Source of the DNA: Lachnospiraceae bacterium
Lineage (GTDB): Bacteria; Bacillota; Clostridia; Lachnospirales; Lachnospiraceae
Direction: 5' to 3'
Assembly: GCA_024681775.1 (NCBI GenBank)
Contig: JAILAF010000139.1
Coordinates: 1 to 46,903 of the forward strand
DNA length: 46,903 nt
Part shown: one piece after another, positions 1 to 46,903 of the stretch
Layout: each line of letters begins with the position of its first letter
How positions within the stretch are numbered: the first letter of the stretch is position 1
The notes under the pieces: model-generated
Told to the model about the DNA's origin: nothing
The model's database searches: none
Seen by the model: the letters and a program-made list of their open reading frames with translations, nothing else
Program-made: the position numbers and the translations under genes

Positions 1-7
1 TTCGTCC

Positions 8-38
8 CGTGAAACGTTTGAATTCACTAGGTTTCACG
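8..38. repeat. Inverted repeat upstream of TetR gene
   Basis: The 8-bp arms CGTGAAAC (8-15) and GTTTCACG (31-38) are exact reverse complements around a 15-nt centre. The repeat lies just upstream of the promoter of the TetR-type gene. It could be an operator or the end of a terminator from the gene to the left. No T-run follows it, so a terminator is not well supported. Confidence 0.35.
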
Positions 39-61
39 AATACAAGCGGGTTTGCAGGCTA

Positions 62-91
62 TTGACTTTATTAATCCTCTTTTTGTAAAAT
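62..91 (+). promoter_or_regulatory. Probable sigma-A promoter of TetR gene
   Basis: TTGACT (62-67) and TAAAAT (86-91) are separated by 18 nt. They sit about 38 nt upstream of the ATG of the regulator gene. Confidence 0.55.
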
Positions 92-128
92 AACATTCGT
101 TTCCGTTTTGAGAGAGGAGAATGTACTC

Positions 129-680
129 ATGGCCCGTAAAGAAACCATCACCATTGACCATATCACGGACACCGCGTTTGAGATGACCAGAGAGGAAGGC
201 TTTGCTTCCGTTACAGCGAGAAAAGTAGCCCTCAAGGCCGGTTGTTCCACACAGCCCATCTTCCGCGTGTACAAGAATATGGAGGAACTGCAGGGAGCGG
301 TTTACCTCAGGGCTGTCGAGTATTTCAGAAGTTTTTCCGCAGGATTTCCCAAGCGCGGCATCGCGCCCTTTTCCGATCTGGGTATGGCATATATCGCTTT
401 CGCAAGACAGGAGCGGAATCTGTTCCGTCTCCTTTTTGTGGAGGATAAAAAGAACGGGATCAGTATGTATGAGCTCTTAAACGGCGATGCAGGCAATGTG
501 GTCCGCGAGATCAACATGGCAAAGGATATGGGCTGCAAGGAGCCCGGAAGCCTCTTTATGCGCATGTGGATCTTTATCCACGGTGCAGCCTGCATGACCC
601 TGTCCGGAGATTACGACCTGACGGATGCTGAGACCGAGCAGCTTCTGGTGAAGGCATACGAATCCTTTGTTAGAGAATAA
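129..680 (+). CDS. TetR/AcrR-family transcriptional regulator
   Basis: A 183-residue protein with an N-terminal TetR helix-turn-helix (about residues 10-55; ITIDHITDTAFEMTREEGF, then the recognition-helix region SVTARKVALKAGCSTQPIFRVYKN). The C-terminal half is helical and should form the ligand-binding and dimer domain; FARQERNLFRLLF is typical of the TetR_C class. I chose the ATG at 129 because AGGAGA ends 8 nt upstream, although the frame is open from a TTG at 108. The gene stands alone behind its own promoter, and an inverted repeat lies upstream. Family members are usually repressors, often of their own gene and of a neighbouring transporter or enzyme. No obvious target lies to the right, so the target is unknown and may be off the left edge. 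Confidence 0.85.
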   Translation: MARKETITIDHITDTAFEMTREEGFASVTARKVALKAGCSTQPIFRVYKNMEELQGAVYLRAVEYFRSFSAGFPKRGIAPFSDLGMAYIAFARQERNLFRLLFVEDKKNGISMYELLNGDAGNVVREINMAKDMGCKEPGSLFMRMWIFIHGAACMTLSGDYDLTDAETEQLLVKAYESFVRE

Positions 681-761
681 AAAACATTACGGATTCCGAA
701 TGCTCACGGAATTGCGAGAGTTTCGAAGAAACGGAGCAATTTGAGCCATCAGGAGGAAGGC

Positions 762-1697
762 ATGACCGAATATAACGATGTACTCCGGCTCATCCGGGAG
801 CAGATGCCCACCATGAGCAAGAGTCAGCGCAAGATCGCGGAATATATCGTGGACAAGTACGAGCAGGCCGTTTTCATGACGGCGGCACAGCTGGGGGAAG
901 CCCTGGATGTGAGTGAGTCCACAGTGGTGCGTTTTGCTTCCGCGCTGGGCTACAAGGGATATCCCGGATTCCAGCAGGCGCTCATCGACTGCGTGAAGAA
1001 CAAATTTTCCGGCATGCAGAAGATCGAGGAAAAATACGGCCGTCGCAGCCGTTCCGAGGTCCTGACCAGCGTGCTGCGGGCAGATATCGAGAAGATCCAG
1101 GATACCATGGAGAACCTGGATGCGGACGCTTTTGACATGGCGGTGGATATGCTGCTGGAAGCGGATACCGTGTACATCATGGGCCTGCGCAGCAACGAGC
1201 CACTGGCTTCCTTCCTGCATTTTTACCTGAACATGTTCCGCAAGAACGTGATCCTGGTCAATACCACCTCCGTGACCGAGACCTTTGAGCAGATGATCCG
1301 CATCGGCGAGAATGACTGTTTTGTGGGCATCAGCTTTCCCCGGTACTCCATGCGCACCCTGAAGGCCATGGAGTTTGCAAACGACCGCCGGGCCGGTGTC
1401 ATTGCCATCACGGATACCAAGTATTCCCCCATGGCGATGTACGCGTCCTGCATGCTCTTTGCCAGAAGTGATATGGTGAGCATCGTGGACAGCCTGGTGG
1501 CGCCTCTTTCCGTCATCAACGCCCTGGTGGTGGCCCTGTGCATGAAGGCTCCCGACGCGGTGCGGAATGACCTGAAGATGCTGGAGGATGTCTGGAACAA
1601 TTATCAGGTGTATCTGAACGACGAGATCAATTTTGTGGACGACGAGCCCATGCTGGATTACTCGCTCCGCAAAAAGGAAGAAGACCCCGGGACATAA
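762..1697 (+). CDS. RpiR-family regulator with SIS domain
   Basis: A 311-residue protein with an RpiR-type N-terminal helix-turn-helix (about residues 1-80: MSKSQRKIAEYIVDKYEQA, then DVSESTVVRFASALGYKGYPGF, the family signature). A SIS sugar-phosphate-binding domain follows (about 125-250: VYIMGLRSNEPLASF and CFVGISFPRYSMRT). The start is the ATG at 762, preceded directly by AGGAGGAAGG. RpiR proteins sense phosphosugars and control sugar or amino-sugar catabolism. No sugar operon is adjacent. The next gene starts 13 nt after the stop, so the two are probably co-transcribed. The ligand and target cannot be read from the sequence. Confidence 0.9.
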   Translation: MTEYNDVLRLIREQMPTMSKSQRKIAEYIVDKYEQAVFMTAAQLGEALDVSESTVVRFASALGYKGYPGFQQALIDCVKNKFSGMQKIEEKYGRRSRSEVLTSVLRADIEKIQDTMENLDADAFDMAVDMLLEADTVYIMGLRSNEPLASFLHFYLNMFRKNVILVNTTSVTETFEQMIRIGENDCFVGISFPRYSMRTLKAMEFANDRRAGVIAITDTKYSPMAMYASCMLFARSDMVSIVDSLVAPLSVINALVVALCMKAPDAVRNDLKMLEDVWNNYQVYLNDEINFVDDEPMLDYSLRKKEEDPGT

Positions 1698-1710
1698 GCG
1701 AGGTTTGCAG

Positions 1711-2952
1711 ATGAAAAAGATATGGATCATTGGTGGCGGCCCGGCAGGAATGATGGCCGCCATTTCTGCGTCAGAAGCGGGCGCAGAGGTTACCTTAGTC
1801 GAGAAAAACGAAAAGCTGGGGAAAAAGCTCTACATCACCGGGAAGGGCAGGTGCAATGTCACCAACGCCGCCCCCATGGAGGATTTTTTCGGGGAAGTGG
1901 TGAGCAATCCCAAGTTCCTCTTCAGCGCCTTCCGCGCCTTTACCAACGAGGACATGAAGCGGGTCCTGGAGGAGGAAGGGTGCCCCTTAAAAGAAGAGCG
2001 GGGGGCCAGATATTTCCCCGTCTCCGACAGATCCTCCGATGTGACGGCAGCCCTGCAGCGCCGCATGAAGCGCGATGGGGTGAGGATCCGCTTAAACACG
2101 GAGGTGAAGGAGCTTCTGACAGAAGAAGACCCGGAAGGGAAAAAACGGGTCACAGGTCTGCGCCTTTCGGATGGCAGCACCCCTGCAGCGGATGCGGTGA
2201 TCCTGGCCACCGGCGGCTGCAGCTATCCCTCCACCGGCTCCACCGGCGACGGCTATGCTTTTGCAAAAAAACTGGACTTGCAGGTGACGGAACCCGTCCC
2301 CTCCCTGGTGCCCCTGGAATGCAAGGGGGACGAATGCAGGAAAATGCAGGGACTTGCCCTGAAAAACGTGGGATTTCGGCTGGAATTGGACGGCAAAACA
2401 AGATATGATGGATTCGGAGAGATGCTCTTTACCCATTTCGGTATCTCCGGGCCCCTGGTCCTGACGGCCAGCTGTTATTACAACAAGCCCGGGAAGGCTG
2501 TGGGTATCATCGACTTAAAGCCTGCCCTGACGCCTGAGGAGCTGGATAAGCGCCTCTTGCGGGATCTGGCGGAGCAGCCGAAAAAGCAATGGAAAAATGT
2601 GTGCGGAGGGCTCCTTCCCTCCGGGATGATCCCCGTATTTTGCGCCCGTCTGTCCTTTTCTGAGGAGCGCAGAGCCTGTGATATCACGGGCGCCATGCGG
2701 GAGGAGGCGGTTTCGCTTCTCAAGGCTTTTCCTCTGGAGATCACGGGGAAGCGGCCTTTTGCGGAGGCCATCATCACCCAGGGCGGCCTGGGGGTGAAGG
2801 GATTTTCCCCTTCCACCATGGAGTGCAAGCAGGTAGCGGGTCTCTACGCCGCGGGAGAGGTGCTGGATCTGGACGCCCACACCGGCGGGTTCAATCTGCA
2901 GATTGCCTGGTCCACCGGTTTTTTGGCGGGGAAGAGCGCAGCGGCGGAGTAA
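1711..2952 (+). CDS. HI0933-family NAD(P)/FAD-dependent oxidoreductase
   Basis: A 413-residue flavoprotein of the HI0933/YhiN/BaiN family. The N-terminal dinucleotide-binding motif is GGGPAGMMAA (about residues 8-17). The family motif GKGRCNVTN follows, then an ATGGCSYPSTGSTGDGY segment near the middle. The C-terminal HTGGFNLQIAWSTGFLAG closes the FAD site. The family includes BaiN, implicated in bile-acid dehydroxylation, but most members have no assigned substrate, so no specific reaction is claimed. The start at 1711 has GAGG 7 nt upstream. It lies between the RpiR gene and cmk, as unlinked housekeeping genes often do in clostridia. Confidence 0.88.
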   Translation: MKKIWIIGGGPAGMMAAISASEAGAEVTLVEKNEKLGKKLYITGKGRCNVTNAAPMEDFFGEVVSNPKFLFSAFRAFTNEDMKRVLEEEGCPLKEERGARYFPVSDRSSDVTAALQRRMKRDGVRIRLNTEVKELLTEEDPEGKKRVTGLRLSDGSTPAADAVILATGGCSYPSTGSTGDGYAFAKKLDLQVTEPVPSLVPLECKGDECRKMQGLALKNVGFRLELDGKTRYDGFGEMLFTHFGISGPLVLTASCYYNKPGKAVGIIDLKPALTPEELDKRLLRDLAEQPKKQWKNVCGGLLPSGMIPVFCARLSFSEERRACDITGAMREEAVSLLKAFPLEITGKRPFAEAIITQGGLGVKGFSPSTMECKQVAGLYAAGEVLDLDAHTGGFNLQIAWSTGFLAGKSAAAE

Positions 2953-3022
2953 TGCTTTATAAAAATGCAGCCCGCTGATAAAAATGCACCACGGGTGCAA
3001 ATGACGGATTTGGGAGAAGAAT

Positions 3023-3679
3023 ATGTTGAATATCGCGATCGACGGGCCGGCAGGCGCCGGCAAGAGCACCATCGCCAAGATGGTGGCAAAGGACCTGAAC
3101 ATCATCTACGTGGACACCGGTTCCATGTACCGCGCCGTGGCGCTGTACCTGCTTCGCAGCGGGGTGGACATTCATGACGAGGCTGCCGTTTCCGCAGCCT
3201 GCACAGGTGCCGATATCACCATCGCCTACGAGAACGGATCCCAGCAGGTGTATTGCAACGGGGAGAATGTGACCCCTTTCCTCCGGGAGGAGGAGACCGG
3301 GAAGGCCGCATCCGTCACCAGTGCCGTGCCTGCAGTGCGGGCGCACCTTCTGCAGCTGCAGAAGAATCTGGCCGCGGAAAACGACTGCGTCATGGACGGC
3401 AGGGACATCGGTTCCGTGGTGCTGCCGGGAGCGAAAGTAAAGGTCTATCTCACCGCCAGCAGCGCAGAGCGGGCGAGACGCCGCTTTGAAGAACTGAAGG
3501 CTGCCGGGGAGGCGCCGGACTTTGACCGCATCAAAGAGGACATCGAAAAACGGGATTACCAGGACATGCACAGGGAGATCTCTCCTCTGATCCGTGCGGA
3601 AGATGCGGTACTCATCGACTCCACGGACATGACCATCCCGGAGGTGGCCGCAAGGATTGAGGAGCTTTGCAATGACTGA
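3023..3679 (+). CDS. cmk: Cytidylate kinase
   Basis: A 218-residue (d)CMP kinase, which phosphorylates CMP and dCMP to the diphosphates in the cytosol. The P-loop IDGPAGAGKSTIAK occupies residues 5-18. DTGSMYRAVALYLL and the DGRDIGSVVLPGAKVKVYLTA segment are classic Cmk motifs, followed by the lid RARRRFEEL. The length matches the family. The start at 3023 has GGGAGAAG just upstream. The gene overlaps ispH by 8 nt. The order cmk-ispH-S1 is conserved in many Clostridia, which supports the assignment of all three. Confidence 0.96.
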   Translation: MLNIAIDGPAGAGKSTIAKMVAKDLNIIYVDTGSMYRAVALYLLRSGVDIHDEAAVSAACTGADITIAYENGSQQVYCNGENVTPFLREEETGKAASVTSAVPAVRAHLLQLQKNLAAENDCVMDGRDIGSVVLPGAKVKVYLTASSAERARRRFEELKAAGEAPDFDRIKEDIEKRDYQDMHREISPLIRAEDAVLIDSTDMTIPEVAARIEELCND

Positions 3680-4532
3680 GATCAGGGTGGATCCGTCCGC
3701 CGGCTTTTGCTTCGGCGTACAAAGGGCGGTTGACAAAGTATATGAGATGCTGGAAACCGGCAGGCCCATCTACACTTATGGCCCCGTGGTCCACAACGAG
3801 ACGGTGATCGATGACCTGAAGGCCAAAGGCGCCATCGTACTGGAAACGGAAGAAGAGCTGCAGGCGCTGGATCCCCCGGAGGGGGCTGCCATCATCATCC
3901 GGGCCCACGGCATTCCCAGGCGGATCTATGAGCTCCTGGAAACAAAGCACATCGAAGTGGTGGACTGCACCTGTCCTTTTGTCATCAAGATCCAGAAGCT
4001 GGCGGGTGAGCACAGCAGGGCGGGAGAGCATGTCCTCATCGCAGGAAACCCGAAACATCCGGAAGTGGAAGGAATCGTGGGCTGGTGCGACGGTCCGGTG
4101 GATGTTTTGGAAACTCCCGAAGATGCGGAAAAATATCCCTTCTCGGAAGAGGAAACTTACTTTCTCGTTTCTCAAACCACGTATCAATTGAATAAATTTA
4201 CACAAATTGTTGAAATATTCGAGAAAAGAGGGTACAATGATAACGTTGTGAACACTATCTGCAGTGCTACGCAGATCAGACAGCAACATGCCGAGGAGCT
4301 TGCATCCGAGGCGGACGTGATGATTGTGATAGGTGGAAGGAACAGCTCCAACACACGGAAACTCTACGAGATCTGTGCGGCGAGATGTCCGGAAACTCAT
4401 TACATACAAACACTGGATGACTTGCATTTAGAACGATCTAAAATTGTAAGACTGGTGGGTATCACTGCGGGGGCTTCCACCCCGAAAAAATCTATTGAGG
4501 AGGTTCAAAAATATGTCAGAGCTTACTTTTGA
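3672..4532 (+). CDS. ispH: 4-hydroxy-3-methylbut-2-enyl diphosphate reductase
   Basis: A 286-residue IspH (LytB), the last enzyme of the MEP isoprenoid pathway. It reduces HMBPP to IPP and DMAPP using a [4Fe-4S] cluster. The three cluster cysteines are visible in GFCFGVQRAVDK (Cys13), DCTCPFV and TICSATQIRQQ. The GGRNSSNTRKLYEI motif and the C-terminal VGITAGASTPKKSIEEV are also typical. The start ATG at 3672 lies inside the cmk stop region. In many Clostridia IspH is fused to the following S1 protein; here the two are separate frames overlapping by 20 nt, and the IspH C terminus is complete. Confidence 0.96.
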   Translation: MTEIRVDPSAGFCFGVQRAVDKVYEMLETGRPIYTYGPVVHNETVIDDLKAKGAIVLETEEELQALDPPEGAAIIIRAHGIPRRIYELLETKHIEVVDCTCPFVIKIQKLAGEHSRAGEHVLIAGNPKHPEVEGIVGWCDGPVDVLETPEDAEKYPFSEEETYFLVSQTTYQLNKFTQIVEIFEKRGYNDNVVNTICSATQIRQQHAEELASEADVMIVIGGRNSSNTRKLYEICAARCPETHYIQTLDDLHLERSKIVRLVGITAGASTPKKSIEEVQKYVRAYF

Positions 4533-5640
4533 ACAAATGTTGGAAGAGTCTTTCAAAATACCACATACGGGGGAGATCGTCGAAGGCACAGTCATTGATG
4601 TTAAGCCGGAAGAGATTATATTGAACATTGGCTGCAAGGCTGATGGCCTGCTGACCAAGTACGAATATACCAACGACAACAGCGTTGATCTTACCCAGGT
4701 GGTAAAGCCTGGCGACACCATGGAGGTGAAGGTCCTGAAGGTCAACGACAGCGAGGGCACCGTTCTGGTGACCTACAAGAGACTCCAGCAGGAGAGAGGC
4801 AGCAAGAAGATCGAGGAGGCCTTCAACAACCAGGAAGTCCTCAAGGCTGTGGTTACGCAGGTACAGGATGGCGGTCTGACCGTTATCGTGGACGAGACCA
4901 GGATCTTCATTCCCGCAAGCCTGGTATCCGATTCCTACGAGAGAGATCTCACGAAGTACAAGGATCAGGAGATCGAGTTCGTTGTCATCGAGTTCAATCC
5001 CCGCAAGCGCAGATGCATCGGTGATCGCAAGCAGCTGCTGGTTGCCAAGAAGGCAAAGATGCAGGAGGAGCTGTTCTCCCGTATCCACGAGGGCGATATC
5101 GTTGACGGCGTAGTCAAGAACGTTACCGATTTCGGTGCATTCATCGACCTGGGCGGCGCAGACGGTCTGCTGCACATCTCCGAGATGAGCTGGGGCCGTG
5201 TCGAGCATCCCAAGAAGGTCTTCAAGGTCGGCGAGCAGCTGAAGGTTCTCGTGAAGGAGATCAAGGGCAACAAGATCGCTCTTTCCCTGAAGTTCGAGGA
5301 TCAGAACCCCTGGAAGGATGCAGCCGAGAAGTTCGCCATCGGCACCATCGTCACCGGCAAGGTGGCACGTATGACCGACTTCGGTGCTTTCATCGAGTTG
5401 GAGAACGGTGTGGACGCACTGCTTCATGTTTCCCAGATCTCCAAGGAGCACATCGAGAAGCCTCAGGATGTCCTTACCCAGGGCCAGGAAGTCACTGCGA
5501 AGATCGTTGATTTCAACGAGAAGGATCACAAGATCTCCCTGAGCATTAAGGCGCTGACCGCTCCCGATGCTCCCAAGGATGATGATGAGGATATCGCCAG
5601 CGTCGATATCGATGCTGTAATTCAGGCTGAGGAGGAGTGA
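4513..5640 (+). CDS. rpsA: S1 RNA-binding domain protein (ribosomal S1-like)
   Basis: A 375-residue protein made of four S1 (OB-fold) repeats: about residues 18-90 (GEIVEGTVIDVKPEEIILNI), 105-170 (a more divergent repeat), 190-260 (GDIVDGVVKNVTDFGAFIDL) and 275-350 (GTIVTGKVARMTDFGAFIEL). An acidic tail follows. The last two repeats are canonical. Firmicutes S1-like proteins have about four repeats, against six in E. coli S1, and help mRNA binding or ribosome function. The start at 4513 is fixed by AGGAGG at 4498-4503, within the end of ispH. Whether it is a true 30S component or an accessory factor cannot be decided here. Confidence 0.9.
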   Translation: MSELTFEQMLEESFKIPHTGEIVEGTVIDVKPEEIILNIGCKADGLLTKYEYTNDNSVDLTQVVKPGDTMEVKVLKVNDSEGTVLVTYKRLQQERGSKKIEEAFNNQEVLKAVVTQVQDGGLTVIVDETRIFIPASLVSDSYERDLTKYKDQEIEFVVIEFNPRKRRCIGDRKQLLVAKKAKMQEELFSRIHEGDIVDGVVKNVTDFGAFIDLGGADGLLHISEMSWGRVEHPKKVFKVGEQLKVLVKEIKGNKIALSLKFEDQNPWKDAAEKFAIGTIVTGKVARMTDFGAFIELENGVDALLHVSQISKEHIEKPQDVLTQGQEVTAKIVDFNEKDHKISLSIKALTAPDAPKDDDEDIASVDIDAVIQAEEE

Positions 5641-5668
5641 TCGTAGCTACGGTCACGAGTGAGTGCAT

Positions 5669-6448
5669 ATGGCATACGACTACGAGTATTTCAAAAAAGA
5701 AATCCTTACCATGACCGGTATTGACCTGAACGCCTATAAAGAGAAGCAGATGAAGCGCAGGATCGACACACTGATCGGGCGCAGAGGAATTCAGGGATAT
5801 GACCTCTATGTCAAAGCGCTGAAGACCGACCACGAGATCTTTGATGAGTTCATCAATTACATCACCATCAATGTGTCGGAGTTCTATCGGAATCCTGACC
5901 AGTGGGAATACCTGGACAAGACCATCATTCCCGACCTGCTGAGCCGCTTCGGACAGAATCTGAAGATCTGGAGCGCAGCCTGCTCCACCGGTGATGAGCC
6001 CTATTCCCTGGTCATGGCATTCTCGAGACATATTCCTCTGAATAAGATCAAGATCTATGCCACCGACCTGGACAAGACCGTCATCGCGAAAGCAAAGGTG
6101 GGCCTGTATGATGCGAAGAGCATTTCCGGTGTCCCCGATGATTTCAAGAAAAAGTATTTTACACAGGTGGGACCTTCCTACAAGATCTCCGAGGAGATCA
6201 AGTCCCGTGTGGAGTTCCATGAGCATAATCTGCTGAAGGACCCCTACAAGAAGGATTATCACCTGATCGTCTGTCGAAATGTGCTGATCTATTTCACGGA
6301 TGAAGCAAAGGACGAAGTGTTCCGGAAGTATTGCGACTCCCTGGTGAAGGGCGGATATCTCTTCATCGGCAGCACGGAGCAGATCGTCAATTACAAAGAA
6401 GTGGGATTTGTTCGGAAGAACTCTTTCTACTACGAAAAACCGATGTAA
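5669..6448 (+). CDS. cheR: CheR-type protein-glutamate methyltransferase
   Basis: A 259-residue SAM-dependent methyltransferase of the CheR family, which methylates glutamates of chemoreceptors. A helical N-terminal CheR_N domain (about residues 1-65, with IDLNAYKEKQMKRRIDTLI) precedes the catalytic domain. FRNPDQW-type FYRNPDQWEYL, the SAM-site segment KIWSAACSTGDEPYSLVM, IYATDLDK and the LIVCRNVLIYF motif are all present. The gene lies 28 nt after the S1 gene and is not next to other chemotaxis genes. The ribosome site before the ATG at 5669 is weak, so translation may be coupled or poor. Confidence 0.93.
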   Translation: MAYDYEYFKKEILTMTGIDLNAYKEKQMKRRIDTLIGRRGIQGYDLYVKALKTDHEIFDEFINYITINVSEFYRNPDQWEYLDKTIIPDLLSRFGQNLKIWSAACSTGDEPYSLVMAFSRHIPLNKIKIYATDLDKTVIAKAKVGLYDAKSISGVPDDFKKKYFTQVGPSYKISEEIKSRVEFHEHNLLKDPYKKDYHLIVCRNVLIYFTDEAKDEVFRKYCDSLVKGGYLFIGSTEQIVNYKEVGFVRKNSFYYEKPM

Positions 6449-6455
6449 GTACAAC

Positions 6456-6582
6456 GAAAATGCAGGTCTAACGACCTGCATTTTCTTATGTACGACAACA
6501 AAAATGCAGGCGAAACGCCTACATTTTCTTATGTAAGTACAAACTAAAACGCAGGTCTTCGGACCTGCGTTTTAGTTTGTAC
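6456..6582. terminator. Three related hairpins ending the cheR transcript
   Basis: Three hairpins in a row. Arms 6456-6468/6473-6485 are 13 bp, perfect, loop TAAC. Arms 6501-6511/6517-6527 are 11 bp with one mismatch, loop GAAAC. Arms 6537-6557/6562-6582 are 21 bp, perfect, with a TTCG tetraloop. All share an AAAA(T/C)GCAGG left arm and a CCTGC(A/G)TTTT or similar right arm ending in T-runs. They lie between convergent cheR and the yprB-type gene, so they should stop transcription from both sides. Confidence 0.75.
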
Positions 6583-6586
6583 ACAG

Positions 6587-6638
6587 ATTCCGCCCAATGG
6601 GCGGAATGCTGTTGCAAAGTTCAGGCCATACGGCCTGA
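6587..6638. terminator. Two further hairpins between convergent genes
   Basis: ATTCCGCCC (6587-6595) pairs perfectly with GGGCGGAAT (6599-6607). TCAGGCC (6621-6627) pairs with GGCCTGA (6632-6638) and is followed by ATTTTATATTT. These are different in sequence from the three hairpins to the left. They are probably the end of the minus-strand transcript or a second plus-strand terminator. Confidence 0.5.
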
Positions 6639-6657
6639 CATTTTATATTTCTCATGA

Positions 6658-7761
6658 TCAATGTTTGCTTCGCATCACCTTCAGTACATGGGAAGCGTAA
6701 TCCGAGAACCCTTTCTTGTCCCGCTTGAAGTCCTCCGTCAGTTCGAAGAACATCTCCCTGCTCTCGTAATCTACCCGGAAGACGGGAGAGAAGAGGTAGT
6801 CCCACTGGGGCAGGTATTCCGAAACCTTCCGCGTATAGCAGGTGGCTGCGGTGGCCTGGACCCGGTGCTCTTTGTCCACGAAGGTAGCTACTGACTTGTG
6901 CAGGGCCAGATCCTCCTCGGGGAGATAATAGTAGGATTTGTAATCCGCATAAAAGTACTTCATTTCACCGCAGGTGATGGGGATACAGAGCTTCAGTTCC
7001 CCGTCCTGGTAGCGGACCTCACATCCCGCCACCCGGGCGCTGAAGGGCACGGGAAGGGCTACGGGAGGCTCCAGGGTAATGAGGAGATCTTTTCTCGTCT
7101 CGTTTTCTTTGGTCTTGTAGGTAACCGCCTCCACCCGTTTTGCCACGGCCCCCTTCTCAAAGAGGTCGTAGTAGGAGAGCATGGGCAGGATCTGCAACAT
7201 CCCCTTCAGGTCGTCCTCGTTATGCAGGAGGAGCGTATCCAGCGCAATGTCCGTGGGGTCCTTCACATAGTCCTGATAGATGCCGATGAGGTCTCCGCCG
7301 GTAAAAACATCCTTCCGCTCGATCCCCAGGAAGAACTCCAGGGTCCGCTGCTTGCAGTTTTGAAGCTTTAAGAGGTGCTTCACGGAAGCAACCCTGCGAT
7401 AGAGGTCGATGCCGGTGAATTCCGCCGTGTGATCCGGCAGCTCCAGCATATTGCATTTCTGCTGCAGATAGGGGACATCGAACTGGTTCCCGTTGTAGTG
7501 GACCAGGGTATCGTATGCGGATGCAAAGTCCCAGAAGGCTTCGATGATCTGTGCCTGCTCGGAAGGACCCTCCGCAAAAAACTGCTTCGTGCAAAAATGC
7601 CCTGCTTCCCGGTAAGCGCAGCCGATGAGATACAGGTCGGAAGAATGGGCGGTAAAGCCCGTGGTCTCTATGTCGATGAAGAGGAGCTTAGCGGGATCGC
7701 CCAGGGCTTCCGGGGGATATTCCGCAGCAAAAGGCTCCAGTGTTTCGGTGATGACTTTCAT
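6658..7761 (-). CDS. YprB-type ribonuclease H-like exonuclease
   Basis: A 367-residue protein with a DEDD-type exonuclease fold (YprB_RNaseH-like). The acidic metal ligands are visible in LLFIDIETTG (near residue 30), YNGNQFDVPYLQ (near 110) and HNEDDLKGM (near 180). The C-terminal half, about residues 205-367, has no motif I recognise. B. subtilis YprB is of this family; its role is uncertain. Its start ATG (7759-7761) is preceded on the minus strand by AAGGAAG. It is transcribed divergently from the rnf operon and faces cheR across a hairpin cluster. Confidence 0.85.
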   Translation of the reverse strand: MKVITETLEPFAAEYPPEALGDPAKLLFIDIETTGFTAHSSDLYLIGCAYREAGHFCTKQFFAEGPSEQAQIIEAFWDFASAYDTLVHYNGNQFDVPYLQQKCNMLELPDHTAEFTGIDLYRRVASVKHLLKLQNCKQRTLEFFLGIERKDVFTGGDLIGIYQDYVKDPTDIALDTLLLHNEDDLKGMLQILPMLSYYDLFEKGAVAKRVEAVTYKTKENETRKDLLITLEPPVALPVPFSARVAGCEVRYQDGELKLCIPITCGEMKYFYADYKSYYYLPEEDLALHKSVATFVDKEHRVQATAATCYTRKVSEYLPQWDYLFSPVFRVDYESREMFFELTEDFKRDKKGFSDYASHVLKVMRSKH

Positions 7762-7859
7762 AATCGAATCTTCCTTATTTGGGCTGTCTAAATAACCAAA
7801 TAAATCATATCACAAATGTGGCTTTTTGCGTGTAAATTTAGTAAAATGGTGTGGGAATT

Positions 7860-7868
7860 TGATACAAT
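7860..7868 (+). promoter_or_regulatory. Probable extended -10 promoter of the rnf operon
   Basis: TGATACAAT (7860-7868) is an extended -10 element (TG-n-TACAAT) without a good -35 box. It lies 28 nt upstream of the rnfC ATG, downstream of the divergent yprB start. Confidence 0.45.
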
Positions 7869-7896
7869 TTTTCAATATCCCGAAAGGATGAGAGGT

Positions 7897-9213
7897 ATGA
7901 CAAAATACACATTTTCAGGAGGGGTCCATCCTTTTGACGGCAAGAGCCTGTCCAAGGATAAGCCAATCACAAAGCTGGACGCTCAAAAGGAGATGGTCTA
8001 CCCGCTTTCACAGCATATCGGGGCTCCCGCAAAGGCAATTGTTGCCAAGGGAGATCATGTGAAGGCAGGCCAGATGATCGCAGAGTCCGGCGGATTTGTG
8101 TCCGCACCGGTGCACAGCAGTGTATCGGGTACCGTAAAAAATATCGAACCCCGCAGGACCGTTACCGGGGACCGGGTCATGAGCATCATCATCGAGAATG
8201 ATGAAGCCTGTGAATGGGTGGATCCGGATCCCGTAGAGGACTGGGAACATGCGGACCGGGAGACCATCATTCATGCCATCCGTAACGCCGGCGTGGTGGG
8301 TATGGGCGGTGCAGGCTTCCCCACGGCGGTGAAGCTGTCCCCCAAGGAGCCGGAGAAGATCGAATATATCATCGCCAATTGCGCCGAGTGCGAGCCCTAC
8401 CTGACCAGTGACTATCGCCGAATGCTGGAGGAGCCGGAAAAACTGGTGACGGGCCTGAAGATCATCATGAGCCTGTTTCCCCACGCACACGGCATCCTCG
8501 CCATCGAGGACAATAAGCCCGACTGCATTCAGCTCCTGCGGAAGATGACGGAGAACGAACCTGACATTGATGTCAGAGCGCTTCAGACCAAATATCCCCA
8601 GGGTGCGGAGCGCGCCCTGATCTTTGCCACCACCGGTCGCATGATCAATTCTACCATGCTTCCTGCGGATGCGGGCTGCATCGTGGACAACGTGGATACC
8701 ATCGTTGCGATCTATCATGCCGTGGTGGAGGGCATACCCCTGACTGAGCGCATCGTCACCGTTACGGGTGATGCAGTGAAGGATCCCAGGAATTTCAAGA
8801 TCCCCATCGGTGTCAGTTATGATTATCTGTTGGAGGCGGACGGGGGCTTTGTGAAGGATCCTGAGAAGATCATCTGTGGCGGCCCCATGATGGGTTTTGC
8901 CATGTACGGCCTGGACGTCCCTACAACGAAGACCTCCACCGCGCTGCTTGCCATGACGAAGGATGAGGTGGCGGCTTCCGAGCCCGGCCCCTGCATTCGC
9001 TGCGGCAAATGCGTGGAAGTATGCCCCGGCCATGTGATGCCTTTCCAGCTGGCCAACTGTGCAGAGCACGGCGACGAGGAGGGGTTCCTGAAAGGGAACG
9101 GCATGGAGTGCTGCGAGTGCGGCTGCTGCAGCTTTGTCTGCCCTGCCAAGCGCCACCTGACCCAGTCCATCAAGTCCATGCGTAAAATTCAACTAGGAAA
9201 GAGGAAGAAGTGA
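7897..9213 (+). CDS. rnfC: Rnf complex subunit C (NADH-binding, FeS)
   Basis: A 438-residue RnfC, the peripheral subunit of the ion-pumping ferredoxin:NAD+ oxidoreductase. It carries the NADH/FMN-binding fold: VVGMGGAGFPTAVKL resembles the Gly-rich loop of NuoF. C-terminal [4Fe-4S] motifs are CIRCGKCVEVCP and CCECGCCSFVCP (about residues 365-415). The N-terminal barrel-sandwich-like part includes HIGAPAKAIVAKGDHVKAG. The start ATG at 7897 follows an AAAGGATGAGAGG-rich region; an upstream in-frame ATG at 7816 lies in promoter sequence and was rejected. It is first in a complete rnfCDGEAB operon, the usual order in Clostridia. Confidence 0.96.
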   Translation: MTKYTFSGGVHPFDGKSLSKDKPITKLDAQKEMVYPLSQHIGAPAKAIVAKGDHVKAGQMIAESGGFVSAPVHSSVSGTVKNIEPRRTVTGDRVMSIIIENDEACEWVDPDPVEDWEHADRETIIHAIRNAGVVGMGGAGFPTAVKLSPKEPEKIEYIIANCAECEPYLTSDYRRMLEEPEKLVTGLKIIMSLFPHAHGILAIEDNKPDCIQLLRKMTENEPDIDVRALQTKYPQGAERALIFATTGRMINSTMLPADAGCIVDNVDTIVAIYHAVVEGIPLTERIVTVTGDAVKDPRNFKIPIGVSYDYLLEADGGFVKDPEKIICGGPMMGFAMYGLDVPTTKTSTALLAMTKDEVAASEPGPCIRCGKCVEVCPGHVMPFQLANCAEHGDEEGFLKGNGMECCECGCCSFVCPAKRHLTQSIKSMRKIQLGKRKK

Positions 9214-9219
9214 TCTGTC

Positions 9220-10176
9220 ATGAGTGAACAAATCTATCATGTATCATCCAATCCCCATATCCGGAGCAAGGTGACCACATCCTCCATCATGCTCCTGGTG
9301 CTCATCGCACTGCTTCCCACCACCGGCTTTGGGATATGGAACTTCGGATTCCGCGCCCTGGCAGTGGTCCTTGTGTGTATCGGAAGCGCCGTTGCGACGG
9401 AGAGCATTTTTTGTCTGATCGTTAAGAAAAAACAGACCGTGAAGGACCTGTCCGCTGTGGTGACGGGACTCCTGCTTGCCCTGAACCTGCCGGTGACCAT
9501 CCCTCTGTGGATGGCGGCCCTGGGCAGCATCTTCGCCATTCTGGTGGTGAAGCTCCTCTTCGGCGGTCTGGGACAGAACTTTATGAACCCGGCACTGGGC
9601 GGCAGATGCTTTCTGCTGATCTCGTTTCCCACGGCCATGACTGCTTTTGCCACCGATGCCTACACCGGTGCAACGCCCCTGGCAGTGATGAAGAGCGGCG
9701 GAAGCGTTAATGTGATGGATATGATCATCGGCCGGACCTCCGGCACCATCGGTGAGACCTCCGTCATCGCCATCGTCATCGGTGCCTGCATCCTGCTCCT
9801 TTGCGGCGTCATCGATCTGAAGATCCCCGCATCTTATATTCTCAGCTTTGCCTGCTTTATCCTGCTCTTCGGAGGGCATGGCTTTGATCCCGCCTTCCTG
9901 GCAGCTCATCTGGCAGGCGGCGGACTCATGCTGGGAGCATTCTTCATGGCGACGGACTATGTCACCAGTCCCATCACCCCCATGGGGAAGATCGTTTTCG
10001 GCATCTTCCTGGGGATCCTCACCGGGATCTTCCGGATCTTCGGCCCCGGCAGTGAGGGCGTGTCCTACGCCATCATCATCGGCAATCTGCTGGTACCTCT
10101 GATCGAGAAGGTCACGGTACCGACGCCCTTTGGATTTACGAAGAAAAAATCTGCGAAAGGAGGGAAGCAGGCATGA
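9220..10176 (+). CDS. rnfD: Rnf complex subunit D (membrane flavoprotein)
   Basis: A 318-residue polytopic membrane protein, homologous to NqrB. Hydrophobic helices run from about residue 20 to 300. DAYTGATPLAVMK contains the TGAT-type motif whose Thr carries covalent FMN in RnfD/NqrB. It is one of the candidate ion-translocating subunits. It begins 6 nt after rnfC and its last 4 nt overlap rnfG, so the genes are translationally coupled. PHIRSKVTTSSIMLLVLIALLP at the N terminus is typical of the family. Confidence 0.96.
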   Translation: MSEQIYHVSSNPHIRSKVTTSSIMLLVLIALLPTTGFGIWNFGFRALAVVLVCIGSAVATESIFCLIVKKKQTVKDLSAVVTGLLLALNLPVTIPLWMAALGSIFAILVVKLLFGGLGQNFMNPALGGRCFLLISFPTAMTAFATDAYTGATPLAVMKSGGSVNVMDMIIGRTSGTIGETSVIAIVIGACILLLCGVIDLKIPASYILSFACFILLFGGHGFDPAFLAAHLAGGGLMLGAFFMATDYVTSPITPMGKIVFGIFLGILTGIFRIFGPGSEGVSYAIIIGNLLVPLIEKVTVPTPFGFTKKKSAKGGKQA

Positions 10177-10805
10177 ATGAAATGTCGGCAGGCAAAGACA
10201 TCCGGATCATGTTGAAGGAAGCCTTTACCCTCTTTGCGATCACCCTCATCGCAGGACTTCTTTTGGGTTTTATCTATCAGCTGACCAAAGACCCAATAGC
10301 CGAGCAGGAGGCTCTGGCGGTGCAGAATGCCTGCAGAAGCGTTTTTTCAACGGCAGACTCCTTCAAACTGACGGATCTGTCACCTTCCGCTGCGCAGGCA
10401 GAAGAGTACAAAAAGCTGGGCGTTACCATCGGTGAGGTCTATGAGGCACTGGATGCATCCGGGAACTTCCTGGGCTATGTGCTCCGCTCTGCCTCCAATC
10501 AAGGCTACGGCGGCGATATCGTGCTGTATCTGGGCGTGGCTTCTGACGGTACGCTCCGGGACGTTTCAATCCTGGAGATCTCCGAGACGGCTGGCCTGGG
10601 CATGAATGCGGAATCCGTGCTGGTGCCCCAGTTCCATGAAAAATCCGTCCCGCAGTTTTCTTACACCAAGACAGGTGCTGCCGCGGAAGATGAGATCGAT
10701 GCCATCAGCGGTGCCACCATTACCACCAGGGCTTTCGTGAATGCCGTGAACTGCGGTCTTTCCTATGCCATCGATGAGATGAAGGGAGGTGCCGGCAATG
10801 AATAA
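10173..10805 (+). CDS. rnfG: Rnf complex subunit G (covalent FMN subunit)
   Basis: A 210-residue protein with one N-terminal membrane helix (about residues 15-37) and an extracytoplasmic FMN-binding domain. DAISGATITTRAFVNAV near residue 175 is the SGATxTT signature; the second Thr is flavinylated by ApbE. No apbE gene is in the window. NQGYGGDIVLYLGV is the other family landmark. It overlaps rnfD by 4 nt and rnfE by 8 nt. Confidence 0.95.
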   Translation: MNEMSAGKDIRIMLKEAFTLFAITLIAGLLLGFIYQLTKDPIAEQEALAVQNACRSVFSTADSFKLTDLSPSAAQAEEYKKLGVTIGEVYEALDASGNFLGYVLRSASNQGYGGDIVLYLGVASDGTLRDVSILEISETAGLGMNAESVLVPQFHEKSVPQFSYTKTGAAAEDEIDAISGATITTRAFVNAVNCGLSYAIDEMKGGAGNE

Positions 10806-11634
10806 AGTCAGCGAACGCCTGGTCAACGGCATAGTCAAGGAAAATCCCACCTTTGTTCTGGCACTGGGCATGTGTCCCACCCTTGCTGTGACCACCTCCG
10901 CCATCAACGGTCTGGGCATGGGTCTGACCACCACCGTGGTCCTCACCTTAAGTAACCTGATCATCTCCCTGCTGCGGAAGGTGATCCCCAACCGGGTGCG
11001 TATCCCTGCATTTATCGTCATCGTGGCTTCTTTTGTGACCATGGTGCAGCTCCTTTTGCAGGCATACCTGCCCTCTCTAAACAGCGCTCTGGGCGTCTAT
11101 ATCCCCCTGATCGTTGTCAACTGCATCATCCTGGGTCGTGCGGAGAGCTACGCGTACCACAATCCCCCCATCCCGTCCTTCTTTGACGGTGTGGGCATGG
11201 GACTGGGCTTTTCCATCGCCCTGACCCTCATCGGTATGCTCCGCGAGCTGCTGGGAGCGGGAGAGCTCTTCGGCGCGCGCGTGATGCCCGCTTCCTTCGT
11301 TCCCATCAATATCTTCATCATGGCCCCCGGCGCCTTTTTCGTGGTGGCAGCCCTGACGGCGGTGATGAATGTGGTCAAGGAAAAAATGGCAGCCAAGGGC
11401 AAGGACGTGTCCAAGTTTGGAAACGGCTGCGGCAGCGAGTGCGCATCCTGCGAGTTGGCCTGCGGCTCCCGCAAAGCGGAGTTCGCGGCTGCGGAGAAAG
11501 CTCCCGAAAAGTCCGTTGACCGTGCAGATGCCAAAGCGCCTGTGACGGAAACACCGAAGGAAGAAACACAAACTTTGGAAGCACAGGAAAAGAAACCGGA
11601 AACGGATAACAAAGAGAAAGGAGAGGAAAAATGA
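10798..11634 (+). CDS. rnfE: Rnf complex subunit E with Cys-rich C-terminal extension
   Basis: A 278-residue polytopic membrane protein homologous to NqrD. The core (about residues 1-205) carries the transmembrane helices, with NPTFVLALGMCPTLAVTTSAINGLGMG and the VNCIILGRAE motif holding the membrane cysteines that bind the Rnf [2Fe-2S] centre with RnfA. Beyond the core there is an extra tail of about 70 residues. It begins with a C-x3-C-x2-C-x3-C cluster (Cys211, 215, 218, 222) and ends in a Lys/Glu-rich low-complexity stretch. The E. coli homologue RsxE is about 231 residues. I chose the ATG at 10798, which has AGGGAGG 8 nt upstream. Confidence 0.94.
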   Translation: MNKVSERLVNGIVKENPTFVLALGMCPTLAVTTSAINGLGMGLTTTVVLTLSNLIISLLRKVIPNRVRIPAFIVIVASFVTMVQLLLQAYLPSLNSALGVYIPLIVVNCIILGRAESYAYHNPPIPSFFDGVGMGLGFSIALTLIGMLRELLGAGELFGARVMPASFVPINIFIMAPGAFFVVAALTAVMNVVKEKMAAKGKDVSKFGNGCGSECASCELACGSRKAEFAAAEKAPEKSVDRADAKAPVTETPKEETQTLEAQEKKPETDNKEKGEEK

Positions 11635-12209
11635 TCAAAGAATTATTGATGCTCCTGATAGGCTCCTCTCTGGTCTCCAACGTGGTCCTGAGCCAGTTCC
11701 TGGGCCTGTGTCCCTTCCTGGGCGTATCCAAGAAGATCAAGACCGCATCCGGCATGGGGGCGGCGGTGATTTTTGTCATCACTCTGGCCAGCGCCGTCGC
11801 CGGCGTGGTCTACAAATTCATCCTGACGCCCCTGCATCTGGAGTATCTCCAGACCATCGTCTTTATTCTGGTGATCGCTGCGCTGGTGCAGTTCGTTGAG
11901 ATGTTCCTGCGCAAGGCCATGCCTGCTCTCTATCAGGCTCTGGGCGTGTATCTGCCCCTCATCACCACCAACTGTGCGGTGCTGGGCGTCGCCCTCACCA
12001 ACGTGCAGAAGGAGTACGGTATCGGCACCGGGATCGTCAACGGCTTCGGTACTGCAGTGGGCTTTACCATCGCCATCGTCATCCTTGCGGGACTCCGGGA
12101 GCGGATGGAATACAACGACTTCCCGGGCCCCATCAAGGGTCAGCCTGCGGTGCTCCTGACCGCCGGACTCATGGCCATCGCCTTCTGCGGCTTTTCCGGC
12201 CTGCTTTGA
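11631..12209 (+). CDS. rnfA: Rnf complex subunit A
   Basis: A 192-residue membrane protein with about six helices, homologous to NqrE. NVVLSQFLGLCPFLGVSKK and LITTNCAVLGVAL carry the two conserved membrane cysteines that bind the shared [2Fe-2S] cluster with RnfE. The length is normal. The ATG at 11631 overlaps the rnfE stop by 4 nt and has GGAGAGG just upstream. Confidence 0.96.
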   Translation: MIKELLMLLIGSSLVSNVVLSQFLGLCPFLGVSKKIKTASGMGAAVIFVITLASAVAGVVYKFILTPLHLEYLQTIVFILVIAALVQFVEMFLRKAMPALYQALGVYLPLITTNCAVLGVALTNVQKEYGIGTGIVNGFGTAVGFTIAIVILAGLRERMEYNDFPGPIKGQPAVLLTAGLMAIAFCGFSGLL

Positions 12210-12236
12210 ATTTGATCATCGATAGGAGAACTGATT

Positions 12237-13028
12237 ATGAGCGTAACAGGAATCCTGGTCGCTGCGGGGATCGTAGCGGCGGTTGGTATCTTTGTCGGAC
12301 TGTTTCTGGGCATCGCGGGAATCCGCTTTAAGGTGGAGGTCGATCCCAGAGAAGAAGAAGTTTTGGCGGCTCTCCCCGGAAACAACTGCGGCGGTTGCGG
12401 CTATCCCGGTTGCTCGGGTCTTGCGACGGCCATCGTTAAGGGAGAGGCTCCGGTAAACGGCTGCCCCGTGGGCGGGGAGCCCGTGGGAAAGAAGATCGGG
12501 GAGATCATGGGCGTGGACGCGGAAGAGAGCACCCGTATGGTGGCTTTCGTGGCCTGCGCCGGAGATTGTGACAAGGCTGTCAGGAATTACGAATACACCG
12601 GTGTGGAGGATTGCTCCGTCATGGCTTTCGTTCCCGGCGGCGGACCCAAGGGCTGCAGGAGCGGCTGCTGCGGCTTTGGAAGCTGCGTCAAGGCCTGCCC
12701 CTTCGATGCCATCCATGTGGTAAACGGAATCGCCGTGGTGGACAAGGAGGCCTGCAAAGCTTGCGGAAAATGTGTGGCTGCCTGTCCCAAGCACCTCATC
12801 AGCCTGATCCCTTATGATGCAAAGCATATGGTGGCCTGCAGCTCTACAGACAAGGGCCCCGACACCATGAAAGCCTGCTCTGTGGGCTGTATCGGCTGCG
12901 GCATTTGTGTGAAGAACTGTGAGTTCGGTGCTATTACTGTGGAGAATTTTCATGCCACCATCGATCAGGAAAAATGCACCGGCTGCGGTGCCTGCGTCGC
13001 AAAATGCCCGAAGAAGGCCATCCTGTAA
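12237..13028 (+). CDS. rnfB: Rnf complex subunit B (polyferredoxin)
   Basis: A 263-residue RnfB, the ferredoxin-accepting subunit. One N-terminal membrane helix (about 5-27) precedes a Cys cluster NNCGGCGYPGCSGLA that binds one [4Fe-4S]. Further [4Fe-4S] motifs follow: CGFGSCVKACP, CKACGKCVAACP, CIGCGICVKNC and CTGCGACVAKCP. This multi-ferredoxin form is the clostridial type and is longer than E. coli RsxB. It is the last gene of the operon. The Rnf complex couples electron flow from reduced ferredoxin to NAD+ with Na+ or H+ export; which ion is used here cannot be told from the sequence. Confidence 0.96.
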   Translation: MSVTGILVAAGIVAAVGIFVGLFLGIAGIRFKVEVDPREEEVLAALPGNNCGGCGYPGCSGLATAIVKGEAPVNGCPVGGEPVGKKIGEIMGVDAEESTRMVAFVACAGDCDKAVRNYEYTGVEDCSVMAFVPGGGPKGCRSGCCGFGSCVKACPFDAIHVVNGIAVVDKEACKACGKCVAACPKHLISLIPYDAKHMVACSSTDKGPDTMKACSVGCIGCGICVKNCEFGAITVENFHATIDQEKCTGCGACVAKCPKKAIL

Positions 13029-13124
13029 ACGGATCTCATGGATCTGTGCCCCGCAGCAAGAATGCGGAAACGGCACAGAGCGAAAAGAAAACCGGGAGCA
13101 AAGCGCCCGGTTTGGGGTGAACAC

Positions 13125-14204
13125 TTGAAACTACCCGGAATGGAAGACGATAAAGTAAAAATTTCGCCTCATATCCTGACTGCCATCGTGTCTGCTGCCG
13201 TGGTATTTGTCATCATCCTGGCCATCGTGCTGGGGATGAACAAGCGGCCGGAAACGGTAACGGTAGCGCAGCCGGAAAGCACCGATTCTACTGAGGAGGA
13301 GCTGCCGGATGTCACTTATGGCACGGGACATCCCGAGGATCTGGACTTCTGGGATCTCTACCCTTCGGAAAAGACGCCGGATACGGTGCCACTGGAGGAA
13401 GTGAAGGAAGATCCCCTGGGAGGCGAAGCGCCGGATCCTGCCACCGACGGCAAGCACACCCTGGTGGTGCTGCCCGATGGCAGCGAGGAATGGGTGACCA
13501 TCAACCGGTATCTGCCGGAGCACACCTATGATTACACCAATCTGGTGGCCCAGGGAGATATGATGGAGTATTACATCGACGGTCGCAAGGCATCCACCTT
13601 AGGCATCGATGTATCCAAGTATCAGGATTATATCGATTTTCAGGCGGTGAAAAAGGCGGGCATCGACTTTGTCATGATCCGTGCCGGCGTCCGGGGCTAT
13701 ACCACCGGCCAGCTTTCTCTGGACGAGATGTTCCTGGACAATCTGGATCGGGCTTCCAAAGCAGGACTGCAGATCGGTCTTTACTTTACCTCCCAGGCCC
13801 TGACGGCGGAGGAGGCGGAGCAGGAGGCATCCCTGATCCTTTCCAATATCGGCGAAGCTGTCATCACCTATCCCATCGCCATCGATATGGGCTATGTGGA
13901 CAACGACACCGCCCGGATCGAAGGCCTCACCAGAACGGAGAAGACGGAGGTCACCAAGGCCTTCCTGGATACCATCGCCAAGGGCGGCTACACCGCCATG
14001 ATCAAAGGCAACAAGGAGTGGCTCATCAAGGAGATCGACCTCTCCAAGCTGACGGACTATGATATCTGGCTCTGCCAGAACCAGGATCTGCCCGATTATC
14101 CCTACCAGTTCTCCATGTGGCAATACAAGCTCTCCGGCAAGGTGAGCGGCGTTACCGGGTATGTGAGTATGGACATCTGCTTCGTGGATTACACGGCCAA
14201 GTAA
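13125..14204 (+). CDS. Membrane-anchored GH25-type lysozyme-like protein, catalytic Glu missing
   Basis: A 359-residue protein if it starts at the TTG at 13125 (GGGGTGA upstream), or 354 from the ATG at 13140. One membrane helix (about residues 17-38), an acidic linker, then a GH25 domain (about 155-359). GIDVSKYQDYIDF carries the first GH25 Asp (Asp162). The catalytic D-x-E triplet of GH25, expected after the strand YPIAI, reads Asp254-Met-Gly256, so the catalytic Glu is replaced by Gly. GH25 enzymes cleave peptidoglycan between MurNAc and GlcNAc; this one may bind but not cut. It lies 96 nt after rnfB and ends at a strong terminator. Confidence 0.82.
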   Translation: MKLPGMEDDKVKISPHILTAIVSAAVVFVIILAIVLGMNKRPETVTVAQPESTDSTEEELPDVTYGTGHPEDLDFWDLYPSEKTPDTVPLEEVKEDPLGGEAPDPATDGKHTLVVLPDGSEEWVTINRYLPEHTYDYTNLVAQGDMMEYYIDGRKASTLGIDVSKYQDYIDFQAVKKAGIDFVMIRAGVRGYTTGQLSLDEMFLDNLDRASKAGLQIGLYFTSQALTAEEAEQEASLILSNIGEAVITYPIAIDMGYVDNDTARIEGLTRTEKTEVTKAFLDTIAKGGYTAMIKGNKEWLIKEIDLSKLTDYDIWLCQNQDLPDYPYQFSMWQYKLSGKVSGVTGYVSMDICFVDYTAK

Positions 14205-14320
14205 GCGTGTGAAAGAGTTAAAGCGTAAGAAAATATGATGTACAAGCACGAAATAGAATAGAGAGAAAGCGTACTGGATTTGTATGATCTCCTTCATTCG
14301 GTACAGACAGTGTTAATAGA

Positions 14321-14356
14321 TTGCAGGTAACCCGCGAGGTTGCCTGCAGTTTTTTA
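14321..14356 (+). terminator. Rho-independent terminator after GH25 gene
   Basis: TTGCAGGTAACC (14321-14332) pairs with GGTTGCCTGCAG (14338-14349) over 12 bp with two G-T wobbles and a CGCGA loop. A TTTTTT run follows. It ends the rnf/GH25 transcription unit. Confidence 0.85.
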
Positions 14357-14395
14357 TGCCTGCTTTTTTTACCTGCAGATTTTTAAGCCTGCGTT
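14342..14395 (+). repeat. Four degenerate CCTGC-T-run units
   Basis: Starting in the right arm of the terminator, CCTGC is followed by a T-run four times (near 14343, 14359, 14372 and 14388). The copies look like repeated 3' halves of a terminator. Their CCTGC core is the same as in the hairpins after cheR at 6.5 kb. Confidence 0.5.
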
Positions 14396-14456
14396 TTTTA
14401 TATTCAGGCAAAACGTTACTATGGAGATGAGACAGATTTACAGGAGACAATCGTAC

Positions 14457-14485
14457 TTGACTTTTCTTCAAGTGGGGCGTATAGT
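14457..14485 (+). promoter_or_regulatory. Probable sigma-A promoter upstream of the phased array
   Basis: TTGACT (14457-14462) and TATAGT (14480-14485) are separated by exactly 17 nt. Transcription would start near 14492 and run through the array at 14612-14959 and on into the nuclease-like gene. A short inverted repeat, ACTTG...CAAGT, overlaps the -35 region (14455-14473) and could be an operator. Confidence 0.55.
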
Positions 14486-14611
14486 CGTTTTCGGTTTCGA
14501 TGGTTCTTAAGTAACACTCTGATTCTGGCATTTCGCCACGTGATTCCGATCGTTATAGAAGATGATAGGTTGATGGGCGGTGCGTTTTGTACCGGAATTC
14601 AAGCTGGGCTG

Positions 14612-14959
14612 CACGCACGAAGTATGTTATGCCGCCAACGCGTGTAGAGAGGGGTCGAGAGTTGCACGCGGTTTTTCACTTTATAGTTTTTAGCGTGCAG
14701 TGCATTTTTAGGGCTACACGCTGATTGGGAGAATTGTTCTGTAGGCGTGTACGGTTTTGGATTTGACTGCACGCGTGAAGAAGAAAGAATTGCTTCTGCG
14801 TGTTGTAGCCTCGAGCGCAGGCATGCAATAGCACACATTTCTTCACTTCGCGTGTAGTTCGGACATAGGGAGTGCACGCGCCGGAAGAGAAAACAATGAA
14901 ATGCGTGTAGCCAGAATTTATACCTACACGCGAGGGCTGAATTTTGAACTCGGTGCGTG
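14612..14959. repeat. Phased array of 14 alternating CACGC/GCGTG motifs
   Basis: Pentamer cores alternate in orientation without exception. CACGC occurs at 14612, 14665, 14717, 14770, 14822 (as CATGC), 14875 and 14927. GCGTG occurs at 14640, 14693, 14745, 14798, 14850, 14903 and 14955. CACGC to the next GCGTG is always 28 bp (23-nt gap, seven of seven). GCGTG to the next CACGC alternates 25, 24, 25, 24, 25, 24 bp. Many cores extend to CTACACGC, TGCACGCG or GCGTGTAG. The intervening sequences are all different. No protein-coding frame with repeat-like content is seen. The array lies between a probable promoter and the nuclease-like gene. Confidence 0.85.
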
Positions 14960-14980
14960 CATAGAAAACCATTAGCAGAG

Positions 14981-15045
14981 GGTGGACGCTGAGCAGTATG
15001 GGTGGACGCTGAGAAGTATGGGCGGACGTGGAGAAGTATGGGACG
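14981..15045 (+). repeat. 20-bp tandem repeats, three copies plus part
   Basis: Three 20-bp units at 14981-15000, 15001-15020 and 15021-15040, the first being GGTGGACGCTGAGCAGTATG. The second differs from it at one position and the third at a few. A broken fourth copy begins at 15041. The repeats follow the phased array and end about 20 nt before the ribosome binding site of the nuclease-like gene. Confidence 0.85.
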
Positions 15046-15113
15046 GATACGAATAATTTCATGTATAGGAGGACAAAGTAATCGAGAACTATAAGAAGCA
15101 ATTAGAGGAACAG

Positions 15114-15878
15114 GTGCGCAACATTGAAAATATGATGATCAAGGTGGATCGTCGAATGCGACAATCCAAATTTAGTGATAAGCGTAAGGTTCGAGTTTGT
15201 GTAAAGAAAACCGGATATCAGTATTATCTGGAAGGTGATGATAGCCCGCGAACCTATGTCAAGAAAGAGAATCTTGCAACTGTACAGGCGATTGTACAAC
15301 ACGAGTATGACGAACAGGTGATGAAGGAACTTCGAAATACGAAGTATCGTATTGACCGCTTTCTACGCCAATACAACATGGATGCTGTCGAGAACATTTA
15401 CGACAAGTTATGTGATGCAAGAAAAGCTCTTGTCACACCCATCATCGAACCGGATGAAGCGTTCATCCAATCATGGAAACAAAGGCACATCGGTGGGCAG
15501 AATGATTATCCTGCAACCGGTACATATCTTACGGAACAAGGCGAAACTGTCCGTTCCAAATCTGAAAAGATACTGGCAGATCTTTTTCTAAAGTATGGAA
15601 TCCCATACACTTATGAACCCCAATTACGAATAAAAAACGGGACATACTTTTATCCGGACTTCGCATTACTAAACGTGCGAAGGAGGAAGACATTTTACTG
15701 GGAACACTTTGGACTTATCTCGGATGGAAATTATGCATCCAAGGCATTGCAGAAACTCCAAACGTACGAAGCGGATGGCTTGGTTGCAGGTGAGAATCTC
15801 ATTCTTTCCATGGAGTGTGAATCGATGCCGTTGGATGTGGGGTTGGTTGTGGAAAAAGTGGAAAAATACTTGCTGTAG
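15114..15878 (+). CDS. PD-(D/E)XK nuclease-like protein
   Basis: A protein of 254 residues from the GTG at 15114. I do not recognise a named family. The C-terminal third has the arrangement of a PD-(D/E)XK nuclease: an acidic helix residue in RSKSEKILADLF (Glu151), then YFYPDFALL (Asp182), then FYWEHFG (Glu197-x-His199, where Lys is usual). The N terminus is a charged helix, probably coiled coil. The frame continues upstream as IENYKKQLEEQVRNIE to an ATC at 15081 that sits 8 nt after a perfect AGGAGG, so the true start may be a non-standard ATC. The base composition is clearly more AT-rich than its neighbours, which suggests transfer. A terminator follows. Confidence 0.7.
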   Translation: MRNIENMMIKVDRRMRQSKFSDKRKVRVCVKKTGYQYYLEGDDSPRTYVKKENLATVQAIVQHEYDEQVMKELRNTKYRIDRFLRQYNMDAVENIYDKLCDARKALVTPIIEPDEAFIQSWKQRHIGGQNDYPATGTYLTEQGETVRSKSEKILADLFLKYGIPYTYEPQLRIKNGTYFYPDFALLNVRRRKTFYWEHFGLISDGNYASKALQKLQTYEADGLVAGENLILSMECESMPLDVGLVVEKVEKYLL

Positions 15879-15944
15879 TTGAAGCGATACCGGACTGGTC
15901 CGGAATTCCCGACTCCGAGGGAAAGTAGATAAATTAAAGCAAGA

Positions 15945-15975
15945 AAGAGCATCCCGTAACGGGGTGCTCTTTTGG
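15945..15975 (+). terminator. Rho-independent terminator after nuclease-like gene
   Basis: AAGAGCATCCCG (15945-15956) pairs with CGGGGTGCTCTT (15960-15971) over 12 bp with one wobble and a TAA loop, then TTTT. It ends the unit that starts at about 14492. Confidence 0.85.
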
Positions 15976-16003
15976 TTTCACAGGACTGTAAGGATCGGAT
16001 CGA

Positions 16004-16373
16004 ACCTCGCCCACGCATAAGGGGGGCAAAGGCCATCGCACCCCGTCTGCACAAAAGGGGCAAAGGCCATCGCACCTCGCCCGCGCATAAGGGGGCAAAG
16101 GCCATCGCACCCCGCCCGCACAAAAGGGGGCAAAGGCCATCGCGCCCCGCCCGCACAAAAGGGGCAAAGGCCATCGCGCCCCGCCCGGGCAAAAGGGGTA
16201 AAAGGCCATCGCACCCCGCCCGCGCAAAAGGGGCAAAGGCCATCGCACCCCGCCCGCACAAAAGGGGCAAAGGCCATCGCGGCCCGCCCGCACAAAAGGA
16301 CTCAAAGGCCATCGCACTCCGCCCGAGCAAAAGGGGCAAAGGCCATCGCGGCCCGCCCGCGCAAAGGGACTCA
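16004..16373. repeat. 34/35-bp GC-rich minisatellite, ten copies
   Basis: The marker GGCCATCGC occurs at 16031, 16065, 16100, 16135, 16169, 16204, 16238, 16272, 16307 and 16341, so the period is 34 or 35 bp. Each unit reads roughly GGCAAAGGCCATCGC then a C-rich stretch and CACAAAAGG. Units differ by point changes and by one-base length changes in the G-run. There are no unique spacers. The period is not a multiple of three and frames across it are low-complexity, so it is not coding. The last unit includes the stop codon of the minus-strand gene to the right. Confidence 0.9.
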
Positions 16374-17192
16374 AAGAGGCCCGAAGGTCTGCTCGATCCG
16401 CTCCGAAACAGGGAGAGATGCGTAGATGTCCGCATAGACCCTGGGGGAGATGTCGATGAAATTCTGCAGATATTCCTTGTCCACGCCGTTTTTCTGCAGG
16501 ATATCCGCCGCCTTATTGTAGGCGATAGCAGCCTCCAGAACGGAAGGATAGGTCCCGATCTGCAGGTAGCCGTTCACATGGATCCTGGCAAGATACCCCT
16601 TCTCCACCGCACGGACGCCGTGGTATACGTTCAGGATCTCCAGATTTTCTCTGCGGAAGTCCAGCGGATCCCCGTTGACGAAGCGGTAATCCACCCCCTC
16701 CACCGCGTAGGGCTTGATGCCGTGCCTGGTAAAAACGGAGATCTGGGAGCCGTAGTCCGCCACGAAGAGATGCCCGCCACGCCGCATGATGGTATGCTGG
16801 GAATAGTAGAAGAGATCCTCGAAATCAAAGGTCAGCACCTCCGTGGGAGTAAGATGATAGGTGAAGATCCGCTGCCCCAGCACGATGGGGGTCTTAAAGT
16901 ACAGGCCGCTGTCCCGGAAGTTGACCAGGATCACCCATTTGTCGAAGGGAAGCGGGCCCTTCGTCTTTTTCCCCTGGGAGAGATAGTCCTCCGGCCCCAG
17001 GCGGGACTCCAGCAGCGCCTTTCCCTGGAGGTAGGCGTTATGGGCTTCCTTCGCGGTAGCATAGCTTCCCAGGGAGATGTGCTTTCCTTTGTATGTCAGG
17101 GAGGATCTGTAGTATTCCGTCCCGTCTTTTTTTACAGCCCGGTAGACGCCCTCGGGGAGAGGAGCGCCGCCCTTTTCGGAAGAATTTTTCAT
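16371..17192 (-). CDS. AP2/HNH-like DNA-binding protein, nuclease His absent
   Basis: A 273-residue protein. Two AP2-like three-strand modules are visible: residues about 14-60 (GVYRAVKKDGTEYYRSSLTY, then KHISLGSYATAKEAHNAY) and about 193-240 (YHGVRAVEKGYLARIHVNGY, then LQIGTYPSVLEAAIAYNKA). Before the second is DYRFVNGDPLDFRRENLEIL, which matches the HNH core of AP2-linked homing-type endonucleases (usually VDHINGNPLDNRRENL) but has Tyr-Arg where the first catalytic His is expected. So it is probably a DNA-binding relic or domesticated regulator rather than an active nuclease. Its 3' end touches the 34/35-bp repeat array. No ribosome site stands out before the ATG. Confidence 0.65.
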   Translation of the reverse strand: MKNSSEKGGAPLPEGVYRAVKKDGTEYYRSSLTYKGKHISLGSYATAKEAHNAYLQGKALLESRLGPEDYLSQGKKTKGPLPFDKWVILVNFRDSGLYFKTPIVLGQRIFTYHLTPTEVLTFDFEDLFYYSQHTIMRRGGHLFVADYGSQISVFTRHGIKPYAVEGVDYRFVNGDPLDFRRENLEILNVYHGVRAVEKGYLARIHVNGYLQIGTYPSVLEAAIAYNKAADILQKNGVDKEYLQNFIDISPRVYADIYASLPVSERIEQTFGPL

Positions 17193-17294
17193 AAATCCAC
17201 TTTAACATAGTAATGTCGCAAAAAAAATGGCTTTTCTATTTCTAAAATCAGTGTAAAATAGGAGTGATCATTTATTTTCAGAAAGGAAATGCAT

Positions 17295-18782
17295 ATGGAA
17301 GTCAAGTACAGCAGCACCAGAGGCGCCGGCGCATTTGTAACCGCATCTCAGGCGATTTTACGAGGCCTTGCGGAGGACGGCGGACTCTATGTTCCCGATC
17401 ATATCCCTTCCCTGGATATCCCTCTTTCCGAGCTGGCAAAGATGAGCTATCAGGAGGTGGCTCTGGAAGTGATGCAGCGCTTCCTCACGGACTTCACCAA
17501 AGAGGAATTGCAAAACTGCATTAATAAGGCGTATGATTCCAAATTCGATACCGAGGAGATCGCTCCCCTGGTTTCCGCAGAGGGCGCTTACTATCTGGAG
17601 CTTTTCCACGGCGCCACCATTGCATTTAAGGATATGGCCCTGTCCATCCTGCCCCACCTCATGACTACCGCAGCGCGGAAGAATCATGAGGACAAGGAGA
17701 TCGTCATCCTCACCGCCACCAGCGGCGATACCGGAAAAGCGGCTCTGGCAGGCTTTGCGGACGTTGAAGGTACCCGCATCGTGGTCTTTTACCCCAAGAA
17801 CGGTGTCAGCCCCATCCAGGAGCGCCAGATGGTGACCCAGAAGGGCGCCAATACCTTTGTGGTAGGGATCCACGGCAACTTCGACGACGCGCAGACCGGC
17901 GTAAAGCAGCTCTTTTCCGATAAGGAGCTGGCTGATGAGATGGCGGAGAAAGGCTTCTGCTTCTCCTCCGCAAACTCCATCAACATCGGCCGTCTGGTGC
18001 CCCAGATCGTGTACTATGTCTATGCTTTCTGCAAGCTGCTGAAGGAAGAGAAGATCAAGGAAGGCGAAGCCATCAACGTGGTGGTGCCCACCGGCAACTT
18101 TGGCAATATCCTGGCTGCCTTCTATGCGAAGACCATGGGCCTGCCCATCGAGAAGCTGGTCTGCGCCTCCAACTCCAACAAGGTGCTCTACGACTTCCTG
18201 GGCAGCGGCGTTTATGACCGCAACAGAGAGTTTATCCTGACCTCCAGCCCTTCCATGGACATCCTGATCTCCAGCAACCTGGAGCGCCTGATCTACCGCA
18301 TCACCGGCAACGATGCAGCCCGCACTGCGGATCTGATGAAGGCACTGTCCGGTCAGGGAAAGTACGAGATCTCCCATGACGAGAAGCTTCTCCTTTCCGA
18401 TTTTTATGGGAACTACGCGGATGAACAGGAGACCGCTGACGAGATCCGCCGGATCTATGAGGCCTGCGGCTATGTCATCGATACCCATACCGCCGTGGCA
18501 TCCGCTGTCTACGCAAAATACTTCCGTGCTACCGGTGACAGGAGACCAACCGTCATCGCTTCCACGGCCAGCCCCTTCAAGTTCGCCCGCAGCGTCATGA
18601 AGGCCATCGATGCAAAATACGATGCCATGGATGATTTCGATCTCATTGACGAGCTCTCCCGCATCGCAAATGTGAAGGTGCCGAAGGCCATCGAAGAGAT
18701 CCGTACCGCGCCCGTACTCCACGACCACGTATGCGAGAAAGAGGAGATGAAGGCGGTAGTGAAAGGATTCCTGGGAATCTGA
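17295..18782 (+). CDS. thrC: Threonine synthase
   Basis: A 495-residue PLP enzyme converting O-phosphohomoserine to threonine. The N-terminal YSSTRG and GLAEDGGLYVPDHIP motifs are typical of the longer threonine synthase class. ELFHGATIAFKDMALSIL carries the PLP Lys (FKD). TATSGDTGKAALAGF and VVPTGNFGNILAAFYAK are the phosphate-binding and glycine loops. I chose the ATG at 17295 rather than 17289 because GAAAGGA is then 7 nt away. The M24 peptidase gene follows 18 nt later and is probably co-transcribed. Confidence 0.95.
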   Translation: MEVKYSSTRGAGAFVTASQAILRGLAEDGGLYVPDHIPSLDIPLSELAKMSYQEVALEVMQRFLTDFTKEELQNCINKAYDSKFDTEEIAPLVSAEGAYYLELFHGATIAFKDMALSILPHLMTTAARKNHEDKEIVILTATSGDTGKAALAGFADVEGTRIVVFYPKNGVSPIQERQMVTQKGANTFVVGIHGNFDDAQTGVKQLFSDKELADEMAEKGFCFSSANSINIGRLVPQIVYYVYAFCKLLKEEKIKEGEAINVVVPTGNFGNILAAFYAKTMGLPIEKLVCASNSNKVLYDFLGSGVYDRNREFILTSSPSMDILISSNLERLIYRITGNDAARTADLMKALSGQGKYEISHDEKLLLSDFYGNYADEQETADEIRRIYEACGYVIDTHTAVASAVYAKYFRATGDRRPTVIASTASPFKFARSVMKAIDAKYDAMDDFDLIDELSRIANVKVPKAIEEIRTAPVLHDHVCEKEEMKAVVKGFLGI

Positions 18783-18800
18783 CCGGACAGGTAAGGCAAT

Positions 18801-20618
18801 ATGGGAAAAGAAAACATCGCGCTGCGGATCGCGCAGCTGAGAAAACGGATGGAAGCGGAGGAAATAGATGCCTACTTTGTGGTGACCGACGATTACCACG
18901 CTTCCGAATATGTTGGAGATTATTTCAAAGAGCGGGAGTTTTTGTCCGGCTTTGACGGCTCTGCGGGAGAACTGGTGGTCACTGCCAGGGAAGCCCTCCT
19001 CTGGACGGACGGAAGGTATTTCCTTCAGGCGGAGGATCAGCTCTCCGGCACCGGCATCCGTCTCATGAAGATGCGGGAGCCCGGCGTTCCGACGGTCCCC
19101 GAGTATCTGGCACAGGTCCTTCCTCCGGAAGGGGTCCTGGGATATGACGGACGCACTGTCAGCAATGCCACTGCGGAGGCCATTGAGAAGGCCTGCAAGG
19201 GGCTTCATGTGCGCTATGTGACGAATAGGGATCTGCCCGGGGAGATTTGGACGGACAGACCTGCCATGAGCGCAGAGCCCGTCTGGGAGCTTTCCGCGGA
19301 AGTCACGGGAGAGAGCAGGAGAGAAAAGCTGGAGCGCGTTCGGAAGCAGATGCAGGAGAAGGGCTGTAATGCCCATCTTACCGCCTCTCTGGATGACATC
19401 GCCTGGGTGCTGCAGCTTCGGGGCGGAGATGTGGATTACAATCCCGTTTTCCTGAGCTATCTGCTGGTGCTCACCGGCAGTGCCATCCTCTATGTGAATC
19501 CCGACATCCTCTCCGGGGAGATCATGGATCATCTCAAGGCGGATGGCGTGGAGGTACACCTCTACGATGATATCTACGAGGAGCTCTCCGGACTCCTGTC
19601 CGGCAAGACCGTGCTCCTTTCCAAAGCGAAGGTGAACAAGGCACTCTACATGCGGATCCCCGTGGATGCCAGAGTCGTGGATGACATCAGCCCCGAGACC
19701 CTTTTTAAGGCCTGCAAAACGGAGCGGGAGATCGCCAACGAGCGTCTGGCCCACATCAAGGACGGCGCGGCCCTCACCAAGCTGATCTTTTACCTGAAGA
19801 CGCAGCTTGACGGCTCAGAAGAGCTGAAGGGCGGCAAGGTAACGGAACTCCAGGTGAGTGACCGGCTCTTAAAGCTTCGTGAGGCACAGGAGCATTTCCT
19901 GGGACAGAGCTTTGCCCCCATCATCGCTACCGGTGCTCACGGTGCCATCATTCATTACGAGCCCACGGAAGAGACAGATATCCCCATCGAGGATAATACC
20001 TTCCTCCTGATGGATACCGGCGGACAGTACCTGGAGGGCACCACGGATGTCACCAGAACCGTGCTGCTGGGACAGGGAACGGATCTGATGAAGCAGCTCT
20101 ACACCGCAGTCCTGCGGGGACACATCCGTCTGGCGAGCGCCGTCTTTAAGAAGGGCATCACCGGTGTGAATCTGGATGTGCTGGCCAGAGGCCCCTTATG
20201 GGAGCTGGGCTATGATTACAACCACGGCACCGGACACGGCGTCGGGTACCTGCTGAACGTCCATGAAGGACCGCAGGGCATCCGCCTGCTGGAGGCAGGA
20301 CGGAAGCTGGGAGCCCCCTTGGAGCACGGCATGATCACCTCCAACGAGCCCGGCGTGTACCTGGCAGGGAGGTTTGGCATCCGTCTGGAGAACCTGAACG
20401 TCACTTTAAACGGACCCGAGACGGAGATGGGGAAGTTCCTGAAGTTTGAGACCCTTACCATGGCACCCTTCGATCTGGATGCGGTGCTTCCCGAGATGCT
20501 TACCGCGCCAGAGAAGGAATGGCTGAATGCATATCACAAAACCGTTCGTGAGACCTTGCAGCCGTACCTGACGGCAGAAGAGAACGCATGGCTCGCGGAC
20601 GCGACCAGAGCAATCTGA
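18801..20618 (+). CDS. M24-family Xaa-Pro aminopeptidase
   Basis: A 605-residue metallopeptidase of the aminopeptidase P type. Two creatinase-like N-terminal domains (about 1-300) are followed by the pita-bread catalytic domain. Metal ligands are visible: Asp in LLMDTGGQY, Asp in GTTDVTRT, His in HGTGHGVGY, Glu in TSNEPGVY and Glu in GIRLENL. The C-terminal extension after about residue 540 (EKEWLNAYHKTVRETLQPYL) is the APP_C domain of the long, eukaryote-like form. It should remove an N-terminal residue ahead of proline. The ATG has GGTAAGG upstream. A strong terminator starts 3 nt after the stop. Confidence 0.92.
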   Translation: MGKENIALRIAQLRKRMEAEEIDAYFVVTDDYHASEYVGDYFKEREFLSGFDGSAGELVVTAREALLWTDGRYFLQAEDQLSGTGIRLMKMREPGVPTVPEYLAQVLPPEGVLGYDGRTVSNATAEAIEKACKGLHVRYVTNRDLPGEIWTDRPAMSAEPVWELSAEVTGESRREKLERVRKQMQEKGCNAHLTASLDDIAWVLQLRGGDVDYNPVFLSYLLVLTGSAILYVNPDILSGEIMDHLKADGVEVHLYDDIYEELSGLLSGKTVLLSKAKVNKALYMRIPVDARVVDDISPETLFKACKTEREIANERLAHIKDGAALTKLIFYLKTQLDGSEELKGGKVTELQVSDRLLKLREAQEHFLGQSFAPIIATGAHGAIIHYEPTEETDIPIEDNTFLLMDTGGQYLEGTTDVTRTVLLGQGTDLMKQLYTAVLRGHIRLASAVFKKGITGVNLDVLARGPLWELGYDYNHGTGHGVGYLLNVHEGPQGIRLLEAGRKLGAPLEHGMITSNEPGVYLAGRFGIRLENLNVTLNGPETEMGKFLKFETLTMAPFDLDAVLPEMLTAPEKEWLNAYHKTVRETLQPYLTAEENAWLADATRAI

Positions 20619-20620
20619 GC

Positions 20621-20671
20621 ACAGCAAAAAAATGAACCCTGCAGCAACTGCAAGGTTCTTTTTTTTGCTGT
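20621..20671 (+). terminator. Bidirectional-looking terminator after M24 peptidase
   Basis: GAACC-(C)-TGCA pairs with TGCA-(A)-GGTTC around 20634-20657. It is flanked by ACAGC plus an A-run on the left and a T-run plus GCTGT on the right, so the whole element is nearly symmetric. Confidence 0.85.
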
Positions 20672-20684
20672 ATGGGAGAAGAAC

Positions 20685-20719
20685 CGAAAAAATCCCCGAG
20701 GATTTCTCCCCGGGGATTT
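20685..20719 (-). terminator. Terminator of pckA
   Basis: AAATCCCCG (20690-20698) pairs with CGGGGATTT (20711-20719). On the minus strand the hairpin is followed by a TTTTTT run, as expected for the end of pckA, whose stop is at 20762. Confidence 0.75.
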
Positions 20720-20761
20720 CTTATCTTCAGTGACGTTCCATTTCTTTATGAAATCCGAACA

Positions 20762-22375
20762 TTACAGCTGAGGACCTGCAGCAACCAGAGCCTTGCCTGC
20801 GTCGTTGCCGGTGTACTTCACGAAGTTCTTCTGGAATCTGCCTGCCAGATCTTTCGCCTTCTCCTCCCACTGGGAAGGATCAGCGTAGGTATCTCTGGGA
20901 TCCAGGATGCCGGTGTCAACGCCGGGCAGCTCGGTAGGAACCTCGAAGTTGAAGTAAGGAATGGTCTTGGTAGGAGCGGACTTGATATCGCCGTTCAGGA
21001 TCGCATCGATGATGCCTCTGGTATCCTTGATGGTGATTCTCTTGCCGGTGCCGTTCCATCCGGTGTTCACCAGATAAGCCTTAGCGCCGGACTTCTGCAT
21101 CTTCTTTACCAGCTCCTCTGCATACTTGGTAGGATGCAGCTCCAGGAATGCCTGGCCGAAGCAAGCGGAGAAGGTAGGAGTGGGCTCGGTGATGCCTCTC
21201 TCGGTACCTGCCAGCTTTGCGGTAAATCCGCTCAGGAAATAGTACTGGGTCTGCTCCGGAGTCAGGATGGAGACGGGAGGCAGAACGCCGAATGCATCAG
21301 CGGAAAGGAAGATCACGTTCTCGGCTGCGGGGCCGGAGGAGATCTTGTTCACGTTCTGAGCGATCTTCTCGATGTGCTCGATGGGATAGGAGACACGGGT
21401 GTTCTCGGTAACGGACTTGTCAGCAAAGTCGATCTTGCCTGCAGCGTCTACGGTAACGTTCTCCAGCAGAGCGTTTCTGCGGATCGCATTGTAGATGTCG
21501 GGCTCGGAATCCTTGTCCAGGTTGATGACCTTTGCGTAGCAGCCGCCTTCCAGGTTGAAGACACCGTTGTCATCCCAGCCGTGCTCGTCATCACCGATGA
21601 GCAGTCTCTTGGGATCGGTGGAAAGGGTGGTCTTACCGGTTCCGGACAGACCGAAGAAGATTGCGGTGTTCTTGCCGTCCATATCGGTGTTGGCGGAGCA
21701 GTGCATGGAAGCAATGCCGTTCAGAGGCAGGAAGTAGTTCTGCATGGAGAACATACCTTTCTTCATCTCGCCGCCGTACCAGGTGTTCAGGATGACCTGC
21801 TCACGGGAGGTAACGTTGAAGAGCACTGCGGTCTCGGAATTGAGGCCCAGCTCCTTGTAGTTCTCAACCTTTGCCTTGGAAGCGGTGTAAACGATGAAAT
21901 CAGGCTTGAAGTTTGCCTTCTCCTCCTCGGTGGGACGGATGAACATGTTGGTAACGAAGTGAGCCTGCCAAGCAACCTCCATGATGAAACGGACTGCCAT
22001 GCGGGTGTCCTTGTTGGCGCCGCAGAAGCCGTCTACCACGAAAAGCTTCTTGCCGGAGAGCTGATCCAGAGCCAGCTTCTTGCAGGCATCCCATGCTTCC
22101 TGGGTAGCGCGGTGGTTGTCGTTGGGATACTCCTCGGAAGTCCACCATACGGTGTCATGAGCCTTCGCATCATCGACGATGAACTTGTCTTTGGGAGAAC
22201 GGCCGGTGTAGATACCGGTCATGACATTGACAGCGCCCAGCTCGGTGAGCACGCCCTTGTCATATCCCTCCAGGGAAGGATCCATCTCTGCCTCGAACAG
22301 CTGCTCGTAGGTAGGATTGTAAATGATTTCTTTGACATCGCTGATGCCATACTGGGAAAGATCGATTGTTGCCAT
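20762..22375 (-). CDS. pckA: Phosphoenolpyruvate carboxykinase (ATP)
   Basis: A 537-residue ATP-dependent PEPCK, interconverting oxaloacetate + ATP and PEP + CO2 + ADP. In rumen and gut anaerobes it often fixes CO2 toward succinate. [14 protein letters not shown] is the substrate-binding Arg/Lys segment. The P-loop is [11 protein letters not shown], preceded by a metal-site segment with [39 protein letters not shown] is the kinase-2 region. The length is normal. On the minus strand AGAGAGGA precedes the ATG at 22373-22375. Confidence 0.97.
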
Positions 22376-22458
22376 ACTTAGTCCTCTCTTTTTCTAAAAT
22401 TTTTCGACCAAGATGAGGAAAAATAAAAATTTCCCCCCATATTGAACAATTCTCAATC

Positions 22459-22487
22459 ATTATACCCGACAGACCGAAAAAGGAAAA
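22459..22487 (-). promoter_or_regulatory. Possible pckA promoter
   Basis: On the minus strand TATAAT (22464-22459) lies about 84 nt upstream of the pckA start. The box 17 nt further upstream, TTTTCC, is a poor -35. A short palindrome, ATTGA-N7-TCAAT (22441-22457), lies just after the -10 where a repressor could block the start site. Confidence 0.4.
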
Positions 22488-22586
22488 GAAAAAATCGTGA
22501 GATTCTCCCACTTTTTTTATCAACAAAAAAGAATTCTGAACAAAAGCTGAATTTTCTAAAAACTTACGAACATCCCTCAAAAAAGG

Positions 22587-22615
22587 TTGCTAACGGAAAG
22601 CGCATCTTATATAAT
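22587..22615 (+). promoter_or_regulatory. Sigma-A promoter of the small RNA
   Basis: TTGCTA (22587-22592) and a perfect TATAAT (22610-22615) are separated by 17 nt. The predicted start is near 22622. No protein frame follows before the terminator at 22821-22846. Confidence 0.8.
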
Positions 22616-22621
22616 GAAATC

Positions 22622-22846
22622 AGCCCAGAGCCCTACCTTTTGAAATTTTTGAACCTACATTTACCTTTCACGGGATTCCTACATCGCATGGCAGCTGCGG
22701 AGCCCCGCCTTCCTGAGGTCGGGGATGCAAAAACCATCGCTGCGGTCACCCACCTGGCTTTGGCTAGGCGTCAAAAGGCAAAAGGTTCGGCCGAGGGTGT
22801 TACCGGTTTGACTGAAAAAAGAGCGGTTTAGGTCGCTCCTTTTTTC
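22622..22846 (+). ncRNA. ssrS: Structured small RNA, probably 6S RNA
   Basis: A free-standing transcript of about 225 nt with its own promoter and terminator and no ORF. ACCTTTTG (near 22635) pairs exactly with CAAAAGGT (near 22779), and GCC/GGC extends this closing stem across a 2x2 loop. The tip is a strong CCCCG...CGGGG hairpin (about 22703-22724). A small hairpin, CCTGGC...GCTAGG, lies on the 3' side. The rod with an opened centre and a 3'-side hairpin fits Firmicutes 6S RNA, which binds the RNA polymerase holoenzyme. I could not run a covariance search, so the family is a judgement; the existence of a structured RNA is the firmer claim. Confidence 0.6.
22815..22846 (+). terminator. Terminator of the small RNA
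   Basis: GAGCG (22821-22825) pairs with CGCTC (22834-22838). It is flanked by an A-run on the left and a T-run (22840-22845) on the right. Confidence 0.8.
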
Positions 22847-22898
22847 TGTGTAGGAAACAAACTGCAAATGCAACGGTATTAAGGCTGCAGAGAACTCT

Positions 22899-23804
22899 AT
22901 GAAGAAAAAATACATTGATATTGGCAGGGATTTTTCCCTGCGGATCCGGGGCAAGGACATTCCTTCCTACGCCGCCAGCGCATCCTTTTTCCTCATACTC
23001 TCGTTTGTTCCCATGATCGCCCTGATCTGTGGTATACTTCCCTATACCCCGCTGACGGAGGATTTCCTCCTGCGGGTGGTACTGGAGTGGTCGCCGGACG
23101 CCATGGACGGCGTGCTGGACAGCATTATCCGGCAGGTGTACGAATCCTCTGCGGGCATTGTCACCATTTCCATCTTTGCGACCCTGTGGTCCGCAGGGAA
23201 GGGGGTGATGGCGCTGGTCCAGGGGCTGAACCGGATCAACCATGTGAAGGAGCAGCGGAATATGCTGGTGATCCGCCTTTGGAGCTGCTTTTACACCACC
23301 ATCCTCCTGCTGGGGCTGGTGCTTTCCCTGGTGGTGCTGGTCTTCGGTGACAGACTGCTGGAGCGGGTGCGGAGCGTGTACCCTTCCGTGGTGCAGCCCC
23401 TCATCGATCTGGTGATGCGACCGAGAGCGCTGTATGCGGTGCTGCTTTTGACGTTTGTTTTTGCGGCGCTTTACCGGTTTTTGCCCAATGCGAAGCTCAA
23501 ATACAGGGAGCAGCTCCCGGGAGCGCTTCTGGCCGCCATTATGTGGACCGTATTTTCGTATGTTTTTTCCCTCTATGTGAGCAACTCGAAATACCTGTCA
23601 CTCTACGGCAGCATGACCACCCTGGTGATCACCATGCTCTGGCTCTACGGCTGCATGTACCTCTTCCTGGTATGTGCCTACCTGAACCGCTTTTTCCGGC
23701 CCATCAATCTGGTGCTGGTGTATCCGAATAAAAAGAAGAAAAAATCCGCGTCCACAGCCGGCCCAGCGCCCGAGACGGACCCGGGGAATGAAGAGAAAGT
23801 TTGA
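22899..23804 (+). CDS. YihY/BrkB-family inner-membrane protein
   Basis: A 301-residue polytopic membrane protein of the YihY/virulence factor BrkB family. SYAASASFFLILSFVPMIALI near residue 30 is the family's first conserved helix. FATLWSAGKGVMALVQGLN, RFLPNAKLKYREQLPGALLAAIMW and YGSMTTLVITMLWLYGCMYLFL follow in the usual order. About six helices are predicted, with a basic, Pro-rich cytoplasmic tail. The function is not established; some members were once misannotated as ribonuclease BN. It stands just after the small RNA and 43 nt before pheS. Confidence 0.9.
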   Translation: MKKKYIDIGRDFSLRIRGKDIPSYAASASFFLILSFVPMIALICGILPYTPLTEDFLLRVVLEWSPDAMDGVLDSIIRQVYESSAGIVTISIFATLWSAGKGVMALVQGLNRINHVKEQRNMLVIRLWSCFYTTILLLGLVLSLVVLVFGDRLLERVRSVYPSVVQPLIDLVMRPRALYAVLLLTFVFAALYRFLPNAKLKYREQLPGALLAAIMWTVFSYVFSLYVSNSKYLSLYGSMTTLVITMLWLYGCMYLFLVCAYLNRFFRPINLVLVYPNKKKKKSASTAGPAPETDPGNEEKV

Positions 23805-23847
23805 AAGAAAATTCGCATGCGCGAATTCTCATCACGGAGGTAAATAT

Positions 23848-24867
23848 ATGAAAGAAGCATTGAATGCGATCCGGCAAAAGGCCATGGATCAAATCAAGGA
23901 GGCCACTTCTCCCGAGAACCTGAACGAGATCCGTGTTGCCATCCTGGGCAAGAAGGGGGAGCTCACCAATATTTTGAAGTCCATGAAGGACGTGGCACCC
24001 GAGGATCGCCCGAAGGTGGGTCAGATGGTGAATGACACCCGCGCCGAGATCGAGGGCGTTCTGGATGAGGCAAAAAAGAAACTGGAGAGCGCGCTGCGTG
24101 CGGAGCGCCTGAAGGCCGAGACCATCGATGTCACCCTGCCTGCACAGAAAGCGCAGCTGGGCCATCGTCATCCCAATACCATTGCACTTGAGGAGATCGA
24201 GCGCGTCTTCATCGGCATGGGCTACGAAGTGGTGGAAGGCCCCGAGGTGGAGAAGGATTATTACAATTTCGAAGCCCTGAACATCCCTGCGGACCATCCT
24301 GCCAAGGATGAGCAGGATACGTTCTATGTCAACGGAGACATCCTCCTGCGCACCCAGACTTCCGGCGCCCAGGTCCACGAGATGGAGAAGGGCAAGCTTC
24401 CCATTCGCATGATCTCTCCCGGACGCGTGTTCCGCGCGGACGAAGTGGATGCCACCCATTCCCCTTCCTTCCATCAGGTGGAGGGACTGGTCATCGACAA
24501 AAACATCACCTTCGCGGATCTGAAGGGTACGCTGGTTGCTTTCGCGCAGCAGATGTTCGGCGCGGAGACGAAGGTCAAGTTCCGTCCCCATCACTTCCCC
24601 TTCACCGAGCCCAGCGCAGAGATGGATGTGAGCTGCTTCAAGTGCGGCGGCAAGGGCTGCAGATTCTGCAAGGGTGAGGGCTGGATCGAGATCCTGGGCT
24701 GCGGCATGGTGCATCCCCATGTGCTGGAGATGTGTCACATCGATCCAGAGGAATATACCGGTTTTGCTTTCGGCGTAGGCCTGGAGCGTATCGCATTGTT
24801 AAAATATGAGATCGATGATATGCGACTCCTGTACGAGAATGATTATCGATTCTTAAAGCAGTTTTAA
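23848..24867 (+). CDS. pheS: Phenylalanyl-tRNA synthetase alpha subunit
   Basis: A 339-residue catalytic alpha subunit of the (alpha-beta)2 PheRS. An N-terminal coiled coil (about 1-85) binds tRNA. Class II motif 2 is visible in RVFRADEVDATHSPSFHQVEGL and motif 3 in GFAFGVGLERIALLKY. The loop with FKCGGKGCRFCKGEGW is a four-Cys element seen in many clostridial PheS. The start is the ATG at 23848 with ACGGAGG 7 nt upstream. No T-box leader is seen in the 43 nt before it. Confidence 0.97.
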   Translation: MKEALNAIRQKAMDQIKEATSPENLNEIRVAILGKKGELTNILKSMKDVAPEDRPKVGQMVNDTRAEIEGVLDEAKKKLESALRAERLKAETIDVTLPAQKAQLGHRHPNTIALEEIERVFIGMGYEVVEGPEVEKDYYNFEALNIPADHPAKDEQDTFYVNGDILLRTQTSGAQVHEMEKGKLPIRMISPGRVFRADEVDATHSPSFHQVEGLVIDKNITFADLKGTLVAFAQQMFGAETKVKFRPHHFPFTEPSAEMDVSCFKCGGKGCRFCKGEGWIEILGCGMVHPHVLEMCHIDPEEYTGFAFGVGLERIALLKYEIDDMRLLYENDYRFLKQF

Positions 24868-24982
24868 CGTTGCAAGGGGATCGTTTTTACAACGATTTCC
24901 TGCTCGTAGAAAAACGCTGTAACTATGAGACCCTGCCGAAAATGACAACAAAGAATGAATTCCTCAGGAGGATGAAAGGATT

Positions 24983-27400
24983 ATGAATACCGCATTATCA
25001 TGGATCAAAGCCTATGTGCCGGATCTGCAGTGTACGGATCAGGAATATATGGATGCAATGACCCTCACCGGAACCAAGGTGGAGGGGTATGAGAGAAGAG
25101 ATAAGAATCTGGAGAAGATCGTTGTAGGTAGAATCGAGTCCATCGAGCGCCATCCCGATGCCGACAAGCTGGTGGTGTGCCAGGTGAATATCGGCAGCGA
25201 GGTGATCCAGATCGTCACCGGCGCACCCAATGTAGAGGTGGGCCAGAAGGTTCCCGTGGTCCTGGACGGCGGCAGAGTCGCCGGCGGACATGACGGATCT
25301 CCCCTGCCCGAGGGCGGCATCCCCATCAAGGCCGGGAAGCTCAGAGGCGTTCCTTCCGCAGGCATGATGTGCTCCATCGAAGAGCTGGGAAGCGACCGGA
25401 ACTTCTATCCCGAAGCACCTGAGAACGGCATTTATGTTTTTCCCGATAACGTAGAGGTGGGTGCGGATGCCGTAGAGCTCCTGGGTCTGCACGATACCGT
25501 TTTTGAATATGAGATCACCTCCAACCGCGTGGATTGCTACAGTCTGCTGGGCATCGCCAGAGAGGTGGCAGCTACCTTCAAGGTGCCTTTCGTGCCTCCC
25601 GTCATCAGGGAGACCGGAAACGGCGAGGATGTCCATTCCTACATCTCCGTAGAGGTGCAGGATCCCGACCTGTGCCCCCGTTACACCGCGCGCGTGGTGA
25701 AAAACGTCAAGATTGCTCCCTCTCCCGAGTGGATGCGCAGACGCCTGGCTGCCAGCGGCATCCGTCCCATCAACAACCTGGTGGACATCACCAACTACGT
25801 GATGGTAGAGCTGGGACAGCCCATGCATGCGTATGATCTCTCCACCATCGCTGGAAAGAAGATCGTTGTGAAGCGTGCGACAGATGGTGACACCTTTGTC
25901 ACTTTGGACGGCCAGACCAGAAATCTGGACAGCGGCATGCTGATGATCTGCGACGGCGAGAAGCCCGTAGGACTTGCAGGCATCATGGGCGGTGAGAATT
26001 CCATGATCACCGATCAGGTGGATACCGTTCTCTTTGAGGCGGCCACTTTTAACGGCCCCAACATCAGACGGAGCGCAAAGCGCGCCGGCCTGCGCACCGA
26101 TGCATCCGGCATCTTTGAGAAGGGCCTGGATCCCAGAAATGCAGAAGTGGCCATCAACCGTGCCTGCCAGCTCATCGAGGAGCTGGGCTGCGGCGAAGTG
26201 GTGGGCGGCATCGTGGATGTGAAGGAGCCTCTGGCCGAGCTCAGAGTCCTGCCTTTCCGCCCTGACAAGTACAACGCCCTGCTGGGCACCGACATCTCCG
26301 AGGAGGATATGATCGCCATCTTCGAGAAGATCGAGCTGGTGTATGACGTCTCCGCCCGGACCCTCACCATTCCTTCCTTCCGCCAGGATCTGGTGGGACA
26401 GGCGGACCTGGCTGAGGAAGTGGCCAGATTCTACGGCTATGACAAGATCCCTACCACCCTTCCCGGCGGCAACGCGCTCGGCGGCCTTCCCCACAAGCTG
26501 CGTGTGGAGGCAAAGGCAAGAGATATCGCGGAATACTGCGGATTCTCCCAGGCCTATGTCTACTCCTTCGAGAGCCCCAAGGTATTCGATAAGCTTCTGA
26601 TCCCTGCAGACAGCCCGCTGCGCAAGACGGTGACCATTTCCAATCCTCTGGGAGAGGATTTCTCCATCATGCGCACCCTGTCCCTGAACGGGATCCTGAC
26701 CTGCCTGTCGACGAACTTCAACCGCCGCAATACCAACGTGCGTCTCTACGAGCTGGGCAATGTCTATATCCCGAAGTCCGTGCCCGTTACCGATTATCCC
26801 GATGAGCGGATGCAGTTTACTTTGGGCTTCTACGGCGACGGAGATTTCTTCACCATGAAGGGCGTGGTGGAAGAGTTCCTGGACAGCGTGGGTCTGAACG
26901 AGAAGCGGACCTATACCGCTGACGGCAGCCTTCCTTTCCTGCATCCCGGCAGACAGGCCGTCATCACCTATCGCGGAGAGCGGATTGGCTTCCTGGGTGA
27001 GCTTCATCCGGAAGTGTGTGACAATTATGACATCGGTGACAGAACCTACATCGCGGTGCTGGATATGCCCGCTGTGGTTCCCTTCACCTCCTTCGATCAC
27101 AGATACGAAGGCATCGCCCGCTTCCCTGCCGTCACCAGAGACCTGTCCATGGTGGTGCCCAAGACCGTTACCGCAGGCCAGATCGAGGATGTCATCGCCC
27201 AGCGCGGCGGCAAGATCCTGGAGGAGTGCAGACTCTTCGACATCTACGAGGGTGCACAGATCCTCACCGGATACAAGTCCATGGCTTACAAGCTCACCTT
27301 CCGCGCCAAGGACCGCACCCTGGAGGATGCGGATATCACCGGTGCCATGAAGAAGATCTTAAACGGACTGGAGAGCCTGGGCATTGAGCTCAGATCCTGA
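24983..27400 (+). CDS. pheT: Phenylalanyl-tRNA synthetase beta subunit
   Basis: An 805-residue beta subunit of PheRS with the full bacterial domain set. It has an EMAP-type tRNA-binding domain (about 40-150, with VVGRIESIERHPDADKLVVCQV), the B3/4 editing domain (ASGIRPINNLVDITNYVMVELGQP at its entry), B5, a catalytic-like core and a C-terminal FDX-ACB anticodon-binding domain (RFPAVTRDLSMVV). The 115-nt gap from pheS holds AGGAGGATGAAAGG before the ATG. The length is normal and no domain is missing. Confidence 0.97.
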   Translation: MNTALSWIKAYVPDLQCTDQEYMDAMTLTGTKVEGYERRDKNLEKIVVGRIESIERHPDADKLVVCQVNIGSEVIQIVTGAPNVEVGQKVPVVLDGGRVAGGHDGSPLPEGGIPIKAGKLRGVPSAGMMCSIEELGSDRNFYPEAPENGIYVFPDNVEVGADAVELLGLHDTVFEYEITSNRVDCYSLLGIAREVAATFKVPFVPPVIRETGNGEDVHSYISVEVQDPDLCPRYTARVVKNVKIAPSPEWMRRRLAASGIRPINNLVDITNYVMVELGQPMHAYDLSTIAGKKIVVKRATDGDTFVTLDGQTRNLDSGMLMICDGEKPVGLAGIMGGENSMITDQVDTVLFEAATFNGPNIRRSAKRAGLRTDASGIFEKGLDPRNAEVAINRACQLIEELGCGEVVGGIVDVKEPLAELRVLPFRPDKYNALLGTDISEEDMIAIFEKIELVYDVSARTLTIPSFRQDLVGQADLAEEVARFYGYDKIPTTLPGGNALGGLPHKLRVEAKARDIAEYCGFSQAYVYSFESPKVFDKLLIPADSPLRKTVTISNPLGEDFSIMRTLSLNGILTCLSTNFNRRNTNVRLYELGNVYIPKSVPVTDYPDERMQFTLGFYGDGDFFTMKGVVEEFLDSVGLNEKRTYTADGSLPFLHPGRQAVITYRGERIGFLGELHPEVCDNYDIGDRTYIAVLDMPAVVPFTSFDHRYEGIARFPAVTRDLSMVVPKTVTAGQIEDVIAQRGGKILEECRLFDIYEGAQILTGYKSMAYKLTFRAKDRTLEDADITGAMKKILNGLESLGIELRS

Positions 27401-27417
27401 CAGATATTGAAAACGAG

Positions 27418-27446
27418 GCATCCGTCTTCCGGGGCGGATGCTTTGC
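27418..27446 (+). terminator. Possible terminator after pheT
   Basis: GCATCCG (27418-27424) pairs with CGGATGC (27435-27441), followed by TTTGC. The T-run is short, so termination may be partial. Confidence 0.35.
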
Positions 27447-27521
27447 ATGAAAAAGTGCATTTTCTTAGCTGCGGATCGATCCGCGGCGATAACGAACATT
27501 AAGAAAAGGATGGAAATCAAA

Positions 27522-28940
27522 ATGGAACATGTAAACACCTGGAAAAAATACAAGGCTGCGGACTTAAAGAAGCTGGACGCGGTCTGTGAGAGCTACAAGG
27601 AGTTCATCAGCAAGTGCAAGACCGAGCGCGAGTGCGTGGACTATGTGGTGAACGCTGCGGAAGCCGCAGGCTACCGGGAGCTGGAGAGCCTCATCGCCGC
27701 CGGCAAAAAAGTAAAGGCGGGAGACAAGGTCTACTCAGTTATGATGAACAAGTCCATCGTGCTCTTCCAGCTGGGCAAAAAGCCCCTGGATGAGGGCATG
27801 AACATCCTGGGCGCCCATCTGGACAGCCCCCGTATGGACATCAAGTCCAACCCGCTGTATGAGGCAGGGGAGATGGCATACCTGGACACCCATTACTACG
27901 GCGGTATCAAGAAGTATCAGTGGGTCACCCTTCCTCTGGCACTCCACGGCGTCATCGTGAAGAAGGACGGCACCACCGAGGAGATCTGCATCGGTGAGGA
28001 TGAGGACGATCCCGTATTCTTCGTGTCCGATCTGCTGATCCACCTGTCCCAGGACCAGCTGGAGAAGAAGGGCGCGAAGGTGGTGGAAGGCGAAGCCCTG
28101 GACATTATCGTCGGCCATCGTCCCCTGCAGATCACCAAAGGCAAGAAGGACGAGGAGAAGGATCCTGCCAAGGATGCGGTTAAGGCTGGCGTTCTGGATA
28201 TCCTGAAAAAGCAGTACGGCATCGAGGAGGAGGATTTCCTCTCCGCCGAGATCGAAGTGGTTCCCGCAGGCAAGGCAAGAGACGCCGGCTTTGACAGAAG
28301 CCTGGTGCTGGGTTACGGACAGGACGACAGAGTCTGTGCCTTCACCTCTCTGCAGGCTATGCTGGATCTGCCCAAGACCCTGGACCGCACCGTCTGCTGC
28401 ATCCTGGTGGACAAGGAGGAGATCGGCTCCGTGGGTGCTACCGGTATGCAGTCCCAGTTCTTTGCCAATGCCGTGGCAGAGCTTTTGAACCTCACCGGAG
28501 ATTTCTCCGAGCTGAAACTTCGCAGGACTCTGGCCCGCAGTGCAATGCTTTCCAGCGATGTCTCTGCCGGCTACGATCCTCTTTATGACGGTGTCTTCGA
28601 GAAGAAGAACGCAGCTTACATGGGCGGCGGTATGGTCTTTAACAAGTACACCGGCTCCAGAGGAAAGAGCGGCTCCAACGATGCGAATGCTGAGTATATC
28701 GCCCACATCCGCAGCGTTCTGGATGCGGATGAGATCAACTATCAGTTTGCCGAGCTGGGCAAGGTGGATCAGGGTGGCGGCGGAACCATCGCTTACATCC
28801 TGGCACTGTATGGCATGAATGTCATCGATGCCGGCATCGCCGTGCTGAACATGCATGCTCCCTGGGAAGCTACCAGCAAGGCGGATATCTACGAGACCTA
28901 TCGCGGCTATGTTTCCTTCGCAAAGGGTGTAACGATCTAA
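27522..28940 (+). CDS. M18-family zinc aminopeptidase
   Basis: A 472-residue aminopeptidase of the M18 (aspartyl aminopeptidase/aminopeptidase I) family, cytosolic, removing N-terminal residues from peptides. Metal and catalytic residues appear in [14 protein letters not shown] (His-x-Asp), [18 protein letters not shown] (Glu-Glu), [10 protein letters not shown] (Asp) and NMHAPWE (His). Several in-frame ATGs are possible; 27522 is best spaced from AGGATGG. The length fits the clostridial form. It overlaps queA by one base, so the two are co-translated. Confidence 0.93.
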
Positions 28941-29989
28941 TGGAACCTTTACGCAGATCAGACTACTTTTATGAGCTCCCTCCGGAGCTCATCGCTCAGG
29001 ATCCTCTGGAGGACCGTTCTTCCAGCAGGCTCCTGCTTCTGGATAAAAATACCGGTGCGGTGCGGCACGAGATCTTCCGCAATCTGGGGCAGTTCCTCCG
29101 CCCCGGGGACCGGCTGGTGCTGAACAATACCCGCGTCATTCCCGCCAGACTCATCGGCAGGAGAGCTGGGACCGGTGGCGCCGTGGAGGTGCTGCTCCTG
29201 CGCAGACTGGAAAAGGATGTGTGGGAGACCCTGGTAAAGCCCGGGAAAAAATGCCTCCCGGGTCAGAACCTGGAATTCGGCGACGGAAGACTGACGGCGA
29301 CGGTACTGGAGGTCCTGGAGGATGGCAACCGTAAAATAGCTTTCCACTATGAGGGGATCTTTGAGGAAGTGCTGGACGCCCTGGGAGAGATGCCGCTGCC
29401 GCCCTACATCACCCATAAGCTTCAGGACAAGCAGCGCTATCAGACCGTGTATGCCAAATATGACGGCTCTGCCGCTGCCCCCACCGCAGGACTGCATTTT
29501 ACGCCGGAGCTCTTAAAGGCGCTGGAAGCGCAGGGAATCGGCCTTACTTACGTGACGCTCCACGTGGGCCTGGGCACCTTCCGTCCCGTGAAGGAGGACG
29601 TGATCACGGATCACCACATGCATTCCGAGTGGTACCAGATCACCCCGGAAGCGGCTGCGGAGATCAATGCCACCAAGGCTGCGGGCGGACGGGTCATCTG
29701 TGTGGGCACCACCAGCTGCAGGACCCTGGAGAGCGCAGCGGACGATGCGGGCATCGTTCACGCCGGCGCCGCGGACACGGAGATCTTTATCTATCCCGGG
29801 TACCGCTTTAAGGTGCTGGACGGGCTCATCACCAATTTCCATCTGCCGGAATCCACGCTGATCATGCTGGTTTCCGCCTTTGCAGGAAGAGAGCATGTGC
29901 TGGCGGCGTATGAGGAGGCTGTGCGGGAAAAATACCGCTTCTTCTCCTTCGGAGATGCCTGCTTTATTGCGGATTTTGCTGAAAAATGA
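28940..29989 (+). CDS. queA: tRNA preQ1(34) S-adenosylmethionine ribosyltransferase-isomerase
   Basis: A 349-residue QueA, which transfers and isomerises the ribosyl group of SAM onto preQ1 in tRNA to give epoxyqueuosine. Signature segments: [68 protein letters not shown], and the [14 protein letters not shown] and [19 protein letters not shown] blocks. The ATG shares its A with the stop of the M18 gene (TAATG). The other queuosine genes are not in the window. Confidence 0.96.
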
Positions 29990-30084
29990 CACGCATATCA
30001 TATGAATATGTCTGTCTTTGATCTGACGATGCACTGACGATTGTAATAGGGGATTGCCGGGGGACCGGCGGGAGAATCATTACC

Positions 30085-31173
30085 TTGAAGAAATTCGGAT
30101 TTATCGGCCTGGGACTCATCGGAGGTTCCATTGCCAAGGCCATTCACGAGCAGGTGGAGGACGCCTGGATCTGTGCATACGATATCCGTAAGGAGGCCAC
30201 CGAGGCTGCGCTGCAGGATGGAGTCATCCAGGCGGCTGCGCCGGAGATCGGCCATTATTTTGCGGATTGCGATATGATCTTTCTCTGCGCACCGGTGCAG
30301 AAAAATGACGAGAATCTGCTGGCGCTTCGCGGCTGCATCCGGGAGGATGCGGTGCTGACGGATGTGGGCAGTGTAAAGGAGCCCATCCACAGAGCTGTGA
30401 CGGAGGCGGGACTGCAGGGCAATTTCATCGGCGGACACCCCATGGCAGGTTCCGAGCGCATCGGCTACGCTGCCTCCAAGAGCAAGCTCCTGCAAAATGC
30501 GTACTACATCATGACGCCGGAGCCGGAGTGCCCGAAGGAGAGAGTGGCAAAAATGCGGGAGCTGATCCTGCAGCTGGGAGCCATCCCCCTGGAGATGAGC
30601 AGTGAGAAGCACGATTATATCGTGGCGGGTGTCAGCCATCTGCCCCATGTGATCGCGGCTTCCCTTGTGAATCTGGTGAAGACCTCCGACGATGCGGAGG
30701 GACTCATGAAACTGGTGGCCGCAGGCGGCTTTAAGGACATCACCAGGATCGCGTCCTCCTCCCCTGTGATGTGGCAACAGATCTGTCTCACCAACGGGGA
30801 AAACATCCTGGGCCTGCTGGATTCCTACATCGGCAGTCTGCAGGAGATCCGGACCCAGATCGCGGATCGGGAAGATACGGAGCTCTATGATCTCTTTGAT
30901 CACGCCAGAGTCTACCGAGACTCCTTTGTCTCCGCCAGCTCCGGGCCCATCAAGGTGCGCTACGCTCTCACCATCGACATCGCCGATGAGCCGGGCGCCC
31001 TGGCAGCCATCGCTACCATCCTGGCCCTCAACGGGATCTCTATTAAGAACATCGGGATCCTTCACAACCGGGAGTATTTGGGCGGTGATCTGAGTGTGGA
31101 GTTCGAGGATGAAGAAGGGCTGAATAAGGCCCGTGAAGTGCTCAACGCGAAGGCGTATACAACACACGGATAA
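30085..31173 (+). CDS. tyrA: Prephenate dehydrogenase with ACT domain
   Basis: A 362-residue enzyme of tyrosine synthesis that oxidises prephenate to 4-hydroxyphenylpyruvate with NAD+. The N-terminal Rossmann motif is GFIGLGLIGGSIAKAIHE. GGHPMAGSERIGY and SHLPHVIAASLVNL are family blocks, and the last 70 or so residues (LTIDIADEPGALAAIATIL) form an ACT regulatory domain, likely for tyrosine feedback. The start is a TTG with GGGAG 10 nt upstream. It is separated from queA by 95 nt. A 194-bp near-palindrome follows the stop. Confidence 0.93.
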   Translation: MKKFGFIGLGLIGGSIAKAIHEQVEDAWICAYDIRKEATEAALQDGVIQAAAPEIGHYFADCDMIFLCAPVQKNDENLLALRGCIREDAVLTDVGSVKEPIHRAVTEAGLQGNFIGGHPMAGSERIGYAASKSKLLQNAYYIMTPEPECPKERVAKMRELILQLGAIPLEMSSEKHDYIVAGVSHLPHVIAASLVNLVKTSDDAEGLMKLVAAGGFKDITRIASSSPVMWQQICLTNGENILGLLDSYIGSLQEIRTQIADREDTELYDLFDHARVYRDSFVSASSGPIKVRYALTIDIADEPGALAAIATILALNGISIKNIGILHNREYLGGDLSVEFEDEEGLNKAREVLNAKAYTTHG

Positions 31174-31184
31174 TGAAAGCTAAG

Positions 31185-31378
31185 AGGCCCGACGTCAGAC
31201 AAACACCCGGCGGGCGAGCTCGATCACTAAATTCGCCGCTGCTCATGCCAATACAAAAGGCACATGGAACAACTCGCTTCGCTCAAACACGGGTTCCATG
31301 TGCCTTTGCGCATTTCGCAGCGCTCATTAAGTGACGACTCGCAGTTGACCGCCTAGGGTGTTTGTCCGCGCCGGGCCT
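31185..31378. repeat. 194-bp interrupted long inverted repeat
   Basis: The two ends, AGGCCCG (31185-31191) and CGGGCCT (31372-31378), pair. Moving inward, GACAAACACCC (31198-31208) pairs with GGGTGTTTGTC (31356-31366) and GGCGG (31209-31213) with CCGCC (31349-31353). A weaker pairing zone of about 40 bp follows. A perfect 15-bp inner stem (31256-31270 with 31293-31307) closes on a 22-nt loop. The arms are about 70 nt each plus the inner stem. It sits exactly between convergent tyrA and the vanZ-like gene. I see no target-site duplication and no ORF. Confidence 0.85.
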
Positions 31379-31387
31379 GTGACCAAA

Positions 31388-31960
31388 TTACTTTTTCTTG
31401 AATCTGTTTTTCTTTTCCTTTTTTGTTTTTTCTTTCTTCTTTCTTGTAAACCCCAGGACTATGAGATAAATGAAGAAGAACCCCGTAACGCCCCCTGCGG
31501 TATCCAGCAGCACATCCGCAGGATGCCCCCATCTGCCGGGCACAAACGTCTGATGCAGCTCATCCAGCGCCGCACTTAAGAAGACCCACAGCAGCTCAAT
31601 CCGGAACCATTTTTTCGGGAAAGGCCGAAGCGGGCGGTGGGGAGCCCAGATCCCGAAGATCAGCACCCCCATGCAGGCGTATTCGCAAAAATGCGCCAGC
31701 TTCCGGATGGGGTGCTCGAAGTAGAGCGCCAGACTCTCCCGGTAGCTTTCCGTCCAGTGCTCCCGCTGCAGCGCCTCCAGGATCTCGGCACATTTCCGGG
31801 AGATGGTTAAGGACAGAGAAGAGGAGGTGTCCCCGTCCTGCTCCGAGAAAGAGAAGATCATCACATAAAGAAGGGAAAGGAGGATCGCACTCACTACCGT
31901 GACGGCAACCTTCTTTCCCTTATTTGACTTGCAATGCATTTTTTCGGCAGAAGAGCCCAT
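31388..31960 (-). CDS. VanZ-like membrane protein
   Basis: A 190-residue membrane protein with the VanZ-like core. There is one N-terminal helix (about 18-38), then RKLAHFCEYACMGVLIFG, LDELHQTFVPGRWGHPADVLLDTAGGVTGFF and a final helix. DELHQ.F.PGR..-.DVLLD..G is the VanZ-family signature. The C terminus is a Lys/Arg-rich tail. VanZ gives low-level teicoplanin resistance in enterococci, but most family members have no known role, and nothing here points to glycopeptide resistance. Its ATG shares one base with the stop of the PilZ gene upstream, so the two form an operon. Confidence 0.85.
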   Translation of the reverse strand: MGSSAEKMHCKSNKGKKVAVTVVSAILLSLLYVMIFSFSEQDGDTSSSLSLTISRKCAEILEALQREHWTESYRESLALYFEHPIRKLAHFCEYACMGVLIFGIWAPHRPLRPFPKKWFRIELLWVFLSAALDELHQTFVPGRWGHPADVLLDTAGGVTGFFFIYLIVLGFTRKKKEKTKKEKKNRFKKK

Positions 31961-32295
31961 TATTTCGTCTCTTCCGTGACGGTCTGATAGGTGGCGATGC
32001 GGGCTGCCTCCATCTCGGGCATCCCTACAAAGGAAGCGCCGTAGAAATACAGATCCCCCTTCAGCTCGATGCGGACGATCTGCAGAAACGCATGGATCAC
32101 TTCCTTCGTCCAGATGGTCAGGAAGGACTCATACACAGCCCCGATCTCCAGGGCACTGCTGCAGGTGAATCCCACGCCGCTCTTGGAAACGTCGGTGATC
32201 TCGATGCTGAGCTCCTCGGAGGTGTTCCCGTCCAGACGCTTGATCACCAGCTTGGAATCCAGACTAGTCCGTAGCGCATGTCTTCTTTCTTCCAT
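31960..32295 (-). CDS. PilZ-domain c-di-GMP receptor protein
   Basis: A 111-residue single-domain PilZ protein. Both c-di-GMP-binding motifs are present: the R-x3-R element (Arg5 and Arg9 in ERRHALR) and D-x-S-x2-G (Asp35, Ser37, Gly40 in TDVSKSGVGF). The rest is the expected six-strand barrel, ending YFYGASFVGMPE. It should bind c-di-GMP and act on an unknown partner. It is co-transcribed with the VanZ-like gene and lies about 2.6 kb from the pel operon, whose PelD is another likely c-di-GMP receptor. Confidence 0.88.
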   Translation of the reverse strand: MEERRHALRTSLDSKLVIKRLDGNTSEELSIEITDVSKSGVGFTCSSALEIGAVYESFLTIWTKEVIHAFLQIVRIELKGDLYFYGASFVGMPEMEAARIATYQTVTEETK

Positions 32296-32345
32296 GTCGT
32301 ATTACCCTCTCTTTAGTAAAATTGATGCAGGACGATTCGTCAGAA

Positions 32346-32374
32346 ATTATATCATTTTGACACCCTGTAAACAA
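32346..32374 (-). promoter_or_regulatory. Promoter of the pilZ-vanZ operon
   Basis: On the minus strand TTGTTT (32374-32369) and a perfect TATAAT (32351-32346) are separated by 17 nt. They lie about 50 nt upstream of the PilZ start. Confidence 0.6.
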
Positions 32375-32440
32375 GATTTATTTCGGATTTGGCCTGTTTT
32401 TCGCTCAATTTCCCATCTGTGAAAAAACACAATAACTTCC

Positions 32441-32469
32441 TTGCGCATTTGTGGAATTCCTAGTACAAT
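32441..32469 (+). promoter_or_regulatory. Promoter of the EF-G-like gene
   Basis: TTGCGC (32441-32446) and TACAAT (32464-32469) are 17 nt apart. The leader of about 90 nt contains GGAAAATT...AATTTTCC, an 8-bp inverted repeat that could form a hairpin. Confidence 0.6.
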
Positions 32470-32565
32470 ATGACTATGTGCAGACGAATTTTTGGAAAAT
32501 TTTGTGCAAATTTGACAATTTTCCGAAAGGGGGCCGCACGAAATCTATTATTGGAGGTTTGACAC

Positions 32566-34659
32566 ATGAAGGTTTATACCACCGACAAGATCCGTAATGT
32601 AGTACTTCTGGGGCATGGCGGCAGCGGCAAGACCACTCTCGCGGAGAGCTTTGCTTACCTGTCCGGTCTGACCAGTCGCATGGGCACCGTAGCGGACGGC
32701 AATACCGTCACCGATTACGGCAAGGAAGAGATCCGTCGCGGATTTTCCATCAGCACTGCCGTTCTTCCGGTGGAGTGGGAGGATCACAAGATCAACTTTT
32801 TCGATACTCCCGGATATTTCGACTTCGTGGGAGAGGTGGAAGAAGCCGTCTCCGCAGCCGGCGCAGCCATCATCGTTGTCAACGGCCGTTCCGGTATCGA
32901 GGTAGGTACCAGAAAGGCATGGGAGCTGTGCGAGAAGTATAAGCTGCCCCGCATCATCTATGTTTCCAACATGGACGTGGACAATGCTTCCTACCGTCAG
33001 GTCGTGGAGGATCTGGTAGCGCTGTACGGCAAGAAGATCGCGCCTTTCCATCTGCCCATCCGTGAGCAGGAGAAGCTGGTAGGCTATGTCAATGTCATCG
33101 CGGAGACCGGAAACCGCTGGCAGGGCAAGGAAGTGGTTCCCTGCGATATCCCCGATTACAACAAGCCTTATCTGGAGCAGTACCGTGAGACCCTGATGGA
33201 AGCGGTCGCCGAGACCAGCGAGGAGATGATGGAGCGCTACTTTGGCGGCGAGACCTTCTCCGACGCCGAGATCCGTGCAGCCATCCGCACCAGCGTGCTG
33301 GACTGCAGCATCGTTCCCGTGACCATGGGTTCCTCCATCACCTGCCAGGGCGCATACGCACTGCTGGATGATGTGATCAAGTATTTCCCCAGCCCCGAGA
33401 ACCGTACCGTGGCCGGCATCAATATGAAGACCAGCGAGATCTACAATTGCGACTACGATTTCTCCAAAGCAAAATCCGCCTACATTTGGAAGACCATCGT
33501 GGATCCCTTCATCGGCAAGTACAGCCTGATCAAGGTTAATTCCGGCGTGCTGAAGACCGACGATGTGATCTACAACATCGATAAGGACATCGAGGAGAAG
33601 ATTGGCCGTCTCTATATCCTCCAGGGCAATAAGCCCATCGAGGTACCCGAGCTCCACGCCGGCGACATCGGCGCTCTGGCAAAGCTCACCGCGGCCCGCA
33701 CCGGCAACTCCCTGTCCACCAAGGCAATGCCCATCAAGTTCGGTAAGTTTGACATCTCCACGCCTTATACCTTCATGCGCTATAAGCCGAAGAACAAGGG
33801 CGATGTGGACAAGATCTCCCAGGCACTGCAGAAGATCGGCCACGAGGATCTGACCATGAAGGCCGTCAATGACGCCGAGAACCGTCAGACCCTGCTCTAC
33901 GGCATGGGCGACCAGCATTTGGAGATCATCGTCAGCCGTCTGCTGAACGAGTACAAGGTAGAGATCGAGCTGAGCCAGCCGAAGGTGGCATACCGCGAGA
34001 CCATCCGCAAGACCTCCGATGTGGACAGCAAGTATAAGAAGCAGACCGGCGGCCACGGACAGTACGGTCATGTCAAGATGCGCTTTTCCCCTTCGGACGA
34101 TCCCAACGTGCCTTACGTTTTCGAGCAGGAAGTCGTGGGCGGCGCCGTTCCCAAGAACTTCTTCCCCGCAGTGGAGAAGGGAATCCAGGAGAGCGTGGGC
34201 AGAGGCCCTCTGGCAGCATACCCTGTGGTGGGCGTGAAGGCTGTCCTCTACGATGGATCCTATCACCCGGTAGATTCCTCCGAGATGGCGTTCAAGACGG
34301 CTGCCAAGATGGCATTCCGTGACGGCATCATGAAGGCGGGCCCCGTGCTCCTCGAGCCCATCGAGAGCCTGAAGGTCGTCGTCCCCGATGCCAATACCGG
34401 TGACGTCATGGGTGATCTGAACAAGCGCCGCGGCAGAGTCCTGGGAATGAATCCCGTGGGCGGCGGCAAGACCCAGATCGACGCGGAAGTGCCCGAGAGC
34501 GCACTCTTTGGCTACTGCACCGTGCTCCGTTCCATGACCGGCGGTATGGGAGAGTACTCCTATGAATTCGCCCGCTACGAGCAGGCGCCCAGCGACGTCC
34601 AGGAGAAGGAGGTTGCCGCAAGAGCAGCCAAGGTCGCAGAGAATTCTGTGGAGGATTAA
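32566..34659 (+). CDS. EF-G-like translational GTPase (second paralogue type)
   Basis: A 697-residue translational GTPase with the EF-G domain order (G, II, III, IV, V). The P-loop is GHGGSGKTT (residues 16-24), with Gly18-Gly19 where canonical EF-G has AHIDAGKTT. The G3 motif DTPGYFDF is kept. The G4 motif, NKxD in normal EF-G, reads SNMD (134-137). Domain IV QTGGHGQYGHVKMRF and the C-terminal RSMTGGMGEYSYEF are clear. This is the divergent EF-G-like group found beside a normal FusA in many Clostridia; its role in elongation or recycling is unsettled. It has its own promoter, a TTGGAGG site and its own terminator. Confidence 0.88.
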   Translation: MKVYTTDKIRNVVLLGHGGSGKTTLAESFAYLSGLTSRMGTVADGNTVTDYGKEEIRRGFSISTAVLPVEWEDHKINFFDTPGYFDFVGEVEEAVSAAGAAIIVVNGRSGIEVGTRKAWELCEKYKLPRIIYVSNMDVDNASYRQVVEDLVALYGKKIAPFHLPIREQEKLVGYVNVIAETGNRWQGKEVVPCDIPDYNKPYLEQYRETLMEAVAETSEEMMERYFGGETFSDAEIRAAIRTSVLDCSIVPVTMGSSITCQGAYALLDDVIKYFPSPENRTVAGINMKTSEIYNCDYDFSKAKSAYIWKTIVDPFIGKYSLIKVNSGVLKTDDVIYNIDKDIEEKIGRLYILQGNKPIEVPELHAGDIGALAKLTAARTGNSLSTKAMPIKFGKFDISTPYTFMRYKPKNKGDVDKISQALQKIGHEDLTMKAVNDAENRQTLLYGMGDQHLEIIVSRLLNEYKVEIELSQPKVAYRETIRKTSDVDSKYKKQTGGHGQYGHVKMRFSPSDDPNVPYVFEQEVVGGAVPKNFFPAVEKGIQESVGRGPLAAYPVVGVKAVLYDGSYHPVDSSEMAFKTAAKMAFRDGIMKAGPVLLEPIESLKVVVPDANTGDVMGDLNKRRGRVLGMNPVGGGKTQIDAEVPESALFGYCTVLRSMTGGMGEYSYEFARYEQAPSDVQEKEVAARAAKVAENSVED

Positions 34660-34701
34660 GTTTTTTCCTGTAGTACCTGCATAAATATGCGCTATTTTTC
34701 G

Positions 34702-34743
34702 AAACAAAGGCACACTCTTCGCGGGTGTGCCTTTGTTTTTTGC
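34702..34743 (+). terminator. Terminator of the EF-G-like gene
   Basis: AAACAAAGGCACAC (34702-34715) pairs perfectly with GTGTGCCTTTGTTT (34725-34738) around a 9-nt loop, followed by more T. Confidence 0.9.
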
Positions 34744-34748
34744 GTGTA

Positions 34749-34812
34749 TTGGCAAGAAAAACGAAATATGTATAAATAGCCTATAACCATATCGGGATGA
34801 GTGTGCTATAAT
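34749..34812 (+). promoter_or_regulatory. Tandem promoters of the pel operon
   Basis: Upstream promoter: TTGGCA (34749-34754), 16 nt, TATAAA (34771-34776). Downstream promoter: extended -10 TGCTATAAT (34804-34812) without a clear -35. The second would start near 34819 and leave a leader of about 58 nt before pelD. No riboswitch-like structure is evident in that leader. Confidence 0.55.
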
Positions 34813-34876
34813 ATAAAAATATGTGTTTTTCTTATCAAATCGTCATAAAGATTGTTACAAGGAATCAGGAGGCCCC

Positions 34877-36964
34877 ATGAATGTACTTTTGACCGGTAAC
34901 ACGGATCTGTTGTCCAGAAAATTCACCGAACGGCTGTCCCAGGATTACAAATGCATCCTGTCGAAGGAGCATATGGCTCCCGGCATCGGCGGAAAAAATA
35001 TTTCCACCTACCCGGCTGGAGGAGAAGAGGAAGAGGTTGCAGTATACGCAGCCTTCCGGCCGGAGGCGGTCGTCTTTTTCTCTCATGCGCTCGATGGTGC
35101 GGTGAAGGTCTTTGATGAGCTGGAAGACCTGGAAAGCAACCTGTATCAGGCCCGCCGCAGCGGTGTGAAGCATTTCATCTATGTTGCGACCAATGACTAC
35201 GAGTACTATGACGTTTCCGTCATGGATGGCACGCCCAGCCGTCAGGTACTGCTGAAGGCCTGCGAGGAGCTGTGCAAAACCTTCACGGAAAAATACGAGA
35301 TGCGGATCACGATCCTGCATGTCCCCTTTATCTACGGAACCGAGCGCTCCGGGTGCAGAATCTGGTACCTGATCGACAAGGCGGTCTCCGGAGAGCGCCT
35401 CTCCTTCCGCGGAGCGGCGGAGGATGTGACCGATTATCTGAACGATGAGGACCTGGCAGAGCTTCTGAGCCGGATCCTGGACGATCCCATGGAGGATCTC
35501 TTCAGCGAGATGCATCTGGATGGGCAGAATCATCATGCCTTCAAGGAAGTATTCGAGCTTCTGGTCCGCGGTAAGGACAATAAGGTCCGGTTCCATGACA
35601 GCGTGACGGCCATCCCCGTGGCAAACGGAGACGAGACTGCCCGCAAGGAATACGGATGGTTCCCGACGCATCAGCTCGTGAAGGATCTGCCGGCCATGCT
35701 CGATGCTGCGGCGCAGGAAAGCCTGCGTAAGGGCCGCTCCTATACGAGACGTAAGAATCGCAGGCAGCTGCGGGAGCGGATCCGCGTGGTGCTGGAGGTG
35801 ATCATCGTATGTCTGCTGGCAGAATTCTTTAACCGGCTGACCGCCAATAATATTTTCCTGGATTTCTTTGATTTCCGGTTGATCGCGATCCTTCTCATGG
35901 GTACGATCAACGGCCTGGTCCCCGGTGTCGTTACCGCAATCCTGGCATGCATCGGATTCCTCGTGGAAAATGCGGTCATCACCCAATGGCAGATCCTCTT
36001 TTTCAACATCCAGAACTGGATCCCCTTCGCCACCTTCTTCATCCTCGGTACCATCACGGGATATACGAAGGACAAGCATGACGATGATGTCATCTATGTG
36101 AAGGAGGAGCATGACATCCTGGAGGAAAAATACACCTTCCTCACAGGCCTCTATGATGAGGTCCTCTCCGGCAAGGAGGAATTTAACAGCCAGATCATCG
36201 GATACCGCGACAGTTTCGGCAAGATCTATTCGGTTGTGACCAGACTGGATTCCGTGCTTCCAGACAAGGTATTCTATGAATCCATCAACGTGCTGGAGGA
36301 GATCCTGGAGAATAATACGGTGGCTGTCTACACTGTGCAGGGCGGCAGACCCTTCGCCCGCCTGATGGTAGCCTCCAACGCCATCTCGGAGCATCTGACC
36401 AAGTCGCTGGATCTCGATCAATATCCCGAGATGCAGAAGGCTCTGCGCGACAATCAGACCTTTGTCAACCGGGAGGTAAAGGAAGGATATCCTTCCTATG
36501 CGGCGCCGATCCACAGAAACAACGAGCTCCTCGGTATCATCATGATCGAGGAAGCAACGTTAAAGCAGCAGAATATGGAGTTCCTGAACAAACTGAATAT
36601 CATATCCAACCTGATCTCCGATTCCTTCGTGCGCGCAACGGAAGCACAGGAGCGCAACGATGAGACCGAAGGAGATACGCTGGTGCTGAAGGAGGAGTAT
36701 TTTGCGCCGATCCTGGAGACCCGCCGGGAGATGAGAAACAAAAACCTGCTGGATTTTGTACTGCTCAGGATCGTGCAGGATAAGAAGTCTCTGACCGAGC
36801 TTTCTAACGCGGTTTCCAGCTGTGTCCGCAGCAATGATATCCTGGGACGCGGCAGGGACGGAGAGGTGTATCTGCTTTTAAGCCAGCTTGATGAAGCTGC
36901 ATTCGGAAAAGTTTCCGAGCGTTTGTCGAAGGCCGGCGTCAGTTATGAGAAGGTAACGGAGTAA
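34877..36964 (+). CDS. pelD: PelD-like c-di-GMP receptor with N-terminal SDR-like domain
   Basis: A 695-residue protein. Residues about 1-285 form an SDR/epimerase-like fold (MNVLLTGNTDLLSRKF, then FIYVATNDYEYYDV), but two of the three Rossmann glycines and the Tyr-x3-Lys pair are not apparent. Residues about 304-400 hold about four membrane helices. A GAF domain (about 430-560) and a degenerate GGDEF domain (about 575-695) follow, the order seen in PelD. RSND at 651-654 fits the RxxD site by which PelD binds c-di-GMP, and no GGDEF active site is present. PelD switches on Pel export when c-di-GMP is bound. The start at 34877 follows AGGAGG. First gene of the pel operon. Confidence 0.88.
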   Translation: MNVLLTGNTDLLSRKFTERLSQDYKCILSKEHMAPGIGGKNISTYPAGGEEEEVAVYAAFRPEAVVFFSHALDGAVKVFDELEDLESNLYQARRSGVKHFIYVATNDYEYYDVSVMDGTPSRQVLLKACEELCKTFTEKYEMRITILHVPFIYGTERSGCRIWYLIDKAVSGERLSFRGAAEDVTDYLNDEDLAELLSRILDDPMEDLFSEMHLDGQNHHAFKEVFELLVRGKDNKVRFHDSVTAIPVANGDETARKEYGWFPTHQLVKDLPAMLDAAAQESLRKGRSYTRRKNRRQLRERIRVVLEVIIVCLLAEFFNRLTANNIFLDFFDFRLIAILLMGTINGLVPGVVTAILACIGFLVENAVITQWQILFFNIQNWIPFATFFILGTITGYTKDKHDDDVIYVKEEHDILEEKYTFLTGLYDEVLSGKEEFNSQIIGYRDSFGKIYSVVTRLDSVLPDKVFYESINVLEEILENNTVAVYTVQGGRPFARLMVASNAISEHLTKSLDLDQYPEMQKALRDNQTFVNREVKEGYPSYAAPIHRNNELLGIIMIEEATLKQQNMEFLNKLNIISNLISDSFVRATEAQERNDETEGDTLVLKEEYFAPILETRREMRNKNLLDFVLLRIVQDKKSLTELSNAVSSCVRSNDILGRGRDGEVYLLLSQLDEAAFGKVSERLSKAGVSYEKVTE

Positions 36965-36968
36965 AAAT

Positions 36969-37850
36969 ATGGCGATTTTTTTACTGATACATGCCCTGAT
37001 CTGTATCGTCACCGGGATCCTGCTGGCAACGAAACGGATTCAGGTGCATGCGAGACTGTTTGTGTTGGTTCTGTTTCTTCCGATCGTGGGGATCCTGATC
37101 CTGATCGATCAGATCTATGTCGAGAAGACGCAGAAATCCGCCACCAAAGAGATCGGTCTGGAGAAGATGACCATCGATGAGATCCGCTATAAGCGCATCG
37201 ATCACAACGATTCCAGAGATCAGGACATCACGGTTCCGCTGGAGGAAGCGCTCGTTGTCAACGATGCGCAGACCAGACGGAAACTGATGATCGATATCCT
37301 TCAGAAGAACCCGGAGGAAAATATCGGCCTGCTGAAGAGCGCCAGTGCCACGGATGATACCGAGGTCAGCCATTACGCAACCACCAGCATGATGTCCATC
37401 CAGAGCAGATACGAGAAGCAGATCAGTGAAGCGGAGGAAGCGTACCGGATGCTCCCGGAGAGCGCTTCGGCCAAGCGCGGTTACCGCCGTGCTCTGAAGC
37501 AGTACATTGACTCGACACTGATCACCGGCAATGTCTTGACTATTTACCAGCAGAAGCTGAAGACCGTTCTGACGGAACTGATGGAACTCTATCCCGATTA
37601 CAAGGCGTACGTTCTGGAATACCTGGAGTGCAGGATCGCCCTGAAGGAGACGGACGGACTGGAGAAGGAGATCGAATCTGCCATGCAGCGCTGGCCGGAA
37701 GAGTTTGGGCTGTACCCGATCTATGTGAACTATCTGCAGGTCACTTTGCAGGGAGAGCGTATCCCCGGGGTCCTGAAGCGCCTGAAGGAGAGCGGGATCT
37801 ATCTGCATGCGGAAGAAAGGCAATGGTTTGAGTTCTGGAATCGAGGATAG
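36969..37850 (+). CDS. pelE: PelE-like membrane TPR protein
   Basis: A 293-residue protein with two N-terminal membrane helices (about 1-20 and 28-47) and a long cytoplasmic helical region. TPR-like helix pairs are visible (for example EEAYRMLPESASAKRGYRRALKQYIDS split over adjacent helices, and ELYPDYKAYVLEYLECRIALKE). This is the architecture of PelE, which joins PelD, PelF and PelG in the inner-membrane Pel synthase. It starts 4 nt after pelD, and its last 44 nt overlap the longest frame of the next gene. Sequence alone is weak for this family; position makes the call. Confidence 0.78.
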   Translation: MAIFLLIHALICIVTGILLATKRIQVHARLFVLVLFLPIVGILILIDQIYVEKTQKSATKEIGLEKMTIDEIRYKRIDHNDSRDQDITVPLEEALVVNDAQTRRKLMIDILQKNPEENIGLLKSASATDDTEVSHYATTSMMSIQSRYEKQISEAEEAYRMLPESASAKRGYRRALKQYIDSTLITGNVLTIYQQKLKTVLTELMELYPDYKAYVLEYLECRIALKETDGLEKEIESAMQRWPEEFGLYPIYVNYLQVTLQGERIPGVLKRLKESGIYLHAEERQWFEFWNRG

Positions 37851-39702
37851 ATATCGTCCAAATAAAAAGAATCGAATGGTGTTCCGTATTCTGCTGCCGC
37901 TGATCGCCCTGGTCCTGATCGGTATCGTGGTCATGCTGGAACGCAACGGGATCCAGCTGGAAGGCTTTACCCCGGGCGTGGTGCAGGATTACACCTACAC
38001 GGAGCCGGTGGAAGACGACATCCGCTGCCTGCTTCTGGTGGATCATGCCCAGAGCGCCGGGAAAGAGGTCACAGAGCAGATGACCAATGTCCTCCGGTCC
38101 ATGAAGGTAAACTACGACGTTTTTGAAGCCGGCGAGTTTTCCTTTGCACAGTCCCTGGATTCCTATGATCACCTGATCATCAGCTTCCCGGACTGGGAAG
38201 TCCTGGGTGATTCCGTGCGGGACATTATCTACTGGGTCAGGGACGGCGGAAGCCTGATGAATACCATCACGCCGGAGCCCGGGGCAACCCTTCACATGAT
38301 CAGTCAGCAGATGGGTGTGGAGGGAGGATTTAACGATTTTACCGGGATCTCCGGCATCTGTGTTCAGGATCAGCGGATGGTCGGCAGCACCACAAAACCG
38401 CTCTACGAGCTGAGTAAGGATCCTTCCGAAAAAATGGATATTTCTCTCCAGGCACAGCTGAGCGAAGCCTGCGAGGTTTATCTGTCTTCCGAAGACGGAT
38501 CGGTTCCGCTCTTATGGCATGTTCCTTACGGGGAGGGACATATCGTCGTAACGAACATGGCACTGACGGAAAAATATATGCGGGGCTTTCTATCCCTGGC
38601 TTACAGCCTGATGGAAGAAGCCTGCCTTTACCCGGTGATCAATTCTTCCGTGTATTATCTCGACGACTTCCCGTCTCCCGTTCCGGAAGGGGATGGGGAA
38701 TTCATCCGAAGAGATTACGGGATCGATATCGCCAGCTTTTATTCCAACGTATGGTGGGCAACCATCCTGAACTGGGAAGAAAAGTACGGCATCCGTCATA
38801 CCGGTGTGATCATTGAGGATTACAACGACCTGGTGAAGGGGCCCTTCCCGAAAAATGAGTCCACTTCGCAGTTTAAGGCCTTTGGAAACATGCTTCTGAA
38901 CAACCGCGGAGAGCTGGGGTTTCACGGCTATAATCATATGCCCCTGATCCTGGAGGGAAAGGATGAAGGGAAGCGGATCGGCGCCTATGTCATGTGGCCT
39001 TCCAAGGAAGAGATGGAGCGCAGTCTGGAGGAACTGTCCAGATTCTCCCATGCGGTTTTCCCGAATGCGGAATTTGCGGTTTATGTTCCGCCCTCCAATA
39101 TTTTTTCCGAAACCGGACGGGAAGCCATCAAAGAGGCAGTTCCGGAGATCCGTGCCATCGCCAGCTTCTATGTGACGCATACGAACGCCCACGGTCAGGG
39201 AACGGAGTATGAGCAGGAATTCGGCGTGGCGGAAGACGGGATCATCGAGATGCCGAGGATCGTCTACGGTACCTACATCAACCATTATGACAGTCTGATG
39301 GCCATGTCGGAACTGAATTTTCATTTTGTGCAGTCCCATTTCTTCCATCCGGACGATACGCTGGATGTGGACCGGTATGCGGACCAGGGATGGGCGAAAA
39401 TGTCAGAGGCCTTTGAACAGTACCTGGACTGGATCACGACCGATGCCACTGCCATCCGGGAACAGACGGCCAGTGAGATGGCCAATGCGGTTCAGCTGTA
39501 TGATCACATTTCCCTGAAAAGGTCGTCGGATGGATCGTCCGTCAGTGCGGATCTGGGAGGCTTTGCAGGGGAGGCCTGGTTCCTGCTTCGGATGAGAGAC
39601 CGGGAACCCGGCAATACGGTCGGGTGCACCCTGGAACAGGTGGCCAACGGCTTATATCTGGTCTGTGCCACCCAGGAGCACATCGAGATCGGATACCAAT
39701 AA
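37807..39702 (+). CDS. pelA: PelA-like polysaccharide deacetylase (deacetylase-only form)
   Basis: Up to 631 residues. A membrane anchor at about 24-42 is followed by an outer domain (DUF2194-like, about 55-270) and a polysaccharide deacetylase-type domain (about 275-560). Metal-site motifs are Asp286-Asp287 in YYLDDFPSP and His373/His377 in GFHGYNHM; SHFFHPDD (511-517) is further along. This matches the PelADA of Gram-positive clusters, which has no glycoside hydrolase domain. It should deacetylate GalNAc/GlcNAc units outside the membrane. The start is uncertain: ATG 37807, a TTG at 37828 with a GAAAGG site, or ATG 37876. Confidence 0.83.
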   Translation: MRKKGNGLSSGIEDRYRPNKKNRMVFRILLPLIALVLIGIVVMLERNGIQLEGFTPGVVQDYTYTEPVEDDIRCLLLVDHAQSAGKEVTEQMTNVLRSMKVNYDVFEAGEFSFAQSLDSYDHLIISFPDWEVLGDSVRDIIYWVRDGGSLMNTITPEPGATLHMISQQMGVEGGFNDFTGISGICVQDQRMVGSTTKPLYELSKDPSEKMDISLQAQLSEACEVYLSSEDGSVPLLWHVPYGEGHIVVTNMALTEKYMRGFLSLAYSLMEEACLYPVINSSVYYLDDFPSPVPEGDGEFIRRDYGIDIASFYSNVWWATILNWEEKYGIRHTGVIIEDYNDLVKGPFPKNESTSQFKAFGNMLLNNRGELGFHGYNHMPLILEGKDEGKRIGAYVMWPSKEEMERSLEELSRFSHAVFPNAEFAVYVPPSNIFSETGREAIKEAVPEIRAIASFYVTHTNAHGQGTEYEQEFGVAEDGIIEMPRIVYGTYINHYDSLMAMSELNFHFVQSHFFHPDDTLDVDRYADQGWAKMSEAFEQYLDWITTDATAIREQTASEMANAVQLYDHISLKRSSDGSSVSADLGGFAGEAWFLLRMRDREPGNTVGCTLEQVANGLYLVCATQEHIEIGYQ

Positions 39703-39755
39703 TGCTTTCGAGCTTAATGTCCTTTTAGGAAGAACGATAACAGGAGAGTAAGATC

Positions 39756-41177
39756 GTGAGAATCTGTATGATCCTCGAGGGGAGCTACCCCTACGTACAC
39801 GGTGGAGTTTCCAGCTGGACCCACAATTATATCAAAGGCATGCCGGATGCGGAATTTGTGCTCTGGTGCATCGGTGCGAAAGAAGAGGACAAGGGAAAGT
39901 TCAAATATGAGCTTCCGGAGAATGTGAAGGAAGTGCACGAAGTCTTCCTGGACAGTGCCTTAAAGGAGCCTCTGCGCAGCCACAGAAAAAAGAGGGTCCG
40001 TCTGACCCCGGAGCAGGAGGAGGCCCTGACGAAGCTGTTCCGTTCCGAGGATCTGGACTGGGATACCCTGTTCGACCTTTTCCAGAACCGGAAGATCGAT
40101 CCGGTGGGGCTTTTGATGAGCGAGAGCTTTCTGAACATGATCATCGAGAACTGCCGGACGAAATACCCTTACATTTCTTTCTCGGATTATTTCTACAGCG
40201 TCCGTTCCATGATGCTTCCGGAGATGCACCTGCTGTCGCAGGAGGTGCCCTATGCGGATCTGTATCATGCGACGGCGACGGGATACAGTGGACTCCTCGG
40301 AAGCCTTGCAAAATGGAAGACCGGGAACCCTTACGTAGTGACAGAGCACGGCATCTATACCCGTGAGCGGGAGGAAGAGCTCCTTCGTGCGGAGTGGGTG
40401 CTTCCTGCCTTCCGCCAGCAATGGATCGATCTGTTCTATATCTTTTCCCGCTGTGCGTACCATCATGCGGATGTGGTTACCGCACTGTTTCAGCGAGCAA
40501 ACACCATCCAGGCGGAGCTGGGCGCAGATCCTGCGAAGCTCTGCGTGATCCCCAACGGGATCCATTATGAGAATTTTTGCAAGATCGAGCCCAAAAAGCC
40601 GGACGGATTCGTCGATATCGGCGCGGTGGTCCGTATCGCCAGGATCAAGGATATCAAGACCATGATCTATGCCTTCTCAGAGCTCAAGTCCTCGGTTCCG
40701 AATGCGAGACTGCACATCATGGGCGATGTGGATGATAAAGAATACGAAGCGGAATGCCATCAGCTGATCGAGCAGCTTAGCGTCCCGGACATCCTCTTTA
40801 CCGGCATCGTCAATGTTATGGAATACTTAAAGAAGATCAACTTTACCATCCTGACCAGTATCTCCGAGGGTCAGCCGCTGTCGGTCCTCGAGTCCTTTGC
40901 CGCAGGGCGTCCTGTGGTGGCGACCGATGTGGGATGCTGCAGAGAGCTGGTGGAGGGAACGGATGAGTTCGGACCTGCGGGCATCATCGTTCCGCCCATG
41001 AATAAGGACCTTCTGGCGGGAGCGATGCGCATGCTCTGCGAGCAGAAGGAGCTTTGCCGGGAGATGGCTGCGAGCGGAAGAGCCCGGGCGCAAAAGTATT
41101 TTACCCATGAGCTCAGCATGAAGCAGTACCGGGATCTGTATGAAAGACTTCTTCCCAACGGGAAAAAAGAGGATTAG
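39756..41177 (+). CDS. pelF: PelF glycosyltransferase
   Basis: A 473-residue GT4-family glycosyltransferase, cytosolic, which polymerises Pel from UDP-sugars. It opens with ICMILEGSYPYVHGGVSSW, the PelF hallmark with its glycine loop. The retaining GT-B motif E-x7-E is Glu371 and Glu379 in SEGQPLSVLES, and GAVVRIARIKDIKTMIYAF is the acceptor/donor linker. A GTG start at 39756 follows AGGAGAG by 8 nt. The gap to pelA is 53 nt. Among the pel genes this is the surest by sequence. Confidence 0.95.
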   Translation: MRICMILEGSYPYVHGGVSSWTHNYIKGMPDAEFVLWCIGAKEEDKGKFKYELPENVKEVHEVFLDSALKEPLRSHRKKRVRLTPEQEEALTKLFRSEDLDWDTLFDLFQNRKIDPVGLLMSESFLNMIIENCRTKYPYISFSDYFYSVRSMMLPEMHLLSQEVPYADLYHATATGYSGLLGSLAKWKTGNPYVVTEHGIYTREREEELLRAEWVLPAFRQQWIDLFYIFSRCAYHHADVVTALFQRANTIQAELGADPAKLCVIPNGIHYENFCKIEPKKPDGFVDIGAVVRIARIKDIKTMIYAFSELKSSVPNARLHIMGDVDDKEYEAECHQLIEQLSVPDILFTGIVNVMEYLKKINFTILTSISEGQPLSVLESFAAGRPVVATDVGCCRELVEGTDEFGPAGIIVPPMNKDLLAGAMRMLCEQKELCREMAASGRARAQKYFTHELSMKQYRDLYERLLPNGKKED

Positions 41178-41180
41178 AAA

Positions 41181-42680
41181 ATGGCCGGAATCGGATTTGA
41201 ATTAAAGAAGATGTTTGAGAAAAAGGGTCTGCTTTCCATGGTGAAAGCCTACGGATACGCAGGCATCGTCACGACGGGACCGATGCTGCTGGGGATCGGA
41301 CTGCTGCTGGGGATCCGCATCCTGGGCGGGATCATTCAGGCGCCGGACGAGGACATGCGTGTGGTCAACGGACTGATCACGGTGACGCTGCTTTATTCCC
41401 TCCTGATCACGGACCTGATTTCCATGCCTCTGACCAGGTTCACCGCGGACCGGATCTACGAAAACCGGCTGACCCGGGTGATGCCTTCCTTCTACGGCGG
41501 AAGCAGCCTGATGATCGTGATCGGCGCTGTGATTTACGGCATCTTCCTTTGCTTTACGGGGGAGGACCTCTACGGGATCATCATCTGCATCGTTCTCTAT
41601 GGCGAGCTGGTACTGGTCTGGAACCAGATCAATTTCCTGACTGCCGTGAAGGATTACCGCGGGATCCTGCTGGCCTTCTTTTTCGCGGTGGTGATCGCAC
41701 TGGCCGGTTGCTACATCGGTCTGGTCATCTTAAAGCTTCACGTGATCCACTGCATGCTGACGACGGTGGCGGCCGCTTATGGGATCATGGCTGTCTGGTA
41801 CAACCGGACCCTGACCCGGTTTTTCCCGCTCGGGAAGGGAAGCACCATGTACTTCCTGCGGGCGCTGGACCAGTACAAGGAGCTGATGGCGCTGGGCCTT
41901 GCAATCGCGCTGGGACTGTTCGGACATATCCTGATCATGTGGTATTCCCCGGCGGGACATGAGATCTCAGGTGTCCTGCGGGAGGCACCGATCTATGATA
42001 TCTCCGCATTGCTGGCATTTTTCTCCATCCTGATCACCACCATCAGCTTTGTGACCTCGGTGGAGGTGAATTTCTACCCGAAGTACAAGAATTATTTTGC
42101 CTTGTACAATCACGAGGGTTCCCTTCGCGACATCGAACAGGCAGAGCGGGAGATGCGTGAGACCCTGGTGCAGGAGCTGACCTACACCTTTACCAAGCAG
42201 TTCTTCACCACGGTCATCTTCATCGTCGGCGGAACGCTTCTGCTTCCGATCCTGCCCCTGGGCATGACGGAGGACATGCTGGGCATTTACCGCATCATGT
42301 GCGTGGGCTATGCATTCTATGCGGCCGGGAATTGCGTCATGCTGATCCAGCTGTATTTTGCGGACAATAAGGGGGCACTCTACAGCGGTGCCTGCTTTGC
42401 CATGGTAGCCAATGTGGGTACGTATATTACGTCCCTGATGGACGTGAAGTATTACGGGGTGGGCTTCCTCGCAGGAGGTGTAGCCTTTACCTTTGTATCG
42501 CTGGCGCTTCTGTATCGCTTTATGCGCAAGATGATGCGCAATACCCTTTGCAGCCAGCCGATCCTGCAGGTGGAGCGCAGCGGACTGTTCACAAAGCTGT
42601 CCGAATCCTTCGAAGCGAAGTATCGGGAGAAGCACCCGGAAGAATATGTGGTCTCCGAAGAGGTTGGTGAAGCAGAATGA
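41181..42680 (+). CDS. pelG: PelG polysaccharide transporter
   Basis: A 499-residue polytopic membrane protein with about 12 helices, of the MOP/Wzx-like flippase superfamily. MAGIGFELKKMFEKKGLLSM at the N terminus is the PelG signature. A further family block is LTRFTADRIYENR, and VTSVEVNFYPKYKNYFALYN lies mid-protein. With PelD and PelE it forms the complex that holds PelF and moves the chain across the membrane. It starts 3 nt after pelF and overlaps the next gene by 4 nt. Confidence 0.94.
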   Translation: MAGIGFELKKMFEKKGLLSMVKAYGYAGIVTTGPMLLGIGLLLGIRILGGIIQAPDEDMRVVNGLITVTLLYSLLITDLISMPLTRFTADRIYENRLTRVMPSFYGGSSLMIVIGAVIYGIFLCFTGEDLYGIIICIVLYGELVLVWNQINFLTAVKDYRGILLAFFFAVVIALAGCYIGLVILKLHVIHCMLTTVAAAYGIMAVWYNRTLTRFFPLGKGSTMYFLRALDQYKELMALGLAIALGLFGHILIMWYSPAGHEISGVLREAPIYDISALLAFFSILITTISFVTSVEVNFYPKYKNYFALYNHEGSLRDIEQAEREMRETLVQELTYTFTKQFFTTVIFIVGGTLLLPILPLGMTEDMLGIYRIMCVGYAFYAAGNCVMLIQLYFADNKGALYSGACFAMVANVGTYITSLMDVKYYGVGFLAGGVAFTFVSLALLYRFMRKMMRNTLCSQPILQVERSGLFTKLSESFEAKYREKHPEEYVVSEEVGEAE

Positions 42681-44482
42681 ATCGAAGAATCGTACGGATC
42701 AGTTGTATATTGATGCTCGGTCTGGCAGCACTTACCGGATGCGGTGCCGCACCGGAAACGGATGCATCGTCTGAAACGCCTTCGCAGACCGAATCCCGGG
42801 CAGAGGCAGTAGGAGACGCTCCTGCCCATCAGCAGGTGGTCTTTGCGGAGGAAGAAAAAAAGGGCCTTAGCGACAACTTTTCACTGTATGAGGACCGGGA
42901 CCCGGCCGCTGTGAAGACGCTGTATCTGACCGTTACTTCCGGAAATGCCTCCGATGGAACGAACCACACCTGGGAGGAGGTAAATACCTACAACAACCGG
43001 TATTATGAGGACAGAGGAATCGAAAGGTACAGAGTGGAAGGGCTGCTCCAGGAGGGAGACGAGACCGGCCCTGTGGAGGGAGCCTACGGCTATGGCCTGT
43101 ATACTCCCAATTGTACGGTTTCCATCCGCGGCCAGACCTCTACGGAACTGGAACGGAAAAACTATAAGATCCGGATCGATAAAGGCTCTCCCAAATACGA
43201 TGATCAGAGAGTCATCAACCTGAATAAGCACCTGTCGGACGGGCTTCGTTTTCGTAACAAGCTGATGTTTGATCTCCTGGTCGGTGTGCCGGATCTGATG
43301 TCCTTTCGGACGGAATTTGTGCATTTATATGTAAACGACCTCACGGACGGAACCGACGAGGGCTTTGCGGATTACGGACTCTATACGCAGGTGGAGCAGC
43401 CTAACGACTCCTATCTGAGACATCACGGACTGGATGAAAACGGTCAGTTGTATAAGCTGAATGAGCTCTTTGAGTTTTTCCCCTACGAGGAAGCCATCAA
43501 GCTCAAGAGTGATGCCGATTATGACCTGGAGGCCTTTGAGTATCACCTGGCCATTCAGGGGAATGACGATCATGAGAAGCTCATCACCATGCTTCGAGAG
43601 CTGAATGATGAGACCGTTCCGATCCATACGATCATCGATAAATGGTTTGATGCCGACAATATCGCCATGTTTCTGGCCTTTAACATCCTGACGGGAAATG
43701 TGGATACCCAGTCCAGAAATACGCTGCTCTACAGCGCGAAAAACGAGAATACCTGGTATGTATTTAACTGGGACTGTGATACCGCCTTCCGGGATGTCGA
43801 GAATGCGATCACCAGAAATGAGCAGCCCAGGTCCTTGTCCTGGGAAAACGGCATCAGCAATTACTGGGGAAACGTTTTGTATCGCCGGTTCCTGCAGGAT
43901 GCCGGGTATCGAGCATTACTGGATGAGAAGATCCATATCCTGATGGAGGATTATCTGTCAGAGGAGCGGATCCGCAATCTGATCGAGCTGTATACGCCCG
44001 TGGCAAAGCCTTATGCCTACGCTGACCGGGACGTGACCTATGCCCCCTTGTTGCCGGAAGAGTACGATTCTGTTGTCAGCAGTATCATTCCTTCGATCGC
44101 GGACAATTACGAGATGTACCTCGAATCGCTGCAAAGGCCCATGCCCTTTTATCTGGATACACCGGAACCGCGGGACAGCACCACCTATTTTGACTGGGAT
44201 GCTTCCTACGATCTGGATGCGGATCTGGTTACGTACAGGTTTGAACTATCGCAGGACAAGGAGTTTACGGATCCTCTGCTCACGGCGGAAACCTTTCGTC
44301 CGGAATATGAGCTGGGCGAAAAACTGGCGCCGGGGTCTTACTATTATCGTGTGAAGGCGGTAGATGACAAGGGGTATGAGCAGTATGCCTTTGACTATCT
44401 GGATCAGAATGGTGTGAAATTCTTTGGTATGATCCATTTTTATGTGATGCCGGATGGCAGCATTTATCGCGCCGGGGAGTGA
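42677..44482 (+). CDS. CotH-kinase family lipoprotein
   Basis: A 601-residue secreted lipoprotein. The signal peptide ends in the lipobox LTGC (Cys22). A Ser/Glu-rich linker leads to a CotH-type kinase domain (about 110-480). RGQTSTELERKNYKI (151-165) has the Lys expected to touch ATP, and FNWDCDTAF has Asp366 and Asp368 as metal ligands. A C-terminal Fn3-like region follows (about 490-601, FDWDASYDLDADLVTYRFELS). CotH kinases phosphorylate spore-coat proteins; an extracellular one must find ATP or another donor. It is co-transcribed with pelG (4-nt overlap). Confidence 0.88.
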   Translation: MNRRIVRISCILMLGLAALTGCGAAPETDASSETPSQTESRAEAVGDAPAHQQVVFAEEEKKGLSDNFSLYEDRDPAAVKTLYLTVTSGNASDGTNHTWEEVNTYNNRYYEDRGIERYRVEGLLQEGDETGPVEGAYGYGLYTPNCTVSIRGQTSTELERKNYKIRIDKGSPKYDDQRVINLNKHLSDGLRFRNKLMFDLLVGVPDLMSFRTEFVHLYVNDLTDGTDEGFADYGLYTQVEQPNDSYLRHHGLDENGQLYKLNELFEFFPYEEAIKLKSDADYDLEAFEYHLAIQGNDDHEKLITMLRELNDETVPIHTIIDKWFDADNIAMFLAFNILTGNVDTQSRNTLLYSAKNENTWYVFNWDCDTAFRDVENAITRNEQPRSLSWENGISNYWGNVLYRRFLQDAGYRALLDEKIHILMEDYLSEERIRNLIELYTPVAKPYAYADRDVTYAPLLPEEYDSVVSSIIPSIADNYEMYLESLQRPMPFYLDTPEPRDSTTYFDWDASYDLDADLVTYRFELSQDKEFTDPLLTAETFRPEYELGEKLAPGSYYYRVKAVDDKGYEQYAFDYLDQNGVKFFGMIHFYVMPDGSIYRAGE

Positions 44483-44484
44483 GC

Positions 44485-45192
44485 ATGAGCAGCAGTAAGC
44501 CGTTTCGGCATGAACTCAAATACGCAATTACATATGCGGAAGCGGAGGTCTTAAAAAGCAGGCTTGGCGTGATTCTGCAGCTCGATCCCAATGCAGGAAG
44601 CGGCGGCTATTTTATCCGGAGCCTGTACTTTGACGACCTGTGGGAGACGGCGTATACGGAGAAGTCTGCAGGAACGGACTCCCGCAAGAAATACCGGATC
44701 CGGATCTACAACGGTCAGCAGGATGTGATCCGACTCGAGTGCAAGCGCAAGGAAGGGCAGTTCATTCAGAAGATCTCGGCCCCCCTGTCGGTGCAGGAGC
44801 TGGAATGGATGGAGAGTGGACAGTATGACTTTCTGAAGGACCGCAGCGAGCCTGTGTGCAGGCAGTTTTATCTCGACCACAGCATGCGGGCCATGCATCC
44901 CGCCATCCTGGTGGACTATGACAGGATCCCGTATGTGTACCCTTACGGCGATGTGCGGATCACGCTGGATCAGCATGTGCGGTCCGGGGTGTTTGAGCGG
45001 GATATCTTCGATCTGCGGAGCCCTGTTTTTGAGGTGCTTGAGCCGGGGCAGCTGATCCTGGAGGTCAAGTTTACCGAGTATCTGCCGGATGTGGTCCGGA
45101 ATCTGCTTACAGTCGATGACAGCGAGTATGTCGCTGCTTCCAAATATGTCATGTGTCTGGAGAAAAAGAAGGAATTGCAGGTATTGCAGTAA
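44485..45192 (+). CDS. VTC-domain (polyphosphate polymerase-type) protein
   Basis: A 235-residue protein that is almost only a VTC domain, the triphosphate-tunnel fold of the yeast polyphosphate polymerase Vtc4. Basic and acidic tunnel strands are visible: FRHELKYAIT, YFIRSLYFDD, KYRIRIYNG, IRLECKRKEGQFIQK, HPAILVDYDRIPYV, DVRITLDQHVRSG and LILEVKFTEYLP. The ATG at 44485 follows GGGGAG by 5 nt. It lacks membrane segments; the DUF4956 protein next to it may be the membrane partner. Polyphosphate synthesis is the family expectation, not shown here. Confidence 0.88.
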   Translation: MSSSKPFRHELKYAITYAEAEVLKSRLGVILQLDPNAGSGGYFIRSLYFDDLWETAYTEKSAGTDSRKKYRIRIYNGQQDVIRLECKRKEGQFIQKISAPLSVQELEWMESGQYDFLKDRSEPVCRQFYLDHSMRAMHPAILVDYDRIPYVYPYGDVRITLDQHVRSGVFERDIFDLRSPVFEVLEPGQLILEVKFTEYLPDVVRNLLTVDDSEYVAASKYVMCLEKKKELQVLQ

Positions 45193-45206
45193 GAAAGGAC
45201 AGTCGG

Positions 45207-45890
45207 ATGAGTGTTAGGGATGTAATCAAGAAATCGGTGCTGGAATCTTCAGCCTATAATCAGGCGATCACCGGCGCCACGATCTTTACCTTTATTGTGG
45301 ATCTGCTGCTCGCATTTTTCGTGGGCCTGCTGATCTATGCGATCTATCGCAAGTTCTACCACGGGGTGGTCTTCAGCAAGAACTTCGGGATGAGCCTTGT
45401 CGGTATGTGCGTGCTGACCTGCATGGTGACGCTGGCCATCAGTACCAATGTGGTCATCTCCCTCGGTATGGTCGGTGCGCTCTCCATCGTGCGTTATCGT
45501 ACCGCCATCAAGGAGCCCCTGGATCTGATGTATCTCTTCTGGGCCATCGGTACCGGGATTGCCATGGGCGCGAGCATGTATATTCTGGTGGGGCTTTCCT
45601 TTCTGATCATGTTCCTGGTGGTGCTGTGTTTCAGCCGTCACCCGTCCGTTGGCAACGCCTATATCATGGTGGTACACTATCAGGGAGACGAGGCCGGTGA
45701 CGCGGTGGAGCGGAATCTTTCCCATATCAGCCACACGGTCCGTTCCAAGGTGATGCGCGGCGATGAGACGGAGATGACGGTTCAGCTGCGGGCGAAGAAT
45801 AAAAATCTGTCCTTCGCGGAGAAGATCCGTGATCTGGAGAATGTGAGCGACTGCACCCTTCTTCTTTTTGACGGAGAATACCACAGTTGA
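45207..45890 (+). CDS. DUF4956 membrane protein
   Basis: A 227-residue protein with four hydrophobic helices in the first 140 residues (ATIFTFIVDLLLAFFVGLL, then MSLVGMCVLTCMVTLAIS, then FWAIGTGIAMGASMYILVG). A small soluble C-terminal domain follows. GMVGALSIVRYRTAIKEPLDLMYLFWAIG is the DUF4956 signature. No function is known. DUF4956 genes often sit beside VTC-domain and CotH genes, as here. I chose the ATG at 45207 because GAAAGGA lies 8-14 nt upstream; the frame is open further into the VTC gene. Confidence 0.87.
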   Translation: MSVRDVIKKSVLESSAYNQAITGATIFTFIVDLLLAFFVGLLIYAIYRKFYHGVVFSKNFGMSLVGMCVLTCMVTLAISTNVVISLGMVGALSIVRYRTAIKEPLDLMYLFWAIGTGIAMGASMYILVGLSFLIMFLVVLCFSRHPSVGNAYIMVVHYQGDEAGDAVERNLSHISHTVRSKVMRGDETEMTVQLRAKNKNLSFAEKIRDLENVSDCTLLLFDGEYHS

Positions 45891-46903
45891 TGAAAAAAAT
45901 GCTTTTCGTGATCCTGATAATTCTTACGACCCTGCTGCTTTCGGCGGCAGGGCTTTTCCTATGGGTCAAAAGCAGACAGTCGGCTGAGACCGTGAGCTAT
46001 GATATGCTCCCGGAGGATACGATCCTGGCGAATCCCTACATCGGATTTGCGCCGAATGCGGACAATGAGGAGCTGGCCGAAAAATATGAGCTGGTTTACG
46101 TCGGGATCACCTGGGCGGAGCTGGAGCCGGAGCGGGGCGTGTATGATTTTGCGGGGATAGAGGAGGATTATCATCTGGAGCGGTGGAAAGCGGAAGGCAA
46201 GCACCTGGTGCTGCGCTTTCTGATGGATTATCCGGACGATGAGAAGCACCTGGACATTCCGCAGTGGCTCTATGATCTCACCGGGGACGGAGCATACTAC
46301 GATCACGAATATGGCGCCGGGTACTGTCCGAATTATGAAAACGAGACCCTGATCGCGCTCCATGGGGAGGCGCTGCAGGCGCTGGCAGGTGCGTACGCAG
46401 GAGACGGGTTCCTTGCTTATGTGGAGCTGGGGAGCCTCGGGCACTGGGGCGAGTGGCATATTCTGCTGGGGGAGGGAGAGGATACGCACGATACCTTCCC
46501 GAACTGGGAGGTATGCCAAAAATACGTGGACGCGTACAAAGAAGCCTTTCCGGATACGCAGCTCCTGATGCGGCGGACTTTTCCGCCGGTTTCGGAGGAT
46601 GGCTTCGGGACCTATAATGATATGACCGGGGAGCCGGAGGATACCGAAGAATGGCTGGAATGGATCTCCGAAGGCGGAATTTATCCGCATTCCGAGGAGC
46701 CCTTTGCGCTGCCTGCAGCGCCGGAGATCTGGAGACGGGCGGCCATCGGCGGGGAATTTACGAGCTCACTCTCCATGGAGGAGATGCTGGGACGGCACTT
46801 AAAGCGGACTCTGGAGCTTCTGGAGGCGTCCCATATGAGCTTCATCGGACCGAAGATCCCCCACGATGATGGGGCGGAGGACGATGCGTCAAAGCGTCTG
46901 AAG
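45890..46903 (+). CDS. DUF4832-type TIM-barrel-like protein, 3' end outside window
   Basis: An open frame of 338 codons that leaves the window without a stop. It starts at an ATG sharing its A with the DUF4956 stop (TGATG). A membrane anchor (about residues 4-26) is followed by an extracytoplasmic part. IGFAPNADNEEL, VGITWAELEPERGVYDF and LGSLGHWGEWH (His185, Glu188) give the DUF4832 pattern, a glycoside-hydrolase-like barrel. It is not a named hydrolase, so substrate and activity are unknown. Being last in the pel operon, it could act on the polymer. Confidence 0.8.
   Translation, partial: MKKMLFVILIILTTLLLSAAGLFLWVKSRQSAETVSYDMLPEDTILANPYIGFAPNADNEELAEKYELVYVGITWAELEPERGVYDFAGIEEDYHLERWKAEGKHLVLRFLMDYPDDEKHLDIPQWLYDLTGDGAYYDHEYGAGYCPNYENETLIALHGEALQALAGAYAGDGFLAYVELGSLGHWGEWHILLGEGEDTHDTFPNWEVCQKYVDAYKEAFPDTQLLMRRTFPPVSEDGFGTYNDMTGEPEDTEEWLEWISEGGIYPHSEEPFALPAAPEIWRRAAIGGEFTSSLSMEEMLGRHLKRTLELLEASHMSFIGPKIPHDDGAEDDASKRLK

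What the first reader, a model, noticed from the sequence alone, without database searches (positions are those of the whole stretch)
14612..14959. Strictly phased array of alternately inverted GCGTG motifs
Fourteen 5-bp cores alternate CACGC, GCGTG, CACGC and so on. The CACGC-to-GCGTG step is 28 bp in all seven pairs; the GCGTG-to-CACGC step alternates 25 and 24 bp. The overall period is 52.5 bp, close to five helical turns, and 105 bp for the higher repeat. The 23-nt and 19/20-nt stretches between cores are all different. That is seen directly. Inference: this is either a row of protein-binding palindromes on one DNA face or, if transcribed, a string of small hairpins with variable loops. 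It matches no repeat class I know: the conserved part is only 5-9 bp, yet the spacing is exact.
Basis: partly seen in the sequence, partly recalled or inferred. Interest (0 to 1): 0.88.

Follow-up and report, generated by a model that had tools for sequence, protein, structure and literature searches.

The report
Helix-phased repeat array beside nuclease gene
In front of a lone gene for a likely DNA-cutting enzyme, gut and rumen bacteria carry a row of short mirror-image DNA motifs spaced by whole turns of the double helix, with different motifs at different gene copies, which points to an undescribed way of controlling a nuclease through DNA.

Summary
The array is real: 13 exact and 1 degenerate core in strict register. 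It is no decayed satellite. It lies in a cassette (promoter-like site, leader, array, one gene) whose gene encodes a nuclease-fold protein (probable AUC start, 15081-15878) with an N-terminal coiled coil and beta tip. The gene family occurs in 122 of 397 genomes of the bacterial family. Of 114 testable upstream regions, 75 carry alternately inverted arrays, with many different cores. Full periods differ between loci but sit at whole helical turns (5 to 9): 60 of 63 lie within 1.5 bp of a multiple of 10.5. Within some single arrays, linkers change by whole turns. Cores are better conserved than filler. Arrays lie on either side of strong promoter-like sites, and paired half-sites do not covary, so an RNA role is unlikely. 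Core similarity weakly but significantly tracks the N-terminal tip, not the nuclease domain. Best reading: a DNA platform of paired half-sites on one helix face, read by the adjacent nuclease, for self-control or storage. Array, phasing and association are shown; binder and function are inferred. No known class fits, within limited literature searches.

The parts
14204..15931 (+). Cassette: promoter-like site, leader, array, nuclease gene (ends approximate)
   Evidence: Absent from same-genus G206, where about 140 bp replace window 14204-16377 and the terminator after GH25 matches the one at 15932-15972; ortholog L017 matches the window only at 14441-15839
14457..14485 (+). Sigma-70-like promoter TTGACT-17-TATAGT
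   Evidence: Consensus match, conserved in L017; not tested
14526..14538 (+). Small leader hairpin TGGC-ATTTC-GCCA
   Evidence: Seen in L015 and L017 too
14609..14962 (.). Array of 14 alternately inverted half-sites (core CACGC), 7 pairs, mean period 52.5 bp = 5 turns
   Evidence: against L017 the five-base cores are 67 of 70 identical, filler 156 of 242, the three bases beside the cores only 26 of 42
14980..15042 (+). Three copies of a 20-bp direct repeat between array and gene
   Evidence: mostly absent from L017
15067..15072 (+). Shine-Dalgarno AGGAGG, 8 nt before the AUC codon
   Evidence: kept in L017 and L018
15081..15878 (+). PD-(D/E)XK-fold nuclease gene, 265 aa, probable AUC start
15932..15972 (+). 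Terminator-like hairpin; in G206 it follows GH25 directly

Best explanation
The array is a DNA platform of paired, inverted protein half-sites placed so that successive pairs show the same face of the helix. Its reader is most likely the nuclease encoded directly downstream, through its N-terminal coiled coil and beta tip, probably as dimers that bridge a pair and touch neighbours along that face. The likely result is self-control: bound along its own array the nuclease limits its own synthesis and/or is held in an inactive assembly, while a weak, in some members non-AUG, start codon keeps synthesis low. One-gene cassettes, several copies per genome and invariant catalytic residues suggest a small defence or selfish module. 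Shown: array, helical quantisation, core conservation, association with the gene family, weak tracking of core with the N-terminus. Inferred: the binder, dimers, self-control, defence.
For: Whole-turn periods: 60 of 63 arrays within 1.5 bp of 10.5n, 16 of 18 in a second, partly related set. One-turn jumps inside arrays L085, L096, L077, L045; 13, 10, 8, 8 turns in the own genome's second copy L105; 20 of 25 irregular unit steps near 10.5n. Cores better conserved than filler (14 of 14 locus pairs). 75 of 114 upstream regions positive against 3-prime flanks scoring 0-6. Core similarity tracks the N-terminal tip, r 0.119, 1 of 500 permutations as high, and not the nuclease domain, r 0.012, 192 of 500. 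The cassette holds no other gene. Catalytic residues invariant in 118 of 118.
Against: No binding experiment. The tip correlation is small, and closeness of the N-terminal codons to the array could produce it. The N-terminal model matches no DNA-binding domain convincingly. 39 of 114 upstream regions failed the detector, and a phage-collection homolog has no array. Nothing shows that the bound nuclease is inactive or that the array affects expression. The crude within-array test gave no 10.5-bp signal.
Confidence: 0.6

Rival explanations
1. The array is read by a different, host-encoded protein, and the adjacent nuclease is merely its target gene.
For: No DNA-binding fold recognised in the nuclease; the own genome's two copies have different cores, CACGC and GATGC, so two readers would do.
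Against: Genomes with many copies would need many dedicated readers; cores follow the nuclease's own N-terminal tip; the cassette carries no other gene.
Confidence: 0.15
2. The array is a site used in the cassette's own movement (homing, or binding sites for transposition).
Against: The array lies at one side only and inside the cassette, no terminal repeats or target duplication were noticed, and no transposase or integrase gene is present; the ends were not mapped exactly.
Confidence: 0.12
3. The array acts as RNA: a string of hairpins, for example an RNA antitoxin as in ToxIN or a processed leader.
For: In the window and some relatives the array lies between promoter-like site and gene; predicted RNA fold z -6.87; G-U type differences slightly exceed A-C type, 163:129 and 158:129.
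Against: 10 of 20 arrays with a strong promoter-like site lie upstream of it. Half-sites in a pair are no more alike than re-paired ones. Whole-turn spacing has no RNA rationale. The predicted fold pairs largely non-neighbouring arms, and any inverted-repeat array would fold. No Rfam match.
Confidence: 0.07
4. Neutral tandem repeat kept regular only by recent duplication.
For: Some arrays (L019, L021) have nearly identical units.
Against: The window's filler is unalignable, yet cores are 96% identical between orthologs against 64% in filler; periods are quantised with at least 14 class changes on the tree.
Confidence: 0.02

Closest known systems
BIMEs: REP elements in alternating orientation, with RAYT transposases
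   Same: Short palindromic DNA elements, regularly spaced, in alternating orientation (abstract of PMC2817692, listing)
   Different: REPs usually exceed 100 copies per genome (same abstract); this paired unit occurs only in this array in its genome. The gene is a PD-(D/E)XK-fold nuclease, not a tyrosine transposase. Whole-turn quantisation is not stated in what I saw.
ToxIN-type (type III) toxin-antitoxin systems
   Same: Repeats beside a nuclease gene
   Different: There the toxin is an endoribonuclease and the repeats act as RNA (abstract of PMC8860590, listing). Here the fold differs, there is no RNA covariation and the array may lie outside the promoter.
Iterons, centromere-like sites and multi-site operators (recalled)
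   Same: Repeated binding sites in helical register beside a gene, often of the binding protein
   Different: No Rep, Par or repressor gene was found next to it; alternating inverted pairs; linkers that jump by whole turns; cores that differ between copies
PDC-S68 candidate defence proteins (PADLOC)
   Same: C-terminal nuclease domain homologous: E 4e-23 over residues 148-262
   Different: PDC-S68 models are about 1200 aa and only their C-terminal end matches; ours is 265 aa with another N-terminus

Membership tests
Helix-phased protein-binding array | Sites spaced by whole helical turns | tested here: met
   60 of 63 arrays within 1.5 bp of 10.5n, expected 28.6%
Helix-phased protein-binding array | A protein shown to bind the sites | not testable with these tools
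   Needs gel shift, footprinting or ChIP; only indirect support
CRISPR array | Direct repeats separated by unrelated acquired spacers | tested here: not met
   Cores alternate in orientation; filler aligns between orthologs, 156 of 242 identical; units nearly identical in L019 and L021
CRISPR array | cas genes nearby | tested here: not met
   Pfam scan of nine neighbouring proteins over 10789-22381 shows none; systems elsewhere in the genome were not searched
Type III toxin-antitoxin (ToxIN-like) | Repeats act as RNA in the operon transcript | tested here: not met
   10 of 20 arrays with strong promoter-like sites lie upstream of them; no stem covariation. Indirect: no RNA data
Type III toxin-antitoxin (ToxIN-like) | Toxin of the ToxN endoribonuclease fold | tested here: inconclusive
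   Foldseek and VIA-align list PD-(D/E)XK chains such as Bax1, TnsA and Can2 for the C-terminus; no Pfam family passes; an unlisted fold is not excluded
BIME/REP with RAYT | Elements dispersed in many copies through the genome | tested here: not met
   Paired unit with up to 1 mismatch found only in this array in the own genome
BIME/REP with RAYT | Tyrosine (Y1) transposase gene | tested here: not met
   No such Pfam match in the adjacent genes or the nuclease
PD-(D/E)XK nuclease superfamily | Fold and conserved acidic residues | tested here: met
Decayed satellite | Filler alignable between units | tested here: not met
   Identity 24-27% at lags 52, 53, 105 with cores masked

The most novel reading that the evidence does not exclude
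A one-gene module in which DNA itself is the antitoxin: the nuclease is stored inactive as a one-face oligomer on its own phased array. Because phasing depends on DNA twist, the assembly could come apart and free the nuclease when the chromosome is cut, degraded or changes supercoiling, for instance on phage infection. Each paralogue, with its own core, would be an insulated copy of the same device.
Probability: 0.18. Interest if true: 0.96.

Novelty: categorically new. Interest (0 to 1): 0.86.

Why it matters
Tandem DNA sites whose spacing is quantised in helical turns across a gene family, with the recognition core differing between copies, give a natural experiment in DNA-face geometry and protein-DNA coevolution. 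If the nuclease reads its own array, this is a compact self-controlled nuclease system frequent in gut and rumen Clostridia, and a possible source of orthogonal DNA-binding modules. The key claims can be tested in an ordinary laboratory host.

Tried and rejected
Searching by the literal core: only the own genome among 200 family genomes, no viral contig. Decayed satellite: rejected. Rfam: no match. RNA stem covariation: none. Period set by protein size: mean N-terminal and linker lengths are similar in all turn classes. A/T pattern in filler: mild ripples, not pursued. Within-array test on raw sites: no 10.5-bp signal, 47 deviations, probably because chance sites split intervals; on constant-width units 20 of 25 irregular steps fit, but in L039, L072, L112, L137 and L180 the modal step was ambiguous, so some of the 25 are ordinary periods. 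From the period statistic I dropped L082, L088 and L090 (measured period below 50 bp, judged inner-motif spacing), set L083 by hand to 75 bp from exact spacing (the tree still labels it 5 turns), and left L177 (40 bp) out of the second set. Of 46 loci I used 40; the other six repeat earlier loci or are cut by a contig end. Plasmid records match mainly the nuclease domain, mostly at AAA ATPases (8 records). One phage-collection record covers 86% of the query and has no array upstream, score 4 like its shuffles. IMG/VR hits cover only the nuclease domain. A weak PADLOC match of L015's N-terminus to Cas10 (E 4e-4) was read as coiled-coil similarity. The N-terminus alone gave only generic coiled-coil matches. 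Literature: searches showed no description of such arrays; two searches served for comparison; open PubMed Central papers only; I saw listings and abstract starts, no full text.

Full report
OBSERVATION. The window holds fourteen alternately inverted five-base cores between 14612 and 14959, thirteen exact and one (CATGC at 14822) degenerate. The converging step is 28 bp in all seven pairs and the return step alternates 25 and 24 bp. The seven CACGC positions span 315 bp, exactly thirty turns of 10.5 bp. The longest unbroken alternating run is 8 in the real sequence and at most 4 in 200 dinucleotide-preserving shuffles. With cores masked, filler identity at lags 52, 53 and 105 is 27%, 26% and 24%, at chance. 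In the own genome (2.9 Mb, 92% complete) the paired unit, with up to one mismatch, occurs only here.

SURROUNDINGS. Downstream lies a gene whose Shine-Dalgarno AGGAGG (15067) is 8 nt before an AUC codon at 15081; the frame runs to 15878. Ortholog L017 has AUC and L018 AUA at that place. Over 118 homologs a simple SD-based caller gave ATG 77, ATA 7, ATC 7, TTG 6, ATT 5, GTG 1 and none 15; single non-AUG calls are uncertain, but those of the window, L017, L018, L029, L033 and L125 look sound. A sigma-70-like site TTGACT-17-TATAGT (14457-14485) and a leader with a small hairpin precede the array and are conserved in L017. Same-genus genome G206 has 85-89% identical flanks but only about 140 bp where the window has 14204-16377; the terminator after its GH25 gene matches the one after our nuclease. 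The stretch 15973-16377, with a 34-bp repeat, is also missing there and need not belong to the cassette. L017 (81% identical protein) matches the whole window only at 14441-15839, so its flanks are unrelated. The cassette therefore holds promoter-like site, leader, array and one gene.

A FAMILY OF ARRAYS. Of nine related loci from named genomes, six had upstream arrays in the first scan, most with other cores (ACGGG in L019, TACTA in L020, GGAAC in L021, CTTAA in L022), three had none. The gene family occurs at E 1e-20 in 122 of 397 genomes of the window's family (Lachnospiraceae, judged by the named relatives), often in several copies, in 15 of 31 of its genus, and at E 1e-15 in 23 of 291 drawn from its class. 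I took 118 genes, not a random sample but mainly the best matches with room upstream; 80 were fetched as stretches, and 114 had enough upstream sequence. A detector that presupposes neither core nor period found 75 of 114 above threshold (score at least 6 and two above the best of six shuffles). Of 684 shuffles 12 scored 6 or 7 and none more. Of 33 3-prime flanks, 31 were usable and scored 0-6; of 56 stretches of the window, its 3-prime flank included, 2 scored 9, that flank at period 34.5 from the 34-bp repeat. Some failures (L015, L018, L040) show arrays by eye. A second set of 40 loci, 39 long enough, gave 21 above threshold, 6 of them among 18 testable loci from other families of the class; several of those others match only the nuclease domain.

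QUANTISED PERIODS. For 66 arrays the full period could be measured. Without three inner-motif artefacts and with L083 set by hand, 60 of 63 lie within 1.5 bp of a multiple of 10.5 bp, where 28.6% are expected; mean resultant 0.87 at 10.5 bp; best period over 6-20 bp 10.45. They fall at 51-54, 62-64, 71-75, 83-85 and 94 bp (34, 13, 12, 3 and 1 arrays); the three misses are 54.1, 71.0 and 71.3. The second set gives 16 of 18 (misses 50.8 and 77.0), but shares clades with the first. On a tree of 118 proteins the 5- and 6-turn classes cluster by clade (0 of 500 shuffles as low), the 7-turn class does not (126 of 500); at least 14 class changes are needed, so quantisation is not one inherited number. 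Inside single arrays the pair is constant and linkers change by turns: L085 steps 30, 54, 30, 53, 30, 43, 30, 53, 30, 43, 30; L096 53, 30, 43, 30, 43, 30, 43, 30. The own genome's second copy (L105) has GATGC pairs 30 bp apart with unit distances 136, 105, 84 and 84, i.e. 13, 10, 8 and 8 turns, the first unit having only a four-base left half; its clade relatives L093, L141 and L178-L180 use 62 bp. Over all loci 20 of 25 irregular unit steps lie within 1.5 bp of 10.5n, with the reservation given under Tried and rejected; a cruder test gave nothing.

SELECTION. Against L017 the five-base cores are 67 of 70 identical and filler 156 of 242 (Fisher 2e-8); the three bases beside the cores (26 of 42) are no better than filler. 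In 14 of 14 locus pairs cores are better conserved than filler, in one by only 2 points, and several of these alignments are weak.

DNA RATHER THAN RNA. Of 68 classed arrays, 20 have a promoter-like score of 12 or more: 10 arrays lie upstream of that site, 9 downstream (one of these sites, L034's, precedes a tRNA-like sequence) and 1 spans it; for L015 and L040 the array was placed by eye. None of these promoters is tested. Half-sites within a pair are no more alike than re-paired ones (2476 against 2492 expected; 2508 against 2513), and G-U type differences only slightly exceed A-C type (163:129; 158:129). The predicted RNA fold is stable (z -6.87), as any inverted-repeat array would be. Whole-turn spacing has no RNA rationale.

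WHO READS IT. Over 63 arrays, core similarity correlates with identity of the beta tip (r 0.119; 1 of 500 permutations as high) and helix 1 (0.089; 2), less with helix 2 (0.043; 74) and the linker (0.025; 113), and not with the nuclease domain (0.012; 192). A self-reading protein predicts this. The effect is small, and closeness of the N-terminal codons to the array is an alternative cause.

MECHANISM. I think it most likely that dimers of the nuclease bind the pairs and that whole-turn linkers let neighbouring dimers touch along one face, so that the array limits and perhaps stores the enzyme. Weak start codons fit tight control of a dangerous product (inference; comparison with infC recalled). 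I put 0.6 on a cognate, helix-phased binding array; storage as the main function, rather than plain autoregulation, is perhaps one in three.

COMPARISON AND NOVELTY. It resembles BIMEs in alternating orientation, ToxIN in placement, and iterons or multi-site operators in phasing, but fails tested features of the first two and of CRISPR, and no Rep, Par or repressor gene was found beside it. My searches of open papers found no description. Subscription papers and preprints were not covered, so novelty is provisional.

Noticed in passing
window 15067-15083; L017, L018, L029, L033, L125: Non-AUG start codons (AUC, AUA) 8-9 nt after a good Shine-Dalgarno in several members of the nuclease family, recalling infC and its AUU (recalled).
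   Followed up: partly
window 14500-14560; L015, L017, L030, L033: A short leader hairpin (GTGGC...GCCAC type) about 40 nt after the promoter-like site in several members; possibly a shared leader element.
   Followed up: no
window 15999-16365: Ten copies of a 34-bp tandem repeat GGGGCAAAGGCCATCGCACCCCGCCCGCACAAAA, G+C-rich, next to the cassette; absent at that place in same-genus G206.
   Followed up: no
window 16371-17192 (-): Protein of 273 aa whose N-terminus looks AP2-like by eye (recalled); no Pfam match at E 0.01.
   Followed up: partly
window 6443-6573: Three copies of a 44-bp unit with a GCAGGTC...GACCTGC inverted repeat followed by a T-rich stretch, like repeated terminators.
   Followed up: no
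L034, L145, L146, L098 upstream: tRNA-like sequences lie upstream of several of these genes (by eye); perhaps a favoured insertion place.
   Followed up: no
L105 (G000:C81:110867-112946): The own genome's second nuclease copy has its own array with core GATGC and unit distances of 13, 10, 8 and 8 turns.
   Followed up: yes
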